50,304 nt of DNA from Syntrophaceae bacterium (lineage in GTDB: Bacteria; Desulfobacterota; Syntrophia; Syntrophales; Smithellaceae): contig PLMQ01000040.1 in NCBI GenBank assembly GCA_003142535.1, positions 1-50,304 on the forward strand. Reading direction: 5' to 3'. Below the pieces are notes generated by a model. The model ran no database searches. It worked only from the letters and a program-made list of their open reading frames with translations, and was not told the origin of the DNA. Shown one piece after another: positions 1 through 50,304 of the stretch (position 1 is the first letter of the stretch; every line of letters begins with the position of its first letter). The position numbers were made by a program, and so were the translations under genes.

Positions 1-39
1 TTTACAGTCTGCTCCCTTTGGCCGCTCGGGAACCCCTCC
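1..39 (-). tRNA. tRNA-Tyr, 5' part, cut by window edge
   Basis: Read on the minus strand, the first 39 nt of a tRNA are present: acceptor strand GGAGGGG, a D-arm like the long-variable-arm tyrosine tRNAs, and the start of the anticodon arm (GCAGACTGTAAA), which contains the anticodon GTA. The rest lies off the left edge. It follows tRNA-Thr by 18 nt on the same strand, so both are probably cut from one transcript. In E. coli the order Thr-Tyr-Gly-Thr precedes tufB; a similar continuation to the left is an inference. Confidence 0.85.
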
Positions 40-57
40 AGCTTTACATTACCAAAC

Positions 58-133
58 TGGAGCTGGCGATGGGACTCGAACCCGCAACCTGCTGATTACA
101 AATCAGCTGCTCTACCGATTGAGCTACGCCAGC
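58..133 (-). tRNA. tRNA-Thr (anticodon TGT)
   Basis: A complete 76-nt cloverleaf with encoded CCA reads on the minus strand. The acceptor stem GCTGGCG pairs with CGCCAGC, the anticodon stem GCTGA pairs with TCAGC, and the loop TTTGTAA gives anticodon TGT (plus-strand 98-100). The T-arm contains GGTTCGAGTCC. It heads a tRNA cluster whose next member is tRNA-Tyr. Confidence 0.97.
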
Positions 134-147
134 AAATCCTATGCTTA

Positions 148-175
148 ATTATCTTTTAACATCAAGCACTTACAA
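148..175 (-). promoter_or_regulatory. Possible promoter of the tRNA cluster
   Basis: On the minus strand TTGTAA, a 16-nt spacer and GATAAT lie about 15 nt before the mature tRNA-Thr 5' end, leaving room for a short leader to be removed by RNase P. A second pair closer to the gene (TTGATG and TAGGAT) leaves too little leader. Sequence-only call. Confidence 0.45.
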
Positions 176-185
176 TTTTAAGCGC

Positions 186-216
186 AAAAAAACAATTGCA
201 CACCTCCGTGCGAATT
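186..216 (-). terminator. Rho-independent terminator after the AMMECR1 gene
   Basis: On the minus strand AATT-c-GCAC, loop GGAGGT, GTGC-AATT is followed by G and seven T. It lies about 205 nt after the AMMECR1 gene and upstream of the tRNA-Thr promoter, so it would separate the protein operon from the tRNA operon. The remaining sequence from 217 to 420 shows nothing I recognise. Confidence 0.6.
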
Positions 217-420
217 GCCGACTCTAATTTTTATGATTGTGTTTGTCAAGTAAATTTTTAATTTATTTTACGGAAAAGGCAAGTATACCGGTGCCAAGTC
301 TTATCAATTGGATTCTTTGCTATAACTCTCTTTCCATAACGAAACGGCGCAAGACTTACCGCCGACAAGAGGAACATTATTTTTCAGTATCGATTATAAA
401 CTTCCGTGATCAACGGCCTG

Positions 421-969
421 CTAATCAGCAGCACCAAAATAGTCCGCGGAGAAAATGTAAATTTCCGTTTCTTTATCCAGCCAGGCCTGTGGCGAGAGCC
501 CCGCCTTGTAACAGGTTTCCGCCAGAAACGTCTCCCTGTCCCATCCATACTCCGCTGCCACTTGCGGCAATAACAGGCCGGAATTGTAGCCGCGAACAAG
601 ATATAATCCATGCTTGCCCACTTCAATTTCATTAATATCTTTAATGCGCCGTAATGGGCTCAGCACCGAAACTTCAATAGTCAAATCTTTCAGTTCTTCT
701 GCCTTTAATGAGGGAAAACGCGGATCATGAAAAGCGGCGGCCACAGCCATTTCCTGCACTGTTTCCCAGAGCGGCTTAACGGCTTTGATGTAACCGATAC
801 AGCCGCGCAAATGGCCGCGTTTTTTCAAAGTTACAAAAGCACCCCTTTTTTCCTGAAGAGTTGCAGAATCAGCCGTTACTTTGGATATATCCTTATTATT
901 CACTTTAGCGGCTATTGTTTTCTTTACAATATCTAAAAGCGCAGTTTTTTCCTTTGCCGTTAATTCCAT
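421..969 (-). CDS. AMMECR1-domain protein (AmmeMemoRadiSam system protein A)
   Basis: The 182-residue product is a single AMMECR1 domain. The family signature LRGCIG is at residues 54-59, followed by the conserved HDPRFPSL segment near residue 81 and EVSVLSP near 100. The biochemical activity of the family is not settled. In many anaerobes it is encoded with a Memo-like protein and a radical SAM enzyme; the Memo partner is the gene directly upstream, 15 nt away, and the radical SAM member is not in this window. Length is normal for the single-domain bacterial form. The start ATG follows AGGAGTGGGAA, a good ribosome-binding site. Family assignment is firm, function unknown. Confidence 0.92.
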   Translation of the reverse strand: MELTAKEKTALLDIVKKTIAAKVNNKDISKVTADSATLQEKRGAFVTLKKRGHLRGCIGYIKAVKPLWETVQEMAVAAAFHDPRFPSLKAEELKDLTIEVSVLSPLRRIKDINEIEVGKHGLYLVRGYNSGLLLPQVAAEYGWDRETFLAETCYKAGLSPQAWLDKETEIYIFSADYFGAAD

Positions 970-984
970 TTCCCACTCCTAGTA

Positions 985-1806
985 TTATTTGTAATAAACG
1001 GCTGCCCCATAGCCGACCACAGAGCTTTTCTCGCCGGTTATATCTCCCGAATTGGCATATTGCAAAATTCGCGATTTTGTTGCACCCAGCTTACCTGCGG
1101 CCAGCATAGCCACAACCATCGGACCGCTGCCGCAGGCCTCGCAAATTCCTTTATCCATATTTTCTAATAATCCGGCAGCATCGGCATTTTGCAGATGATT
1201 TAAGACGATCGCGTCCATCTGCGTCGCCATATTGTAATTGTGAAAATGAGATAAATCGGAACTGCCGACAATCAATACTTTTTTATTACCGGCCGCCTGA
1301 TGTATGGCTGCTACCAGATCGCGGCAGGTGCTTTCATTCTGGTCACCCATAACCAATGGCACAAAAGAAAAATCGCCCAGAGCAATCTGTAAAAAAGGAA
1401 GCTGAATTTCCAGGGAATGTTCTTGCAGGTGAGCGGCGGGAATTTCCTGAATTGTGCTGCTGAATTCTTTAATATCCTTTGCCAGTTCTTCAGCTACCGG
1501 TACAATACCCAGCGGTGTTTCGTAACCACCTTTACTGAAAATAGATACACCGTGAAAAGCCACCCGATGACTCGGCCCAATAACAATAACAGCGGCAAAT
1601 TTTTCACCGCGAATAAGGTTATAAGCATGGGCGGCAACCTGCCCCGAATAAACATATCCGGCATGAGGTGCAATCAAACTGACAACTTCTCCCCCCAGCT
1701 GCAAGTCGGGCACAGAAGCAAAATAACTCTCTATATCCTTCCGTAACACAGAAGGCTTACCGGGATACCAGGAACCAGCTATCGCTGACTTTCGAATAGA
1801 ATCCAT
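985..1806 (-). CDS. Memo-like protein (AmmeMemoRadiSam system protein B)
   Basis: A 273-residue Memo-family protein of the extradiol-dioxygenase-like fold. The conserved metal-site segments are visible: PHAGY at 47-51, GPSH near 98, SSDLSHFHNY near 182-191 and CGSGP near 226. Human Memo is described as a copper/iron-binding redox protein; the bacterial role is not known. It is the first gene of a two-gene minus-strand unit with the AMMECR1 gene. Upstream, a dispersed repeat fills the gap to the cysteine synthase fusion, so transcription may read through the repeat into this gene. The ribosome-binding site is a modest GGGTGG just before ATG. Confidence 0.92.
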   Translation of the reverse strand: MDSIRKSAIAGSWYPGKPSVLRKDIESYFASVPDLQLGGEVVSLIAPHAGYVYSGQVAAHAYNLIRGEKFAAVIVIGPSHRVAFHGVSIFSKGGYETPLGIVPVAEELAKDIKEFSSTIQEIPAAHLQEHSLEIQLPFLQIALGDFSFVPLVMGDQNESTCRDLVAAIHQAAGNKKVLIVGSSDLSHFHNYNMATQMDAIVLNHLQNADAAGLLENMDKGICEACGSGPMVVAMLAAGKLGATKSRILQYANSGDITGEKSSVVGYGAAVYYK

Positions 1807-1820
1807 GCACCACCCACTTT

Positions 1821-1939
1821 TTTATTCGTGAAACTCCAATTTCAAAAACATAGTGCATTGAAATTGGCTAGCTGAACAATCCCGCGTAAGCGGGGGATAT
1901 AATACTCCGCAGCTTGCTTTGGGGTTCATACCCGTGATT
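1821..1939 (-). repeat. Dispersed stem-loop repeat, copy 1 (full length)
   Basis: In repeat orientation (minus strand) it begins AATCACGGGTATGAACCCC. It continues with a segment containing GCGGAGTATTATATCCC, the hairpin CCCGC-TTAC-GCGGG and the hairpin CCAATTTCA...TGAAATTGG, and ends GGAGTTTCACGAATAAA. Its first 46 nt match copy 4 (6613-6750) exactly. It overlaps the last 14 nt of the upstream cysteine synthase fusion gene and supplies its stop codon. Confidence 0.9.
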
Positions 1940-4250
1940 TAAATTGCCAGACTGCTCCTTGTGGTGTATCCAAAACTGCAACACCGAGGTTTGCAAGCTC
2001 ATCTCTTATAGAATCCGCCTGCTGCCAGTTCTGGGCGTTTCTGGCGGCTGCTCTTTTTTCGAGCAATTCGCGTATTTCTTTTTGAACAACTTGCTCTGCA
2101 AAATCCATTATCCCCAGAACTTCATTAATATTTTTTAGCGCGGCGAGAATCTTCCCGGCATCGCTTTTATTAACAACCGCCTGAACAATAATAATATTTA
2201 CCTTACCAATAAAATCAAAAAGCGCGGCAAGAGCACCGGCAATATTCAGATCGTCGTCTAACGCTGCGACAAAACCATTTTTCAGATCGTAAAGCAATTG
2301 ATCTATTTCCGCACAACCATTTCCATCGGTGTTGACAGCCTGTAACCGGCTAATAAAAATGTCGAGCTTTTTAACTGTATTTTTCGCCGTCTCCAGAGCT
2401 CCGTCCGAATAGTTGAGTGGTTTGCGATAATGCACGCCCTGAAGAAAAAAACGGACATCTCTTCCCCGATAACCGCGGTCGCGCAATTGCGCAAGGGATA
2501 AAGCATTATTTAATGAACGGGACATCTTTTTACCGTCAACCATTACCAGCTCCGCATTAATCCAGTAGTTCGGACCGTTCTTGCCGGAAAAAGCTTTATT
2601 TATCGCCAAGATATTTTCACAATGAGGAAACATTTCATCAACACCGCTGATATGAATATCATAAGTAGCACCTAAATACTTCTGGGAAATTGCTGCGCAT
2701 TCCAAATGCCAGCCGGGGCGAACATTACCCCATTTAGTCTTGTAATAAATCCCTCTTTTCAATTCCGCCAAACTAGTCCTTTTTAGAAGAACAAAGTCCG
2801 CAGAGCTATCCTTTTCAAAATCGTCAAGATCAATTGATTTACCCTGACGGGTCTTCTCCAGATCAATATTGGACAGAACTCCATAATCCGCCATTTTTGA
2901 TATATCAAAATAAACAGAATGTAATTTTTCGTAGGCATAACTTTTATCGACCAGTTTTCCGGCAATCTTGAGCATTTCTTCAACATTTTCTGAAGCATTG
3001 ACGTAAATATTATCAGAATGAATATTTAAAGGAAGGGCATCTTCCAGAAATATCTGCCGATATTTATTGGAATAATCGGCCATGTCCATTCCCGCTTTTT
3101 CCGAGCCCTTGATTGATTTGTCAGTCATGTCAACAATATCAATTATGTGCTGCACTTTGTAACCTTTATAAATCAGATAGCGATGAATCAAATCAGAGAC
3201 AACAAGCCGCCGGTAATTGCCCAGATGCGGCGCATCATGAACAGTAGGCCCGCATGTATGCATTTGCACTTGCCCGGAATTAATCGGTTTAAATAAGGTA
3301 TTCCGGCGTTTGATAATATTAAAAAGATTAAATGAGGAAAGCTCTTCTTTAACCGCGAAAAGTTCTGTGCTTAAATACCTCTCCCCGCTATCGGGGAAAA
3401 TAACAACTATCAGGCCATCTTCTATCTGCCGGGCTTTCTCGGCAGCAACAAACATAGCCGCGCCGGAACTCATACCGGCTAAGATTCCTTCTTCCCTGGC
3501 CAACCTGCGCGCCATCGCAAAGGCATCTTCATCTAAAATGCTCACCTTTTCATCCAAGCGACTTTTATCAAAGATCCCGGGCCGGTATGATTCCCGCATA
3601 TTTTTCAGCCCTTGAATCTTATGCTGCAGATAAGGCTCGACTCCGATAATTTTAATTTGCGAATTTAATTCCCGGAGCTTCTTAGATATACCCATAGCTG
3701 TTCCAGATGTACCCAGACTGGATATAACCATCGTCACCTTTCCTTTTGTCTGCTCCCATATCTCCCGGGCAGTACCGCAGTAATGAGCGGCAATATTGTC
3801 TTCATTATTGAATTGATCCGTACCAAAATATTTACCGGGATTATCGCGCAGCATTTTATAAGCAACTTCGATCGCGCCGTCCGTTCCCTGATTGGCCGGG
3901 GTAAAATGCAGCTCCGCACCCATAGCGCGCAAAATTTTCTTTCTCTCTTCGCTGGCCGACTCCGGCATAGTAAGGCATAATTTATATCCCTTTGCCGCTG
4001 CGATCATGGCCAGACCGATTCCCGTATTCCCACTGGTCGCTTCTAAAATAATTTTCCCTCTGCTTAATTCTCCCCTTTTTTCTGCTCCTTCAATCATGAA
4101 TAAAGCAGCGCGATCCTTAATGGAACCTCCCGGATTGGCACATTCCAATTTTGCTAATATTTTTACCTTGGGATTGGGATTAAGCCGGCTAATTTCCACC
4201 AATGGCGTATTGCCAATAGTATCAGTGATGCATTTATAAGTTTTATCCAT
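1926..4250 (-). CDS. Fusion: cysteine synthase (CysK-type) / cysteinyl-tRNA synthetase
   Basis: The 774-residue protein joins two complete enzymes. Residues 1-305 are a PLP-dependent O-acetylserine sulfhydrylase: GGSIKD with the PLP lysine K45, TSGNTG at 72-77 and GTSGTAMG near 180. Residues 315-774 are a class I cysteinyl-tRNA synthetase: HTCGPT at 331, the HIGH-type motif HLGN at 342-345, WHLECA at 514, PHCEN near 543 with zinc ligands, KKMSRS at 574-579, and a C-terminal helical anticodon-binding region. Together they would make cysteine and load it on tRNA-Cys. No stop or frameshift separates the halves; the linker is about 15 residues. The last residues Ser-Arg-Val and the stop lie inside a dispersed repeat. 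Both domains look catalytically intact. Confidence 0.95.
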   Translation of the reverse strand: MDKTYKCITDTIGNTPLVEISRLNPNPKVKILAKLECANPGGSIKDRAALFMIEGAEKRGELSRGKIILEATSGNTGIGLAMIAAAKGYKLCLTMPESASEERKKILRAMGAELHFTPANQGTDGAIEVAYKMLRDNPGKYFGTDQFNNEDNIAAHYCGTAREIWEQTKGKVTMVISSLGTSGTAMGISKKLRELNSQIKIIGVEPYLQHKIQGLKNMRESYRPGIFDKSRLDEKVSILDEDAFAMARRLAREEGILAGMSSGAAMFVAAEKARQIEDGLIVVIFPDSGERYLSTELFAVKEELSSFNLFNIIKRRNTLFKPINSGQVQMHTCGPTVHDAPHLGNYRRLVVSDLIHRYLIYKGYKVQHIIDIVDMTDKSIKGSEKAGMDMADYSNKYRQIFLEDALPLNIHSDNIYVNASENVEEMLKIAGKLVDKSYAYEKLHSVYFDISKMADYGVLSNIDLEKTRQGKSIDLDDFEKDSSADFVLLKRTSLAELKRGIYYKTKWGNVRPGWHLECAAISQKYLGATYDIHISGVDEMFPHCENILAINKAFSGKNGPNYWINAELVMVDGKKMSRSLNNALSLAQLRDRGYRGRDVRFFLQGVHYRKPLNYSDGALETAKNTVKKLDIFISRLQAVNTDGNGCAEIDQLLYDLKNGFVAALDDDLNIAGALAALFDFIGKVNIIIVQAVVNKSDAGKILAALKNINEVLGIMDFAEQVVQKEIRELLEKRAAARNAQNWQQADSIRDELANLGVAVLDTPQGAVWQFKSRV

Positions 4251-4305
4251 AATTCATGTCTCGAAAGAGAAAAGACCAGAAAAGAACTGGCCGGGTTTAT
4301 TTACT

Positions 4306-4334
4306 TTTTACTGATTCGTTACGAATCAGTAAAA
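4306..4334. repeat. Perfect 13-bp inverted repeat upstream of the fusion gene
   Basis: TTTTACTGATTCG, a 3-nt loop and CGAATCAGTAAAA form a perfect stem 56 nt before the start of the cysteine synthase fusion. There is no T-run of terminator quality on the minus strand. It could be an operator or an mRNA leader hairpin; the choice cannot be made from sequence. Confidence 0.6.
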
Positions 4335-4348
4335 TAGTTCTTAAAACC

Positions 4349-4446
4349 CTGGGTATAATACCCTCCGCTTTCGTCCCGCCAGCGGTGGGATTCAACTTAC
4401 CAATTCCGCTACGCTTCGCTTTCGGAATTGGAGTCTCACTAATAAA
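4349..4446 (+). repeat. Dispersed stem-loop repeat, copy 2 (5' end shortened)
   Basis: In plus orientation it retains GGGTATAATACCCTCCGC, the hairpin CCCGCCAGCGGTGGG, and CCAATTCCG...CGGAATTGG, ending GGAGTCTCACTAATAAAG. It sits between the DUF1178 gene and the fusion gene, both on minus, so here it is opposite to transcription. The TCACGGG end is missing. Confidence 0.82.
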
Positions 4447-4453
4447 GAACGAC

Positions 4454-4870
4454 TCAGCTATTCATTTTAGGCAGAGGAATTTTAAAAAATTGGACACCTT
4501 CTTCTTTCAAACTTTCTTCTTCCTGAGAAGTAGTTATTCCTCTAATATTGCGCTTTTCTTCTTCCCCGCAATGAATCTTTAAGGCAACTTCAGCAAACTT
4601 ATTGCCGACATCATCAAAATTCTTATCAATATAATTATGCAACAGTTGCAATGCTTTAGCCGGCGAAAGTTCTTTTTCCTTGGCCTTACCAGCGACGCGG
4701 GAATCCTTACCCATAATTGTCATGGAAGACGGATTTATATGGACAGCAGAGCTGCTGCAAACAGGACAGGAAACAAGCCTCTGTTCATTTTGTTCATTAA
4801 AAGCCTGGCTATCTTTAAACCAACCCTCAAATTTATGACCATTTTCACATTTCAAGTCAAAAATAATCAT
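4454..4870 (-). CDS. DUF1178 family protein
   Basis: The 138-residue protein starts with the family pattern MIIFDLKCENGHKFEGWF and has a zinc-ribbon-like pair, CENGH near residue 8 and CPVC near residue 35. The C-terminal half (ALQLLHNYIDKNFDDVG, then a Glu-rich stretch and IRGITTSQEEESLKEEGV) also matches the family as I know it. Function is unknown; a metal-binding or nucleic-acid role is a guess. It precedes the cysteine synthase fusion on the same strand, separated by a repeat copy and a hairpin. The last residues PKMNS lie beside the repeat. Confidence 0.88.
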   Translation of the reverse strand: MIIFDLKCENGHKFEGWFKDSQAFNEQNEQRLVSCPVCSSSAVHINPSSMTIMGKDSRVAGKAKEKELSPAKALQLLHNYIDKNFDDVGNKFAEVALKIHCGEEEKRNIRGITTSQEEESLKEEGVQFFKIPLPKMNS

Positions 4871-4906
4871 TATTAATTACCTGCTTCCATATTAATATGA
4901 TTGTTT

Positions 4907-4935
4907 ATTGTAACATGCTGCATGGTAAAAAACAA
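4907..4935 (-). promoter_or_regulatory. Possible promoter for the DUF1178 gene
   Basis: TTGTTT, a 17-nt spacer and TACAAT on the minus strand lie about 37 nt before the ATG. The -10 box is good and the -35 box moderate. Confidence 0.42.
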
Positions 4936-5018
4936 TTAAGTAAAGAAACATGGGAGCATTTCACGCTTAATAATAGCAGAATTTATTCTGCTGAAATTAA
5001 TAGAAAATTCCATATTGA

Positions 5019-5120
5019 ATCACGGGTAACATGCCCTCCACTTACGTCCCGCCAACGGCGGGATTCAACTTACCAATTTCAATACACTACGTTTTTGAAA
5101 TTGGAGTTTCACGAATAAAA
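5019..5120 (+). repeat. Dispersed stem-loop repeat, copy 3
   Basis: In plus orientation it begins ATCACGGGTAACATGCCC and contains CCCGCCAACGGCGGG and CCAATTTCAA...TTGAAATTGG. It ends GAGTTTCACGAATAAAA, directly against the tRNA-Pro promoter. It lies between a minus-strand gene start and a plus-strand tRNA, so this copy is not inside an operon. Confidence 0.88.
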
Positions 5121-5123
5121 TAG

Positions 5124-5152
5124 TGGACATTTAGAAATAAATTTTATATATC
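5124..5152 (+). promoter_or_regulatory. Possible promoter of tRNA-Pro
   Basis: TGGACA, a 17-nt spacer and TATATC end 13 nt before the mature tRNA, a normal distance for a short tRNA leader. It begins 3 nt after a repeat copy. Confidence 0.5.
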
Positions 5153-5165
5153 GAGCGTCCCAAGT

Positions 5166-5242
5166 CGGGATGTGGCCCAGTTTGGTAGGGCACTGCGTTC
5201 GGGACGCAGGGGTCGCGCGTTCAAATCGCGCCATCCCGACCA
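5166..5242 (+). tRNA. tRNA-Pro (anticodon CGG)
   Basis: A complete 77-nt cloverleaf with encoded CCA. The acceptor CGGGATG pairs with CATCCCG, the anticodon stem CTGCG pairs with CGCAG, and the loop TTCGGGA gives anticodon CGG (5200-5202). The T-loop is GTTCAAAT. It is convergent with pilC; no clear hairpin terminator is seen in the 28 nt between them. Confidence 0.97.
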
Positions 5243-5270
5243 TTTTTCACATTTTCAATATTTTGCTTTA

Positions 5271-6479
5271 TTAGCCAACAAGAGCAGCCATCTTAAAGAT
5301 CGGTAGGTACATGGCGATAATCATACCACCAACAACTCCACCTAAAAAAACCATCATTACGGGCTCCAAAAGTGCTGTCATCGCTTCAACAGCCGCATCA
5401 ACTTCATCATCGTAAAAATCGGCTATTTTACTGAGCATCGCATCCAAAGCACCGGTGGCTTCACCCACAGCAATCATTTGGACAACCATCGGTGGGAAAA
5501 TACCGGTTTCTTGCAAAGGCTCAGCTATAGTTTTACCTTCACTGATGCTTTGCCGAGTTTTTAATAAAGCATTTTCAACAATCACATTGCCGGAAGTTTT
5601 ACTGACAATATTTAACCCTTCCATAATAGGAACTCCGGAACTCATCATTGTGGAAAGCGTCCGGGAAAATTTCGCTACGGCAACTTTTTTCAGCAGCGGC
5701 CCGAATATGGGTGCTTTGAGTGATAAAGAATCTATAGTCCAGCGCCCTTTTGCTGTTTTATAAAATCTTTTAAACACAATATAAACAACAACCAAAATAC
5801 CGGCTATAAACCACCAGTAACTCTGGGCAAACTCACTGGCCGTTATTAATGCCTGCGTTGGACCTGGCAACTCCCCTCCCATACCCTCGAACATCTTTTG
5901 GAACACGGGAATAACTTTAAGCAACAATAAGGCAACAACACCCATAGATATTAATAACACAGCCGCGGGATAGGTCATTGCTCCCTTCACACGTGCCTTT
6001 AATTTCATTGCTTTTTCTAAATAATTGGAAAGCCGCACTAATATCACATCCAGAATACCACCAGCTTCACCGGCAGCTACCAGATTGACGAAAAGCTCGT
6101 CGAAAACTTCCGGATATTTTTTCAGCGCTTCGGTTAGGCTGGCCCCGCCTTCCACATCTTCTTTTACCGCCTTTATGATTTTTTTAAAAACTTTACTTTC
6201 TTCTTGTTGCGCTAATAGATCCAAACATTGAATAAGCGGCAATCCTGCATTAATCATTGTGGAAAAAATACGACAGAAGACAACGATATTTTTTTCTTTT
6301 ACTTTTCCTTTAAAAAAAGGCAAATATTCGGAAATGTCTTTGGGTTTTTTCCTGATTTCAATCGACTTAAATCCCTGGCGGCGTAAAAGGCCACGTAAAG
6401 CTAATTCATCAATTGCTTCCGTTTCCCCTTTTTTAACTTCGTCTTTTCTGGTGGTACCTTCCCAAATAAAAACCGGCAT
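5271..6479 (-). CDS. pilC: Type IV pilus / type II secretion inner-membrane platform protein PilC
   Basis: A 402-residue GspF/PilC family protein with two tandem T2SSF domains. Each starts with the recognisable FCRIFSTMINAGLPLIQCL (near residue 68) or FSRTLSTMMSSGVPIMEGL (near 270) and contains the GE-AGGILD / GEATGALDAML signature. Hydrophobic segments lie near 170-190, 218-235 and 372-395. It forms the membrane platform that couples the assembly ATPase to the pilus. The genome position is isolated: no pilB, pilT or pilin is in the window. It follows rlmB on the same strand after 257 nt with a repeat copy. The start is supported by AAAGGAT 6-7 nt before ATG. Confidence 0.93.
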   Translation of the reverse strand: MPVFIWEGTTRKDEVKKGETEAIDELALRGLLRRQGFKSIEIRKKPKDISEYLPFFKGKVKEKNIVVFCRIFSTMINAGLPLIQCLDLLAQQEESKVFKKIIKAVKEDVEGGASLTEALKKYPEVFDELFVNLVAAGEAGGILDVILVRLSNYLEKAMKLKARVKGAMTYPAAVLLISMGVVALLLLKVIPVFQKMFEGMGGELPGPTQALITASEFAQSYWWFIAGILVVVYIVFKRFYKTAKGRWTIDSLSLKAPIFGPLLKKVAVAKFSRTLSTMMSSGVPIMEGLNIVSKTSGNVIVENALLKTRQSISEGKTIAEPLQETGIFPPMVVQMIAVGEATGALDAMLSKIADFYDDEVDAAVEAMTALLEPVMMVFLGGVVGGMIIAMYLPIFKMAALVG

Positions 6480-6612
6480 GTTTTTATCCTTTCACTAAGT
6501 GGGATAATTGAGACGTGAATATCATAAATCATCTTTTCTGTAAATTAAAGATTTCCTTTAGCAACCACAATCGGCGATAGTATTTTTTTAATTCTTTTAA
6601 CCTTACAGATGC

Positions 6613-6750
6613 TTTATTTGTGAAACTCCAATTTCGAAAGCGAAGCCCAGCGAATGCAGGACAAGCGAATTGAAGTTTGTTAGCCGAATTATCCCGTGTT
6701 AGCAGGGATATAATACTCCGCAGCTTGCTTTGGGGTTCATACCCGTGATT
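6613..6750 (-). repeat. Dispersed stem-loop repeat, copy 4 (longer loop)
   Basis: In minus orientation the first 46 nt match copy 1 exactly, through GCGGAGTATTATATCCC. The second hairpin is weakened (CCC-tgctaacac-GGG). The third has a long loop carrying TTCGCTTGTCCTGCATTCGC before CGAAATTGGAGTTTCAC. It overlaps the last codons of rlmB and provides its stop. Confidence 0.88.
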
Positions 6751-7495
6751 GAGAATTTTTAGTATCTCGACGCTGACAAAATATTTCATATTGAATGATC
6801 CCCGTTGCCACGCCTACATTCAATGAATCAAAGTTTCCAGCCATGGGAATTGACAACAAAAAATCGCATTTTTTTTTAACTAACGGCCGGATACCTTTTG
6901 CTTCACCGCCCATCACCAGAACCGTATGGCAGTTAAAATCCAACTCTCTTAAATTTTGGCCTTCATGGGCATCCGCGCCAAATACCCAGAATCCTTTTTC
7001 CTTTAAATAATCAATAGACTGCGCCAAATTAGTCGCCCGTACAATGGGAATTTGCTCAGCACTGCCGGCCGATGCTTTGATTGCGGACGCAGTGACAGAT
7101 GCAGCCCGGTCAGTCGGAATCACCACCCCATTTGTTCCCCAGCAGTGCGCCGTTCTAATTATTGACCCCAGATTCTGAGGGTCCATTATACTATCGAGAA
7201 TCAGTATAAGATCAAAATTAAAAGATGTGCAGCGGTTTGTTATTATATCGTTTATGTGAGCATAAACAAAAGGCGGACGCAGCCCAACGACTCCCTGATG
7301 ATCGGGACAGCCCGCCAAATCATCCAGATATTTTCTGTGCTGAAATTCAACAGATATTTCTTTCTGACTGGCCAGTTTTATGATTTCTTTTAAGGAAGAG
7401 CCGCTCTTTCCAGAAGCCACAATAATCTTTTCCAATCCGGGCTGCTTATGCCGGAGAAGAATATTGATAGGATTGATTCCGTAAATTACCTCCAC
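6737..7495 (-). CDS. rlmB: 23S rRNA 2'-O-ribose methyltransferase, RlmB/SpoU type
   Basis: A 252-residue SpoU-family RNA methyltransferase. The N-terminal substrate-binding domain covers about residues 1-75. The SPOUT knot motifs follow: DPQNLGSIIRTAHCWG, LVMGGEAKGI and IPMAGNFDSLNVGVATGI. RlmB modifies G2251 of 23S rRNA in E. coli; the exact target here is inferred. It closes the core operon that starts with the heptose kinase, 26 nt after pyrF. The final residues Ser-Arg-Val and the stop come from the edge of a dispersed repeat, so the natural C-terminus has probably been replaced. Confidence 0.92.
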   Translation of the reverse strand: MEVIYGINPINILLRHKQPGLEKIIVASGKSGSSLKEIIKLASQKEISVEFQHRKYLDDLAGCPDHQGVVGLRPPFVYAHINDIITNRCTSFNFDLILILDSIMDPQNLGSIIRTAHCWGTNGVVIPTDRAASVTASAIKASAGSAEQIPIVRATNLAQSIDYLKEKGFWVFGADAHEGQNLRELDFNCHTVLVMGGEAKGIRPLVKKKCDFLLSIPMAGNFDSLNVGVATGIIQYEIFCQRRDTKNSQSRV

Positions 7496-7521
7496 GCCAA
7501 ACTCTCTTTTACAGTTTTTTG

Positions 7522-8271
7522 TTATTGAAATGAAATTCCCTCAGCAATTTCCCGGACTATCTGTTGACATGCCGCCAGGGGATCTTTAGCCGTGCGAATC
7601 GGTCTGCCGACTACTATATAATCTGCACCCAGTTTCACCGCATCCGAAGCACTGAGAGTTCTTTTCTGATCGTCCAAAACCTGCTCCTTTGAGCTGCGTA
7701 TGCCCGGCGTTACAATTATGAATTTATCACCCAGATCGGCGCGCAGCACCGCAATATCCTGCGCTGAAGCAACAACACCTGCTGCCCCTGCGGATTTGGC
7801 CAATCTGGCCAGATGCAGAACCTGTTCTTTCGTACTTTTCTTAAAGCCGATTTCCACAAGATCAGTATCATTTAAACTGGTAAGGACTGTTACAGCAAGA
7901 ATTACTGGTTTTTGTCTGCCATTTTTTTCGGCATATAATTGAACGGCACTTACTGTATCCTGAATCATTTTAAAGCCGCCGGATGCATGAATGTTAAACA
8001 TATCGGCGCCCATCTTTACCGCGGCTTCACCCGCCCGCGCAACAGTGTTAGGAATATCGTGGAATTTGAGATCCAAAAATACCCGCTGGCCTCTTTGCTT
8101 GATACTCTCGACAATTTTCGGGCCAACGGAAGTAAATAATTCCTTACCGACTTTAAACATGCCAACGTGACCGGAAAGGAGTTCAATCCAGGACAAAGCT
8201 TCTTCATAGCTATTAGCATCAAGCGCAAAAATTAGTTTGTCTACAGCCTGTTTATTCGAGGTATTCTTCAT
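7522..8271 (-). CDS. pyrF: Orotidine 5'-phosphate decarboxylase
   Basis: The product decarboxylates OMP to UMP in pyrimidine synthesis. The catalytic DxKxxD array is visible as LDLKFHDIPNTV. FALD near the N-terminus and IVVGRPI near the C-terminus are also typical, and the length of about 249 residues is normal. I chose the ATG at 8271; a TTG two codons upstream (8277) is possible. Either way the start lies inside the end of rpoZ, so the two are probably translationally coupled. pyrE is elsewhere in the window (31.6 kb) in a different operon. Confidence 0.95.
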   Translation of the reverse strand: MKNTSNKQAVDKLIFALDANSYEEALSWIELLSGHVGMFKVGKELFTSVGPKIVESIKQRGQRVFLDLKFHDIPNTVARAGEAAVKMGADMFNIHASGGFKMIQDTVSAVQLYAEKNGRQKPVILAVTVLTSLNDTDLVEIGFKKSTKEQVLHLARLAKSAGAAGVVASAQDIAVLRADLGDKFIIVTPGIRSSKEQVLDDQKRTLSASDAVKLGADYIVVGRPIRTAKDPLAACQQIVREIAEGISFQ

Positions 8272-8521
8272 CGCCAATGAACTCTGTACTATCCGGAATA
8301 GGTTTGAAATCCTCTTTCGTTCCGTTTAAATATTCGGGATGGGCATAAACGACCTTCCCGGCGGCTATTTCGCGTAACGCCAATACAATCTCCCTGTTTT
8401 TACTTTCCATTAAAGGTTTCGATCCCTTCAATAACTGACGGGCGCGTTTCGACGCGAGCGACACGAGGCCGAATCTCGTTTGGGCAACTTTTAAAGAATC
8501 TTCAACAGTAATTCTCGCCAT
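8252..8521 (-). CDS. rpoZ: RNA polymerase omega subunit
   Basis: The 89-residue protein starts MARITVEDSLK and contains FGLVSLASKRARQLL, the conserved omega core that clamps the beta' subunit, then NREIVLALREIAAGKV. Its position between gmk and pyrF fits the gmk-rpoZ pairing seen in many bacteria. The stop lies 20 nt inside the downstream pyrF gene. An AGGGAGGT ribosome-binding site precedes the start. Confidence 0.96.
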   Translation of the reverse strand: MARITVEDSLKVAQTRFGLVSLASKRARQLLKGSKPLMESKNREIVLALREIAAGKVVYAHPEYLNGTKEDFKPIPDSTEFIGDEEYLE

Positions 8522-8540
8522 TAATTTAACCTCCCTCTAA

Positions 8541-9149
8541 CTATTTTATTCTCATAATTTCTTTAATTTTAGTGCGTAACCTGATTCTTTTACATTGTTG
8601 GGCAGTATAAATAGCCATCAACTGATTTGCCGCCTTATCCAGGCTATCATTGAAAATTATGTAATCATACCATGAAATTTCTTTCAATTCATCTTCCGCC
8701 TGGGCAAACCGGGCAGCAATGATATCTTTTGCTTCATGACCGCGTCCTTCCAATCTTTTCAGCAATTCTTCCCGAGAAGGCGGCAAGACAAAAACAAAAA
8801 TGCCCCCCGGAAAATTCTGTTTTATTTTTTTTGCGCCACGCGGTTCAATATCGAGCAAAACATCATTACCCTGAAGCAGGAATTCCTGCATAGTTTTCAT
8901 GGACGTTCCATATAAATTGCCAAAATTTTCCGTCCACTCGGCAAACTCACCTTGCTTTATGCGGCGCTGGAATTCGGCTCTGGAAACAAAAAAATAGTCT
9001 GTTCCATGCACCTCACCGGGACGCGGTACTCTTGTCGTGTAAGAAACAGAAAATTTTATTTCCGGACACGCCTGCAATAAACGCCGGCAAATGCTGCTTT
9101 TCCCTGTGCCGGAAGGCGCTGAAACAACTATGAATGATCCCTTGCCCAT
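8541..9149 (-). CDS. gmk: Guanylate kinase
   Basis: A 202-residue enzyme phosphorylating GMP to GDP. The P-loop SAPSGTGKSS is near residues 9-18. The GMP-binding region SYTTRVPRPGEVHGTDYFFV follows, then EFAEWTENFGNLYGTS and the LID region with RLEGRGHE. Length is normal. It starts 2 nt after yicC ends and precedes rpoZ by 19 nt. Confidence 0.96.
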   Translation of the reverse strand: MGKGSFIVVSAPSGTGKSSICRRLLQACPEIKFSVSYTTRVPRPGEVHGTDYFFVSRAEFQRRIKQGEFAEWTENFGNLYGTSMKTMQEFLLQGNDVLLDIEPRGAKKIKQNFPGGIFVFVLPPSREELLKRLEGRGHEAKDIIAARFAQAEDELKEISWYDYIIFNDSLDKAANQLMAIYTAQQCKRIRLRTKIKEIMRIK

Positions 9150-9151
9150 AA

Positions 9152-10030
9152 TTATTCTATATTCTGCGCCTGTTCACGTAATTTGTTCAGTTCGCTTTTT
9201 ATTTCAATAACCTGACGGGCTATCTCCGCATCGCTACTTTTTGATCCTATTGTATTAATTTCGCGATTCATTTCCTGTAATAGAAAATCAATTTTTTTAC
9301 CTTCCGCTTCTTCGCTCCGGAGTAACGCTTCAAATTGGCCTATATGGCTCTGTAAACGCACAATTTCTTCAGTAATATCACTTTTATCAGCCATAATAGC
9401 CACTTCCTGGACTAAACGAGTTTCGTCCAGCGCGCATCCGGCTGTAAGTTCCTTGATTCTTTCGGTAAGACGCTTTTGATATTCCATAACGACTTGCGGT
9501 GCACGAGCATTGATTGTTCCCAATGTATCCCTGATCACCACCAACCGCTGCACCATATCCTGATAGATGGCGGCACCTTCCTCCTGCCTCATTTTCATTA
9601 GCATTGTCAGTGCTTCTTCCAATAAACAGGTAATATGGTTTAAGACATCGGCGCTGAGTTCATCCTCCGCCGGTTGCGAAAAAATATCCCGAAAACCGGC
9701 CAGCATTTGCAAGTTGACCTCACCGGCTAATCCGAATTCTTCCTTGATCCGCTGCAATATAGCCACATAATTACGGACAACTTCCAAATTCAAATTTGCC
9801 CCGGGCACATTGGCATCTTCCGCCTCCAGGCGGATAAATACTTCAATTCGGCCGCGTTTAAATTTTTCACCGATTTTCTTTTTGAAGTCCAGCTCCAGCG
9901 GGAAAAGCACCGAAGGCATTCTCAGTGATATTTCCAAGAAACGGTGATTTACTGATTTTGTCTCCACAACAAAGCTTCTACCTTGTATTGCGGTTTCCGC
10001 CCGTCCATAACCTGTCATACTTTTTATCAT
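9152..10030 (-). CDS. yicC: YicC family protein (probable endoribonuclease)
   Basis: The 292-residue protein opens with the family signature MIKSMTGYGRAE and SVNHRFLEISLRMP, and ends with the conserved GKKIDFLLQEMNREINTIGSKSSDAEIARQVIEIKSELNKLREQAQNIE. E. coli YicC has been reported as an endoribonuclease acting on small RNAs; transfer of that function is by family only. It is embedded in the core operon directly before gmk, its usual neighbour. Confidence 0.94.
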   Translation of the reverse strand: MIKSMTGYGRAETAIQGRSFVVETKSVNHRFLEISLRMPSVLFPLELDFKKKIGEKFKRGRIEVFIRLEAEDANVPGANLNLEVVRNYVAILQRIKEEFGLAGEVNLQMLAGFRDIFSQPAEDELSADVLNHITCLLEEALTMLMKMRQEEGAAIYQDMVQRLVVIRDTLGTINARAPQVVMEYQKRLTERIKELTAGCALDETRLVQEVAIMADKSDITEEIVRLQSHIGQFEALLRSEEAEGKKIDFLLQEMNREINTIGSKSSDAEIARQVIEIKSELNKLREQAQNIE

Positions 10031-10069
10031 TAAGACACCTGATTATTTCCAAAATATTTTGTGAAATTT

Positions 10070-10606
10070 CTATTTATATTCCGTTTCTTTCAATTGCAAT
10101 AAGTACCTTGCTCTTATCCGGCTGAATATTAAGTGCTGCTTCTCATCTGCATAGTCAGGATAAGTCCAGGGCAGAGAACAAAACTTCTTGTCCTGATAAA
10201 TCAGGGTCAGATCGGCATAAATTCCATCACGCAAATAGGGCCGATGTGAATAACCCTTACCCGTAGCCAAAATCAGATGAGCCTTTGATAAATAACCCGG
10301 ATCAATATTTACTGAACGTCTTCGCCCCGCAGTAAACTTATCTTCCACTTCGTTTGTGGAGTGTTTAATATCAGACAACGTTTCGGGCCTGATCAATTTT
10401 TCCATAGATAAGAAACGCCGGAATAATTTTTCACCCATTTCCACACAATAGTAACTTGTGTAATCAAAGGGTACCACTGCACTGATAAAATCGGGCTCAC
10501 CATATAAATCAGTTAACTTTACTATTGCTTCATCCAGCATTGTAACATCTGCTGCAAAAACGCTAAAAATTAATTTGACTAGTTCTGCCGGAATCGGTTT
10601 GCTCAT
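10070..10606 (-). CDS. DUF4416 family protein
   Basis: A 178-residue cytosolic protein without membrane segments. Recognisable family stretches are DFTSYYxxEMG-like DYTSYYCVEMGEKLFRRF, NIDPGYLSKAHLILATGKGYSHRPYL (broken here for length: NIDPGYL, then LILATGKGYSHRPYL) and LPWTYPDY near the C-terminus. Function is unknown. The start overlaps the stop of the heptose kinase gene by 4 nt (ATGA), indicating coupled translation. In deltaproteobacteria it commonly accompanies yicC and gmk. Confidence 0.88.
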   Translation of the reverse strand: MSKPIPAELVKLIFSVFAADVTMLDEAIVKLTDLYGEPDFISAVVPFDYTSYYCVEMGEKLFRRFLSMEKLIRPETLSDIKHSTNEVEDKFTAGRRRSVNIDPGYLSKAHLILATGKGYSHRPYLRDGIYADLTLIYQDKKFCSLPWTYPDYADEKQHLIFSRIRARYLLQLKETEYK

Positions 10607-11592
10607 AACATTTGCATTAATTCTTCCTGCGAAACCGTGGCCGTTCCAGCTTTTCCCACCACTATTCCCGCTGCCAGATTTGCCAGGCAGGTTGCTTCTT
10701 TCAGGCTGGCCCGGGCAGCCAAGCCGAGGGCAAGCACACCGATGACTGTATCTCCGGCACCGGTTACATCATAAACCTCTTTGGCCTGCGCCGGGAAAAA
10801 AGTATGGGTATTTTTCTGACCTCTCTCAAAAAGGCTCATCCCTTCCTCACCCCGGGTAATAAGCAAAGCCTGAAAATCATATTTCGTCAACAGAGCATCA
10901 CTCAACCGCAGAAGATCATTTTCATCGGTTATCTCCATTCCGGCAGCTCGTTGGGCTTCGTGATGGTTGGGAGTAATTATGTGCACTCCATCATAAATGG
11001 AAAAATCGCTGTGCTTCGGATCAAGACAGATATATATTTGGGAATCTTTTATAATTTCTTTAATTCCCTCAATCAGCTTTTTTGATATCACACCCTTACT
11101 GTAATCAGAAATGACTATGGTACCAATTTTCTTGTGCAGCAATTTTACATACCCCAGGATTTTATCTATGCTGGATTGAGGAATTGGTTTACGGCTTTCT
11201 TTGTCAAAGCGCACAATTTGCTGACCATGGGCGACTATTCGTGTTTTTAAAGTTGTTGACCGGCCCTTTTCCACAATTATGCCGTCTGTTTCTATTTTAC
11301 GCTGGCGAAGCTCTGCAAGTAACCGTTCTCCGATATTATCCGCGCCAACGACACCGGCAACATAGACTTTGCCCCCCATGGCATAAATGGTATTTAATAC
11401 ATTCGCACATCCGCCAAGTAATATACTGTCCTTCTGGACATCAACAACCGGAACCGGGGCTTCAGGTGAGATACGGGAAACCTTCCCCCAGATAAAATGG
11501 TCAACCATTATATCACCAACAACAAGAACTCCGGCCTTAGAGAAGTTATTGATGATTTCCAAAGCTCGTTTTTTTGTCATAATTCTAAGCAT
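10603..11592 (-). CDS. D-glycero-beta-D-manno-heptose-7-phosphate kinase (PfkB family, RfaE1/HldE kinase domain)
   Basis: A 329-residue PfkB-type sugar kinase. VVGDIMVDHFIWGKVSRISP and the substrate segment LGGCANVLNTIYAMGG are typical of the heptose kinase half of HldE, and DVTGAGDTVIG carries the catalytic Asp. The adenylyltransferase domain of bifunctional HldE is absent, so this is the separate-kinase arrangement. It supplies ADP-heptose for the lipopolysaccharide core. It is the first gene of the minus-strand operon. Two starts are possible (11592 or the ATG four codons in); neither has a strong ribosome-binding site. Confidence 0.9.
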   Translation of the reverse strand: MLRIMTKKRALEIINNFSKAGVLVVGDIMVDHFIWGKVSRISPEAPVPVVDVQKDSILLGGCANVLNTIYAMGGKVYVAGVVGADNIGERLLAELRQRKIETDGIIVEKGRSTTLKTRIVAHGQQIVRFDKESRKPIPQSSIDKILGYVKLLHKKIGTIVISDYSKGVISKKLIEGIKEIIKDSQIYICLDPKHSDFSIYDGVHIITPNHHEAQRAAGMEITDENDLLRLSDALLTKYDFQALLITRGEEGMSLFERGQKNTHTFFPAQAKEVYDVTGAGDTVIGVLALGLAARASLKEATCLANLAAGIVVGKAGTATVSQEELMQML

Positions 11593-11631
11593 TTATTGAG
11601 GGCATCCATTAATCATATTACCTTATAAATG

Positions 11632-11652
11632 AAAAAAGCGCCTAGTCGCGCT
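11632..11652 (-). terminator. Small hairpin with T-run in the heptose kinase leader
   Basis: On the minus strand AGCGC, loop gactag, GCGCT is followed by six T. It lies between the predicted transcription start and the first gene, so it could act as a weak early terminator. The stem is only 5 bp. Confidence 0.35.
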
Positions 11653-11675
11653 TAAATCACCGAAAAAGTGGTGCA

Positions 11676-11704
11676 ATCTTATTATTAAGGCCGCCATTTG
11701 TCAA
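11676..11704 (-). promoter_or_regulatory. Promoter of the heptose kinase / gmk / rpoZ operon
   Basis: TTGACA, a 17-nt spacer and TAAGAT on the minus strand, giving a leader of about 75 nt before the first start codon. It diverges from the cstA promoter, about 77 nt away. Confidence 0.65.
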
Positions 11705-11780
11705 TTACTTTCTATATATTGCTTTGAAATATTTAGTGTTTTCTTTATGAATCAGGATATTTACTTTATCTTTAATTATC

Positions 11781-11810
11781 TTGACATACAAACACTCGCT
11801 CTCTTATACT
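11781..11810 (+). promoter_or_regulatory. Promoter of cstA
   Basis: TTGACA, an 18-nt spacer and TATACT, about 112 nt before the cstA start. The leader that follows has GCAGCA near 11824 and TGCTGC near 11890 that could pair, but no known riboswitch is recognised. Confidence 0.65.
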
Positions 11811-11922
11811 CCTGATAAATAAAAGCAGCAGATTAATGGCTCAACATTCATCACTGGACTAGCTGGTTTTTTCTTTCACTTTTAATAATTGCTGCTCAAA
11901 AAATAAAATAGGAGGAAGGTAT

Positions 11923-13734
11923 ATGAATGCAGTGACTCTGGTATTTGTTTCATTATGTATTTTTGCAATTGCTTACCGGTTCTACGGGCTTTTTATCGCC
12001 AATAAAGTTTTAGGCATCAAGCCGGAAGTACCCACACCGGCTGTGGCCATGGCTGACGGCATCGACTATGTTAAAACTAACAAGTTCGTGCTCTTTGGCC
12101 ATCATTTCGCGGCAATTGCCGCTGCCGGGCCACTCCTTGGCCCTGTATTAGCGGCACAGTTCGGTTATTTACCCGGCGCTCTCTGGATTATCATCGGCTG
12201 CGTTCTGGCCGGAGCGGTCCATGATATGATCGTTCTTTTCGCTTCGGTAAGGCATAAAGGGCAGAGCCTCGCCAATATAGCGCAAAGAGAAATAGGCAAA
12301 GTTGCCGGCGGTGTTGCTTCTGTAGCTTTTCTCTTCATTCTGATTTTAACTCTGGCCGGTCTGGCCATTGCCGTCGTTAATGCCATGTTTGAAAGCGCGT
12401 GGGGAACTTTTACTGTTTTCGCCACCATACCGATTGCTTTCCTGATGGGAATCTATCTGCACAAAATACGTCCCGGCGACGTTCTGGGTGCCAGCATTAT
12501 CGGTGTCGGCCTGCTTTTTGTGACAATTCTTGTCGGCCCCTATGTTGCAGCCAGCCCGACGTGGTCGTCAATGTTTAGTCTTTCGAAAACTCAAATTTCC
12601 TTAATTATTCCTGTTTATGGATTTATTGCTTCCGTACTTCCGGTCTGGATGCTTTTATGTCCGCGTGACTATCTTTCCACTTATTTGAAAATTGGGACTA
12701 TCGTGATGCTGGCAGCAGGAATATTCATCGTTCATCCTGATTTTCAGATGCCTGCTTTAACGCAATATATCCATGGCGGTGGGCCGGTTATTCCTGGTCC
12801 AGTCTATCCATTTGTTATGATCACGATAGCCTGCGGGGCGCTTTCCGGCTTCCACGCTATTATCGGTTCGGGAACAACTCCCAAGATGATTGGTAACGAA
12901 CGCGATATTCTGTTTATCGGTTATGGTGCTATGCTCGTTGAAGGCTTTGTTGCGATCATGGCCTTGATTGCAGCATGCGTACTCGTGCCGGCAGATTATT
13001 TTGCCATTAACGCGGCGCCGGCTGCTTTTGCCAAGCTGGGGATAGATACGGTAAACCTTCCTGCTCTGGCGACGGCAGTAGGAGAGAAGATTCAGGGCCG
13101 CCCCGGTGGAGCTGTCTCGCTGGCCGTAGGCATGGCTTACGTCTTTTCCGCAGTGCCGTTCATGAAAGGATTGATGGCCTACTGGTATCATTTTGCCATC
13201 ATGTTTGAAGCAGTATTTATTTTAACGGCAGTAGATACCGGCACGCGTGTTGGCAGATTTATGCTGCAGGAAATAATAGGCCGGGCCATTCCAAAATTTT
13301 TGGAGAAACGCTGGGTTCCCGGCATCGCCATAACGAGCTTCCTCTTCACCGGTGCCTGGGGCTATCTGGTCTATACCGGCGATATAGCCACCATCTGGCC
13401 GCTGTTCGGTATGAGCAACCAGCTTCTCGCCTCCTGCGCATTAATTATCGGGACAATCATGCTGATGCGGATGGGAAAACTGAAGTATTCCTGGATGACC
13501 GCTGTACCGGGCATTGTTATGGCTATAACAACTTTATATGCCGGCTACCTGAACATCACAACGAACTATTTGCCTGCCGGGAAATATCTGCTTGCTGTGC
13601 TCTCGATCATAGTGATGATTCTGGTCATTATTATCTTATTCGCCGCTGCCAAACGCTGCTATGATCTTCTGCAGATGAAGAATCCGGTTATAGACAAGTA
13701 TGGTGATCTTGTACTGGAAGTCGTCGAGGAATAA
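11923..13734 (+). CDS. cstA: Carbon starvation protein A (pyruvate/peptide transporter family)
   Basis: A 603-residue polytopic membrane protein. Family landmarks include YRFYGLFIANKVLGI at the N-terminus, FGHHFAAIAAAGPLLGPVLAA near residue 58, HDMIVLFASVRHKGQSL near 104, and GSGTTPKMI and YCAK-region equivalents in the second half. E. coli CstA and its relative BtsT import peptides or pyruvate. Length is at the shorter end of the family. A strong GGAGG precedes the ATG. It is followed by a universal stress protein gene across a repeat copy, suggesting a starvation-response unit. Confidence 0.94.
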   Translation: MNAVTLVFVSLCIFAIAYRFYGLFIANKVLGIKPEVPTPAVAMADGIDYVKTNKFVLFGHHFAAIAAAGPLLGPVLAAQFGYLPGALWIIIGCVLAGAVHDMIVLFASVRHKGQSLANIAQREIGKVAGGVASVAFLFILILTLAGLAIAVVNAMFESAWGTFTVFATIPIAFLMGIYLHKIRPGDVLGASIIGVGLLFVTILVGPYVAASPTWSSMFSLSKTQISLIIPVYGFIASVLPVWMLLCPRDYLSTYLKIGTIVMLAAGIFIVHPDFQMPALTQYIHGGGPVIPGPVYPFVMITIACGALSGFHAIIGSGTTPKMIGNERDILFIGYGAMLVEGFVAIMALIAACVLVPADYFAINAAPAAFAKLGIDTVNLPALATAVGEKIQGRPGGAVSLAVGMAYVFSAVPFMKGLMAYWYHFAIMFEAVFILTAVDTGTRVGRFMLQEIIGRAIPKFLEKRWVPGIAITSFLFTGAWGYLVYTGDIATIWPLFGMSNQLLASCALIIGTIMLMRMGKLKYSWMTAVPGIVMAITTLYAGYLNITTNYLPAGKYLLAVLSIIVMILVIIILFAAAKRCYDLLQMKNPVIDKYGDLVLEVVEE

Positions 13735-13746
13735 GAACAAACAGCT

Positions 13747-13863
13747 GATCACGGGTATGAACCCTAAAGTAAGTTTCGGGGTTCATACCCTCCGTTTCGC
13801 GGGATTGTCCAACTTACCAATTCCGCTGAGCTGCGCTTTCGGAATTGGAGTTTCACAATAAAA
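13747..13863 (+). repeat. Dispersed stem-loop repeat, copy 5
   Basis: In plus orientation it begins GATCACGGGTATGAACCC. A perfect 12-bp stem forms between GGGTATGAACCC and GGGTTCATACCC across a 14-nt loop. It then keeps CCGTTTCGCGGG and CCAATTCCG...CGGAATTGG, and ends GAGTTTCACAATAAAA, 10 nt before the stress-protein ATG. The repeat is thus directly upstream of the downstream gene's ribosome-binding site. Confidence 0.9.
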
Positions 13864-13873
13864 AGGAGGGGCT

Positions 13874-14377
13874 ATGGAAATCAAAAAGATAGTTTTTGCA
13901 ACAGATTTTTCCGCCTGTTCCAATTATACGGCGCCTTATGCGGCAGAAATGGCCCGCAAGTTTGGGGCAAAGCTCTACGTCATTCACGTTATTCAGGACA
14001 TGGGGAAAATGACAGCCTGGTATGCTCCCAAAGTAAATATGAAGGAACTGGAGAAAACCATGGAGGAGAAATCTAAACAGGAGTTGCAGTTATGTTGTAC
14101 CGAAGGGCTCGGTGATTTAAAAAATGTCGAATACCGATTGCTCAAAGGCGCTCCGTATGAGCAGATTTTGAAGTTTCAGCAGGACAATAAAGCCGATTTG
14201 ATTATAATCGGTACCATTGGTGGACACAATACTGGTAAGGAAAACGCATTTGGCAGCACGGCAGACAGAGTTGTAAAAAATGCCCGTTGTCCCGTATTGA
14301 CCGTTTCATTGCCCTTCAAAGAAACAGCCGAGAGTAATGACCCCCGGTTGTGCAGTAGCGGAGAAATCAGATTATAA
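13874..14377 (+). CDS. Universal stress protein (UspA family)
   Basis: The 167-residue protein has the UspA fold pattern: KKIVFATDFSACSNYTAPYAAEMA at the N-terminus, HVIQD near residue 40, DLIIIGTIGGHN and GSTADRVVKNARCPVLTV at the C-terminus. The last two form the ATP-binding type motif G-x2-G-x9-G-S/T. An AAAGGAGGGG ribosome-binding site lies just upstream. It follows cstA and precedes a small zinc-ribbon gene. Members bind nucleotides and help survival under starvation or oxidative stress. Confidence 0.93.
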   Translation: MEIKKIVFATDFSACSNYTAPYAAEMARKFGAKLYVIHVIQDMGKMTAWYAPKVNMKELEKTMEEKSKQELQLCCTEGLGDLKNVEYRLLKGAPYEQILKFQQDNKADLIIIGTIGGHNTGKENAFGSTADRVVKNARCPVLTVSLPFKETAESNDPRLCSSGEIRL

Positions 14378-14486
14378 CAATTTGATCACAAGGAGGGCGA
14401 GATTTAAACGGCCTGCCCTCCTTGTGAAATATTACCGGAGAGAATGCCAGTCTCAAAGGCATAAAGAAAGTAAGCAGGAAACAAAA

Positions 14487-14693
14487 ATGGGATGCTGTTT
14501 GGATTTGCTGGAATTGCGCCAATATCAGATGGTAATGAAAGTAAAAAGCCAGCATAGAACGAAAAATTTCGGCGACAAAATACGCTGCTGTCAATGCAAC
14601 GAAATCATCGAACATGAGTTTTTGAAAAAGAATCTTCTTGGATTTGCCGTACGTATCAATTGTCCCGGTTGCGGCTGGAAATTTGAAGGATAA
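14487..14693 (+). CDS. Small zinc-ribbon protein (hypothetical)
   Basis: A 68-residue protein with two Cys pairs, CCQC near residue 34 and CPGC near residue 61, spaced as a zinc ribbon, and a basic middle. I start it at the ATG at 14487, after AGCAGGAAAC; an upstream extension in the same frame overlaps the stress-protein gene and is low-complexity Arg/Lys, so it is unlikely. I do not recognise a named family. It lies between the stress protein and an FMN oxidoreductase, 28 nt before the latter, so it is probably in the same operon. Confidence 0.65.
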   Translation: MGCCLDLLELRQYQMVMKVKSQHRTKNFGDKIRCCQCNEIIEHEFLKKNLLGFAVRINCPGCGWKFEG

Positions 14694-14721
14694 TGATTAA
14701 GTATAAAAGGACAATTAATCA

Positions 14722-15774
14722 GTGGATTTAAAAACATTAAGAAAAAATGCCCGGGAAAAATTGCAGGGATACTGCCGCGTTTGTCCCATCTGCGATGGCC
14801 ATGTTTGTGCCGGAGAAGTTCCGGGAATGGGCGGAGCAGGAACGGGAAGTGCATTTATGAACAATCTGGCTGCCCTGGCCAAATATCGTCTCAATATGCG
14901 CACAATTCATTCGGTAAAAATTCCCGATATGTCTTTTGACCTCTGGGGCGAAAAACTAACCATGCCGGTACTGATAGCACCGATGACGGGAACGCCCTAC
15001 AACATGGGCGGGAAAATGACTGAAGAGAAGTTCATTACGGAAATAGTGGAAGGGTCGCTCCTGGCCGGAACAATAAGCATGACGGGAGACGGTGCCGATC
15101 CCGTAATGTATGAAAGCGGTTTGCAAGCCGGTGTCGCTCATCCGCACAAAACTATAGCCATTATTAAGCCCAGAGCGCAGGACGAAATTATCAAATGTAT
15201 TCGCCGCGCCGAAGCGGCCAAAGTTTTAGCAATCGGCATGGATATAGATGGAGCCGGTCTCATTACGATGGCACTCAAGGGACAACCGGTCAGCCCCAAA
15301 ACCGTCGCCGAAGTAAAAGAAATAGTGGCGGCTACAAAATTGCCATTCATCCTCAAAGGCATTATGAACGCGGAAGAAGCCCAACTGGCGGTAAAAGTAA
15401 AAGCAGCGGGGATTGTCGTATCCAACCACGGTGGCAGGGTATTGGATTTTACTCCCGGAACAGCTGAAGTTTTACCTGGTATAGTTAAACAGGTACGCGG
15501 CAAAATGAAAATTTTTGTTGACGGTGGAGTGCGTAGCGGCGCTGATGTCCTTAAGCTACTGGCGTTAGGTGCAGATGCAGTGCTAGTGGGCCGGCCGCTT
15601 GTTGTCGGTGCCTTCGGCAATGGCAGAGAAGGAGTCTCCTTTTTGCTCAATAAAATGAAAAACGAGCTGCTTCAGACAATGTTGCTTACGGGAACAGCCA
15701 GCGTAAAAAAAGTAGCAAAAAATATTTTGTATTCGGGAGCAGGGGAAAATGGTCATAATAGAAACAGGAAATAA
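14722..15774 (+). CDS. FMN-dependent alpha-hydroxy-acid dehydrogenase/oxidase family protein
   Basis: A 350-residue TIM-barrel flavoprotein. VLIAPMTGTPYN and SMTGDGADP are in the FMN-binding part. The catalytic segment is VVSNHGGRVLDFTPGTAEVLP, given here as SNHGGR then LDFTPG, with the base His. FVDGGVRSGADVLKLLALGA and AVLVGRPL bind phosphate. Relatives oxidise lactate, glycolate or similar acids. An N-terminal extension holds CRVCPICDGHVC, a four-Cys stretch more typical of clostridial members and possibly a metal site. Start is GTG after AAAAGGAC. The 3' end overlaps the peroxiredoxin gene by 26 nt. Confidence 0.86.
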   Translation: MDLKTLRKNAREKLQGYCRVCPICDGHVCAGEVPGMGGAGTGSAFMNNLAALAKYRLNMRTIHSVKIPDMSFDLWGEKLTMPVLIAPMTGTPYNMGGKMTEEKFITEIVEGSLLAGTISMTGDGADPVMYESGLQAGVAHPHKTIAIIKPRAQDEIIKCIRRAEAAKVLAIGMDIDGAGLITMALKGQPVSPKTVAEVKEIVAATKLPFILKGIMNAEEAQLAVKVKAAGIVVSNHGGRVLDFTPGTAEVLPGIVKQVRGKMKIFVDGGVRSGADVLKLLALGADAVLVGRPLVVGAFGNGREGVSFLLNKMKNELLQTMLLTGTASVKKVAKNILYSGAGENGHNRNRK

Positions 15775-16210
15775 GTTTGAAGATTTTATCTTAAAAAACC
15801 ACAAAGAAGTTGTGATCAATACGGCCCAGTTGCAGCAGAAAAAAATATTGCTGTCCTTTCACCCACTGGCATGGACGCCTGTATGCACTAAGCAGATGCA
15901 GTCTCTGGAAAGCAATTATAATTTGTTTCAGGAATTAAACACGGTGCCTTTCGGAATATCAGTTGATTCGGTACCCTGTAAAAAAGCATGGGCGGAAAGT
16001 ATCGGCATAAATAAACTCGATTTGCTCGCCGATTTCTGGCCGCATGGCGAATTAGCGGTAAAACTGGGTATTTTCATTGATCAGTTCGGGTTTTCTCAAA
16101 GGGCCAATATTGTTCTGGACGAACAAAGAAAAGCTGTTTTTGTTAAAATATATCCGATAAAAGAATTGCCGGATATTAATGAGATCATAAAATTTTTAAA
16201 AAGAAAATAG
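15749..16210 (+). CDS. Peroxiredoxin (AhpC/TSA family)
   Basis: A 153-residue thioredoxin-fold peroxidase with the active-site pattern PLAWTPVCTKQM: T43 and peroxidatic C46. A second Cys in SVPCKKAW near residue 77 could be the resolving residue. It would reduce hydrogen peroxide or organic peroxides with thiol electrons. The start lies inside the end of the flavin enzyme gene, suggesting coupled translation and a possible role in removing peroxide made by that enzyme. Confidence 0.9.
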   Translation: MVIIETGNKFEDFILKNHKEVVINTAQLQQKKILLSFHPLAWTPVCTKQMQSLESNYNLFQELNTVPFGISVDSVPCKKAWAESIGINKLDLLADFWPHGELAVKLGIFIDQFGFSQRANIVLDEQRKAVFVKIYPIKELPDINEIIKFLKRK

Positions 16211-16282
16211 GCCCTGCGGGTAAACAACTTGTCGCCTATTATTGCCTCCATATTTCAGATCTTCATCACTTTAATTTCATTA

Positions 16283-16311
16283 TTGACTTAACGGACATTA
16301 TCAAGTAAAAA
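16283..16311 (+). promoter_or_regulatory. Weak candidate promoter before plsC
   Basis: TTGACT, a 17-nt spacer and TAAAAA, ending 34 nt before the start. The -10 box is poor; this is a tentative call. Confidence 0.28.
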
Positions 16312-16345
16312 TTATTAATATATTTAACCCAAAGGGAAGTACTAT

Positions 16346-17098
16346 ATGATTCGTTCTGCGCTTTTAGTTACAATGAGTGTCGCTATAACCGGTTTTATAT
16401 CATTCTGGTGCGTGATCTTTTCCATGATTCCCAATTCTGAAAACAGAATTCATAAAATGGCCAATCTCTGGGCAAAAATATTACTTTTAATCTCCAATAC
16501 AAAAGTGGAAGTTATCGGTAAAGAAAATATCCTGCACGGCAAGCCGCAAATATTTATGGCGAACCATCAAAGTGACTTTGATATTTTAATTGTCCTTGGT
16601 CACATTCCCGGCCAATTCCGCTGGATTGCCAAAAAAGAACTTTTTAATATTCCGGTATTTGGCGCCGCCATGAAAAACGCCGGTTACATAGAAATAGACC
16701 GCCACAATCGCGAAAAGGCAATGCAAAGCCTCGATGAAGCTGCTTTACGCATCCGGGAAGGAAAATCGGTAATGACTTTCCCTGAAGGCACAAGAAGTCG
16801 TGACGGGGAAATCAAGCCGTTCAAACAGGGCACCTTTCATCTCGCCATTAAATCTGGCGTTCCCATTATACCCGTATCAATAGTGGGCAGTGGGCAGATA
16901 ATGCCCAAACGATCGCTGACAGTTACTCCCGGCAGAGTAAAACTGGTCATTGGTAAACCCATTGATGTTAAAAGCTATGGCATTGAAAACCGCCATGAGC
17001 TGATCGAAAAAGTCAGAAAAGTCATTATGAATAATTATGACCACTGGAGAGAAGCGGGTACAGCAAGCATTAAAGATCTGGAAAGGGAACCTACTTGA
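16346..17098 (+). CDS. plsC: 1-acyl-sn-glycerol-3-phosphate acyltransferase
   Basis: A 250-residue membrane-bound acyltransferase making phosphatidic acid. The N-terminal hydrophobic segment covers about residues 3-28. NHQSDFD near residue 72 is the catalytic HX4D motif, and FPEGTRSRDG near 148 binds the glycerol phosphate. VPIIPVSIVGSG is the fourth block. AAAGGGAAG precedes the ATG. It overlaps uppP by 4 nt, starting a run of tightly packed genes to rimO. Confidence 0.93.
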   Translation: MIRSALLVTMSVAITGFISFWCVIFSMIPNSENRIHKMANLWAKILLLISNTKVEVIGKENILHGKPQIFMANHQSDFDILIVLGHIPGQFRWIAKKELFNIPVFGAAMKNAGYIEIDRHNREKAMQSLDEAALRIREGKSVMTFPEGTRSRDGEIKPFKQGTFHLAIKSGVPIIPVSIVGSGQIMPKRSLTVTPGRVKLVIGKPIDVKSYGIENRHELIEKVRKVIMNNYDHWREAGTASIKDLEREPT

Positions 17099-17916
17099 CC
17101 CTTTTCACCGCGATCATTCTGGGTATTGTTCAGGGTCTCACTGAGCTTTTTCCCGTCAGCAGTTCGGCACATCTTGTCATCATCCAGAGTTTTTTGCCGG
17201 ATTTTCATCAGCCCGGTGTAGCCTTTGATGCCATCTTGCACTTGGGAACGCTCGTCGCCGTTGTTTTTTATTTTCGTTTTGATATATGGAACATGTGTAA
17301 AGCCCTTCTTCCGGTAAAGAGTGCAGCTGTTAGCGGAGACACTGATTTGCCCACTTTAAGAAAGCTCATCATTTTCTTGATAATCGGAACAATACCGGCA
17401 GCCATTCTGGGGTTTTTGTTTAAAGACTATATTCACAGCGTCTTTGAATCGGCGCGGGCGGCGGCATTTTTTTTACTGATTACGGGGTTTTTACTCTTTT
17501 TCTCCGACAGGGTTAAAAACGCCACACGCGATGAAAAAGAGCTGAACCTTAAAGATGCCGTTATCATCGGATTTGCCCAGAGCATCGCCCTTTTACCCGG
17601 TATTTCCCGTTCGGGAGCAACAATAACAGCGGGGATATTCCGCAGGCTCAATAGGAAAACAGCGGCGCGCTTTTCTTTTTTACTTTCGCTGCCGGTTATT
17701 TGCGGAGCAGTAATTCTGGAATCACCCTACTTTAAGCAAATTCCTTCCCAGGAAATATTATATTATTTTGCCGGATTTATCTGCGCTGCCTTGGCCGGAT
17801 TGCTTTCCCTCAACCTCTTTTTTCTGGTCATCCGCGAAGCCCGTTTGAAATATTTTGCTTATTACTGCTGGATATTTGGCCTTTTTACTTTGCTTGTCAA
17901 ATCATCAATTTTCTGA
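17095..17916 (+). CDS. uppP: Undecaprenyl-diphosphatase (UppP/BacA)
   Basis: A 273-residue integral membrane phosphatase recycling the lipid carrier for cell-wall synthesis. Both catalytic blocks are clear: GLTELFPVSSSAHLVI near residue 14 and LLPGISRSGATITAGIF near residue 164. Start is TTG overlapping the plsC stop, so translation is likely coupled. Length is normal. Confidence 0.95.
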   Translation: MTLFTAIILGIVQGLTELFPVSSSAHLVIIQSFLPDFHQPGVAFDAILHLGTLVAVVFYFRFDIWNMCKALLPVKSAAVSGDTDLPTLRKLIIFLIIGTIPAAILGFLFKDYIHSVFESARAAAFFLLITGFLLFFSDRVKNATRDEKELNLKDAVIIGFAQSIALLPGISRSGATITAGIFRRLNRKTAARFSFLLSLPVICGAVILESPYFKQIPSQEILYYFAGFICAALAGLLSLNLFFLVIREARLKYFAYYCWIFGLFTLLVKSSIF

Positions 17917-17957
17917 AATAATTAAAATAAATTATAAATTTTTAAATACAGCAACCA

Positions 17958-20213
17958 ATGGAACAAAATCAGATTGATGACAAAAGAATGCGGGAAATTA
18001 AAGGCGTGGTCTGTCTGGCCGTCTCCTTCTTCTTGCTTTTATGTCTTGTCTCCTATCACCCGCAGGATCCGTCATTAAATACTCTCGTTAACGATTGTAT
18101 TTCATCTACGCGTATTGTCACCACAGATAAGGCTATCCATAATTTCACGGGCCATGTCGGCTCTTATACCGCCGATTCCCTTATCCGTCTGTTAGGCATA
18201 TCTTCAATTCTTTTGCCGGTTATTTTTCTGCTGTGTTCTTTTCAGTATTTTTTGAAACCGACATTCTTTATTGATAAAAGCAGATTCTTCGGTTTTTTCT
18301 TTTTTGCGGTTTCCTTCTCCGGTCTGCTGGCCGTGATTATCAAGAAATTTACCTTCTATGAAGAACCTTTTCGGGCCGGCGGTTTAATCGGAGCGGCAGT
18401 TATTGACTTGTTTCTCCGTTACTTCAATATCGCCGGGACATACATTCTATTGATCATGATTCTGGTTGTATCATTGATTTTTATGATAGAATTTTCGCTG
18501 GTTACCACCGCGGGGAAATTTTCGCAAATATCTTTGGCGGCAATTACGGCGGTGAAAAATATGCTGGGCGCGCTTACTTCATCAGCATTGAAAAATATAA
18601 AAATTGAAAAGCAGCCCCAGCCGATTTTTGAAGAAAATGCCGCGGCAGCGAAAAAAGCAAAAAGCAAAAAAGTGGAGCAGACGCATTTTAACTTCAGCAA
18701 AGGCGACGGCAAATTCAGGCTGCCGCCTTTTACGCTGCTGGAAGAAGGTCAACATAAAGATACGCGGATCAAGCGCGATACATTAATTAGCAATTCCCGG
18801 ATTCTGGAAAAGAAGTTATCCGATTTCGGAGTTGAAGGACGCGTTACGGAAGTCATGCCCGGCCCGGTAATTACCATGTATGAACTGGAACCGGCGCCCG
18901 GCGTAAAAATAAATCGCATAACCAATCTGGCCGATGATTTGGCGCTAGCGCTTATGGCGCAAAGCATTCGGATTATCGCGCCCATTCCCGGTAAATCGGT
19001 TATCGGCATTGAAATACCCAACGTCCGCAGAGATCAGGTTTTTCTCAAGGATGTGCTCGATAATGAAGCATTCACAAACTCGTCATTACGCTTGCCCATC
19101 GCTCTTGGCGTTGATTTCGTCGGCACGCCGGTAGTTGCCGATCTGACCAAAATGCCGCACCTGCTGATCGCCGGGACCACTGGTTCCGGTAAAAGTGTCG
19201 CACTCAATGCGATGATTTGCAGCATTCTATTTAAAGCCCGACCAGACGATGTCAAATTCCTTATGATTGATCCGAAAAGGCTGGAACTCTCTTCCTATGA
19301 AGGCATCCCGCACCTGATGCATCCGGTTGTCGTTGACCCGAAAAAAGCCTCGCAGGTATTGCGCTGGACAGTGGAAGAAATGGAAAGACGCTACCGTGTC
19401 ATCAGTGATCTGGGAGTAAAAAGCATTGACGGTTATAACGAAATGCTCTTAAAAGGTGCGAAGGGCAAACAGGCCGCAACACTAAAAGAACAGACTGCGC
19501 TGGAAACCGTCGCCGATCCGGCTCTGAACACAGCCAAACCGGAGCCGCAGATACAGCATATAAAGCTCCCTTATATAGTTGTGGTGATTGATGAGCTGGC
19601 TGACTTGATGATGGTCGCCCCGCGCGATGTGGAAGAATCGCTGACCCGTCTGGCTCAAATGGCGCGGGCGGCAGGAATTCATCTCATCATTGCCACGCAG
19701 CGGCCATCGGTTGATGTCATTACGGGTTTGATTAAAGCCAATTTTCCGACACGCATTTCCTTCCAGGTTTCTTCGAAGATAGATTCCCGGACAATCATCG
19801 ATCAGCCGGGCGCGGAACAACTGCTCGGCTCGGGAGACATGCTTTTTATTCCACCGGGCACATCCAGGCTTTCACGTATTCACGGCGCTTATGTTTCCGA
19901 CAAGGAAATTTCCCGCATTGTGGATTTTGTCAAGACGCAGGCACAGCCATTCTATGACGTCTCGATTGAAAAATTTGAACTGGAGGCGGAGCATTCTGCT
20001 CACAATGACGACAATTTTGATGAAAAATATGATGAAGCGGTAGCGCTTGTCGGCGAACTGGGACAGGCATCAATATCGCTGGTGCAGCGCTATATGAAAA
20101 TCGGTTACAACCGGGCAGCGCGCATGATCGAGCAGATGGAGCGCGAAGGCATTGTCAGCCCATCCGATGGAGCAAAACCGCGAAAAGTCTTAATCAGAAA
20201 GCTGCCCCGTTGA
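17958..20213 (+). CDS. ftsK: DNA translocase FtsK/SpoIIIE
   Basis: A 751-residue septal DNA pump. The N-terminal four-helix membrane region covers about residues 15-175. A linker, much shorter than in E. coli FtsK, follows. The motor has Walker A AGTTGSGKSVALNAM near 408 and Walker B VVVIDELADLMM near 544. The C-terminal gamma winged helix (YDEAVALVGELGQASISLVQ, then YNRAARMIEQMEREGIVSP) reads KOPS-type DNA polarity signals. It is downstream of uppP and overlaps rimO by 4 nt. Confidence 0.96.
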   Translation: MEQNQIDDKRMREIKGVVCLAVSFFLLLCLVSYHPQDPSLNTLVNDCISSTRIVTTDKAIHNFTGHVGSYTADSLIRLLGISSILLPVIFLLCSFQYFLKPTFFIDKSRFFGFFFFAVSFSGLLAVIIKKFTFYEEPFRAGGLIGAAVIDLFLRYFNIAGTYILLIMILVVSLIFMIEFSLVTTAGKFSQISLAAITAVKNMLGALTSSALKNIKIEKQPQPIFEENAAAAKKAKSKKVEQTHFNFSKGDGKFRLPPFTLLEEGQHKDTRIKRDTLISNSRILEKKLSDFGVEGRVTEVMPGPVITMYELEPAPGVKINRITNLADDLALALMAQSIRIIAPIPGKSVIGIEIPNVRRDQVFLKDVLDNEAFTNSSLRLPIALGVDFVGTPVVADLTKMPHLLIAGTTGSGKSVALNAMICSILFKARPDDVKFLMIDPKRLELSSYEGIPHLMHPVVVDPKKASQVLRWTVEEMERRYRVISDLGVKSIDGYNEMLLKGAKGKQAATLKEQTALETVADPALNTAKPEPQIQHIKLPYIVVVIDELADLMMVAPRDVEESLTRLAQMARAAGIHLIIATQRPSVDVITGLIKANFPTRISFQVSSKIDSRTIIDQPGAEQLLGSGDMLFIPPGTSRLSRIHGAYVSDKEISRIVDFVKTQAQPFYDVSIEKFELEAEHSAHNDDNFDEKYDEAVALVGELGQASISLVQRYMKIGYNRAARMIEQMEREGIVSPSDGAKPRKVLIRKLPR

Positions 20214-21568
20214 AAATACTCAAGCCCCAAAAAGTCTACATCATCAGCCTGGGCTGTCCGAAGAATCTGATTGATTCGGAAGTCATGGGCGGCTTGCTCA
20301 GTCGCAGCGGTCTGCAACTAATCAACCGCAGCGATCTGGCGGACATTATCATCGTCAATACCTGCGCTTTTATCAACCCCGCCAAAGAAGAAGCCATTGA
20401 AGAGATTCTTAATCTTGTTCAGGAAAAGAAAACCGGCCACGACTTTCGCCTGATAGTTACCGGTTGCCTGGCCCAACGTTATGGCCTAGAACTTCTGGCC
20501 GAAATTCCGGAGGTGGATTTATTTGTCGGTGTGGGTGAAGTGGGCAACATTGTGCGGCATGTAAACAAACTAAAAAAGGATCATACCAGCCGCGCCGCCA
20601 TTATCACCAAGCCTGACTTTTTAATGACCGCAAAACATGCGCGGGTTTTATCGAATGCAACCGTCAGCACATATTTAAAAATATCCGATGGCTGTTCCAA
20701 TTGCTGCACTTACTGCGCAATTCCGGCGATTCGCGGTAAAGCCCGCAGCCGCAAGCCTGCCGACATCCTGAAAGAAGCACAGATACTGGCCCAAAGAGGA
20801 ATTAAGGAAATTATTATTACCGGCCAGGATACAACGGCTTACGGCCGTGATTTGAGAGACCGTCCGCTGTTATCTGCATTGTTAAAAGAAATGGCACAGA
20901 TAAAGGGCATTAAATGGATCAGGCTGCTTTATGTGCACCCGGCTCATCTATCCGTTGATGTTCTGGAAACGATTGCCACCCAGAAAAATATCTGCCGCTA
21001 TATAGATTTGCCGATTCAACACATTAATGATGATATTTTAATGGCGATGAACCGTAATGTAACCAGTAGCCAAATTAAAGGGATAATTGAACAGGCGCGC
21101 AAAATAATTCCCGATGTTGCCATAAGAACATCGCTGATAGTCGGTTTCCCCGGTGAGACACAAAAGAGATTTAAGAAGCTTTATGATTTCATCCGTGAGG
21201 TAAAGTTTGATCATCTGGGCGTTTTTACATATTCGCGAGAAGAAGGAACAAAAGCGGCTTCCCTACCGGGACGTATTTCCGAAGCGGAAAAGGAACGCCG
21301 CCGGGATTTAATCATGACTGAGCAGGCAGAGATATCGCGTAAAATAAATCAGGGCTTAGTCGGCAGCATTCAGGAAGTTTTACTGGAAGGGAAAAGCGAA
21401 CGCAGCGATTATAACTTCATCGGCCGCTGCCGCCGACAGGCTCCCGAAATTGACGGTCTGATTTATGTTAGAGCCAAACAGGCCAAAGTTGGCTCTATCA
21501 TCAAATGTCAAATCATCGCCGCCGACGACTACGATTTGTTTGCCAATATTAATGGAACACGGATATGA
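20210..21568 (+). CDS. rimO: Ribosomal protein S12 methylthiotransferase RimO
   Basis: A 452-residue radical SAM methylthiotransferase. The N-terminal cluster-binding domain has Cys in SLGCPKNLIDSE, VNTCAF and VTGCLAQRYG. The radical SAM site is SDGCSNCCTYCAIPAIRG (CxxxCxxC), and a TRAM domain ends the protein. SLGCPKN and the IPxIRG segment favour RimO over MiaB. Start TTG overlaps the ftsK stop. The last residues Thr-Arg-Ile and the stop lie in the edge of a partial repeat copy, as in two other genes of the window. Confidence 0.93.
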   Translation: MKILKPQKVYIISLGCPKNLIDSEVMGGLLSRSGLQLINRSDLADIIIVNTCAFINPAKEEAIEEILNLVQEKKTGHDFRLIVTGCLAQRYGLELLAEIPEVDLFVGVGEVGNIVRHVNKLKKDHTSRAAIITKPDFLMTAKHARVLSNATVSTYLKISDGCSNCCTYCAIPAIRGKARSRKPADILKEAQILAQRGIKEIIITGQDTTAYGRDLRDRPLLSALLKEMAQIKGIKWIRLLYVHPAHLSVDVLETIATQKNICRYIDLPIQHINDDILMAMNRNVTSSQIKGIIEQARKIIPDVAIRTSLIVGFPGETQKRFKKLYDFIREVKFDHLGVFTYSREEGTKAASLPGRISEAEKERRRDLIMTEQAEISRKINQGLVGSIQEVLLEGKSERSDYNFIGRCRRQAPEIDGLIYVRAKQAKVGSIIKCQIIAADDYDLFANINGTRI

Positions 21569-21604
21569 AACCAAAAGCAAACTTTGTGGTTCATACCAGT
21601 GATG
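21557..21604 (+). repeat. Dispersed repeat, copy 6 (first hairpin only)
   Basis: ACACGGATATGAAACCAAAA through TTTGTGGTTCATACCAGTGAT corresponds to the first module of the repeat, closed into one stem (TATGAAaCC... GGTTCATA). The other two modules are missing. It overlaps the end of rimO, provides its stop and could act as a processing or termination hairpin. Confidence 0.7.
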
Positions 21605-21645
21605 CTTCATCCGCTTCCATAATGTATGTTTTTGTTCAAAATCAT

Positions 21646-21674
21646 TTGTATTGTTTATTAATTTTCTTTATAAT
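21646..21674 (+). promoter_or_regulatory. Promoter of the membrane-HD fusion gene
   Basis: TTGTAT, a 17-nt spacer and a consensus TATAAT, about 87 nt before the gene. Confidence 0.55.
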
Positions 21675-21760
21675 CAAATTAAACTTGCGGAGTTTTTTCA
21701 ACAGCACAGCTGTTACTAAATAATTAATTACTAAACAAGACATTATTATTCCGGGAAAAT

Positions 21761-23026
21761 GTGATAATGGAACATACCATTATATATGACGGCACAAAAA
21801 TATTTTACTATATAGCGCTTTTCGCTATTTACTCCTTCGCCGGGTGGATCATAGAAGTTACATACCGGTCAATAACACAGCGCAAATTTGTCAACGCCGG
21901 GTTTTTGTATGGACCTTTTATACCGATTTACGCCATAGGCACGGCTTTTATTATTCTTCTGCAATATCTTTTCCAGAGCTGGCATTTTGTGCCCCGCATC
22001 ATCATCTTCGGCCTGGCACTCACCATCATTGAATATCTGGTAGGTTATATTTCTGAAAAAATATTCAAATTAACTTTGTGGGATTATTCGGAAAGCAAGT
22101 TTAATCTTCATGGCAGGGTATGTCTTCATTTTTCCATATTCTGGACCCTTTTCGCCTCTTCTTTTGTAATATTTATTCATCCCGTAGTCTTACTAAATAT
22201 TCTTAGACTCGACGCCTTATACATTAAAATCGCGGCAATTACTTTCCTGATCTACTATCTGATTGACTATGTGTTTTCCCTGATATTTATTGCGGAATTC
22301 CAAAAGAAAATTGCCTATCTGTATACGGAATACTTCAAACTAAGCAATGTTGAAATCGAGAGGATATTTGATTCCTTTCAGAGGTTGCGCAATGCCTTCC
22401 CGGATTTAAACAAGTACATTAATAATAAAATCAATAATAATATCAAAATAAGGATTAATACTTTCTTAAAATCCATCCAGGACAAGGTTATCCTGGAGAT
22501 GGACGGACGCAAACCTTTTGAACACGAATATTACGAAACTATTAAAGATATAGATGAACACGAAGAATTTCTGAAACTGAAAGAGTACTTTCACCACAAT
22601 TCCTCGATTTATGCACACGTCCATGAGGTTTCATATCTATCTTACCGAATATGTAAATTTTTAAAACTGGATTATCGCTCTGCAGCTCGGGGCGCCCTGC
22701 TGCATGATTTTTTTCTGTATGATTGGCGGAACCATGATATTCCGGATTTACCGCGGGAAAAATTTCATGGGATCGAGCATCCCGCTATCGCTCTAGCCAA
22801 CGCCCAAAAACATTTTTCGTTAAATGAAATTGAAGAAGATATTATTAAAAAACATATGTGGCCGCTGACCATCGTTCCACCCAAGTATAAAGAGTCCTTC
22901 ATCGTTTCCTTTTCCGATAAATACCTTTCCTCTAAAGAATTCATCGGTGAATTCAATAAAAGAAGGAAGAACAAACGCAGCGCACATAAAGCGATAAGGA
23001 GGCATAAGAAATTAGGCACTAATTGA
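21761..23026 (+). CDS. Membrane protein with N-terminal CmpB-like permease domain and C-terminal HD phosphohydrolase domain
   Basis: The 421-residue protein has five or so hydrophobic segments within residues 13-180, with AIYSFAGWIIEVTYRS and FVNAGFLYGPFIPIYAIG typical of the ABC_trans_CmpB family. A basic/helical linker follows. Residues 280-395 form an HD domain: H286 or H288, HD at 315-316 in LLHDFFLYDWR, H336/H340 in HGIEHP, H365 in KKHMWPLT and D386 in SDKYLS. Both families are most familiar to me from Firmicutes. The substrate of the HD domain (nucleotide or phosphate ester) is unknown. Start is GTG at 21761 or ATG at 21767. Residues are AT-rich-coded. Confidence 0.82.
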   Translation: MIMEHTIIYDGTKIFYYIALFAIYSFAGWIIEVTYRSITQRKFVNAGFLYGPFIPIYAIGTAFIILLQYLFQSWHFVPRIIIFGLALTIIEYLVGYISEKIFKLTLWDYSESKFNLHGRVCLHFSIFWTLFASSFVIFIHPVVLLNILRLDALYIKIAAITFLIYYLIDYVFSLIFIAEFQKKIAYLYTEYFKLSNVEIERIFDSFQRLRNAFPDLNKYINNKINNNIKIRINTFLKSIQDKVILEMDGRKPFEHEYYETIKDIDEHEEFLKLKEYFHHNSSIYAHVHEVSYLSYRICKFLKLDYRSAARGALLHDFFLYDWRNHDIPDLPREKFHGIEHPAIALANAQKHFSLNEIEEDIIKKHMWPLTIVPPKYKESFIVSFSDKYLSSKEFIGEFNKRRKNKRSAHKAIRRHKKLGTN

Positions 23027-23092
23027 TTATACAGGCGTTGTACCTTATTTGTCATGGATAAAAATATTGAGTAAATATAAAAAGGAGAAAAA

Positions 23093-23509
23093 ATGGATTA
23101 CAAACAAATGACAGCGCCTTGCGGATTGGATTGCTTCAATTGTTCGCTGTATTTCGCCAGCACCAACGATAGTATCAGAAAAGTTGTTGCGGAGAAAATG
23201 GGCATCTCTTTTGAGCTGGCAGCATGCAAAGGCTGCCGCAATGAAAACGGAACGATCCGTGCCATTGGAAAAATAGAACCATGCAAAGCTTACAAATGCA
23301 TCCAGGAGAAAAAACTTGATTTTTGCTATGAATGCTCGGATTTCCCCTGCGGCAATTTACAGCCATACGCGGATATGGCCTCGTCAAGGCCGCACAACAT
23401 CAAAGTTTTTAATTCCTGCCTGATTAAAAAGATGGGGCTGGAAAAATGGGCTAAAGAAAGCTCAAAGAATGTGCGGGATACATATTTTAAAGCAAAATTC
23501 GGAATTTGA
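23093..23509 (+). CDS. DUF3795 domain protein (Cys-rich)
   Basis: A 138-residue protein with ten or more cysteines in paired spacing: APCGLDCFNCSLY near the N-terminus, CKGCRNENG, CKAYKC, FCYECSDFPC. This is the DUF3795 pattern, probably binding zinc or an iron-sulfur cluster. Function is unknown. A strong AAAAGGAG precedes the ATG. It follows the HD protein on the same strand after 66 nt and is closed by a hairpin. Confidence 0.87.
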   Translation: MDYKQMTAPCGLDCFNCSLYFASTNDSIRKVVAEKMGISFELAACKGCRNENGTIRAIGKIEPCKAYKCIQEKKLDFCYECSDFPCGNLQPYADMASSRPHNIKVFNSCLIKKMGLEKWAKESSKNVRDTYFKAKFGI

Positions 23510-23549
23510 CCAAAAGCGACTTGCCAGGAGTTTATCCAATAAAATATAG

Positions 23550-23594
23550 GGAAACGGTTCTAATATAGCATTAGCAATTATTAGAACCGTTTCC
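23550..23594. terminator. 16-bp perfect hairpin between convergent genes
   Basis: GGAAACGGTTCTAATA, a 13-nt loop, then TATTAGAACCGTTTCC. It lies between the DUF3795 gene (plus) and the methyltransferase gene (minus), so it may end both transcripts. There is no real T-run, so termination may need another factor. Confidence 0.5.
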
Positions 23595-23615
23595 TGTTAT
23601 CCCTCTTATTAACTT

Positions 23616-25034
23616 TTAATCTTCATCCGCCTTTTTTTGATTGCCATAAAATTTCCACTGGCCATTTTCTTTGATGATAATTCCTTCTGCGAGGTCATAA
23701 CCCATGTTAGTTTTTGTAAACCCTGAATATCGGGCAATGTCGCCATTGATCTGCAAATTCGTCAGAATTGTATTTGCAGATGTTATAGCCTTTACAGATG
23801 GTACTTCGCAAACCATCAGCCAGTAATACGACATGAAGGTATTTGTTGCTCCATTGTCAAGGTATTTTCCGGAGTAGCTAGCCATTATTCTCCAAAATTC
23901 GTGAGTTAATAAGTCTTTGTTATACTGATCAAAAAAAGTTTGTATATCAGCCGGAACTGCAACTGTATGTGATGTTGGTGAGGGGTCGGGATTAAAAGCC
24001 TTATATGGTTTTTTCATTAACTCATTCTGGAGAGATTTGTCGGGCACTTGAGCATGGGCAATTCTAAGAAAACCGTGCATGCGGCCATCCACTTTACCGT
24101 TACTCCGGATAAGATATTTTTGGGTCAATTCTTGCGGGCCGAGGTCGGAAATCAAAGACAACCCTTTTTGATTTACATAACTCTCCGCTTCACCATCATA
24201 AATACCGAAGGTAATTGGTTCACCCCAAGCGGCAACCGCTTCAGCAGCCGCTCTGGCGCCATAATAACGGAAATCCTTTTCGACTATAGGCTGGAGCATA
24301 TAATCAAAAACAATAGAGCTTCCGGGAACTGCATGATCAGCAATAAACCGGAGTGTTCCGGCGACAGCTTCTGCGCTTATGTACATTGTTACGCCTTCCC
24401 AAATGAAAAGGGTTTTCTTCGCTTCATCGAAACCTGCCTTTTTTAATTCTCCTTCCAGAGTTTGTATGTTGAAATCGATAGGACAGTAAATAACCCAATC
24501 CGGCAACTTACCCAATATTTCCTTAACCATTTTTATTTTATCCGCCTGTGTTTCCGGCAGGTCCACTTCAAAGAATTTTACTTTGGGTGCAGCTTTATGA
24601 AAACGATAGGCACGGCTGTCATAACCAGCGCCAAGATTAACAACCTGGGATATGCCACTTTTTAGAGCATCCGATAAAATGGCATCAATATGTTTTGTCC
24701 GCGCATTGATATAAAAATATGCTGAAGTATGAAATGTTTTAATTAATCTTTTAAATCGAGGAAAATCTTTTTTGGCAATTGGTTCCCTCAAGTGATAATC
24801 CCATTTTTCCAGAGGCACAAATTTTTCTGCAAGAATATCATTGTTACGGATTTTATCATCAGGATCCATTGATCCAATTGCTCGATACACAGCTACGCCC
24901 TCAGCCGTTTGAGATATTCTTCCTTTCTCTACGGCATAACCATTGGCTCCCATTATTATGGAAATAAATAACGCCACCAAAATTGAAATACTTTTACTGG
25001 TAATACTGTTTAAGTTTCGATTATTCTTTTTCAT
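23616..25034 (-). CDS. SAM-dependent methyltransferase (leucine carboxyl methyltransferase-like) with N-terminal signal-like segment
   Basis: The 472-residue protein has a basic-hydrophobic N-terminus (about residues 14-33, ending ANGYA) resembling a signal peptide. Motif I of the PPM1/LCMT-type family is VVNLGAGYDSRAYRF at 131-145. FFEVDLPETQADK and FIWEGVTMYISAEAV complete the SAM fold. The C-terminal part after about residue 360 (FFDQYNKDLLTHEFW to GIIIKENGQWKFYG) resembles a SnoaL-type small domain. If exported, the lack of SAM outside the cytoplasm is a puzzle; the segment may instead be a membrane anchor. It overlaps the permease gene by 14 nt. Confidence 0.78.
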   Translation of the reverse strand: MKKNNRNLNSITSKSISILVALFISIIMGANGYAVEKGRISQTAEGVAVYRAIGSMDPDDKIRNNDILAEKFVPLEKWDYHLREPIAKKDFPRFKRLIKTFHTSAYFYINARTKHIDAILSDALKSGISQVVNLGAGYDSRAYRFHKAAPKVKFFEVDLPETQADKIKMVKEILGKLPDWVIYCPIDFNIQTLEGELKKAGFDEAKKTLFIWEGVTMYISAEAVAGTLRFIADHAVPGSSIVFDYMLQPIVEKDFRYYGARAAAEAVAAWGEPITFGIYDGEAESYVNQKGLSLISDLGPQELTQKYLIRSNGKVDGRMHGFLRIAHAQVPDKSLQNELMKKPYKAFNPDPSPTSHTVAVPADIQTFFDQYNKDLLTHEFWRIMASYSGKYLDNGATNTFMSYYWLMVCEVPSVKAITSANTILTNLQINGDIARYSGFTKTNMGYDLAEGIIIKENGQWKFYGNQKKADED

Positions 25035-26445
25035 GTGTTCCCCCTCCTTTATTTGTTTTGCCTGTATTCGGCATATTCAACTTTTTTTTGCTGAAGCAAT
25101 AATATACAAACACACCTAGCCCAATGGTGATTAGACCGCAAAGAGAAGTTATCGGACGACTGTAAATGGAAAAACAAACAATCCATAAATTACCAGCAAT
25201 GAAGATGATTGGAGTAAGGGGATAGCCGAATGTCTGATAAGCAGATAACGGCGCCTTGTTTTTTAGCCGCAGAATAATTAAACCAAGAACAGTGAGCAGA
25301 GAAAAGATCGCCAGAGTAAAACCGATGTAGATGAGAAGTTTGTCAAACGATGAGGTTAGAATCATGACTATGGCAATAGTTGCCTGTAGAAAAATAGAAA
25401 ATGCCGGTGTTTTATATTTTTTATCAACTCTGCCGAAGAGTTCAAAGAAAACACTGTCTCTGGCCATGGCATAATAAACACGGGGGCCGGTCATAATCAT
25501 GGCGCTAAGAGCGGATAAGATACCAATAGCGATAGCGCCACTGAAATATTTTCCGATATAACCGCCAAAAAGAGAAGTAGCTGATTTAGTTCCAATCTCG
25601 AGAACGCCATTCATCTGACTTGCCGGTAGAGCATAAATATAGAGCGCATTGAGAAGAAGATATAAAACTAAAACAAACAAAGTACCTGTAAACAGGGCAA
25701 TGGGGATATTCTTCGCTGGATTTTTGATTTCACTGCCTATGTAAGCGGCAGCATTCCAGCCGCTATAAGCAAAGGATACAAAGATCAGCGAAATGGTAAA
25801 TTTGCTTTGAAACAATGATTCAAAAGAGAAATCTCCGGCAAAATGGGATGATGAGCCTTGTCCCAGGAAGAAACCGGCAGTAATAAAAATAACAATAATT
25901 GATATTTTAAATATCGTTAAAAAGTTTTGAACCCTGCTGCCTATTCGCAAACTATGATAATGAACCAAAGAAAGAATAATAGTGGCACCAATTGCCAATA
26001 TTATAACAGGCGATATCGTTAAAATATTTGTATCAAAAAGAGTGAGTGTATATTTAAGATTGGCAGAAATCGGGGCAAAGCTGCTGGTATAAATGGCAAA
26101 GGCAATTGCTGCTGCTGCAATCGGTGCGGAAAAACCGACAATCAGCGAAATCCAGCCGGAAAGAAATGCGGTCAGTTTACCAAAGCCTTCTCTTAAATAA
26201 ACGTATTCCCCGCCGGCATGAGGAAAAGCTGCTCCCAACTCGCCATAACAAAGAGCGCCGCACAGAGCAAAAATACCGCCGATAATCCAGCACAAAAGCA
26301 GGGCAACAGGACTCCCCAGTTCGGCCATAATAAAGCCGGACGTGGTGAAGATACCCGTGCCGATCATATTGGCAACCACCAGAATCGCTGCAGAAAAAAG
26401 GCCTATTTCCCTTTTCAGCTCATTTCCATTCAGATGATTCTTCAT
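25021..26445 (-). CDS. APC family amino acid permease
   Basis: A polytopic transporter of about 474 residues with some 12 hydrophobic segments. The first carries the substrate motif NMIGTGIFTTSGFI. GGEYVYLREGFGKLTAFLSGW and SFAYSGWNAAAYIGSEIKNP are further APC landmarks. The substrate cannot be told. I start it at the ATG at 26445, 8 nt after AAGGA; a TTG two codons upstream is possible. It lies between a TetR regulator and the methyltransferase on the same strand, probably one operon. Confidence 0.9.
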   Translation of the reverse strand: MKNHLNGNELKREIGLFSAAILVVANMIGTGIFTTSGFIMAELGSPVALLLCWIIGGIFALCGALCYGELGAAFPHAGGEYVYLREGFGKLTAFLSGWISLIVGFSAPIAAAAIAFAIYTSSFAPISANLKYTLTLFDTNILTISPVIILAIGATIILSLVHYHSLRIGSRVQNFLTIFKISIIVIFITAGFFLGQGSSSHFAGDFSFESLFQSKFTISLIFVSFAYSGWNAAAYIGSEIKNPAKNIPIALFTGTLFVLVLYLLLNALYIYALPASQMNGVLEIGTKSATSLFGGYIGKYFSGAIAIGILSALSAMIMTGPRVYYAMARDSVFFELFGRVDKKYKTPAFSIFLQATIAIVMILTSSFDKLLIYIGFTLAIFSLLTVLGLIILRLKNKAPLSAYQTFGYPLTPIIFIAGNLWIVCFSIYSRPITSLCGLITIGLGVFVYYCFSKKKLNMPNTGKTNKGGGTHEKE

Positions 26446-26497
26446 AGCCAATATCCTTACTATGCTGGTTCTTTGGGAAATTTTATAATTTTATTAA

Positions 26498-27100
26498 TTA
26501 AGAATTAGCTTTAATATAGGCCTTTACAGCTTCCACGATGAACAACGTCTGCTGATAATCTTTTGTTAGATATTCGATGATCTTTTTTTCGTCTTTTCTA
26601 AGTTCTATGAATTCTTTACGTGGCGAATGATTAAGTAGATCAGCAAATCCGTGGAGGCTAGAGAGAGCTTTTAGCATGATGCTTTCTCTATCTTGATCGG
26701 GAATACTTTTATATAAAGGATGATCGGCAAATAATTCATAAAGGCGCTTTTCGTAAATCTCAACATAATTTTGATGCAATTTAGTAAAGCCTTCATCATA
26801 GAAGCAACGGAATAGATGTTTTTCTCTTAAAGCAAATAAAACATAGCCTATTGAATGGTCCAGCACAAAATCTCCGGTTGTGGGTCTTGTCATATAATCG
26901 AAGTATAATTCCCAAAGCCTCTCAATTAAGGCTTCTTTAAGTTTTCTCATAGACTTGATCTGTGAATAGATCGGGGCTGTAGATGTTTTAAGTTCATTGG
27001 CAATTGCGCGGGCAGTTAAGGATTCCATGCCCTTTTTGCGTAAGATCTTAAATGCTGCATCAAGAATATCTTTTATCTCATATTTATATTTCGGTGGCAT
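26498..27100 (-). CDS. TetR family transcriptional regulator
   Basis: The 200-residue protein has an N-terminal helix-turn-helix of TetR type (ILDAAFKILRKKGMESLTARAIANELKTST, quoted in parts: ILDAAFKILRKKG, then LTARAIANEL and APIYSQI). The C-terminal ligand domain has no family I can name. It is the first gene before the permease, 46 nt away, and so likely controls that operon and itself. The palindrome GTTACGTAAC in its leader is a candidate operator. Confidence 0.9.
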   Translation of the reverse strand: MPPKYKYEIKDILDAAFKILRKKGMESLTARAIANELKTSTAPIYSQIKSMRKLKEALIERLWELYFDYMTRPTTGDFVLDHSIGYVLFALREKHLFRCFYDEGFTKLHQNYVEIYEKRLYELFADHPLYKSIPDQDRESIMLKALSSLHGFADLLNHSPRKEFIELRKDEKKIIEYLTKDYQQTLFIVEAVKAYIKANS

Positions 27101-27184
27101 AATTTCTATCTAACCTCAATAGTGTTTATTTATAACTGTTATCTAAACGACATAAATATTACAAAATATCATAATAAAATATAT

Positions 27185-27227
27185 GTTACGTAACTAGTGT
27201 ATTATAACAAGCGCTATATAATGTCAA
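27185..27227 (-). promoter_or_regulatory. TetR gene promoter with palindromic operator candidate
   Basis: TTGACA and TATAAT on the minus strand are separated by 15 nt, shorter than ideal. Just downstream is the perfect palindrome GTTACGTAAC (27185-27194), well placed for autorepression. The rest of the 27101-27418 gap shows no further gene or structure I can support. Confidence 0.45.
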
Positions 27228-27418
27228 GGAAAATTTTATGATCGCAGAATTAAGGCAGGTATGGTGCACCACGCTGATGTTTTCTCGATTGCAGGCAACG
27301 AAAAAAGCAAAAAGGAGGCTCGTCAGATAAATGAATATGATTATTGGTGATGCCGGACGCCTTCTTCACTCCTTTCTTTTTACTTTTGCCGAAAATAATC
27401 CGCTTGTAAAAAAACAAT

Positions 27419-30400
27419 TTATATTTCCGATAGGTGCTCCAGAATAAGTTTTCCTTCCAGAAGTTCATTGGCTTCCTGCAACTTCTCCTGCGACGAATAT
27501 ACGGCAACTGCCGCTCCCTTTCCGGCTGCTGAAAAATAACCGGCTAAAACATTTCTCAGCTTCTGCGGTGTTGCCGATAAAATATCTTCCCGGAATTTCT
27601 GACGCATAGTGTCCGTAAGCCCGGCAAAGTCGCGAATGAGAGATATATAGCCGCGGCCAGCCGGGTCCAGAGGCTTATCGAGCATGCCGATTGTGCTGAT
27701 AATAGCTTTCTTCATTTCGTCTTGAGAAATTTCATTTTGCGTGAAAAATTCTTCAGCGTCCTGAAATATTTTCAGTGTTTCTGCCAGATGCGGATCGCGA
27801 TAGGACAGAAAGGAAAAAAGCCCAAGCGAAGGGTCATAGGAAGACATTCCGCCATAGGCTCCGCCCTGAACGCGAATGAGCTTATAAAGATAATTGTTGG
27901 ATAATTCCTTGGCAGTTAACATCAACATTGCCGCCGCCGGATCAATATAGGCAGGAGCCCTTAATACACGGGCAACATAAGACACCTGAGTCGGCACAAC
28001 GATTCCGACATTAACGGGAGAAAGCTGCGGCGCAGCCGGTTTTTGCCTCCTTTCATTTGCCGGGAGTCTATTTATCAGCCGTTCGATATTTTCTTCGATA
28101 AGCTTCAGCCCCTCGGCTTCGGCAGTTAAATTAACTATCAGATTGTCTTTGCTGAATATCAGTGATTTTAATTGTACCAGCTTTTCGCTTAAATCATTCC
28201 GGGATAATTGAAAATTATCCGCAGTCTGCTGCACAAAGCGCAGTTGTGTTCGTCCGTTCCATTGTTCATCACGGTAAGCCGGAAGGCTAAGCGCTGCGCC
28301 CGCTGCTCTTCGGGCAAAGATATGTCCCGAAGGGACTATTGCCGATTGCAAATTATTTTTTCTTTCGGCAATAAGATCGTTCATCCTGGAGCTATTATCC
28401 AGATCACTCGCGCAAATAATATCGCCGGTAATATCTAATGACTCCGGCAGATTGCGATACAGTGTTTTGAAAGAAAATATCATCTTCTGCCAGCAGCTAC
28501 CGGCATCCGATGAGAATCCGGCGCCTAAATCATAACCGAATCCGCCCATTTTTAACGCGATACGTTTGGCCATTTCATCGTAAGAAAGCCCAGCAGCACC
28601 CATCCCCGATGTAATTTTACCCATCAGTGGCAATAAAGGCTGCAGTTCCTCAGGTACATGGGAAACATCAAAAACCAGGTCAACATAAGCAATGCCGTTA
28701 GTAAAAATATCGTGTTTTATTGTCCTCGCTCCACTGTTTACGGTGATCTGTGCAGGTATAATTTCTACATCACGTGCGATATCATCAATCTTTAACTGAG
28801 GAATTGTTGCCGCAGCTTCCTCGGAATCCGGTTCTGATTGGAATTTTTTCAGGGCATTTGCCGTCGTATTGATTTTTTTCAGATCGGTAGCGGATAGCGA
28901 AGATTTAAGCCTCGCCATTTTTTCCTGATATACCTTTTCCTTTTTCTCGCCGAAAGAGGGGTCAGGTTCCATAATAGCCAGAAGGCGATGTTTATTATCC
29001 AACAACCACTTTTTCGTCATCTTCTGAAATAACTCGGGATCATTTGCCCACCACGTTCTGATTTTTTCAATGGCTAATGGAAAATCAAGACCGACAAGGG
29101 GATCGCCGTCATAGAGCCAGGTCTGGAAAACATTGCCCATCAGGAAAATCCCGTAAGGATAAGAGCCGCGCACAATTTCTTTGCCATGAAACTCAATTTG
29201 ATGAAGGATGCCCTCAATGAGGTCTTTATCATAACCGACAGATACAATATTCTGCAAAGTATCAAAAATCAGCTTTTCAATTTTCGTTGCGGCGGCGCTA
29301 TCTGTATTTCTTAAGCCGACACTGAACATAAGCTGTTTCAAATCAGCTTCGATGCCGCTTACCGGAGTGAGGTCTTCGCCCAGCCCGGAATCAATCAATG
29401 CTTGGCGCAGAGGGCTGGCGGAGCTGCCCACTAGCAGGCCGGAAATTATTTCCAGAATGAGAGAATTTTCATAATCAGTATTTTCGCACAACATCCAGGC
29501 AATATTGACGGCCGTTTTGCGGCTAAGAGGTTCATTTTTATCTATCGGATATGTGCTGTGGATAGTGCGCTGTTTGTTCAATCGTTTTTGGCTCTTGATT
29601 GATGAATTAACTTTAACCCGCTTAAATCCGGCCAACATTTCTTCCAGGAAAGCAAGATGCTCAACAGTCGGGATGTCGCCGTAAATAAAAAAACGGGCGT
29701 TTGTCGGCGAGTAGTAAGTGCGATGAAAATTACAGAATTGCTCGTAAGTCAGAGAGGGAATAACATCAGGGTCCCCGCCCGAATCCAGGGCATAGATACT
29801 GCCCGGATAGAGATTTTCCTGCAATGCTTTATACATCAGAGAATCAGGCGATGAATAGGCCCCTTTCATTTCATTGTAAACTATACCGGAGATAGTCAGA
29901 TCGCTGGATAAGTTATCAGGTGAAGAAAATTCGAGATGATGGCCTTCCTGAAGAAAAGTTTCTTTCAGCAGGCGCGGATGCAATACCAAATCAGTATAAA
30001 CTCGGGCAAGATTAAAGAAATCAGCCTTGATTTGACTGGCAACAGGATAGATTGTTTTGTCGGGATAAGTGAAGGCGTTGATAAATGTCTGCAAAGTCGA
30101 GCGCATTAATTCCTTGAAAACATCTTTCAGTGGATATTTATCGGAACCGGCAAGGACGGCGTGCTCCAGAATATGAGGAAGCCCGGTGGAATCATTGGGC
30201 GGAGTGCGAAAACCAATCGCATATAAATTTTCCCGCTCGAAGCTGTGCAAGTGCAGAACTTTGGCGCCGGTTTTTTTGTGTTTGATTTCATAAGCCGTAA
30301 CCCTTATGCACGGCAATTTTTCCACCCGCAGTACTTCAAATCCGTTTAATATTTGACCGGCCTGCAAAGCCGGATGGGGACAATTAATTTTTGCGGTCAT
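27419..30400 (-). CDS. M16 family metallopeptidase (presequence protease-like)
   Basis: A 993-residue peptidase. The inverted zinc motif HILEH is at 76-80, followed by GSDKYPLKDVFKELMRSTLQ and FINAFTYPDKTIYPVAS, typical of the PreP/Cym1/insulinase-like branch with two fused halves. The family degrades peptides. I start it at the ATG at 30400 after AAGGAGAA; a longer reading frame would overlap the upstream OmpA gene and is not needed. No signal peptide is evident, so it is probably cytoplasmic. It is the last gene of the metH-tonB-pyrE-OmpA run. Confidence 0.93.
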   Translation of the reverse strand: MTAKINCPHPALQAGQILNGFEVLRVEKLPCIRVTAYEIKHKKTGAKVLHLHSFERENLYAIGFRTPPNDSTGLPHILEHAVLAGSDKYPLKDVFKELMRSTLQTFINAFTYPDKTIYPVASQIKADFFNLARVYTDLVLHPRLLKETFLQEGHHLEFSSPDNLSSDLTISGIVYNEMKGAYSSPDSLMYKALQENLYPGSIYALDSGGDPDVIPSLTYEQFCNFHRTYYSPTNARFFIYGDIPTVEHLAFLEEMLAGFKRVKVNSSIKSQKRLNKQRTIHSTYPIDKNEPLSRKTAVNIAWMLCENTDYENSLILEIISGLLVGSSASPLRQALIDSGLGEDLTPVSGIEADLKQLMFSVGLRNTDSAAATKIEKLIFDTLQNIVSVGYDKDLIEGILHQIEFHGKEIVRGSYPYGIFLMGNVFQTWLYDGDPLVGLDFPLAIEKIRTWWANDPELFQKMTKKWLLDNKHRLLAIMEPDPSFGEKKEKVYQEKMARLKSSLSATDLKKINTTANALKKFQSEPDSEEAAATIPQLKIDDIARDVEIIPAQITVNSGARTIKHDIFTNGIAYVDLVFDVSHVPEELQPLLPLMGKITSGMGAAGLSYDEMAKRIALKMGGFGYDLGAGFSSDAGSCWQKMIFSFKTLYRNLPESLDITGDIICASDLDNSSRMNDLIAERKNNLQSAIVPSGHIFARRAAGAALSLPAYRDEQWNGRTQLRFVQQTADNFQLSRNDLSEKLVQLKSLIFSKDNLIVNLTAEAEGLKLIEENIERLINRLPANERRQKPAAPQLSPVNVGIVVPTQVSYVARVLRAPAYIDPAAAMLMLTAKELSNNYLYKLIRVQGGAYGGMSSYDPSLGLFSFLSYRDPHLAETLKIFQDAEEFFTQNEISQDEMKKAIISTIGMLDKPLDPAGRGYISLIRDFAGLTDTMRQKFREDILSATPQKLRNVLAGYFSAAGKGAAVAVYSSQEKLQEANELLEGKLILEHLSEI

Positions 30401-30453
30401 CGTTTGTTCTCCTTGCTCTATTTCGTTTGTCTTCTTAGCTGCCCAACCAATAT

Positions 30454-31629
30454 TTATTCTTCCGGACAATTGCTGATTGTCACCCGGCGGTTTTGCTGAC
30501 GGCCTTCCGGAGTATCATTACCTGCTATCGGCTGCACTGAGCCAGCTCCCTGGACATTCAGGCGCAGCGGATCAATACCGAACTTATCTTCCAGGTATGC
30601 CTTAACGTTTGCGGCACGACGATTGGATATAAAGAGGTTGTACAATTCCAGTCCTACGTTATCGGAATGGCCTGCTATATTGAGTTTTGCGTCAGGATTC
30701 CGAATTAAATAGTCGACAATAATCTGCAATGTCTCATTATAATTATTTCCAATGGATATTGAGTCCGGACTGAATTCGATATTGACATTAACACAATCAG
30801 GAATGGTTAGTTTTTTTACTACTGGCAGTTTGACGATTACTTGAGGCCTCGGTCTCACAGCGGAAATTACGGCTACTTTTACCTGTGCGATATCTTTTCC
30901 CGCTTCGGCCAGCGCTATATCCGAAGGTTCGCTGCTGAAATATATATCTCCGATTATACTTTCCGCCTGGCTTTTTGTCCGTTGAGAATTTATATATATT
31001 TGTAAGCCTGTGGTTGGCCCCTGCGGTTCACCGCCTTTAAGATCCGCAAAAAGTCTTTTGTAGTCCTGATAAACATTGCGCCTTTCCGTATACCATTTGC
31101 CTACTTTATCCGTTTTGTTTCTCAAAACAATATATCTCAATTTATCGCCGCCTATCTGTGGACTCCTGCCACTCCATCCTTTGGGAGCTTCATTATCCCA
31201 GATGTAACCGATAACCGGCGTATTTAATCCCATTAATCCCGATTCTTTAAAAGCCACATAAACTTGCAGCGCCTGATCGTCGGTTGCCGATCGACGGACA
31301 TCTCCGCCCCGCGGCAATTTTGCAACTTTCCAACGCCAGCACAATATAGGAAATTTTTTAATATCGACACGTGATTCCTTACGCACACCGAAAGAAGAAT
31401 TACCCATCGAAGTCAAATGCAGATAAAAAATGTTGCCATCCTTTTCCAATTTCATTGCCGGCTGTCCGGTTTTTTTCTCCAGAGACCAACCCTCGGGAAC
31501 ACCTTTATTCATGGCTGGTGATATGAATTTGGTAACAGGAATAATGCCGGAATCAGCATTGCCATTGCCTGTCAAGACTATAGACATAGCTATAAAAAGC
31601 AAGATAAAAACAGCGCGGAAACTTTTCAT
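30454..31629 (-). CDS. DUF3047 - OmpA C-terminal domain fusion, exported
   Basis: The 391-residue protein has a signal peptide (hydrophobic residues 5-22, then NGNADSG). Residues of about 45-235 match DUF3047: CWRWKVAKLPRGGDVRR and the conserved ATDDQALQVYVAF. Residues of about 280-391 form an OmpA-type peptidoglycan-binding domain: NIEFSPDSISIG, LNIAGHSDNVG, FISNRRAANVKAYL and NRRVTI. It would be periplasmic and bind the cell wall. The function of DUF3047 is unknown. It starts inside the last codon of pyrE (4-nt overlap). Confidence 0.88.
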   Translation of the reverse strand: MKSFRAVFILLFIAMSIVLTGNGNADSGIIPVTKFISPAMNKGVPEGWSLEKKTGQPAMKLEKDGNIFYLHLTSMGNSSFGVRKESRVDIKKFPILCWRWKVAKLPRGGDVRRSATDDQALQVYVAFKESGLMGLNTPVIGYIWDNEAPKGWSGRSPQIGGDKLRYIVLRNKTDKVGKWYTERRNVYQDYKRLFADLKGGEPQGPTTGLQIYINSQRTKSQAESIIGDIYFSSEPSDIALAEAGKDIAQVKVAVISAVRPRPQVIVKLPVVKKLTIPDCVNVNIEFSPDSISIGNNYNETLQIIVDYLIRNPDAKLNIAGHSDNVGLELYNLFISNRRAANVKAYLEDKFGIDPLRLNVQGAGSVQPIAGNDTPEGRQQNRRVTISNCPEE

Positions 31630-32219
31630 TTACCACCTTTGTCACTGATTTTTTTTGCCCGGATAGCCATTATCTGTGTTCTGTTTAAGATTGATTCGAT
31701 ACACCCGACATGCTTCTGAATATTTTCCCGGCCGCCTTCTTCGCGATCAATAAGGGTTATGACACGATCAACGATCAGGCCGGCTTTCAGCGCCTGTTCG
31801 ATGGCCATAATTGTCGAGGCGCCGGTAGTAATGACATCATCAATAATCAGCACTTTTTCTCCGGCTTGAACATTCCCCTCAATTGCGCTTTTTGTTCCGT
31901 GATTTTTCACGTCTTTACGGACGATAAATGACTTAATGGGTCTGCCTTTTTGATAAGATATTACGGAAAGGGCATTGGCAATGGGGTCAGCCCCCAGGGT
32001 TAGTCCGCCCGCAGCTGTAATTTCGCTTTCTTTAACCATATCGAAAATAATTGATCCGATCAGATTCATCCCTTCGGGATCAAGTGTCGTCGGTTTACAG
32101 TTAAAGTAGAAGTTGCTTTGTCGGCCTGACGCCAGTGTAAAAGGTGGATTATCGCTGTATCGGAAAGACCTCTCCAAAATTATTCCGCCCAGTCTTTCCC
32201 TCATTTCGTCTATACTCAT
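31626..32219 (-). CDS. pyrE: Orotate phosphoribosyltransferase
   Basis: A 197-residue enzyme adding phosphoribose from PRPP to orotate. The PRPP signature VLIIDDVITTGAST is clear, and FILASGR-type sequence FTLASGRQSNFYFNC is near the N-terminus. SFIVRKDVKNHGTKSAIEG is the flexible loop region. GGAGGGAG precedes the ATG. It follows tonB on the same strand. Confidence 0.94.
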   Translation of the reverse strand: MSIDEMRERLGGIILERSFRYSDNPPFTLASGRQSNFYFNCKPTTLDPEGMNLIGSIIFDMVKESEITAAGGLTLGADPIANALSVISYQKGRPIKSFIVRKDVKNHGTKSAIEGNVQAGEKVLIIDDVITTGASTIMAIEQALKAGLIVDRVITLIDREEGGRENIQKHVGCIESILNRTQIMAIRAKKISDKGGK

Positions 32220-32243
32220 TCCAACTCCCTCCGTCCAACCAGC

Positions 32244-32969
32244 TTATGATTGGGAATTATCATCGTTTAAGAAAAATTTGATCACATGGTCCCGCCAGGT
32301 AGCAAATGGCTTGCCCATTTTTTTTGCCGGTTCAAACTTCCAGTTTTTTACTGCTTCGATTGCTGCCTGGTCTAATATGGCATAACCCGAGGATTTCTTT
32401 ATTTTAAGATTTCCCACATTACCATCGGGCAATATTTCCGTCGATATCAATACCGCACCTTCATAACCACGAATCCGGGCTATCCGGGGATAAACCGGCG
32501 GTGTCTTTTCTCTGTAAAGCGGATCGGCAGTCCCCGCACCAAACGACACTCCCTGTTTCTCCTGTGCCACTGTTCCTGTATAAATGCCGGCATTTTCCCC
32601 TGCGGCCGTTATTCCCGGAGCATCATATCCGGCTGAACGAACATAACCGCTGTTGTCCGGTATTGCGCTTGTTAGAGCTTTTTTCTGACTGGACTTACTT
32701 CGTTCAGGCTGTGCGGTAAGCGCGATAATTTCTTTTGCATAATGAACTTTATTTTCAGGATATCTTTTGCCGCTGGTAAAACCGTCGCCCTTGCTTTTTG
32801 CATCCAGAGATACCCACAGAGGATTCAAGTTATCCGAGCCACTCGAAAATCTAAGGTTTGCGGATAAACCAATAGCGATAACAGTTCCCACGGCCATATG
32901 AATAGCCAGTGAAAAGCAAATTGCCCGGAGCATGTTTTGTCTTGTCTTTTCTGCTTTTATTGACGTCAT
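32244..32969 (-). CDS. TonB family protein (energy transducer)
   Basis: The 241-residue protein has one N-terminal membrane anchor (about residues 14-36), a variable periplasmic linker and a C-terminal TonB domain. In that domain PPVYPRIARIRGYEGAVLIS, LPDGNVGNLKIKKSSGY and AAIEAVKNWKFEPAKKMGKP are typical. It transfers proton-motive energy to outer-membrane receptors; no ExbB, ExbD or receptor is nearby. The linker lacks the long Pro-Lys run of classical TonB. It starts 13 nt after metH. Confidence 0.9.
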   Translation of the reverse strand: MTSIKAEKTRQNMLRAICFSLAIHMAVGTVIAIGLSANLRFSSGSDNLNPLWVSLDAKSKGDGFTSGKRYPENKVHYAKEIIALTAQPERSKSSQKKALTSAIPDNSGYVRSAGYDAPGITAAGENAGIYTGTVAQEKQGVSFGAGTADPLYREKTPPVYPRIARIRGYEGAVLISTEILPDGNVGNLKIKKSSGYAILDQAAIEAVKNWKFEPAKKMGKPFATWRDHVIKFFLNDDNSQS

Positions 32970-32982
32970 TGGGTAAGCATTA

Positions 32983-35418
32983 TTATCGTTTAATTAATCT
33001 TTCCACTATTTTTACCGCTACGACGCCGTCTTTGGCAAAGAATGCGCCGACAGATTGTGCGTAAGCTTCGGTAACGACAGCACCACCCAGAATAAAATTT
33101 GTGTTTATACCTGCTGCTCTGACCGCGTCAATCACTTCTTTCATATTAATCATTGTTGTTGTCATTAATGCCGAAAGGCCGATAACGTCCGGCTTTTCCT
33201 TTTTTGCTGCATCGAGAATGTTTTTTGTTGCAACATCCTTACCCAGATCAATAACACTGTAACCGTAATTGCGTAAAAGCAAAGCCACAATATTTTTTCC
33301 AATATCGTGAATGTCTCCCTTTACTGTAGCGATTAATATTTTACCCTTGTCGGCAGTTGCTGCTTTTTTCAATTGCGGCTCAAGATAATTAAGAGCCTTT
33401 TTCATTGCCTCCGCCGAGCCCATCAGCTGCGGCAGAAAATAAATTTTCTTTTCATATAGATCTCCGACGCGGACTATTGCCGGAATCATAACCTCATCCA
33501 CAAGACCGGAGGCAGTAATTCCGGCAGCCAGCGCCGATTCGATTAATGGGATAATGCTTTCACGATCACCTTCAATGATTGCGCCAGCAACTTTTTCCTG
33601 TGGGATCAGAGTTTCCATCCCGGTATGCCCAGATGCTGTTGATTTCAATAGAGGAAGTGTAAGGTTCGCTCTAGCAATGGACGCCGAAAAATGTTCGATA
33701 TAATTGAGCGAACCTTTTTCTCTGGCCATCAGGGCATCTGCTGCTTTTTTGATATTCATCAGCTCAACGCTGGCCGGATTGGCAATTGCCATAGTCAACC
33801 CTGATAATTGCGCCATGGCCAGAAAAGCCGCATTGAGCCAGGGGCGTCCCGGCATGCCAAAAGATACGTTGGAAAGTCCCAGAATTGTCCTGCAGTGAAA
33901 AACTTCCGTGCACCAGCGCAGAGTTTTCAGTGTCTCCTGTGCCGCCTGGTCATCCGCTGCCACTGCCATAACCAGACAATCCACAATAAAATCATCTTTG
34001 GTGAAACCGAATGTTTTAGCCTTGCTGAAAATCTTCTTTATCAGAGCCTGGTGTTTACTCGAAATGCGCGGGATATCGCCGTCGGTCAGCGGCAGCAAAA
34101 TGAACATGGCGCCGTATTTGGCAGCCAGCGGCAGGAGTTTGTCTAATTTTTTCTTTTCCCCGGAGATGGAATTAATCAGCATACGGCCGGGATATATGCG
34201 CAGTGCGGCCTCGATCGTTTCGACTTTGGAAGAATCGACAATCAGGGGAAGTTTTGATGCAGTTGCCAGTAAACTTATTGCCGCTTTAATTGTTTTAGTT
34301 TCGTCAATGCCGGGCTGTCCGACATTAACATCCAGCAGATGGGCTCCCTGTTTTTCCTGATCAACAGCCATCTGGCGGATAATTGATGTTTTCCCCTCAA
34401 TTAGCTCTTGCTGCAGGGCTTTTTTACCGGTCGGATTTATTCTCTCACCCGCAATAAAAAGAGGTTTGTTATCAGCAAAAAGAAGATGGCCGCGCGCGGA
34501 ACTTAAAGTACCTATAGATTTTCTAATGGGCGGTTTTGGTTTCGCTTGGGAAACGGCTTTAGCCAGTTTTTGGATATGGGCAGGAGTTGTTCCGCAGCAA
34601 CCGCCGATCATGTTGGCGCCTGCCGCCGCCAGTTTTTTACCATAAACACCAAACTCTGCTGCTCCCAAATCAAAAATTGTTTTTCCGTTTTCCAGACGCG
34701 GGACACCGGCGTTGGGCTTGGCGATGAGCGGCACTGTGGCGTAAGGTTTCATTAAGGCGATAAATTCCAGCATTTTTTCGGGGCCGGTGGAGCAATTGCA
34801 GCCGACGGCATCGGCTCCCAGGCTTTGCAGAGTAATCAGCGCGCTTACCGGATCGGTGCCGTTTAATGTATGACCGTCTTTTTCATACGTCATGCAGGCA
34901 ATGGTGAAAATATCTTTGGTTTCTTTGACGGCCAGTAATACGGCACGTGCTTCCTGAATATCGATCATTGTTTCAATAACGATCAGATCACAGCCGCCGT
35001 CAATAAGACCGCGCACCTGCTCTTTGAAGGCATCTACTGCTTCTTCAAAGGCCAAGGGGCCAAACGGCTCAACAAACATGCCTGTGGGGCCGATATCACC
35101 GGCAACCAGCGCTTTCCCGCCAACAGCTTTTTTAGCCAATTGAGCGAGATCACGATTAATTTGATAAGTTCTTTTATCAATGCCGTATTGCGCCAACTTA
35201 AAGCGGTTAGCTCCAAATGTGCAGGAATAAATTATTTGCGCCTGGGCTCGCTGGTAGGAGGCATGAATCTCTTTAATAATTTTTGGATTTTCCAGACACC
35301 AAAGTTCCGGGCATACTCCCGCGGGCAACCCCTTTTTCTGCAATTCGGTACCGGTGGCACCATCCAGAATAATGATTTCTTTCTTCAATAGACTTTGTAT
35401 TCTACCGCTTTTACTCAC
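32983..35418 (-). CDS. metH: Cobalamin-dependent methionine synthase core (no activation domain)
   Basis: An 811-residue protein with three of the four MetH modules. The homocysteine domain (1-290) has zinc ligands C209, C274 and C275 (GCNCS; GGCCGTTPAH). The methyltetrahydrofolate domain (about 310-570) has FIAGERINPTG and DVNVGQPG. The helical cap and cobalamin domain (about 595-811) has DIHDIGKN with the cobalt-ligating H704. The reactivation domain is missing; a separate gene at 41.4-42.0 kb encodes it. Short MetH forms like this also occur in Thermotoga and many anaerobes. Start is GTG after ACGGGAG. No B12 or SAM riboswitch is recognised upstream. Confidence 0.93.
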   Translation of the reverse strand: MSKSGRIQSLLKKEIIILDGATGTELQKKGLPAGVCPELWCLENPKIIKEIHASYQRAQAQIIYSCTFGANRFKLAQYGIDKRTYQINRDLAQLAKKAVGGKALVAGDIGPTGMFVEPFGPLAFEEAVDAFKEQVRGLIDGGCDLIVIETMIDIQEARAVLLAVKETKDIFTIACMTYEKDGHTLNGTDPVSALITLQSLGADAVGCNCSTGPEKMLEFIALMKPYATVPLIAKPNAGVPRLENGKTIFDLGAAEFGVYGKKLAAAGANMIGGCCGTTPAHIQKLAKAVSQAKPKPPIRKSIGTLSSARGHLLFADNKPLFIAGERINPTGKKALQQELIEGKTSIIRQMAVDQEKQGAHLLDVNVGQPGIDETKTIKAAISLLATASKLPLIVDSSKVETIEAALRIYPGRMLINSISGEKKKLDKLLPLAAKYGAMFILLPLTDGDIPRISSKHQALIKKIFSKAKTFGFTKDDFIVDCLVMAVAADDQAAQETLKTLRWCTEVFHCRTILGLSNVSFGMPGRPWLNAAFLAMAQLSGLTMAIANPASVELMNIKKAADALMAREKGSLNYIEHFSASIARANLTLPLLKSTASGHTGMETLIPQEKVAGAIIEGDRESIIPLIESALAAGITASGLVDEVMIPAIVRVGDLYEKKIYFLPQLMGSAEAMKKALNYLEPQLKKAATADKGKILIATVKGDIHDIGKNIVALLLRNYGYSVIDLGKDVATKNILDAAKKEKPDVIGLSALMTTTMINMKEVIDAVRAAGINTNFILGGAVVTEAYAQSVGAFFAKDGVVAVKIVERLIKR

Positions 35419-35489
35419 AAAAATACTCCCGTTAAATGATTTATCAGAATTGTTCTTATATCATCTTTGCGCCAAGAAGTGGAATTTTT

Positions 35490-35645
35490 TTAAAAAGATA
35501 TGCAAGTTAAAGAGATATTTACGTAATCATCAGGATGGATGATAAAATCTAATCCTTTATCTATTAACTCTTCCTCTGTATCGTATCCGAGCAGCTCCAG
35601 CATTCGTTTATAAACGGTCAAATCAATATCCGTCTTCTTTTGCAA
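35490..35645 (-). pseudogene. PAS-domain fragment
   Basis: A 51-codon stretch reads RMLELLGYDTEEELIDKG then LDFIIHPDDY, the end of helix and core of a PAS sensor domain. It ends at a stop soon after, and an in-frame stop lies just upstream. A nearby ATG in another frame (MNQNKDCKRRR) suggests a frameshift. The rest of the sensor protein is absent. It is probably a remnant. Confidence 0.5.
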
Positions 35646-36138
35646 TCTTTATTTTGGTTCATCCGGCTTAAGCGTACTTGTCTAAGATGCATATCTTCCT
35701 GAAAGTGAGCGTCCGCGGATTATTGCATGGATACATTGTTGCAAATACAAAGCGTGAGAATTTTAAATCTACAAATTTATTGAATGCCATTAAAAACAGT
35801 TGATTCCTTGCTATTATTTTTTAATTCAAAGGAAAAATGGATGGCTTCCTGTAAGTGTGCGTTCTATAATTTTTAAGGTAATGCGCTATTTCAAATAGTA
35901 TTTATTGTGAGCTGTTGCCGTTTTCCCCACGTTTTATCAGCTTGGCTTTAATATTTATTAGAACAAAATACCCAACAGTGAAAAATTGATTATGCTGATT
36001 TTGTGGTGTATTTATTCTTTTCATTTTTTATCAAATAAGTTAGAATTACACGAGATTTTGGGAAATACCAACCGGGTATATTAATCAGGCATGACCGTTG
36101 TATTTTCCTGCCCGAAAAAAATCTCTTGATGGTGGTAT
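35646..36138. other. Gene-poor AT-rich gap
   Basis: No gene is supported. Two similar 20-nt segments 150 nt apart (CTTCCTGAAAGTGAGCGTCC at 35695 and a variant at 35845) are present. They may be part of the same decayed locus as the PAS fragment. No strong terminator or riboswitch was found. Confidence 0.5.
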
Positions 36139-37320
36139 ATGATGAATGCTTTAACCTTTACTGGCAGTGCTTCCCATACTATCCGGTGGATTGCCATTGC
36201 CGCAGTTATGCTTGTCGCCTTTACTTGGGGCGGAATAAAAAACGCACAGGCTGATCCCTTTCTCGACGAAATGGTCGAGTTCACCGGAGGGGTTTTTTAT
36301 AGCGAGCAGAAAGTGCCTGCCGTCATCATTGGCGTGGTGCGCCAAGACGAGATTTCAATCCGTGGCTTCGGGGAACGGGCCGGCAAGGGAAGCTCGGCGC
36401 CTGACGCCGACACAGTACTGCGGATTGGCTCCATCACCAAGGCATTTACCGGCGAATTGCTTGCTCATCTCGTTGCCGCAAAATCCGTAGATCTCACACA
36501 GCCGATCACCCGGACCTGGCCTGAGCTTGCCGCCAATGCGAAAGCCGATGTCGGGCATATGCGCCTGATTGATCTGGTTACACATGCCGGCGGCCTGCCG
36601 CGGGAGTTGCCTCGCAAAGGGATTCCGGGAAAGGGCACTAATCCTCCGACTACAGCTCAAGACCTGGCCGACTGGCTGACAAACAATCCCTTGATCTTCA
36701 AGCCGGGGAAGTCCGTACATTACTCGAATTACGGTTTCGACTTGCTTGCTCTGAGCTTGTCCAGGGCGGCAAAAAATCCTTTTCCCGCGCTTATTCATCA
36801 ACACATCACCGGCCCGCTTAACATGAAGGATACAGTGTTTGCATTGTCTGAAGAGCAAAGGAAGCGGTTTATGCAGGGCCACGGTTTTGACGGGGAAGTG
36901 ATGTCAGATGTTGCCATTGGTCATGTTACAGGCGGTGCAGGGGGTCTCTACTCTACGCCAAACGACCTGATGAAATGGATGCAATGGCATCTCGACTGCT
37001 TCAGTCAAAACGGCGCGGAAGTGCGCATGATCGATCATGCATTGTATCTGATGCGCGACGGACTGGAGACCGTGTCGGGAATGGATGAGTCCGGCCACAT
37101 GGACGCGATGGGGCTTGGCTGGGTGGCTATGATGCCGAAGGGCGACCGACCGTTCATCCTGCAAAAAGCCGGGGGATTACAAGGTACCTTCAGCTATATT
37201 GCTTTTGCGCCGACACGTGGAGTGGCAGTTTTCATCGCCATCAACAAATTTGACTTCGCTGGCGCTGCGGCTATGGCCAGTGTCGCCAATGACTTGATTA
37301 CTATACTTGCACCACGCTGA
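36139..37320 (+). CDS. Beta-lactamase-fold serine hydrolase (AmpH / class C-like)
   Basis: A 393-residue protein with an N-terminal hydrophobic segment (16-30) and ALA-type end NAQADP, probably a signal peptide. The catalytic SxxK is SITK at 98-101 and the YxN motif is YSNYG near 194. The third motif appears as QKAGGLQGT rather than HSG or KTG. The family includes AmpH-type D-Ala-D-Ala carboxypeptidases and class C beta-lactamases; an antibiotic-resistance role should not be assumed. Coding is richer in GC than the flanks. A second serine hydrolase follows 116 nt later. Confidence 0.86.
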   Translation: MMNALTFTGSASHTIRWIAIAAVMLVAFTWGGIKNAQADPFLDEMVEFTGGVFYSEQKVPAVIIGVVRQDEISIRGFGERAGKGSSAPDADTVLRIGSITKAFTGELLAHLVAAKSVDLTQPITRTWPELAANAKADVGHMRLIDLVTHAGGLPRELPRKGIPGKGTNPPTTAQDLADWLTNNPLIFKPGKSVHYSNYGFDLLALSLSRAAKNPFPALIHQHITGPLNMKDTVFALSEEQRKRFMQGHGFDGEVMSDVAIGHVTGGAGGLYSTPNDLMKWMQWHLDCFSQNGAEVRMIDHALYLMRDGLETVSGMDESGHMDAMGLGWVAMMPKGDRPFILQKAGGLQGTFSYIAFAPTRGVAVFIAINKFDFAGAAAMASVANDLITILAPR

Positions 37321-37436
37321 GCAAATTGTAAATGAATACACCGGATACAGTAAGACATGATCCATAGGTAGGTGCATCGCACTGTATGTTTACACGACAG
37401 ATACTCGGCTCAAACCTTTTAGAGTGAACTATAACA

Positions 37437-38948
37437 ATGAAAAAAGAAATGATCAAACGGCACAATCCGTTGTTTATTATTGTCTTTGTCATATTCTCCG
37501 TTGCGGCTTGTTCGTCCAATCGTACCGACATCATCCAGTCGCGCATCGACGCCGTAGAGAAGAGCCTTATCGCTGCGGTCGTCAACGACACAGGATCACC
37601 TGCGTGCATGACATTGCAGGATCGTATGCAGCATTATAAGGTGCCGGGTATTAGCATTGCGGTCATCAACAACGGCAAGATCGAGTGGGCAAAGGGATAT
37701 GGTGTTACCGAAGCCGGTAGTACCCAGGCTGTTACTACGGATACCGTATTCCAGGCCTGCTCTGTAAGCAAACCGGTTTCGGTGACGGGCATCATGCTGC
37801 TTGCGCAATCGGGTGTGATCGATATTTCCAGAAACGTGAATGACTATCTTACATCGTGGCACCTTGCAGATAACGACTTAACGACGACGGATAAGGCAAC
37901 GATACAGCGGCTCATGTCTCACACCGGCGGGACCAATGTATCAGGCTACGGAGGGTATCCCGCGGGTAGCGCCATACCGATGCTGTTGCAGATTCTCAAC
38001 GGTGCACCACCGGCGGACACTGAACCTGTTTGCGTCATATACATACCAGGGTCTCGATACAGCTACTCTGGTGGCGGGATGGAGGTGCTGCAGCAGATGA
38101 CTGAAGATGTAACCGGGATGCCGTTTCAAAACTATATGAAGAACAACCTCTTCAGCTCACTGGGCATGAATTCCAGTGATTTTGTGCAACCGATGACCGG
38201 TCCGATGGCAGCATGGGCAGCGAAAGGACATGATATGGACAGCATTATGATACCGGGCGGCTGGAGAACATATCCCGAGTTGATTGCAGCGGGTCTGTGG
38301 ACGACGCCCTCCGAGCTTGCCATGCTGCTGATTGAGGTGCAGAAGGCAGCAACAGCCGATAAAGGGGCCCTGCTTACCCGGCAGACGGCAATGAGCATAC
38401 TGACACAGCGGCCAAATTCATCAATGGGTCTCGGCTTTGCCCTGGAAAACGGCAGCGGTGGGTTGATGTTCAACCATAGCGGATCGACCTTTGGATACAA
38501 GTCTTATGTGACAGCGTATCGTGACCGGGGACAGGGTGTTGTTGTCATGGCGAACGGTGACAACGGATTAGCCCTGATCATGGAAGTCGTTCGAGCTGTG
38601 GCGAAAGTATATGGCTGGCCCGATACCTTTGTACAAAAGACCGGTCTTGTCGTTGTACCACTGGTCATCCTTCAGTCTTACGTCGGAATTTATACAGCCA
38701 CGTTTGAAGGACACCCGTTACAACTCGAGATTTATCTCGACGGAAATATTCCCATGATAAAAACCGCCTTAATGGGGACAGGTAATCGCTCTGATCTGTA
38801 TCCAACAGCCATGGATACTTTTCTGTTAAAGGAAGACACGATTGTTCCTGGAACAATCACATTTTTGAAAGACGGTTCAGACAAAGTAACGAGTTTGACG
38901 ATCACCTTGCTGGAGGGCGGAACAATCGTAGCAGCGAAAATTTTATGA
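37437..38948 (+). CDS. Lipoprotein serine hydrolase, beta-lactamase family
   Basis: The 503-residue protein starts with a lipoprotein signal (hydrophobic 11-20, VAAC with C25). SxxK is SVSK at 109-112, the tyrosine motif is YSGGGMEVLQQM near 202, and HSGSTFGYKS near 344 is the HxG motif. A C-terminal beta-rich extension (about 400-503, YVGIYTATFEGHPLQLEI) resembles the domain added in some peptidases. It is probably anchored in the membrane facing the periplasm. It shares family but little sequence with the preceding gene. Substrate is unknown. Confidence 0.86.
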   Translation: MKKEMIKRHNPLFIIVFVIFSVAACSSNRTDIIQSRIDAVEKSLIAAVVNDTGSPACMTLQDRMQHYKVPGISIAVINNGKIEWAKGYGVTEAGSTQAVTTDTVFQACSVSKPVSVTGIMLLAQSGVIDISRNVNDYLTSWHLADNDLTTTDKATIQRLMSHTGGTNVSGYGGYPAGSAIPMLLQILNGAPPADTEPVCVIYIPGSRYSYSGGGMEVLQQMTEDVTGMPFQNYMKNNLFSSLGMNSSDFVQPMTGPMAAWAAKGHDMDSIMIPGGWRTYPELIAAGLWTTPSELAMLLIEVQKAATADKGALLTRQTAMSILTQRPNSSMGLGFALENGSGGLMFNHSGSTFGYKSYVTAYRDRGQGVVVMANGDNGLALIMEVVRAVAKVYGWPDTFVQKTGLVVVPLVILQSYVGIYTATFEGHPLQLEIYLDGNIPMIKTALMGTGNRSDLYPTAMDTFLLKEDTIVPGTITFLKDGSDKVTSLTITLLEGGTIVAAKIL

Positions 38949-39063
38949 GACCAAGATAAAAAGAGCAGGGAGTTTCGGCTTACAAGACAAGGTTGAAGGA
39001 GAAGGCGGACACGACCTTATTATCAAATCACATCCTGAAACAACAGATTGCCGGATAATTTTC

Positions 39064-39092
39064 TTGACGAACGTGATTCGATTCTGTAATTT
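39064..39092 (+). promoter_or_regulatory. Candidate promoter of the transglutaminase-like gene
   Basis: TTGACG, a 17-nt spacer and TAATTT, about 98 nt before the start codon. Confidence 0.38.
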
Positions 39093-39190
39093 ACACCCTG
39101 CAAATACCGGTAGAAAGGCAGCTCTTTTGATTGTCGGTTTCAGTCACCATCAATCAATAATATCCTTATAAGGATCATGAAACTGACATT

Positions 39191-40768
39191 ATGTCCAAGA
39201 AAATGTTCCTGATGAATATAACCAGCACCCGCATATTTGCTTCAGTCAGCACAATCATCCTGGCAGGTATTTTAGCAATCGTCATAGGTTGTAGTTACAG
39301 TGCGAATACGAGTCTGAGTCCCTCCTGGCAGCTCTATTATGCTGCACAGGCGAACGACAACCAGTGGTCTTTTACCACGGCCCGGTCACTCTATGCGCAG
39401 GCAAGGACTGCCTTCACGACGGAAGGAAATCCGACAATGGCCGATCAGTGCCGCAACGCCATCCAACGGATCGCCCTTTACGAACAGACCTACCCTTATA
39501 CGGAAGCACAACTCAGGCCGCTCCTAGCGGCGAAATTTTCCACTGTTCCAGTATCGCGGATCGATGGGTGGTTTACCAATGGATCCTCTCTTGAACACAT
39601 CACCATCGACGGTGTAGCGAGATATTTGAGTGATCCCCCGATCACCGATAATATAAAATACCGCAACCTCGACCTGTTTCATGCGGCGGGGCTCGATGAC
39701 AAAAATTTCGTAGAGTGGCTCATGACCAATTATGTCAATCAGCCGCGGCCGGGACCGTTTGATGTTTATACAAACCCGAAAACGTTTAACGCCGTAGGCA
39801 CCCTTGCTGTCCCCCGCGCCAAGTTCCCGGCAGAAGGTACACTGCGCATTTGGATTCCACTACCTATCGTGACGGGTCCGCAACAGTCGGTAGCTATTAC
39901 TTCTATTAACCCCGTCGCTTACCTCAAAGTCCCGCCAGGCGGTGAGGACATCGGTCTGGCGTACATGGAAATCCCCCTTGCCGAACTTACCACGGATCTA
40001 AATATCGTCGTCAAATTTACTTTTACTCATTATGAACAGCATTTCACTATCGATCCTGCAATGGTCGGCTCCTATGACCCTAATGATGGCGACTACATTA
40101 GATACACAAGGTCATATGGGAACGAGACGATTACGCCGGAAATACGCGAGACGGCGCTCAGTGTAGTTGGTGGTGAGACTAATCCATACCGTGCCGCAAA
40201 GAAACTCTATGACTACGTTATCGCTAATATCACTTACAGCCTGCCACCGGCGACTTTGTGGCCATACGGAACCCCGGCGTCTATCTATGTCCATACCAAC
40301 CGCATCGGCGATTGCGGCTGCCAGAGCATGTACTTTACGGCGCTTTGCCGATCCATCGGCATTCCGGCGCGCACTACAGGCGGTAAACAGATGATGAACC
40401 AGGGCCAATATTCCGATCACTTCTGGGCTGAATTTTATCTTCCGAATTACGGGTGGGTCCCGGTGGATACATCGATTGGCCAGTTGGAATTTTATGCCAC
40501 CGGTTTGAGCGATGATGAAAGAAAGTCTTTCCGGGATTATTTTTTCGGCAACCAGGACAACCTCCGGCTCATTTTCCAGAAGGATGTGGACATACCGGTA
40601 TTTCCACCCTTGAAAGGAGGAATCCTCTATATTCCCGGAGCAATCCAGAATCCGGACGGCACTTGCGATACCATGGATGAAGATACCTTTCTGGGGAAAT
40701 TATTCCTGGAGCTGGATTACCGTCTCACGCCTCCCCAATCCTACTGGAGGCTGGTCGAAGGGCCATAA
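39191..40768 (+). CDS. Transglutaminase-like lipoprotein
   Basis: The 525-residue protein has a lipoprotein signal (hydrophobic 15-33, VIGC). The C-terminal third contains a transglutaminase core: the Cys motif GDCGCQSMYFTALCRSIGIP, the His motif DHFWAEFYLP and the Asp motif WVPVDTS. The middle (about 190-310) is beta-rich, with RIWIPLPIVTGPQQ, as in proteins with a transglutaminase N-terminal domain. Such enzymes cut or cross-link amide bonds; bacterial ones are often proteases. It completes an accessory block with two serine hydrolases. A neighbouring role in the cell envelope is an inference. Confidence 0.86.
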   Translation: MSKKMFLMNITSTRIFASVSTIILAGILAIVIGCSYSANTSLSPSWQLYYAAQANDNQWSFTTARSLYAQARTAFTTEGNPTMADQCRNAIQRIALYEQTYPYTEAQLRPLLAAKFSTVPVSRIDGWFTNGSSLEHITIDGVARYLSDPPITDNIKYRNLDLFHAAGLDDKNFVEWLMTNYVNQPRPGPFDVYTNPKTFNAVGTLAVPRAKFPAEGTLRIWIPLPIVTGPQQSVAITSINPVAYLKVPPGGEDIGLAYMEIPLAELTTDLNIVVKFTFTHYEQHFTIDPAMVGSYDPNDGDYIRYTRSYGNETITPEIRETALSVVGGETNPYRAAKKLYDYVIANITYSLPPATLWPYGTPASIYVHTNRIGDCGCQSMYFTALCRSIGIPARTTGGKQMMNQGQYSDHFWAEFYLPNYGWVPVDTSIGQLEFYATGLSDDERKSFRDYFFGNQDNLRLIFQKDVDIPVFPPLKGGILYIPGAIQNPDGTCDTMDEDTFLGKLFLELDYRLTPPQSYWRLVEGP

Positions 40769-41291
40769 ACTACTGCGTCACCGGCCGGTACGTTATCGAA
40801 GTTTTCTTTGCTCGATGAGCCTGGTTTTTTCCGCTTATTAACCTTCTAAACGGTCGTTATTGATAGGGTTGGTCTCTCTGTAACTGATGTCGGAGAGTGG
40901 ACAACAGGCAAAATTGGCAAGAAGCGACTTGAGCAGACTTGCTGATTTTTTTCGTTGCATATTTCAAATCGTTATCATCAATTATTTAACACAGACGATT
41001 GTTGACTTGTAGATGAACGAAAGTCCTGCCGCACCTGAATTTTAACAAGATCAGCCTTAATGAATACCATGTGAAGTATTGCATATTGGTTGAAAAGAAC
41101 GAACTACTACTTTCAATAAAAAACAAATAATCTATCGGTACAGTCAAGGGCGTTGACTCGTAGGTGTAACAAATGCATCAACCCGAAGCTTTATTACCTT
41201 TTAAAATCAGAAAGTACGCAAGAACCGGATTTTTATTTTTGTCGCCATTTTCCCGCCTGAGAGCATTTGTCGCGTGTAAGTTTTTCAGCCG
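40769..41291. other. Intergenic region without recognised gene
   Basis: No gene, tRNA or clear terminator was found between the transglutaminase-like gene and the repeat copy at 41292. The sequence is AT-rich and has no long open frame with a ribosome-binding site. Confidence 0.5.
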
Positions 41292-41432
41292 TCACGGGCA
41301 TAAACAGCAAAACAAGCTTTAGAAACAAATTTCGCACGCTTGTTGTTGTGTACTATACCCTCCGCTTTGCGGGATTGTTCAACTTACCAATTTCGACGCG
41401 CTACGCTTTCAAAATTGGAGTTTCTCAACAAA
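41292..41432 (+). repeat. Dispersed stem-loop repeat, copy 7 (diverged 5' part)
   Basis: In plus orientation it begins TCACGGGCATAAACAGC, keeps AAGCTTTAGAAACAAATTTCG as in copy 9 (45275), then ACTATACCCTCCGCTTTGCGGG and CCAATTTCGACGCG to AAAATTGGAGTTTCTCAAC. Its right edge overlaps the stop codon of the minus-strand activation-domain gene, at the opposite end from copies 1, 4 and 6. Confidence 0.82.
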
Positions 41433-42042
41433 TTCCGGTAATTGCTGTCACTGATTTTTCCGGCTGCAAAATAAAATTGGCATTAATATTCACACCAATC
41501 TTTTCCATTTGCAGTTGCTGATAAATAGTTTTTTGGTTGGCCAGTTGAAAATCAGCGTATCCTGCAGAAAATCTACGCGGCAGAAGTTTCTTCCTTTCGC
41601 GGCGCAATTGCTGATTGAGATAATCCATAATCCAGTCCAGCGCGGCATCAGTCATTTCACTGGCGGTTGCATCATAAATAACAGCGGCGGATAAATTATC
41701 CTGATTCGTCTTTTCTTTTATCGCTTCCATAATGCCGCTGCCGGCAGTCGCGCCCATAAGCAATGCTTCCCGACAATCGCGCAAAAAATTGGTCAGCTTC
41801 CTGCTGGTAAAAGAGATACCACCGGATAAAATAATATCTTTCCCGTCATTTTTTTCAATGGTTGTTTTCAGCATACAGCCCTTCAATGTTATATAAGATA
41901 CAGCTTCTTCAATATAAAGATCAATTTCTTTTTGTTTTATGAAAGCGAGCTCTGTGGTTTTCTTCTTGTACCCGAGGCGCCGGTATATTGGGGAGTAAGG
42001 GGGATCAATCGCTATTCTTTCAAAAATAATGACAGAGCCCAT
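41425..42042 (-). CDS. Vitamin B12-dependent methionine synthase activation-domain protein
   Basis: A 205-residue protein matching the MetH reactivation domain as a stand-alone unit. LGYKKKTTELAF near residue 24, AVSYITLKGCML, and the GATAGSGIMEAIKEKTNQDNL and YDATASEMTDAALDWIMDYLNQQ stretches (each quoted in part) resemble that family. It would bind SAM and reductively remethylate the cobalamin of the truncated MetH encoded at 33.0-35.4 kb. The two genes are on the same strand, 6 kb apart. The last residues and stop lie in the edge of a repeat copy. Confidence 0.85.
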   Translation of the reverse strand: MGSVIIFERIAIDPPYSPIYRRLGYKKKTTELAFIKQKEIDLYIEEAVSYITLKGCMLKTTIEKNDGKDIILSGGISFTSRKLTNFLRDCREALLMGATAGSGIMEAIKEKTNQDNLSAAVIYDATASEMTDAALDWIMDYLNQQLRRERKKLLPRRFSAGYADFQLANQKTIYQQLQMEKIGVNINANFILQPEKSVTAITGIC

Positions 42043-42131
42043 GATGATCTTTCCTTATTAATACCGACGTTAAGTTTTAATGTTGTTTTTTATTTGGAGA
42101 TTATTGTAACATTTTTTCCGTAGTTTTTATG

Positions 42132-42178
42132 AATGGTTTACCGGGAACAGATAATTATCTTTCTCCCGGCAAACCATT
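42132..42178. terminator. Terminator hairpin after leuB
   Basis: AATGGTTTaCCGGGA pairs with TCCCGGcAAACCATT around a 17-nt loop. On the plus strand it is followed by GTTTTTTTT; on the minus strand, after leuB, only A-rich sequence follows. It is the natural end of the leu transcript and lies between leuB and the activation-domain gene. Confidence 0.6.
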
Positions 42179-42203
42179 GTTTTTTTCGCCGGATACACGG
42201 TGC

Positions 42204-43298
42204 TTAATTGAGCAATCCGGCCAATTTTTTCAGTGTCTGCTTGCCCATTTCTTCGGTACCAACAAGCTTTTTCCCCTCCTGAAATATATCCTGAGTACGA
42301 TAACCGTCTTGCAGGACTTCACTAACAGCTTTTTCCACCAAATCAGCTTCCTGTGGCCTAGCCATTGTGTAACGCAACAGCAGCGCCACCGATAAAATCG
42401 TGGCCAGCGGATTGGCTATGTTCTTCCCGGCAATATCCGGGGCGGATCCGTGAATCGGCTCATATAAAGCCTTATCTTGGCCGAGGCTCGCCGAAGGCAA
42501 CATACCGATTGAGCCGGTCAGCATCGCCGCTTCATCGCTCAAAATATCACCGAACAAATTAGTGGTGACAATTACGTCAAACTGCGCCGGATTGCGGATG
42601 AGCTGCATGGCACAGTTATCAACATACATATGTTTTAAAGCAACATCCGGATAGTTGCGGCCGATTTCGCTGACTATGCTGCGCCAGAGTTCGTTGGATT
42701 CCAACACATTGGCCTTATCTACCGAAAGAAGGTTTTTCCTGCGTTTCCGGGCAATTTCAAAAGCGCGAACGGCAATCCGCGATATTTCTTCTTCGGTGTA
42801 AACCATAGTGTTGAAGGCTTTGCGCTTACCGTTTTTGTCCTTGGTAACTCCCCGCGGTTGGCCGAAATAGACATCTCCCGTCAATTCGCGGATGATCATG
42901 ATATCAATTCCCCGGACGATTTCCCTCTTTAAGGGTGACGCATCCAGAAGTTCCTCAAAAACGACAACCGGCCGCAAATTGACATAAAGTCCCAGTTTTT
43001 CTCTTAAGCCGAGAAGCGCTCTTTCCGGCCTTAAATTATACTCCAGAGATTCCCATTGCTGGCCGCCCACAGCTCCCAGCAATACTGCGTCGCTTTGCAG
43101 AGCCAAATCAAGGCTTTGCCTGGGCAGAGGTTCACCAAAACGGTCATAGGCGCTGCCTCCGATATATCCTTCATTAATAACTATATCAATCTTTCTTCTA
43201 TCGGCTACAAGCCTTAAAATCTTTAAGGCTTCCTTCATTATCTCGGTTCCGATACCATCACCAGGGAATACGGTAATATTGTACTGTTTATTCACCAT
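42204..43298 (-). CDS. leuB: 3-isopropylmalate dehydrogenase
   Basis: A 364-residue NAD-dependent dehydrogenase making 2-oxoisocaproate precursor. FPGDGIGTEI at the N-terminus, LRPERALLGLREKLGLYVNLRP, the RELTGDVYFGQPRG substrate loop and the NLFGDILSDEAAMLTGSIGMLPSASL segment (quoted in parts) are typical, with EPIHGSAPDIAG near 285. The start overlaps the end of leuD by 7 nt, so translation is coupled. It is the last gene of the leu operon. Confidence 0.96.
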   Translation of the reverse strand: MVNKQYNITVFPGDGIGTEIMKEALKILRLVADRRKIDIVINEGYIGGSAYDRFGEPLPRQSLDLALQSDAVLLGAVGGQQWESLEYNLRPERALLGLREKLGLYVNLRPVVVFEELLDASPLKREIVRGIDIMIIRELTGDVYFGQPRGVTKDKNGKRKAFNTMVYTEEEISRIAVRAFEIARKRRKNLLSVDKANVLESNELWRSIVSEIGRNYPDVALKHMYVDNCAMQLIRNPAQFDVIVTTNLFGDILSDEAAMLTGSIGMLPSASLGQDKALYEPIHGSAPDIAGKNIANPLATILSVALLLRYTMARPQEADLVEKAVSEVLQDGYRTQDIFQEGKKLVGTEEMGKQTLKKLAGLLN

Positions 43299-43780
43299 TT
43301 TTTCGCTATATGCTTCATCAATCCGCCATCGGCAATGAGCTGTTCCATAAATGGAGGAATCGGGTTGATACGAAATGTTCTTCCCTCCGTGGTTGTAGTA
43401 ATCGTGCCCGCTGAACTATCTACGGTTATTTCTTCACCTTCTTTAATTGCCGCCCACAACTCGGCGGATTCAAAAATGGGCAGTCCCATGTTAAAAGCAT
43501 TACGGTAGAAAATACGGGCAAAACTTTTCGCGATAACGCAGGAGATACCCGCCTCTTTGATGGCTATGGGCGCGTGTTCGCGGGAAGAACCACAGCCGAA
43601 ATTCTCGCCGCCCAGAATGATATCACCCGTTTTTATTTTATTGACAAACTGCGGATCAGAGTCTTCCATACAGTGTGCGGCCAGTTCTTTGGGGTCGGAT
43701 GTGTTCAGGTATCGCGCCGGGATGATCGCATCGGTATCAATATTATCCCTGAATTTCCAAACTCTGCCTTTATAGATCAT
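43292..43780 (-). CDS. leuD: 3-isopropylmalate dehydratase small subunit
   Basis: A 162-residue swivelling-domain subunit. NIDTDAIIPARYLNTSDPKEL and FGCGSSREHAPIAIKEAG carry the substrate-binding residues. The short length fits the archaeal/anaerobe-type two-subunit isomerase rather than the longer E. coli LeuD. It pairs with leuC upstream across a compound repeat of about 190 nt. GAGAGG about 9 nt upstream is the ribosome-binding site. Confidence 0.95.
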   Translation of the reverse strand: MIYKGRVWKFRDNIDTDAIIPARYLNTSDPKELAAHCMEDSDPQFVNKIKTGDIILGGENFGCGSSREHAPIAIKEAGISCVIAKSFARIFYRNAFNMGLPIFESAELWAAIKEGEEITVDSSAGTITTTTEGRTFRINPIPPFMEQLIADGGLMKHIAKKW

Positions 43781-43796
43781 TTTTCAAACCTCTCTT

Positions 43797-43880
43797 TAAT
43801 GAGACTCCAATTCCGAAAGCGAAGCGTATAACCTAATAACCTAAAGGTCACGCGAGGTCACAGGCCGGAATTGGTTAGTC
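43797..43880 (-). repeat. Dispersed stem-loop repeat, copy 8a (third module with enlarged loop)
   Basis: In minus orientation it is the CCAATTCCGG...CGGAATTGGAGTCTCAT module. Its loop holds CCTGTGACCTCGCGTGACC and TTAGGTTATTAGGTTATACG, the same enlarged loop as in copy 9. It is joined to copy 8b, so the leuC-leuD gap carries two third modules in tandem. Confidence 0.85.
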
Positions 43881-43882
43881 GT

Positions 43883-43987
43883 AATGAGACCCAAGTTTCA
43901 GAAACAAAGTGTACTGAAACTTGCAGGTCGAATTATCCCGCGCAGCGGGGATATAATGCCCCGCCTCTGGGGTTCATACCCGTGATC
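43883..43987 (-). repeat. Dispersed stem-loop repeat, copy 8b (full length)
   Basis: In minus orientation it begins GATCACGGGTATGAACCCC, 5 nt after leuC stops. It continues with GGCGGGGCATTATATCCCC and CGCTGCGCGGG, then CAAGTTTCAGTACAC to TGAAACTTGGGTCTCAT. The third stem has compensating changes relative to other copies (CAAGTTTCA with TGAAACTTG), supporting selection on pairing. Confidence 0.88.
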
Positions 43988-43991
43988 ATAA

Positions 43992-45254
43992 TTAGGCCAG
44001 TTCCGCAGGAGATGCTATTCTTCCTAAGATTGCCGAAGCTGCGGCAACTGCAGGGCTGGCGAGGTATACTTCGCTCTGCGGATGTCCCATGCGACCGACA
44101 AAGTTTCTGTTTGTTGTCGCGATGGCTCTTTCCCCCGCGGCCAATATTCCCATATGCCCTCCTAAACATGCTCCACAGGAAGGCGGACTGATGATGGCTC
44201 CAGAATCCATGAATATCTCCAGCAATCCCTCCTGCAATGCCTGCTTGTAAATTGCGGGAGTTGCGGGAACAACAATCAGCCGAACCTCTGCAGCTGCTTT
44301 CTTTCCCCGTAAAATTTGTGCGGCGATTCTCAGATCCTCAATGCGGCCGTTGGTGCAGGAGCCAATGAGAGATTGATCAATCTTGACATTTCCAGCCGCA
44401 CTCACTCCTCTAACATTGGAAGGCAGATGCGGGAAAGCAACCTGCGGTTCAATCTTGGAGCCGTCTATTTCGATTACATCCGAATAGACGGCATCAGCAT
44501 CAGATGAGTAGAATGTGTATTTCCGTTTAGCTTTTTTCTCCACATACTCTTTTGTAATTGCATCCGGCGGGAAAATGCCGTTTTTTGCCCCCGCTTCAAT
44601 AACCATATTGGCCATGGACAGACGGTCGGCCATCGGCAGCTTGCTGATTGTCTCACCAGTAAATTCCATTGCTTTATATAGTGCGCCATCAACACCAATG
44701 CGGCTAATAATATACAAAATCAAATCTTTGCCGCAAACCCATTTTTGCAGGTTTCCCGAAATAATAAATTTCATGGATTGCGGTACTTTAAACCAGAGTT
44801 CACTTGTGAGCATGGCTGCCGCCAGATCGGTACTGCCGACTCCGGTGGCAAAGGCACCCAGTCCGCCATATGTACAGGTATGGCTATCCGCACCAATAAC
44901 CAAATCACCGGGCAATACAATGCCCTGTTCCGGCAATAGCGCATGCTCAATGCCGACATTGCCGCCTTCATAAAAGTGCGTTACTTTTTGCTCCAGAGCA
45001 AACTCACGGACGAATTTACACTGCATAGCTGAGTTGATATCTTTGTTCGGCGTAAAATGATCCAGAACGAGGACAACCTTGTTTTGATCAAAGATCTTCT
45101 TCCCCCCTGCTTTTCTAAATTCCTTAATTGCTATGGGCGCAGTTATATCATTACCCAAGGCGATATCCACTCTGGCATTAATCAGTTGACCTGTTTGAAT
45201 TTCCTTAAGATCAGTATGGGTCATTAATATTTTTTCAGTTATTGTATATCCCAC
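43992..45254 (-). CDS. leuC: 3-isopropylmalate dehydratase large subunit
   Basis: A 420-residue aconitase-family subunit. Iron-sulfur ligands are visible in GSCTNGRIEDLR and in PPSCGACLGGHMG (CxxC), with DHFTPNKDINSA and GADSHTCTYGGLGAFATGVG earlier. Length and sequence fit the HacA-like/archaeal-type LeuC. It lies between leuA and leuD in the operon; repeats separate it from both. Final residues ASPAELA then TAA stop just before a repeat. Confidence 0.96.
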   Translation of the reverse strand: MGYTITEKILMTHTDLKEIQTGQLINARVDIALGNDITAPIAIKEFRKAGGKKIFDQNKVVLVLDHFTPNKDINSAMQCKFVREFALEQKVTHFYEGGNVGIEHALLPEQGIVLPGDLVIGADSHTCTYGGLGAFATGVGSTDLAAAMLTSELWFKVPQSMKFIISGNLQKWVCGKDLILYIISRIGVDGALYKAMEFTGETISKLPMADRLSMANMVIEAGAKNGIFPPDAITKEYVEKKAKRKYTFYSSDADAVYSDVIEIDGSKIEPQVAFPHLPSNVRGVSAAGNVKIDQSLIGSCTNGRIEDLRIAAQILRGKKAAAEVRLIVVPATPAIYKQALQEGLLEIFMDSGAIISPPSCGACLGGHMGILAAGERAIATTNRNFVGRMGHPQSEVYLASPAVAAASAILGRIASPAELA

Positions 45255-45274
45255 TTTTTTCTCCTCGCTATAAA

Positions 45275-45428
45275 ATCACAGGTATGATCCCCAAAGCAAG
45301 CTTTGGAAACAGATTGCGTAGTCCGCCGCAGGCGGATTCAACTTATCAATTCCGACATGTGACCTCGCGTGACCTTTAGGTTATTAGGTTATACGCTTAG
45401 CTTTCGGAATTAGAGTTTCACAAATGAA
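45275..45428 (+). repeat. Dispersed stem-loop repeat, copy 9 (enlarged loop)
   Basis: In plus orientation, opposite to the leu operon, it begins ATCACAGGTATGATCCCC, has the CCCCAAAGC...GCTTTGG stem and CCGCCGCAGGCGG. The third hairpin CAATTCCGA...TCGGAATT-type arms flank the enlarged loop GTGACCTCGCGTGACC and TTAGGTTATTAGGTTATACG. It ends GAGTTTCACAAATGAAA. It fills the leuA-leuC gap. Confidence 0.88.
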
Positions 45429-45454
45429 AGCTGTCCTTAACTTATTTCTATCGT

Positions 45455-46999
45455 TTATTCAACTTTAACCTTTTTCGTGTTTTCCTTTAAAAATTCCAGC
45501 CGGTTGAGAGCGTTGATGTAAGCTTTAGCCGAGGCCACTATTACATCCGGGTGAGCGCCGCGGCCTATTACCGAATAGCCGTCATACTTAAGCTGCACAT
45601 TTACCTCGCCCATGGCATCACTGCCGCCGGTTATGGCGTTTACCGCATATTTTAACAAAGAATAATTGGTTTTCGTAATGTTCCTGATGGCAGCAAATGT
45701 TGCGTCCACAGGGCCGTTGCCGAATCCGGCGTCGCGGACGATTTCCTTGTCCACCTGCATTTCCATTGTCGCCGTCGGAATAGCAACGTTGCCGCTGACA
45801 ACGTTTAAGTACACCAGAGTGTATTTATCTTTGCCGCGGTAAACTTCCTCATAAAGAATCGCTTCCAAATCCTCATCGTAAATATCCTTCTTTTTATCGG
45901 CCAGGTCTTTAACTTTTGCAGCTATTTTGTTTAATTGATCCTCAGTCAGGATGTAGCCCATTTTTTTATAATGCTGGGAAATGGCATTGCGACCGGAATG
46001 TTTACCCAGAACTATATGGGTATCGCTGATACCGACTGATTGCGGTGTCATAATTTCGTAGGTGCTTTTTTCCTTAATTAAACCATCCTGATGAATGCCG
46101 GATTCGTGCGCAAAAGCGTTGGCACCAACAATAGCTTTATTCGGCTGCACGGGAATGCCGGTGACCTGAGTCAAAAGCCGTGATGATTTGATAATTTGCT
46201 CCGTCTTGATTTTTGTGTGCAGTCCGAAAAGAGCTTTACGGGTATCCAGCGCCATGACTATTTCTTCCATAGCCGTGTTGCCGGCGCGCTCACCGATGCC
46301 ATTGATAGTGCATTCCACCTGTCGGGCGCCGTTTTTCACTGCGGCCAGAGAGTTGGCTACAGCCAGTCCCAGATCATTGTGGCAGTGGACGGAAATAATG
46401 GTGCTGCCCATATTTTTTACATGGGAAAAAAGATAAGCAATCAGATTCCCGTATTCTTCCGGGATGGCATAACCCACTGTGTCCGGAATATTTACCGTTT
46501 TTGCTCCGACGTCAATTACTGCGGACACCATATCCACAAGAAATCTTTTTTCGGTGCGGGTAGCATCCATTGCGGAAAATTCAACATTCTCCGTGTAAGC
46601 ATGAGCTTGCTTGACTGCGGCTACAGCCTCTTTGAGCACTTGCGACCGCGTTTTGTGGAGTTGGTATTTCAAATGAATATCCGACGATGATATAAAAGTA
46701 TGAATGCGCGGCTGGGCAGCAAGCTTAATTGCCTGCCAGGCGCGATCAATGTCGGTTTTATTAGCACGTGCCAGCGCCGCCACCTGGCATTTTTTTATTT
46801 CCCGGGCTATGCGCTTTACGGCATGAAAATCGCCTTCGGAGGCAATGGGAAACCCGGCTTCAATTATATCCACCCCCAGATTCTCCAATTGCTTGGCGAT
46901 GATTATTTTTTCTTCCGTGTTCATACTGGCGCCGGGTGACTGTTCGCCATCCCTTAATGTCGTATCAAAAATGTAGATTCTATCTTTTTCGTTATGCAT
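45455..46999 (-). CDS. leuA: 2-isopropylmalate synthase
   Basis: A 514-residue enzyme condensing 2-oxoisovalerate and acetyl-CoA, the first committed step to leucine. The HMGL-like barrel has [15 protein letters not shown] near residue 11 and [14 protein letters not shown] with metal-binding His. The C-terminal regulatory dimer domain (about 380-510) has [11 protein letters not shown] and [13 protein letters not shown], where leucine feedback normally acts. AAGGAGAT-type ribosome-binding sequence precedes ATG. It is the first structural gene behind the leader peptide and attenuator. Confidence 0.96.
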
Positions 47000-47013
47000 A
47001 TAAATCTCCTTTC

Positions 47014-47119
47014 AATGAGACTCCAATTTCAAAAACGCAGTGCATTGAAATTGGTTAGTCGAATTATCCCGCATACGCGAAGCTTATCGGGGTCGGTTTC
47101 ATTGCTTTTAATCACTGGT
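47014..47119 (-). repeat. Dispersed stem-loop repeat, copy 10a (disrupted)
   Basis: In minus orientation the third module is intact (CCAATTTCAATGCAC ... TTTTTGAAATTGGAGTCTCAT). The GCGGGATAATTCGACTAACC part is present, while the first module is diverged (ACCCCGATAAGC, then AATGAAACCG). It lies directly before leuA, so the leu mRNA carries its third stem within 40 nt of the leuA start codon. Confidence 0.78.
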
Positions 47120-47124
47120 TTTTA

Positions 47125-47203
47125 CGCACCCCGCTTACGCGGGGTTGTTCAGCTTACCAATTCTGCGTCACTTCGTTCGCGCATTTGGAGCCTCACAATA
47201 AAA
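47125..47203 (+). repeat. Dispersed stem-loop repeat, copy 10b (opposed to 10a)
   Basis: In plus orientation it has ACCCCGCTTACGCGGGGTTG, TTCAGCTTACCAATTCTGCG, a GCGCATTTGGAGCCTCACAATAAA end, and no TCACGGG start. Together with copy 10a it forms a head-to-head pair between attenuator and leuA. Confidence 0.75.
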
Positions 47204-47235
47204 AAGGCCGTGAGTTTGCCACCCACGGCCTTTTT
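47200..47235 (-). terminator. leu attenuator terminator
   Basis: On the minus strand GGCCGTGGGT, loop GGCAA, ACTCACGGCC (one G-U pair) is followed by six T. It lies 25 nt after the leader-peptide stop codon and 200 nt before leuA, as expected for a transcription attenuator. A T5 run on the other strand makes it potentially bidirectional. Confidence 0.82.
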
Positions 47236-47258
47236 AGGCATCTTTTATTTATTTTAGT

Positions 47259-47381
47259 TCATAGATAACCTAAAAACGATGGGCGGATGGCCTTGGATAA
47301 AAGGCGCAACAGGGCAAGACCCAATAGCAGGGTCAATAGATTAATTGCTAAATTCAGATTTCTTTCCGCGCTAAACATCAT
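47259..47381 (-). CDS. leu operon leader peptide (14 Leu in 40 residues)
   Basis: A 40-codon frame starts MMFSAERNLNLAINLL and ends PSFLGYL; residues 15-28 contain ten leucines. It lies between a near-consensus promoter and a strong terminator in front of leuA. This is the classical arrangement in which ribosome stalling at leucine codons under low charged tRNA-Leu prevents terminator formation. The ribosome-binding site (AAAGG about 11 nt upstream) is weak. The hydrophobic stretch could mimic a membrane segment, but context favours a regulatory leader. Confidence 0.78.
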   Translation of the reverse strand: MMFSAERNLNLAINLLTLLLGLALLRLLSKAIRPSFLGYL

Positions 47382-47414
47382 TTTTATTAAAGCCTTTATT
47401 TAATATTATCCACT

Positions 47415-47443
47415 TTAATAAATCATCTCGAAATATTTGTCAA
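47415..47443 (-). promoter_or_regulatory. leu operon promoter
   Basis: TTGACA, a 17-nt spacer and TATTAA on the minus strand; the expected start is about 25 nt before the leader peptide ATG. Confidence 0.75.
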
Positions 47444-47460
47444 AGGATTTTTTATAATTT

Positions 47461-47527
47461 TCAAATACGCAATCAGAAATTAAAAAACAACCACGGAAAG
47501 AACGGTTCCAACGAGGATGATCCAGGC
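47461..47527 (-). pseudogene. Remnant of a chromate transporter 3' end (direct repeat of chrA end)
   Basis: About 66 nt are nearly identical to the last part of the intact chrA gene and what follows it (48072-48138). On the minus strand it still reads WIILVGTVLSVVVF and stop; the intact gene reads WIILVGTVLSVIIF. The rest of the gene is missing. The two copies flank about 545 bp holding a small membrane-protein gene. Confidence 0.75.
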
Positions 47528-47550
47528 CGGGGGTCACAGCCCCTTCCTGG
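47522..47550. terminator. GC-rich hairpin after the small membrane protein gene
   Basis: CCAGG..GGGG with loop CTGTGA and CCCC..CCTGG on the minus strand, without a T-run. It overlaps the chrA remnant edge. Confidence 0.35.
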
Positions 47551-47631
47551 ATATGTTTCCGAACGCGATCGCGAAGTCGCTTGATGTCGGATTAGCCCTC
47601 CGGTTCCCGTGCGTCGAACTTGCGGCATCGC

Positions 47632-47832
47632 TCACTTCCGGTCGATTTCGATATTTTCTTTGCTGCCGCTACTGGTGACTGCGACCATGATGCCAATACC
47701 GATCGCGATCACGACTCCGATCAAGGTCCATGTCGTACCGATGCTGGCCAGAACACCCATTTTCCAGAGCGCGGCGAGAACGCCACCAATCAAGATAACA
47801 TAACCAAGAAGATAAATACCCGTCCATTTCAT
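47632..47832 (-). CDS. Small two-helix membrane protein (hypothetical)
   Basis: A 66-residue protein with two hydrophobic helices (about residues 5-24 and 33-52) joined by KMGVLASIGTT, and a charged C-terminal tail KENIEIDRK. Similar small membrane proteins are familiar to me from many bacteria, but with no known role. A strong AGGAGG ribosome-binding site and its own near-consensus promoter show it is a real gene. It is between the two chrA 3'-end copies and may have arrived with that segment. Confidence 0.78.
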   Translation of the reverse strand: MKWTGIYLLGYVILIGGVLAALWKMGVLASIGTTWTLIGVVIAIGIGIMVAVTSSGSKENIEIDRK

Positions 47833-47893
47833 GACAAACCTCCTGATGAGATTAGACCTTTATTTTGATAAGAACTTCCTTTTCGTGGGAGGA

Positions 47894-47922
47894 AGTATAG
47901 GAATTTCGGTCTTGTAAGTCAA
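47894..47922 (-). promoter_or_regulatory. Promoter of the small membrane protein gene
   Basis: TTGACT, a 17-nt spacer and TATACT on the minus strand, about 62 nt before the ATG. The gene is therefore expressed separately from chrA. Confidence 0.68.
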
Positions 47923-48091
47923 GGAAATCTTGGCCACAAAATGTGGGGTACGGAACCGATGACGATGCCGGGCGCACATCGCAACATCCGTCTTTATGAT
48001 TATGAGAAACCTGTTCACCTGCCAAAAAGGTTTTTTTACAAAAAATAAAGTGGACAACAGGTACAATCAAATTCAAAAGCGCAATCAGAAA

Positions 48092-49249
48092 TTAAAAAAT
48101 AATCACGGAAAGAACGGTTCCAACGAGGATTATCCAGGGGAGTTGAACATTGAAAATCAAAGCGATAAAAGTAGCGGTGGCAAATAATATTCGGGCGGCG
48201 TCCCATGTAATATTCAGCGCAAAATGAACTACAACTGATAGAAGCAGTCCAACAAAAGAATAAAGGATACCGCGGATTGCCCTGTTAAAATACCGTGTGC
48301 GCTGAAGTCTTGCAAAATAGGGCTCTAAGACGATTACCAGAATAAATGAGGGCAAGAATATAAAAAACGTCGCGGTTATCGCACCGGAATATCCATATAA
48401 CAAATAGCCTATAAAAGTTGCCGTGATAACAATCGGCCCCGGTGTGAACTGACCTAAAGCAATGCCGTTCAAAAAAGTAAGGCTATCCAGCCAACCCCGA
48501 ACATGAACGATCTCGTTGAACATTATGGGAAGGGCGGAAAAACCACCACCAAAAGCGAATAAATCAATTCGGGACATAAGGAAGGCCAAGTCGAAGAGTG
48601 GTCTGCTGAAAGTGAAAAGCAACACAAAGGCAATTGCGGCAAACAAAATAATCAATAAAAATGATTTAGGGGAATAAGGATGTCCTGGAGCAATAGTTGT
48701 TAGCATAGCAGTGCTATTCACCTTGCTCTGCATACTCATTCCGCAAATCGCGGCTATTATAATTACCAGCATGGGATTTATGCCGAGTCCGTACATTGCT
48801 GCTGCTGTCAGCGCAATAAATGCTCCCCTCCAGTCCTTTAGCCAAGCTTTACCAAAAGAAAAAGTAGCATTCGCCACAATAGCTACAACCACGGCTTGAA
48901 GTCCTTTAAATGCGGAGATTATGGGCGGTAGTGTATGTCCCTTTACATATAAAACAGAAAGTACAGTCATGATTAGAAATGCCGGAAGGCCAAAACCGAT
49001 AAAGCTTGCACCGGCGCCGAATACACTTCTCGTTTTGAAACCAACATAGGCAGCGGTTTGCATCGCTGTTGCGCCGGGAAGCATTTGGCACAGAGCAACG
49101 CCGTTACGAAAAGTAGCCTCGTCCACCCATTGCTTCTGTTCCACCACCATTTTGCGAATATGGACAACCATTGCCGGGCCGCCAAAAGCTGTCCAGCCAA
49201 GTCGGAAAAACGAAACAAATAGTTCATTAATTGATGGCACGCTGTTCAA
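48092..49249 (-). CDS. chrA: Chromate transporter family protein (two-domain CHR)
   Basis: A 385-residue membrane protein with two homologous halves: FFRLGWTAFGGPAMVVHIRKM near residue 14 and FLMSRIDLFAFGGGFSALPIM in the second half (each quoted in part), with the paired LCQMLPGATAMQTAAYVG and GIALGQFTPGPIVITATFIG blocks. The CHR family exports chromate in some bacteria; the substrate in anaerobes is uncertain. Start is TTG after GGAACTCAT, weak. It follows the NifX-like gene by 36 nt. Its 3' end is duplicated downstream. Confidence 0.92.
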   Translation of the reverse strand: MNSVPSINELFVSFFRLGWTAFGGPAMVVHIRKMVVEQKQWVDEATFRNGVALCQMLPGATAMQTAAYVGFKTRSVFGAGASFIGFGLPAFLIMTVLSVLYVKGHTLPPIISAFKGLQAVVVAIVANATFSFGKAWLKDWRGAFIALTAAAMYGLGINPMLVIIIAAICGMSMQSKVNSTAMLTTIAPGHPYSPKSFLLIILFAAIAFVLLFTFSRPLFDLAFLMSRIDLFAFGGGFSALPIMFNEIVHVRGWLDSLTFLNGIALGQFTPGPIVITATFIGYLLYGYSGAITATFFIFLPSFILVIVLEPYFARLQRTRYFNRAIRGILYSFVGLLLSVVVHFALNITWDAARILFATATFIALIFNVQLPWIILVGTVLSVIIF

Positions 49250-49285
49250 ATGAGTTCCGTCCTTGGTATCTTTAATCTTAGTTTT

Positions 49286-49648
49286 TCAGTCTTTGTGATA
49301 GCCGTGTTCATGCTGAGCACAAGCTATTCCGGAATCATTCAGATTGCCGGCAAGCCAACTTTCCGCGACATATTTTACATCGCCGGAACATCCCCGCAAA
49401 ACATCTATTCCGTGGCTATTTAAGATATTTACTGCTCCCTGGCCCATGTTTCCCGCCAGCATAAGTTTAACGCCCTGCTCGGCCAGAGTTTGGGCGATAT
49501 TGGATTTGCAGCCGCAACCGGCGGGCGGTGTGATCTTTTCTTCAGACAAAATTTTCTTCTGATCGTCAATGGTGAATACGGTGAAGTATTCACAATGTCC
49601 AAAATGTTCGTCCACCTGATTTTGATATGATGGTAATGCGATTTTCAT
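49286..49648 (-). CDS. NifX/NifB-associated dinitrogenase iron-molybdenum cofactor family protein
   Basis: A 120-residue single-domain protein. MKIALPSYQNQVDEHFGHCEYFTVF starts the domain (quoted: VDEHFGHCEYF); GCGCKSNIAQTLAEQGVKLML and GAVNILNSHGIDVLRG are typical. A His-rich end (AQHEHGYHKD) may bind metal. I use the ATG at 49648, after AAGGAGAA, not an upstream in-frame ATG. These proteins bind iron-sulfur-molybdenum precursors; stand-alone forms occur in many anaerobes that do not fix nitrogen. A DUF134 gene upstream is a frequent companion. Confidence 0.9.
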   Translation of the reverse strand: MKIALPSYQNQVDEHFGHCEYFTVFTIDDQKKILSEEKITPPAGCGCKSNIAQTLAEQGVKLMLAGNMGQGAVNILNSHGIDVLRGCSGDVKYVAESWLAGNLNDSGIACAQHEHGYHKD

Positions 49649-49670
49649 AAATTTCTCCTTTAAAAATATC

Positions 49671-49817
49671 ATTCGTGAAACTCCAATTCCGAAAGCAAAG
49701 CGTATAACCTAAAGGTCACATGTCAGAATTGGTAAGTTGAATTAATCCCGCGTGCGAAGCTTCGCGGGGCAATATAAATATCCCGCGAAGCGGAGGGTAT
49801 GATACCCCATGGATCAC
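49671..49817 (-). repeat. Dispersed stem-loop repeat, copy 11 (loop variant)
   Basis: In minus orientation it begins near GTGATCCATGGGGTATCATA, has GGGTAT... hairpin parts, CCCCGCGAAGCTTCGC-type inverted arms, then CCAATTCTGAC...GGAATTGGAGTTTCAC. The loop has CATGTGACCTTTAGGTTATA, a shortened form of the enlarged loop in copies 8a and 9. It separates the DUF134 gene from the NifX-like gene and ends right before the latter's ribosome-binding site. Confidence 0.85.
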
Positions 49818-49850
49818 TGCGGAATCGGTTTCCAAAATTTACTTAACGGC

Positions 49851-50207
49851 TCATCCGCGGGATTGATTATCTCTTCCAGTCTTGCGTCTTTTTCCGTGGC
49901 CGCAGGGCTTTGTTTCGTCTAAAGTTACTTCCCCGCCTTCAATTTTCAGCGCTTTTCCATTTATCAGAACGTCGGCTATCTTTTTATGTGCCGCTTCAAT
50001 AATCCTGCCGAACGTCTGGCGGGAAATATTCATTCTGTCCGCTGCCTCTTCCTGATAAAGCTGTTCGTAATCTGCCAGACGAATCGTTTCATATTCATCC
50101 AGGTTCAGCACAACCTCTTCCAGATCAGAAGCCGGTATCCCTCTTGGCTTAAAATAGTTTTTATCCGGTACTCCGCAAACATGACGGCAACACTTAGGTC
50201 GGGACAT
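49851..50207 (-). CDS. DUF134 family protein, helix-turn-helix regulator candidate
   Basis: The 118-residue protein opens with MSRPKCCRHVCGVPDKNYFKP, a Cys-His cluster near residues 6-11. The family segment LNLDEYETIRLADYEQLYQEEAADRM and the helix-turn-helix MNISRQTFGRIIEAAHKKIADVL (quoted: DEYETIRLADYE; ISRQTFGRI) follow. It resembles sigma-like DNA-binding domains and may sense metal or redox state through the cysteines; no regulon is proven. It precedes a NifX-like gene on the same strand. It starts 18 nt after a strongly palindromic promoter region. Confidence 0.9.
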   Translation of the reverse strand: MSRPKCCRHVCGVPDKNYFKPRGIPASDLEEVVLNLDEYETIRLADYEQLYQEEAADRMNISRQTFGRIIEAAHKKIADVLINGKALKIEGGEVTLDETKPCGHGKRRKTGRDNQSRG

Positions 50208-50224
50208 TTGTCCTTATTACTCCT

Positions 50225-50262
50225 CTTGACATATTATAAGCATATGCTCATAATATGTCAAG
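50225..50262. promoter_or_regulatory. Palindromic overlapping divergent promoters
   Basis: CTTGACATATTAT and ATAATATGTCAAG are perfect inverted arms around a nearly palindromic centre (AGCATATGCT). On the minus strand this gives a perfect consensus TTGACA, 17 nt, TATAAT facing the DUF134 gene. On the plus strand it gives TTGACA, 17 nt, CATAAT facing right, where an ATG at 50290 may begin a gene off the edge. One protein binding the palindrome could silence both directions. Confidence 0.75.
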
Positions 50263-50304
50263 ACATAAAATCAATTCGAATTGGGTGTAATGGCAAAAAA
50301 TGTG

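Follow-up and report, generated by a model that had tools for sequence, protein, structure and literature searches.

The window, a 50,304-nucleotide stretch of a Syntrophaceae bacterium genome (contig PLMQ01000040.1 of assembly GCA_003142535.1), carries on its minus strand a gene in which a cysteine synthase is joined to a cysteinyl-tRNA synthetase (CysRS)-like protein. As the preliminary description of this DNA had it, the two lie in one chain of 774 residues, and the PLP lysine and the HLGN and KMSRS motifs are all there. The gene and its parts are as follows.

1926..4250, minus strand: fused gene, cysteine synthase plus CysRS-like protein, 774 aa (single uninterrupted open reading frame, ATG start, no internal stop)
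3357..4229, minus strand: PLP cysteine synthase domain, residues 8–298 (Pfam PALP and NCBIfam TIGR01136, above cut-off)
3330..3356, minus strand: linker, residues 299–307 (low model confidence; AlphaFold2 pLDDT below 50 at 294–304)
2382..3329, minus strand: CysRS-like catalytic domain, residues 308–623 (Pfam tRNA-synt_1e and NCBIfam TIGR00435, above cut-off; Foldseek matches 8qhp, 1u0b and 1li5)
3216..3227, minus strand: HIGH-type motif HLGN, residues 342–345 (from the sequence)
2610..2630, minus strand: FPHCENI, residues 541–547, zinc-site segment (alignment with 20 canonical CysS)
2514..2528, minus strand: KMSKS-type motif KMSRS, residues 575–579 (sequence and alignment)
2109..2273, minus strand: DALR_2 helical domain, residues 660–714 (Pfam DALR_2)
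1947..2078, minus strand: anticodon-binding domain, residues 725–768 (Pfam CysS_C)

Pfam domains follow one another in the order PALP (8–287), tRNA-synt_1e (320–623), DALR_2 (660–714) and CysS_C (725–768), all above their cut-offs, and the NCBIfam models cysKM and cysS score 370 bits (cut-off 344) and 371 bits (cut-off 340), respectively. The AlphaFold2 model (mean pLDDT 79, pTM 0.59) matches both O-acetylserine sulfhydrylase structures and CysRS structures, the tRNA complex 1u0b among them. The synthase domain is of the CysK/CysM type and nearest to CysM (47% identity to the E. coli/Salmonella CysM structures). It has the PLP lysine (Lys45, within GGSIKDR), SGNTG, fold and length of those enzymes, and differs in carrying a CysRS half. 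That half is full length (residues 308–769) and resembles canonical CysRS in its complete domain order, HLGN and KMSRS motifs, anticodon domain and fold (1u0b, 8qhp); it differs in its attached synthase, the absence of the glutamate zinc ligand, the presence of Arg348 and Arg491, and its position on a branch of its own. Across the fused family, 11–19 residues separate the two domains.

Genes beside the fusion in Syntrophales were named by eye as pilC/gspF-like, DUF1178-like, Memo-like and AMMECR1-like; none of the neighbours in these loci is a cysteine gene. In most Smithellaceae-type loci, the window's included, the fusion is followed immediately downstream by the AMMECR1-like and Memo-like genes (421–1806 of the window). 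Outside Syntrophales, no conserved gene neighbourhood was found.

A search of other genomes for the same domain order, as the preliminary description had proposed, found the fusion, whole or broken by contig ends, in 36 of the 40 nearest relatives. A sample of the wider phylum (395 genomes, 246 genera) had it in 156 genomes and 100 genera, mostly at full length and with identity down to 43%. This recurrence excludes a sequencing or assembly artefact joining two genes, the case that the preliminary description had named as its refutation. Apparent splits of the fusion in two genomes (G010 and locus L132) resemble frame breaks, and L132 carries ambiguous bases. Among the best 80 matches of a genome-collection scan, the named records with the fusion are Smithella, Syntrophus and related metagenome-assembled genomes, all Syntrophales.

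The fusion is ancient. In a tree with 20 canonical CysS, the fused CysRS halves form a separate, fully supported branch, and a branch with support 99 splits the PALP halves, together with two fused-type standalone synthases, from 15 standalone CysK. Arg348 and Arg491 are invariant in all 157 non-redundant fused copies (59 from Syntrophales, 98 from elsewhere), the set over which all motif and residue counts were taken; the canonical CysS consensus differs at both positions. The two standalone synthases (51–53% identical; the region of L339:1795 in G036:C6, and L340:2089-3015 in G033:C7) come from Syntrophales genomes that are without the fusion, and no CysRS half lies near them.

The preliminary description regarded both enzymes as complete, with zinc ligands intact. 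Both halves do pass their family cut-offs, but one zinc ligand is gone from the CysRS half. The ligands of E. coli CysRS are C28, C209, H234 and E238. Three of the four are kept in the window protein (Cys333, Cys518 and His543), and the position of Glu238 is occupied by Ile547; in addition, Cys544 replaces the neighbouring histidine (FPHCENI versus the canonical FPHHENE). The glutamate is missing from 59/59 Syntrophales copies, and the altered site is common in kind to the whole order.

The ATP motifs of the CysRS half have had a more varied history, and completeness fails more broadly among the relatives. Of the 157 copies, 79 have HIGH and KMSKS both intact, 21 have them partly intact and 57 have lost both. 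All 59 Syntrophales copies are motif-intact, like the window protein: His342 and Gly344 are present in every one, and KMSRS is kept throughout, apart from a Gln for Arg in one copy. Every motif-lost copy falls among the 98 from outside the order. At least seven changes between the intact and lost states were counted on the tree, using a quick and approximate method. In the motif-lost class the zinc site has also eroded (first Cys absent in 24/57, second Cys in 16/57, Glu in 28/57), and K45, SGNTG, G180/T181/T184, R733, R737, D746, R749 and D761 are retained in 57/57.

In an unselected scan, every column invariant in canonical CysS was compared between the motif-intact and motif-lost classes. 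Those kept in the former and lost in the latter were C333, T336, H342, G344, G536, D538, K575, M576, S579 and N582, all of them motif and active-site positions. Retention of canonical columns in the motif-lost class was 0.91 for the anticodon domain versus 0.65 for the catalytic domain; the corresponding values in the motif-intact class were 0.89 and 0.70, so much of the difference between domains is family-wide, and the list of columns carries more weight.

The residues of the anticodon domain that read tRNA-Cys are kept in each motif class. Arg733, Arg737, Trp742, Asp746, Arg749 and Asp761 match E. coli R423, R427, W432, D436, R439 and D451, at a constant offset in an alignment with 1li5. 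In the E. coli enzyme, R427 and D436 bond G34, W432 stacks on it and R423 takes part in a water network (PMC12684709), and a communication path from the anticodon domain to the active site has been reported (PMC9976931). Conservation of the domain could reflect folding alone, though some of these residues contact G34 in E. coli. A second tRNA-Cys as partner of the fusion was rejected: in a pattern search, seven relatives had a single typical tRNA-Cys apiece. None was found in the assembly that contains the window, which also lacks several other tRNAs and so probably has a gap there.

Separate cysS and cysK genes, which the preliminary description had suggested looking for, are both present in the window genome. 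The canonical CysS (G000:C27:25465-26937) is 35% identical to the fused half and has every motif intact; the standalone CysK (G000:C25) is 46% identical; and a serine-acetyltransferase-like gene scores 162.9 bits, below its family cut-off. Given these three genes, the CysRS half counts as an additional paralogue and not as the housekeeping charging enzyme of this genome, and the fusion as sole CysRS is ruled out here. Canonical CysS was found at E ≤ 1e-95 in all but nine of the 156 fusion genomes, in lists matched by eye in which the single weaker matches of G078 and G104 could be ambiguous. Four of the nine have a divergent standalone CysS, one has a fragment and four are draft assemblies. 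G196 and others seemingly without CysS are among those with a divergent enzyme. The divergent proteins of G196, G142 and G131 (L223, L224 and L226), with HIGN or HLGN and KMAKS, look like replacements of the canonical copy.

No cysteine synthase other than the fusion was matched (E ≤ 1e-35) in 75 of the 156 fusion genomes, including nine of 17 single-contig genomes, a count made on cysteine synthase matches within the best five candidates per genome. One such single-contig genome is G248, in whose CysRS half the first zinc Cys is Asp, HIGH reads TLTD and KMSKS is missing. K45 and the SGNTG loop (S73–G77) are kept in all 157 fused copies. From these residues and the sole-synthase status, the fused synthase is predicted to be an active O-acetylserine sulfhydrylase. 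The fusion is often the sole synthase, yet hardly any fusion genome does without a separate CysS, a contrast suggesting that selection acts on synthase function and that the CysRS half is accessory.

We favour, at a probability of about 0.45, the reading that this protein is a cysteine synthase with a tRNA-Cys-sensing CysRS half, rather than the cell's charging enzyme. The ancient fusion would have joined a functional O-acetylserine-type cysteine synthase to a duplicated CysRS. The synthase half would make cysteine; the CysRS half would bind tRNA-Cys through its anticodon domain and would most likely act as a sensor in cis, tuning the synthase to the charging state of tRNA-Cys and perhaps to cysteine and ATP too. 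Charging of tRNA-Cys for translation would fall to the separate CysS. We infer tRNA-Cys binding, synthase activity and regulatory coupling, and the reading is the simplest because a fused synthetase copy may lose its charging chemistry and not its anticodon contacts, with the synthase conserved. The preliminary description had linked the making of cysteine to the charging of tRNA-Cys. The strictly conserved synthase and the retained anticodon-reading residues support a link to the tRNA; charging by the fusion as a housekeeping enzyme falls away.

The strongest competitor is a true bifunctional enzyme, in which new cysteine would be handed to an active CysRS as an auxiliary route of tRNA-Cys charging. 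HIGH and KMSRS occur together with three zinc ligands and the anticodon residues in the window protein, as in nearly every copy from Syntrophales, and 19 copies from outside the order even combine the full set of four zinc ligands with both ATP motifs. The near-universal separate CysS and the loss of the zinc Glu throughout Syntrophales argue against it, and the fusion persists although both ATP motifs are gone from 57 of the 98 non-Syntrophales copies; we consider it less likely than the sensor. Because the ATP motifs are so strictly kept in Syntrophales, charging may nonetheless persist there, and the CysRS half may retain the ability to make cysteinyl-adenylate or Cys-tRNA with its altered zinc site.

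Two other activities appear improbable. The first is chemistry on the tRNA itself, the PLP half turning Ser or phosphoserine on tRNA-Cys into Cys as an analogue of SepCysS. A PLP β-replacement enzyme here shares a chain with a presumed tRNA-Cys-binding domain, and RNA-dependent cysteine synthesis has precedents among methanogens and in a few bacteria (PMC5424206); however, the PLP half resembles ordinary CysK/CysM, the window genome has its serine-acetyltransferase-like gene, and no mischarging enzyme was identified. The second, slightly less probable still, is attachment of cysteine to a small molecule by an MshC-like ligase. Syntrophales copies do keep the ATP motifs beside an altered zinc site. 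MshC is not known to have an anticodon-binding domain, and here CysS_C is retained with its tRNA-reading residues; the MshC family score is 171.6 bits against a cut-off of 485.1, and the fusion loci have no pathway neighbours. MshC and CysRS* are known CysRS paralogues, duplicates with new roles as is proposed for the fused half, and CysRS* is also without an anticodon-binding domain (PMC9437257). Neither is fused to a synthase. Four shorter CysRS-like proteins without the C-terminal domain (29–34% identical; G170:C61:164362-165489, G035:C11:363-1619, G038:C44:78444-79673 and G033:C19:46222-47430) are possibly CysRS* or MshC-like. Least probable is the synthesis of cysteine persulfides by the CysRS half with help from the PLP half. 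The preliminary description had pointed to sulfane-sulfur chemistry because CysRS enzymes are reported to form persulfides with PLP, and the E. coli enzyme reportedly does so (PMC10655014). The idea is unlikely, since the lysines reported to bind PLP there (KIIK and KMSK) are not conserved: the second KMSK lysine is Lys in 0/157 fused copies, mostly Arg, and the KIIK lysines vary.

The sensor reading has a precedent in HisZ, a HisRS paralogue without adenylation that regulates HisG (PMC9437257). Like HisZ, the fused half would be a synthetase paralogue put to work in making the amino acid of its own type, next to an ordinary synthetase, which the window genome and nearly all fusion genomes possess. 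Loss of adenylation residues applies to the 57 motif-lost copies; in Syntrophales, the window protein included, they are intact. HisZ is a separate subunit that senses free histidine, whereas the fusion is one chain with its anticodon domain kept, and HisZ-like allosteric control of the fused synthase is putative. The arrangement in Gcn2 is similar, with a HisRS-like domain that reads uncharged tRNA attached to an effector enzyme, but Gcn2 is a eukaryotic kinase, with a different synthetase and a different output. Against a pure sensor, Syntrophales would not need HIGH and KMSRS unless cysteine or ATP is sensed through that site. The coupling is also dispensable, as fused-type synthases stand alone in G033 and G036.

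A description of a cysteine synthase–CysRS fusion was not found in the open-access literature, although it may have been mentioned elsewhere or in automatic annotation; among CysRS paralogues, a 2022 review names MshC and CysRS* and not this fusion (PMC9437257). Put more fully, and more tentatively than the sensor reading itself, this may be an undescribed cysteine synthase, widespread in one phylum, that is gated in cis by an anticodon reader of tRNA-Cys, often a pseudo-enzyme, and so coupled to translation demand. Feedback on amino-acid synthesis usually acts through the free amino acid or RNA leaders. If the proposal is true, a biosynthetic enzyme with a built-in tRNA reader would connect charging state to supply directly, at the protein level. 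The family also offers a natural set of CysRS domains in which ATP and zinc chemistry has been lost several times and the anticodon-reading residues kept, useful for studying how an aminoacyl-tRNA synthetase may become a sensor.
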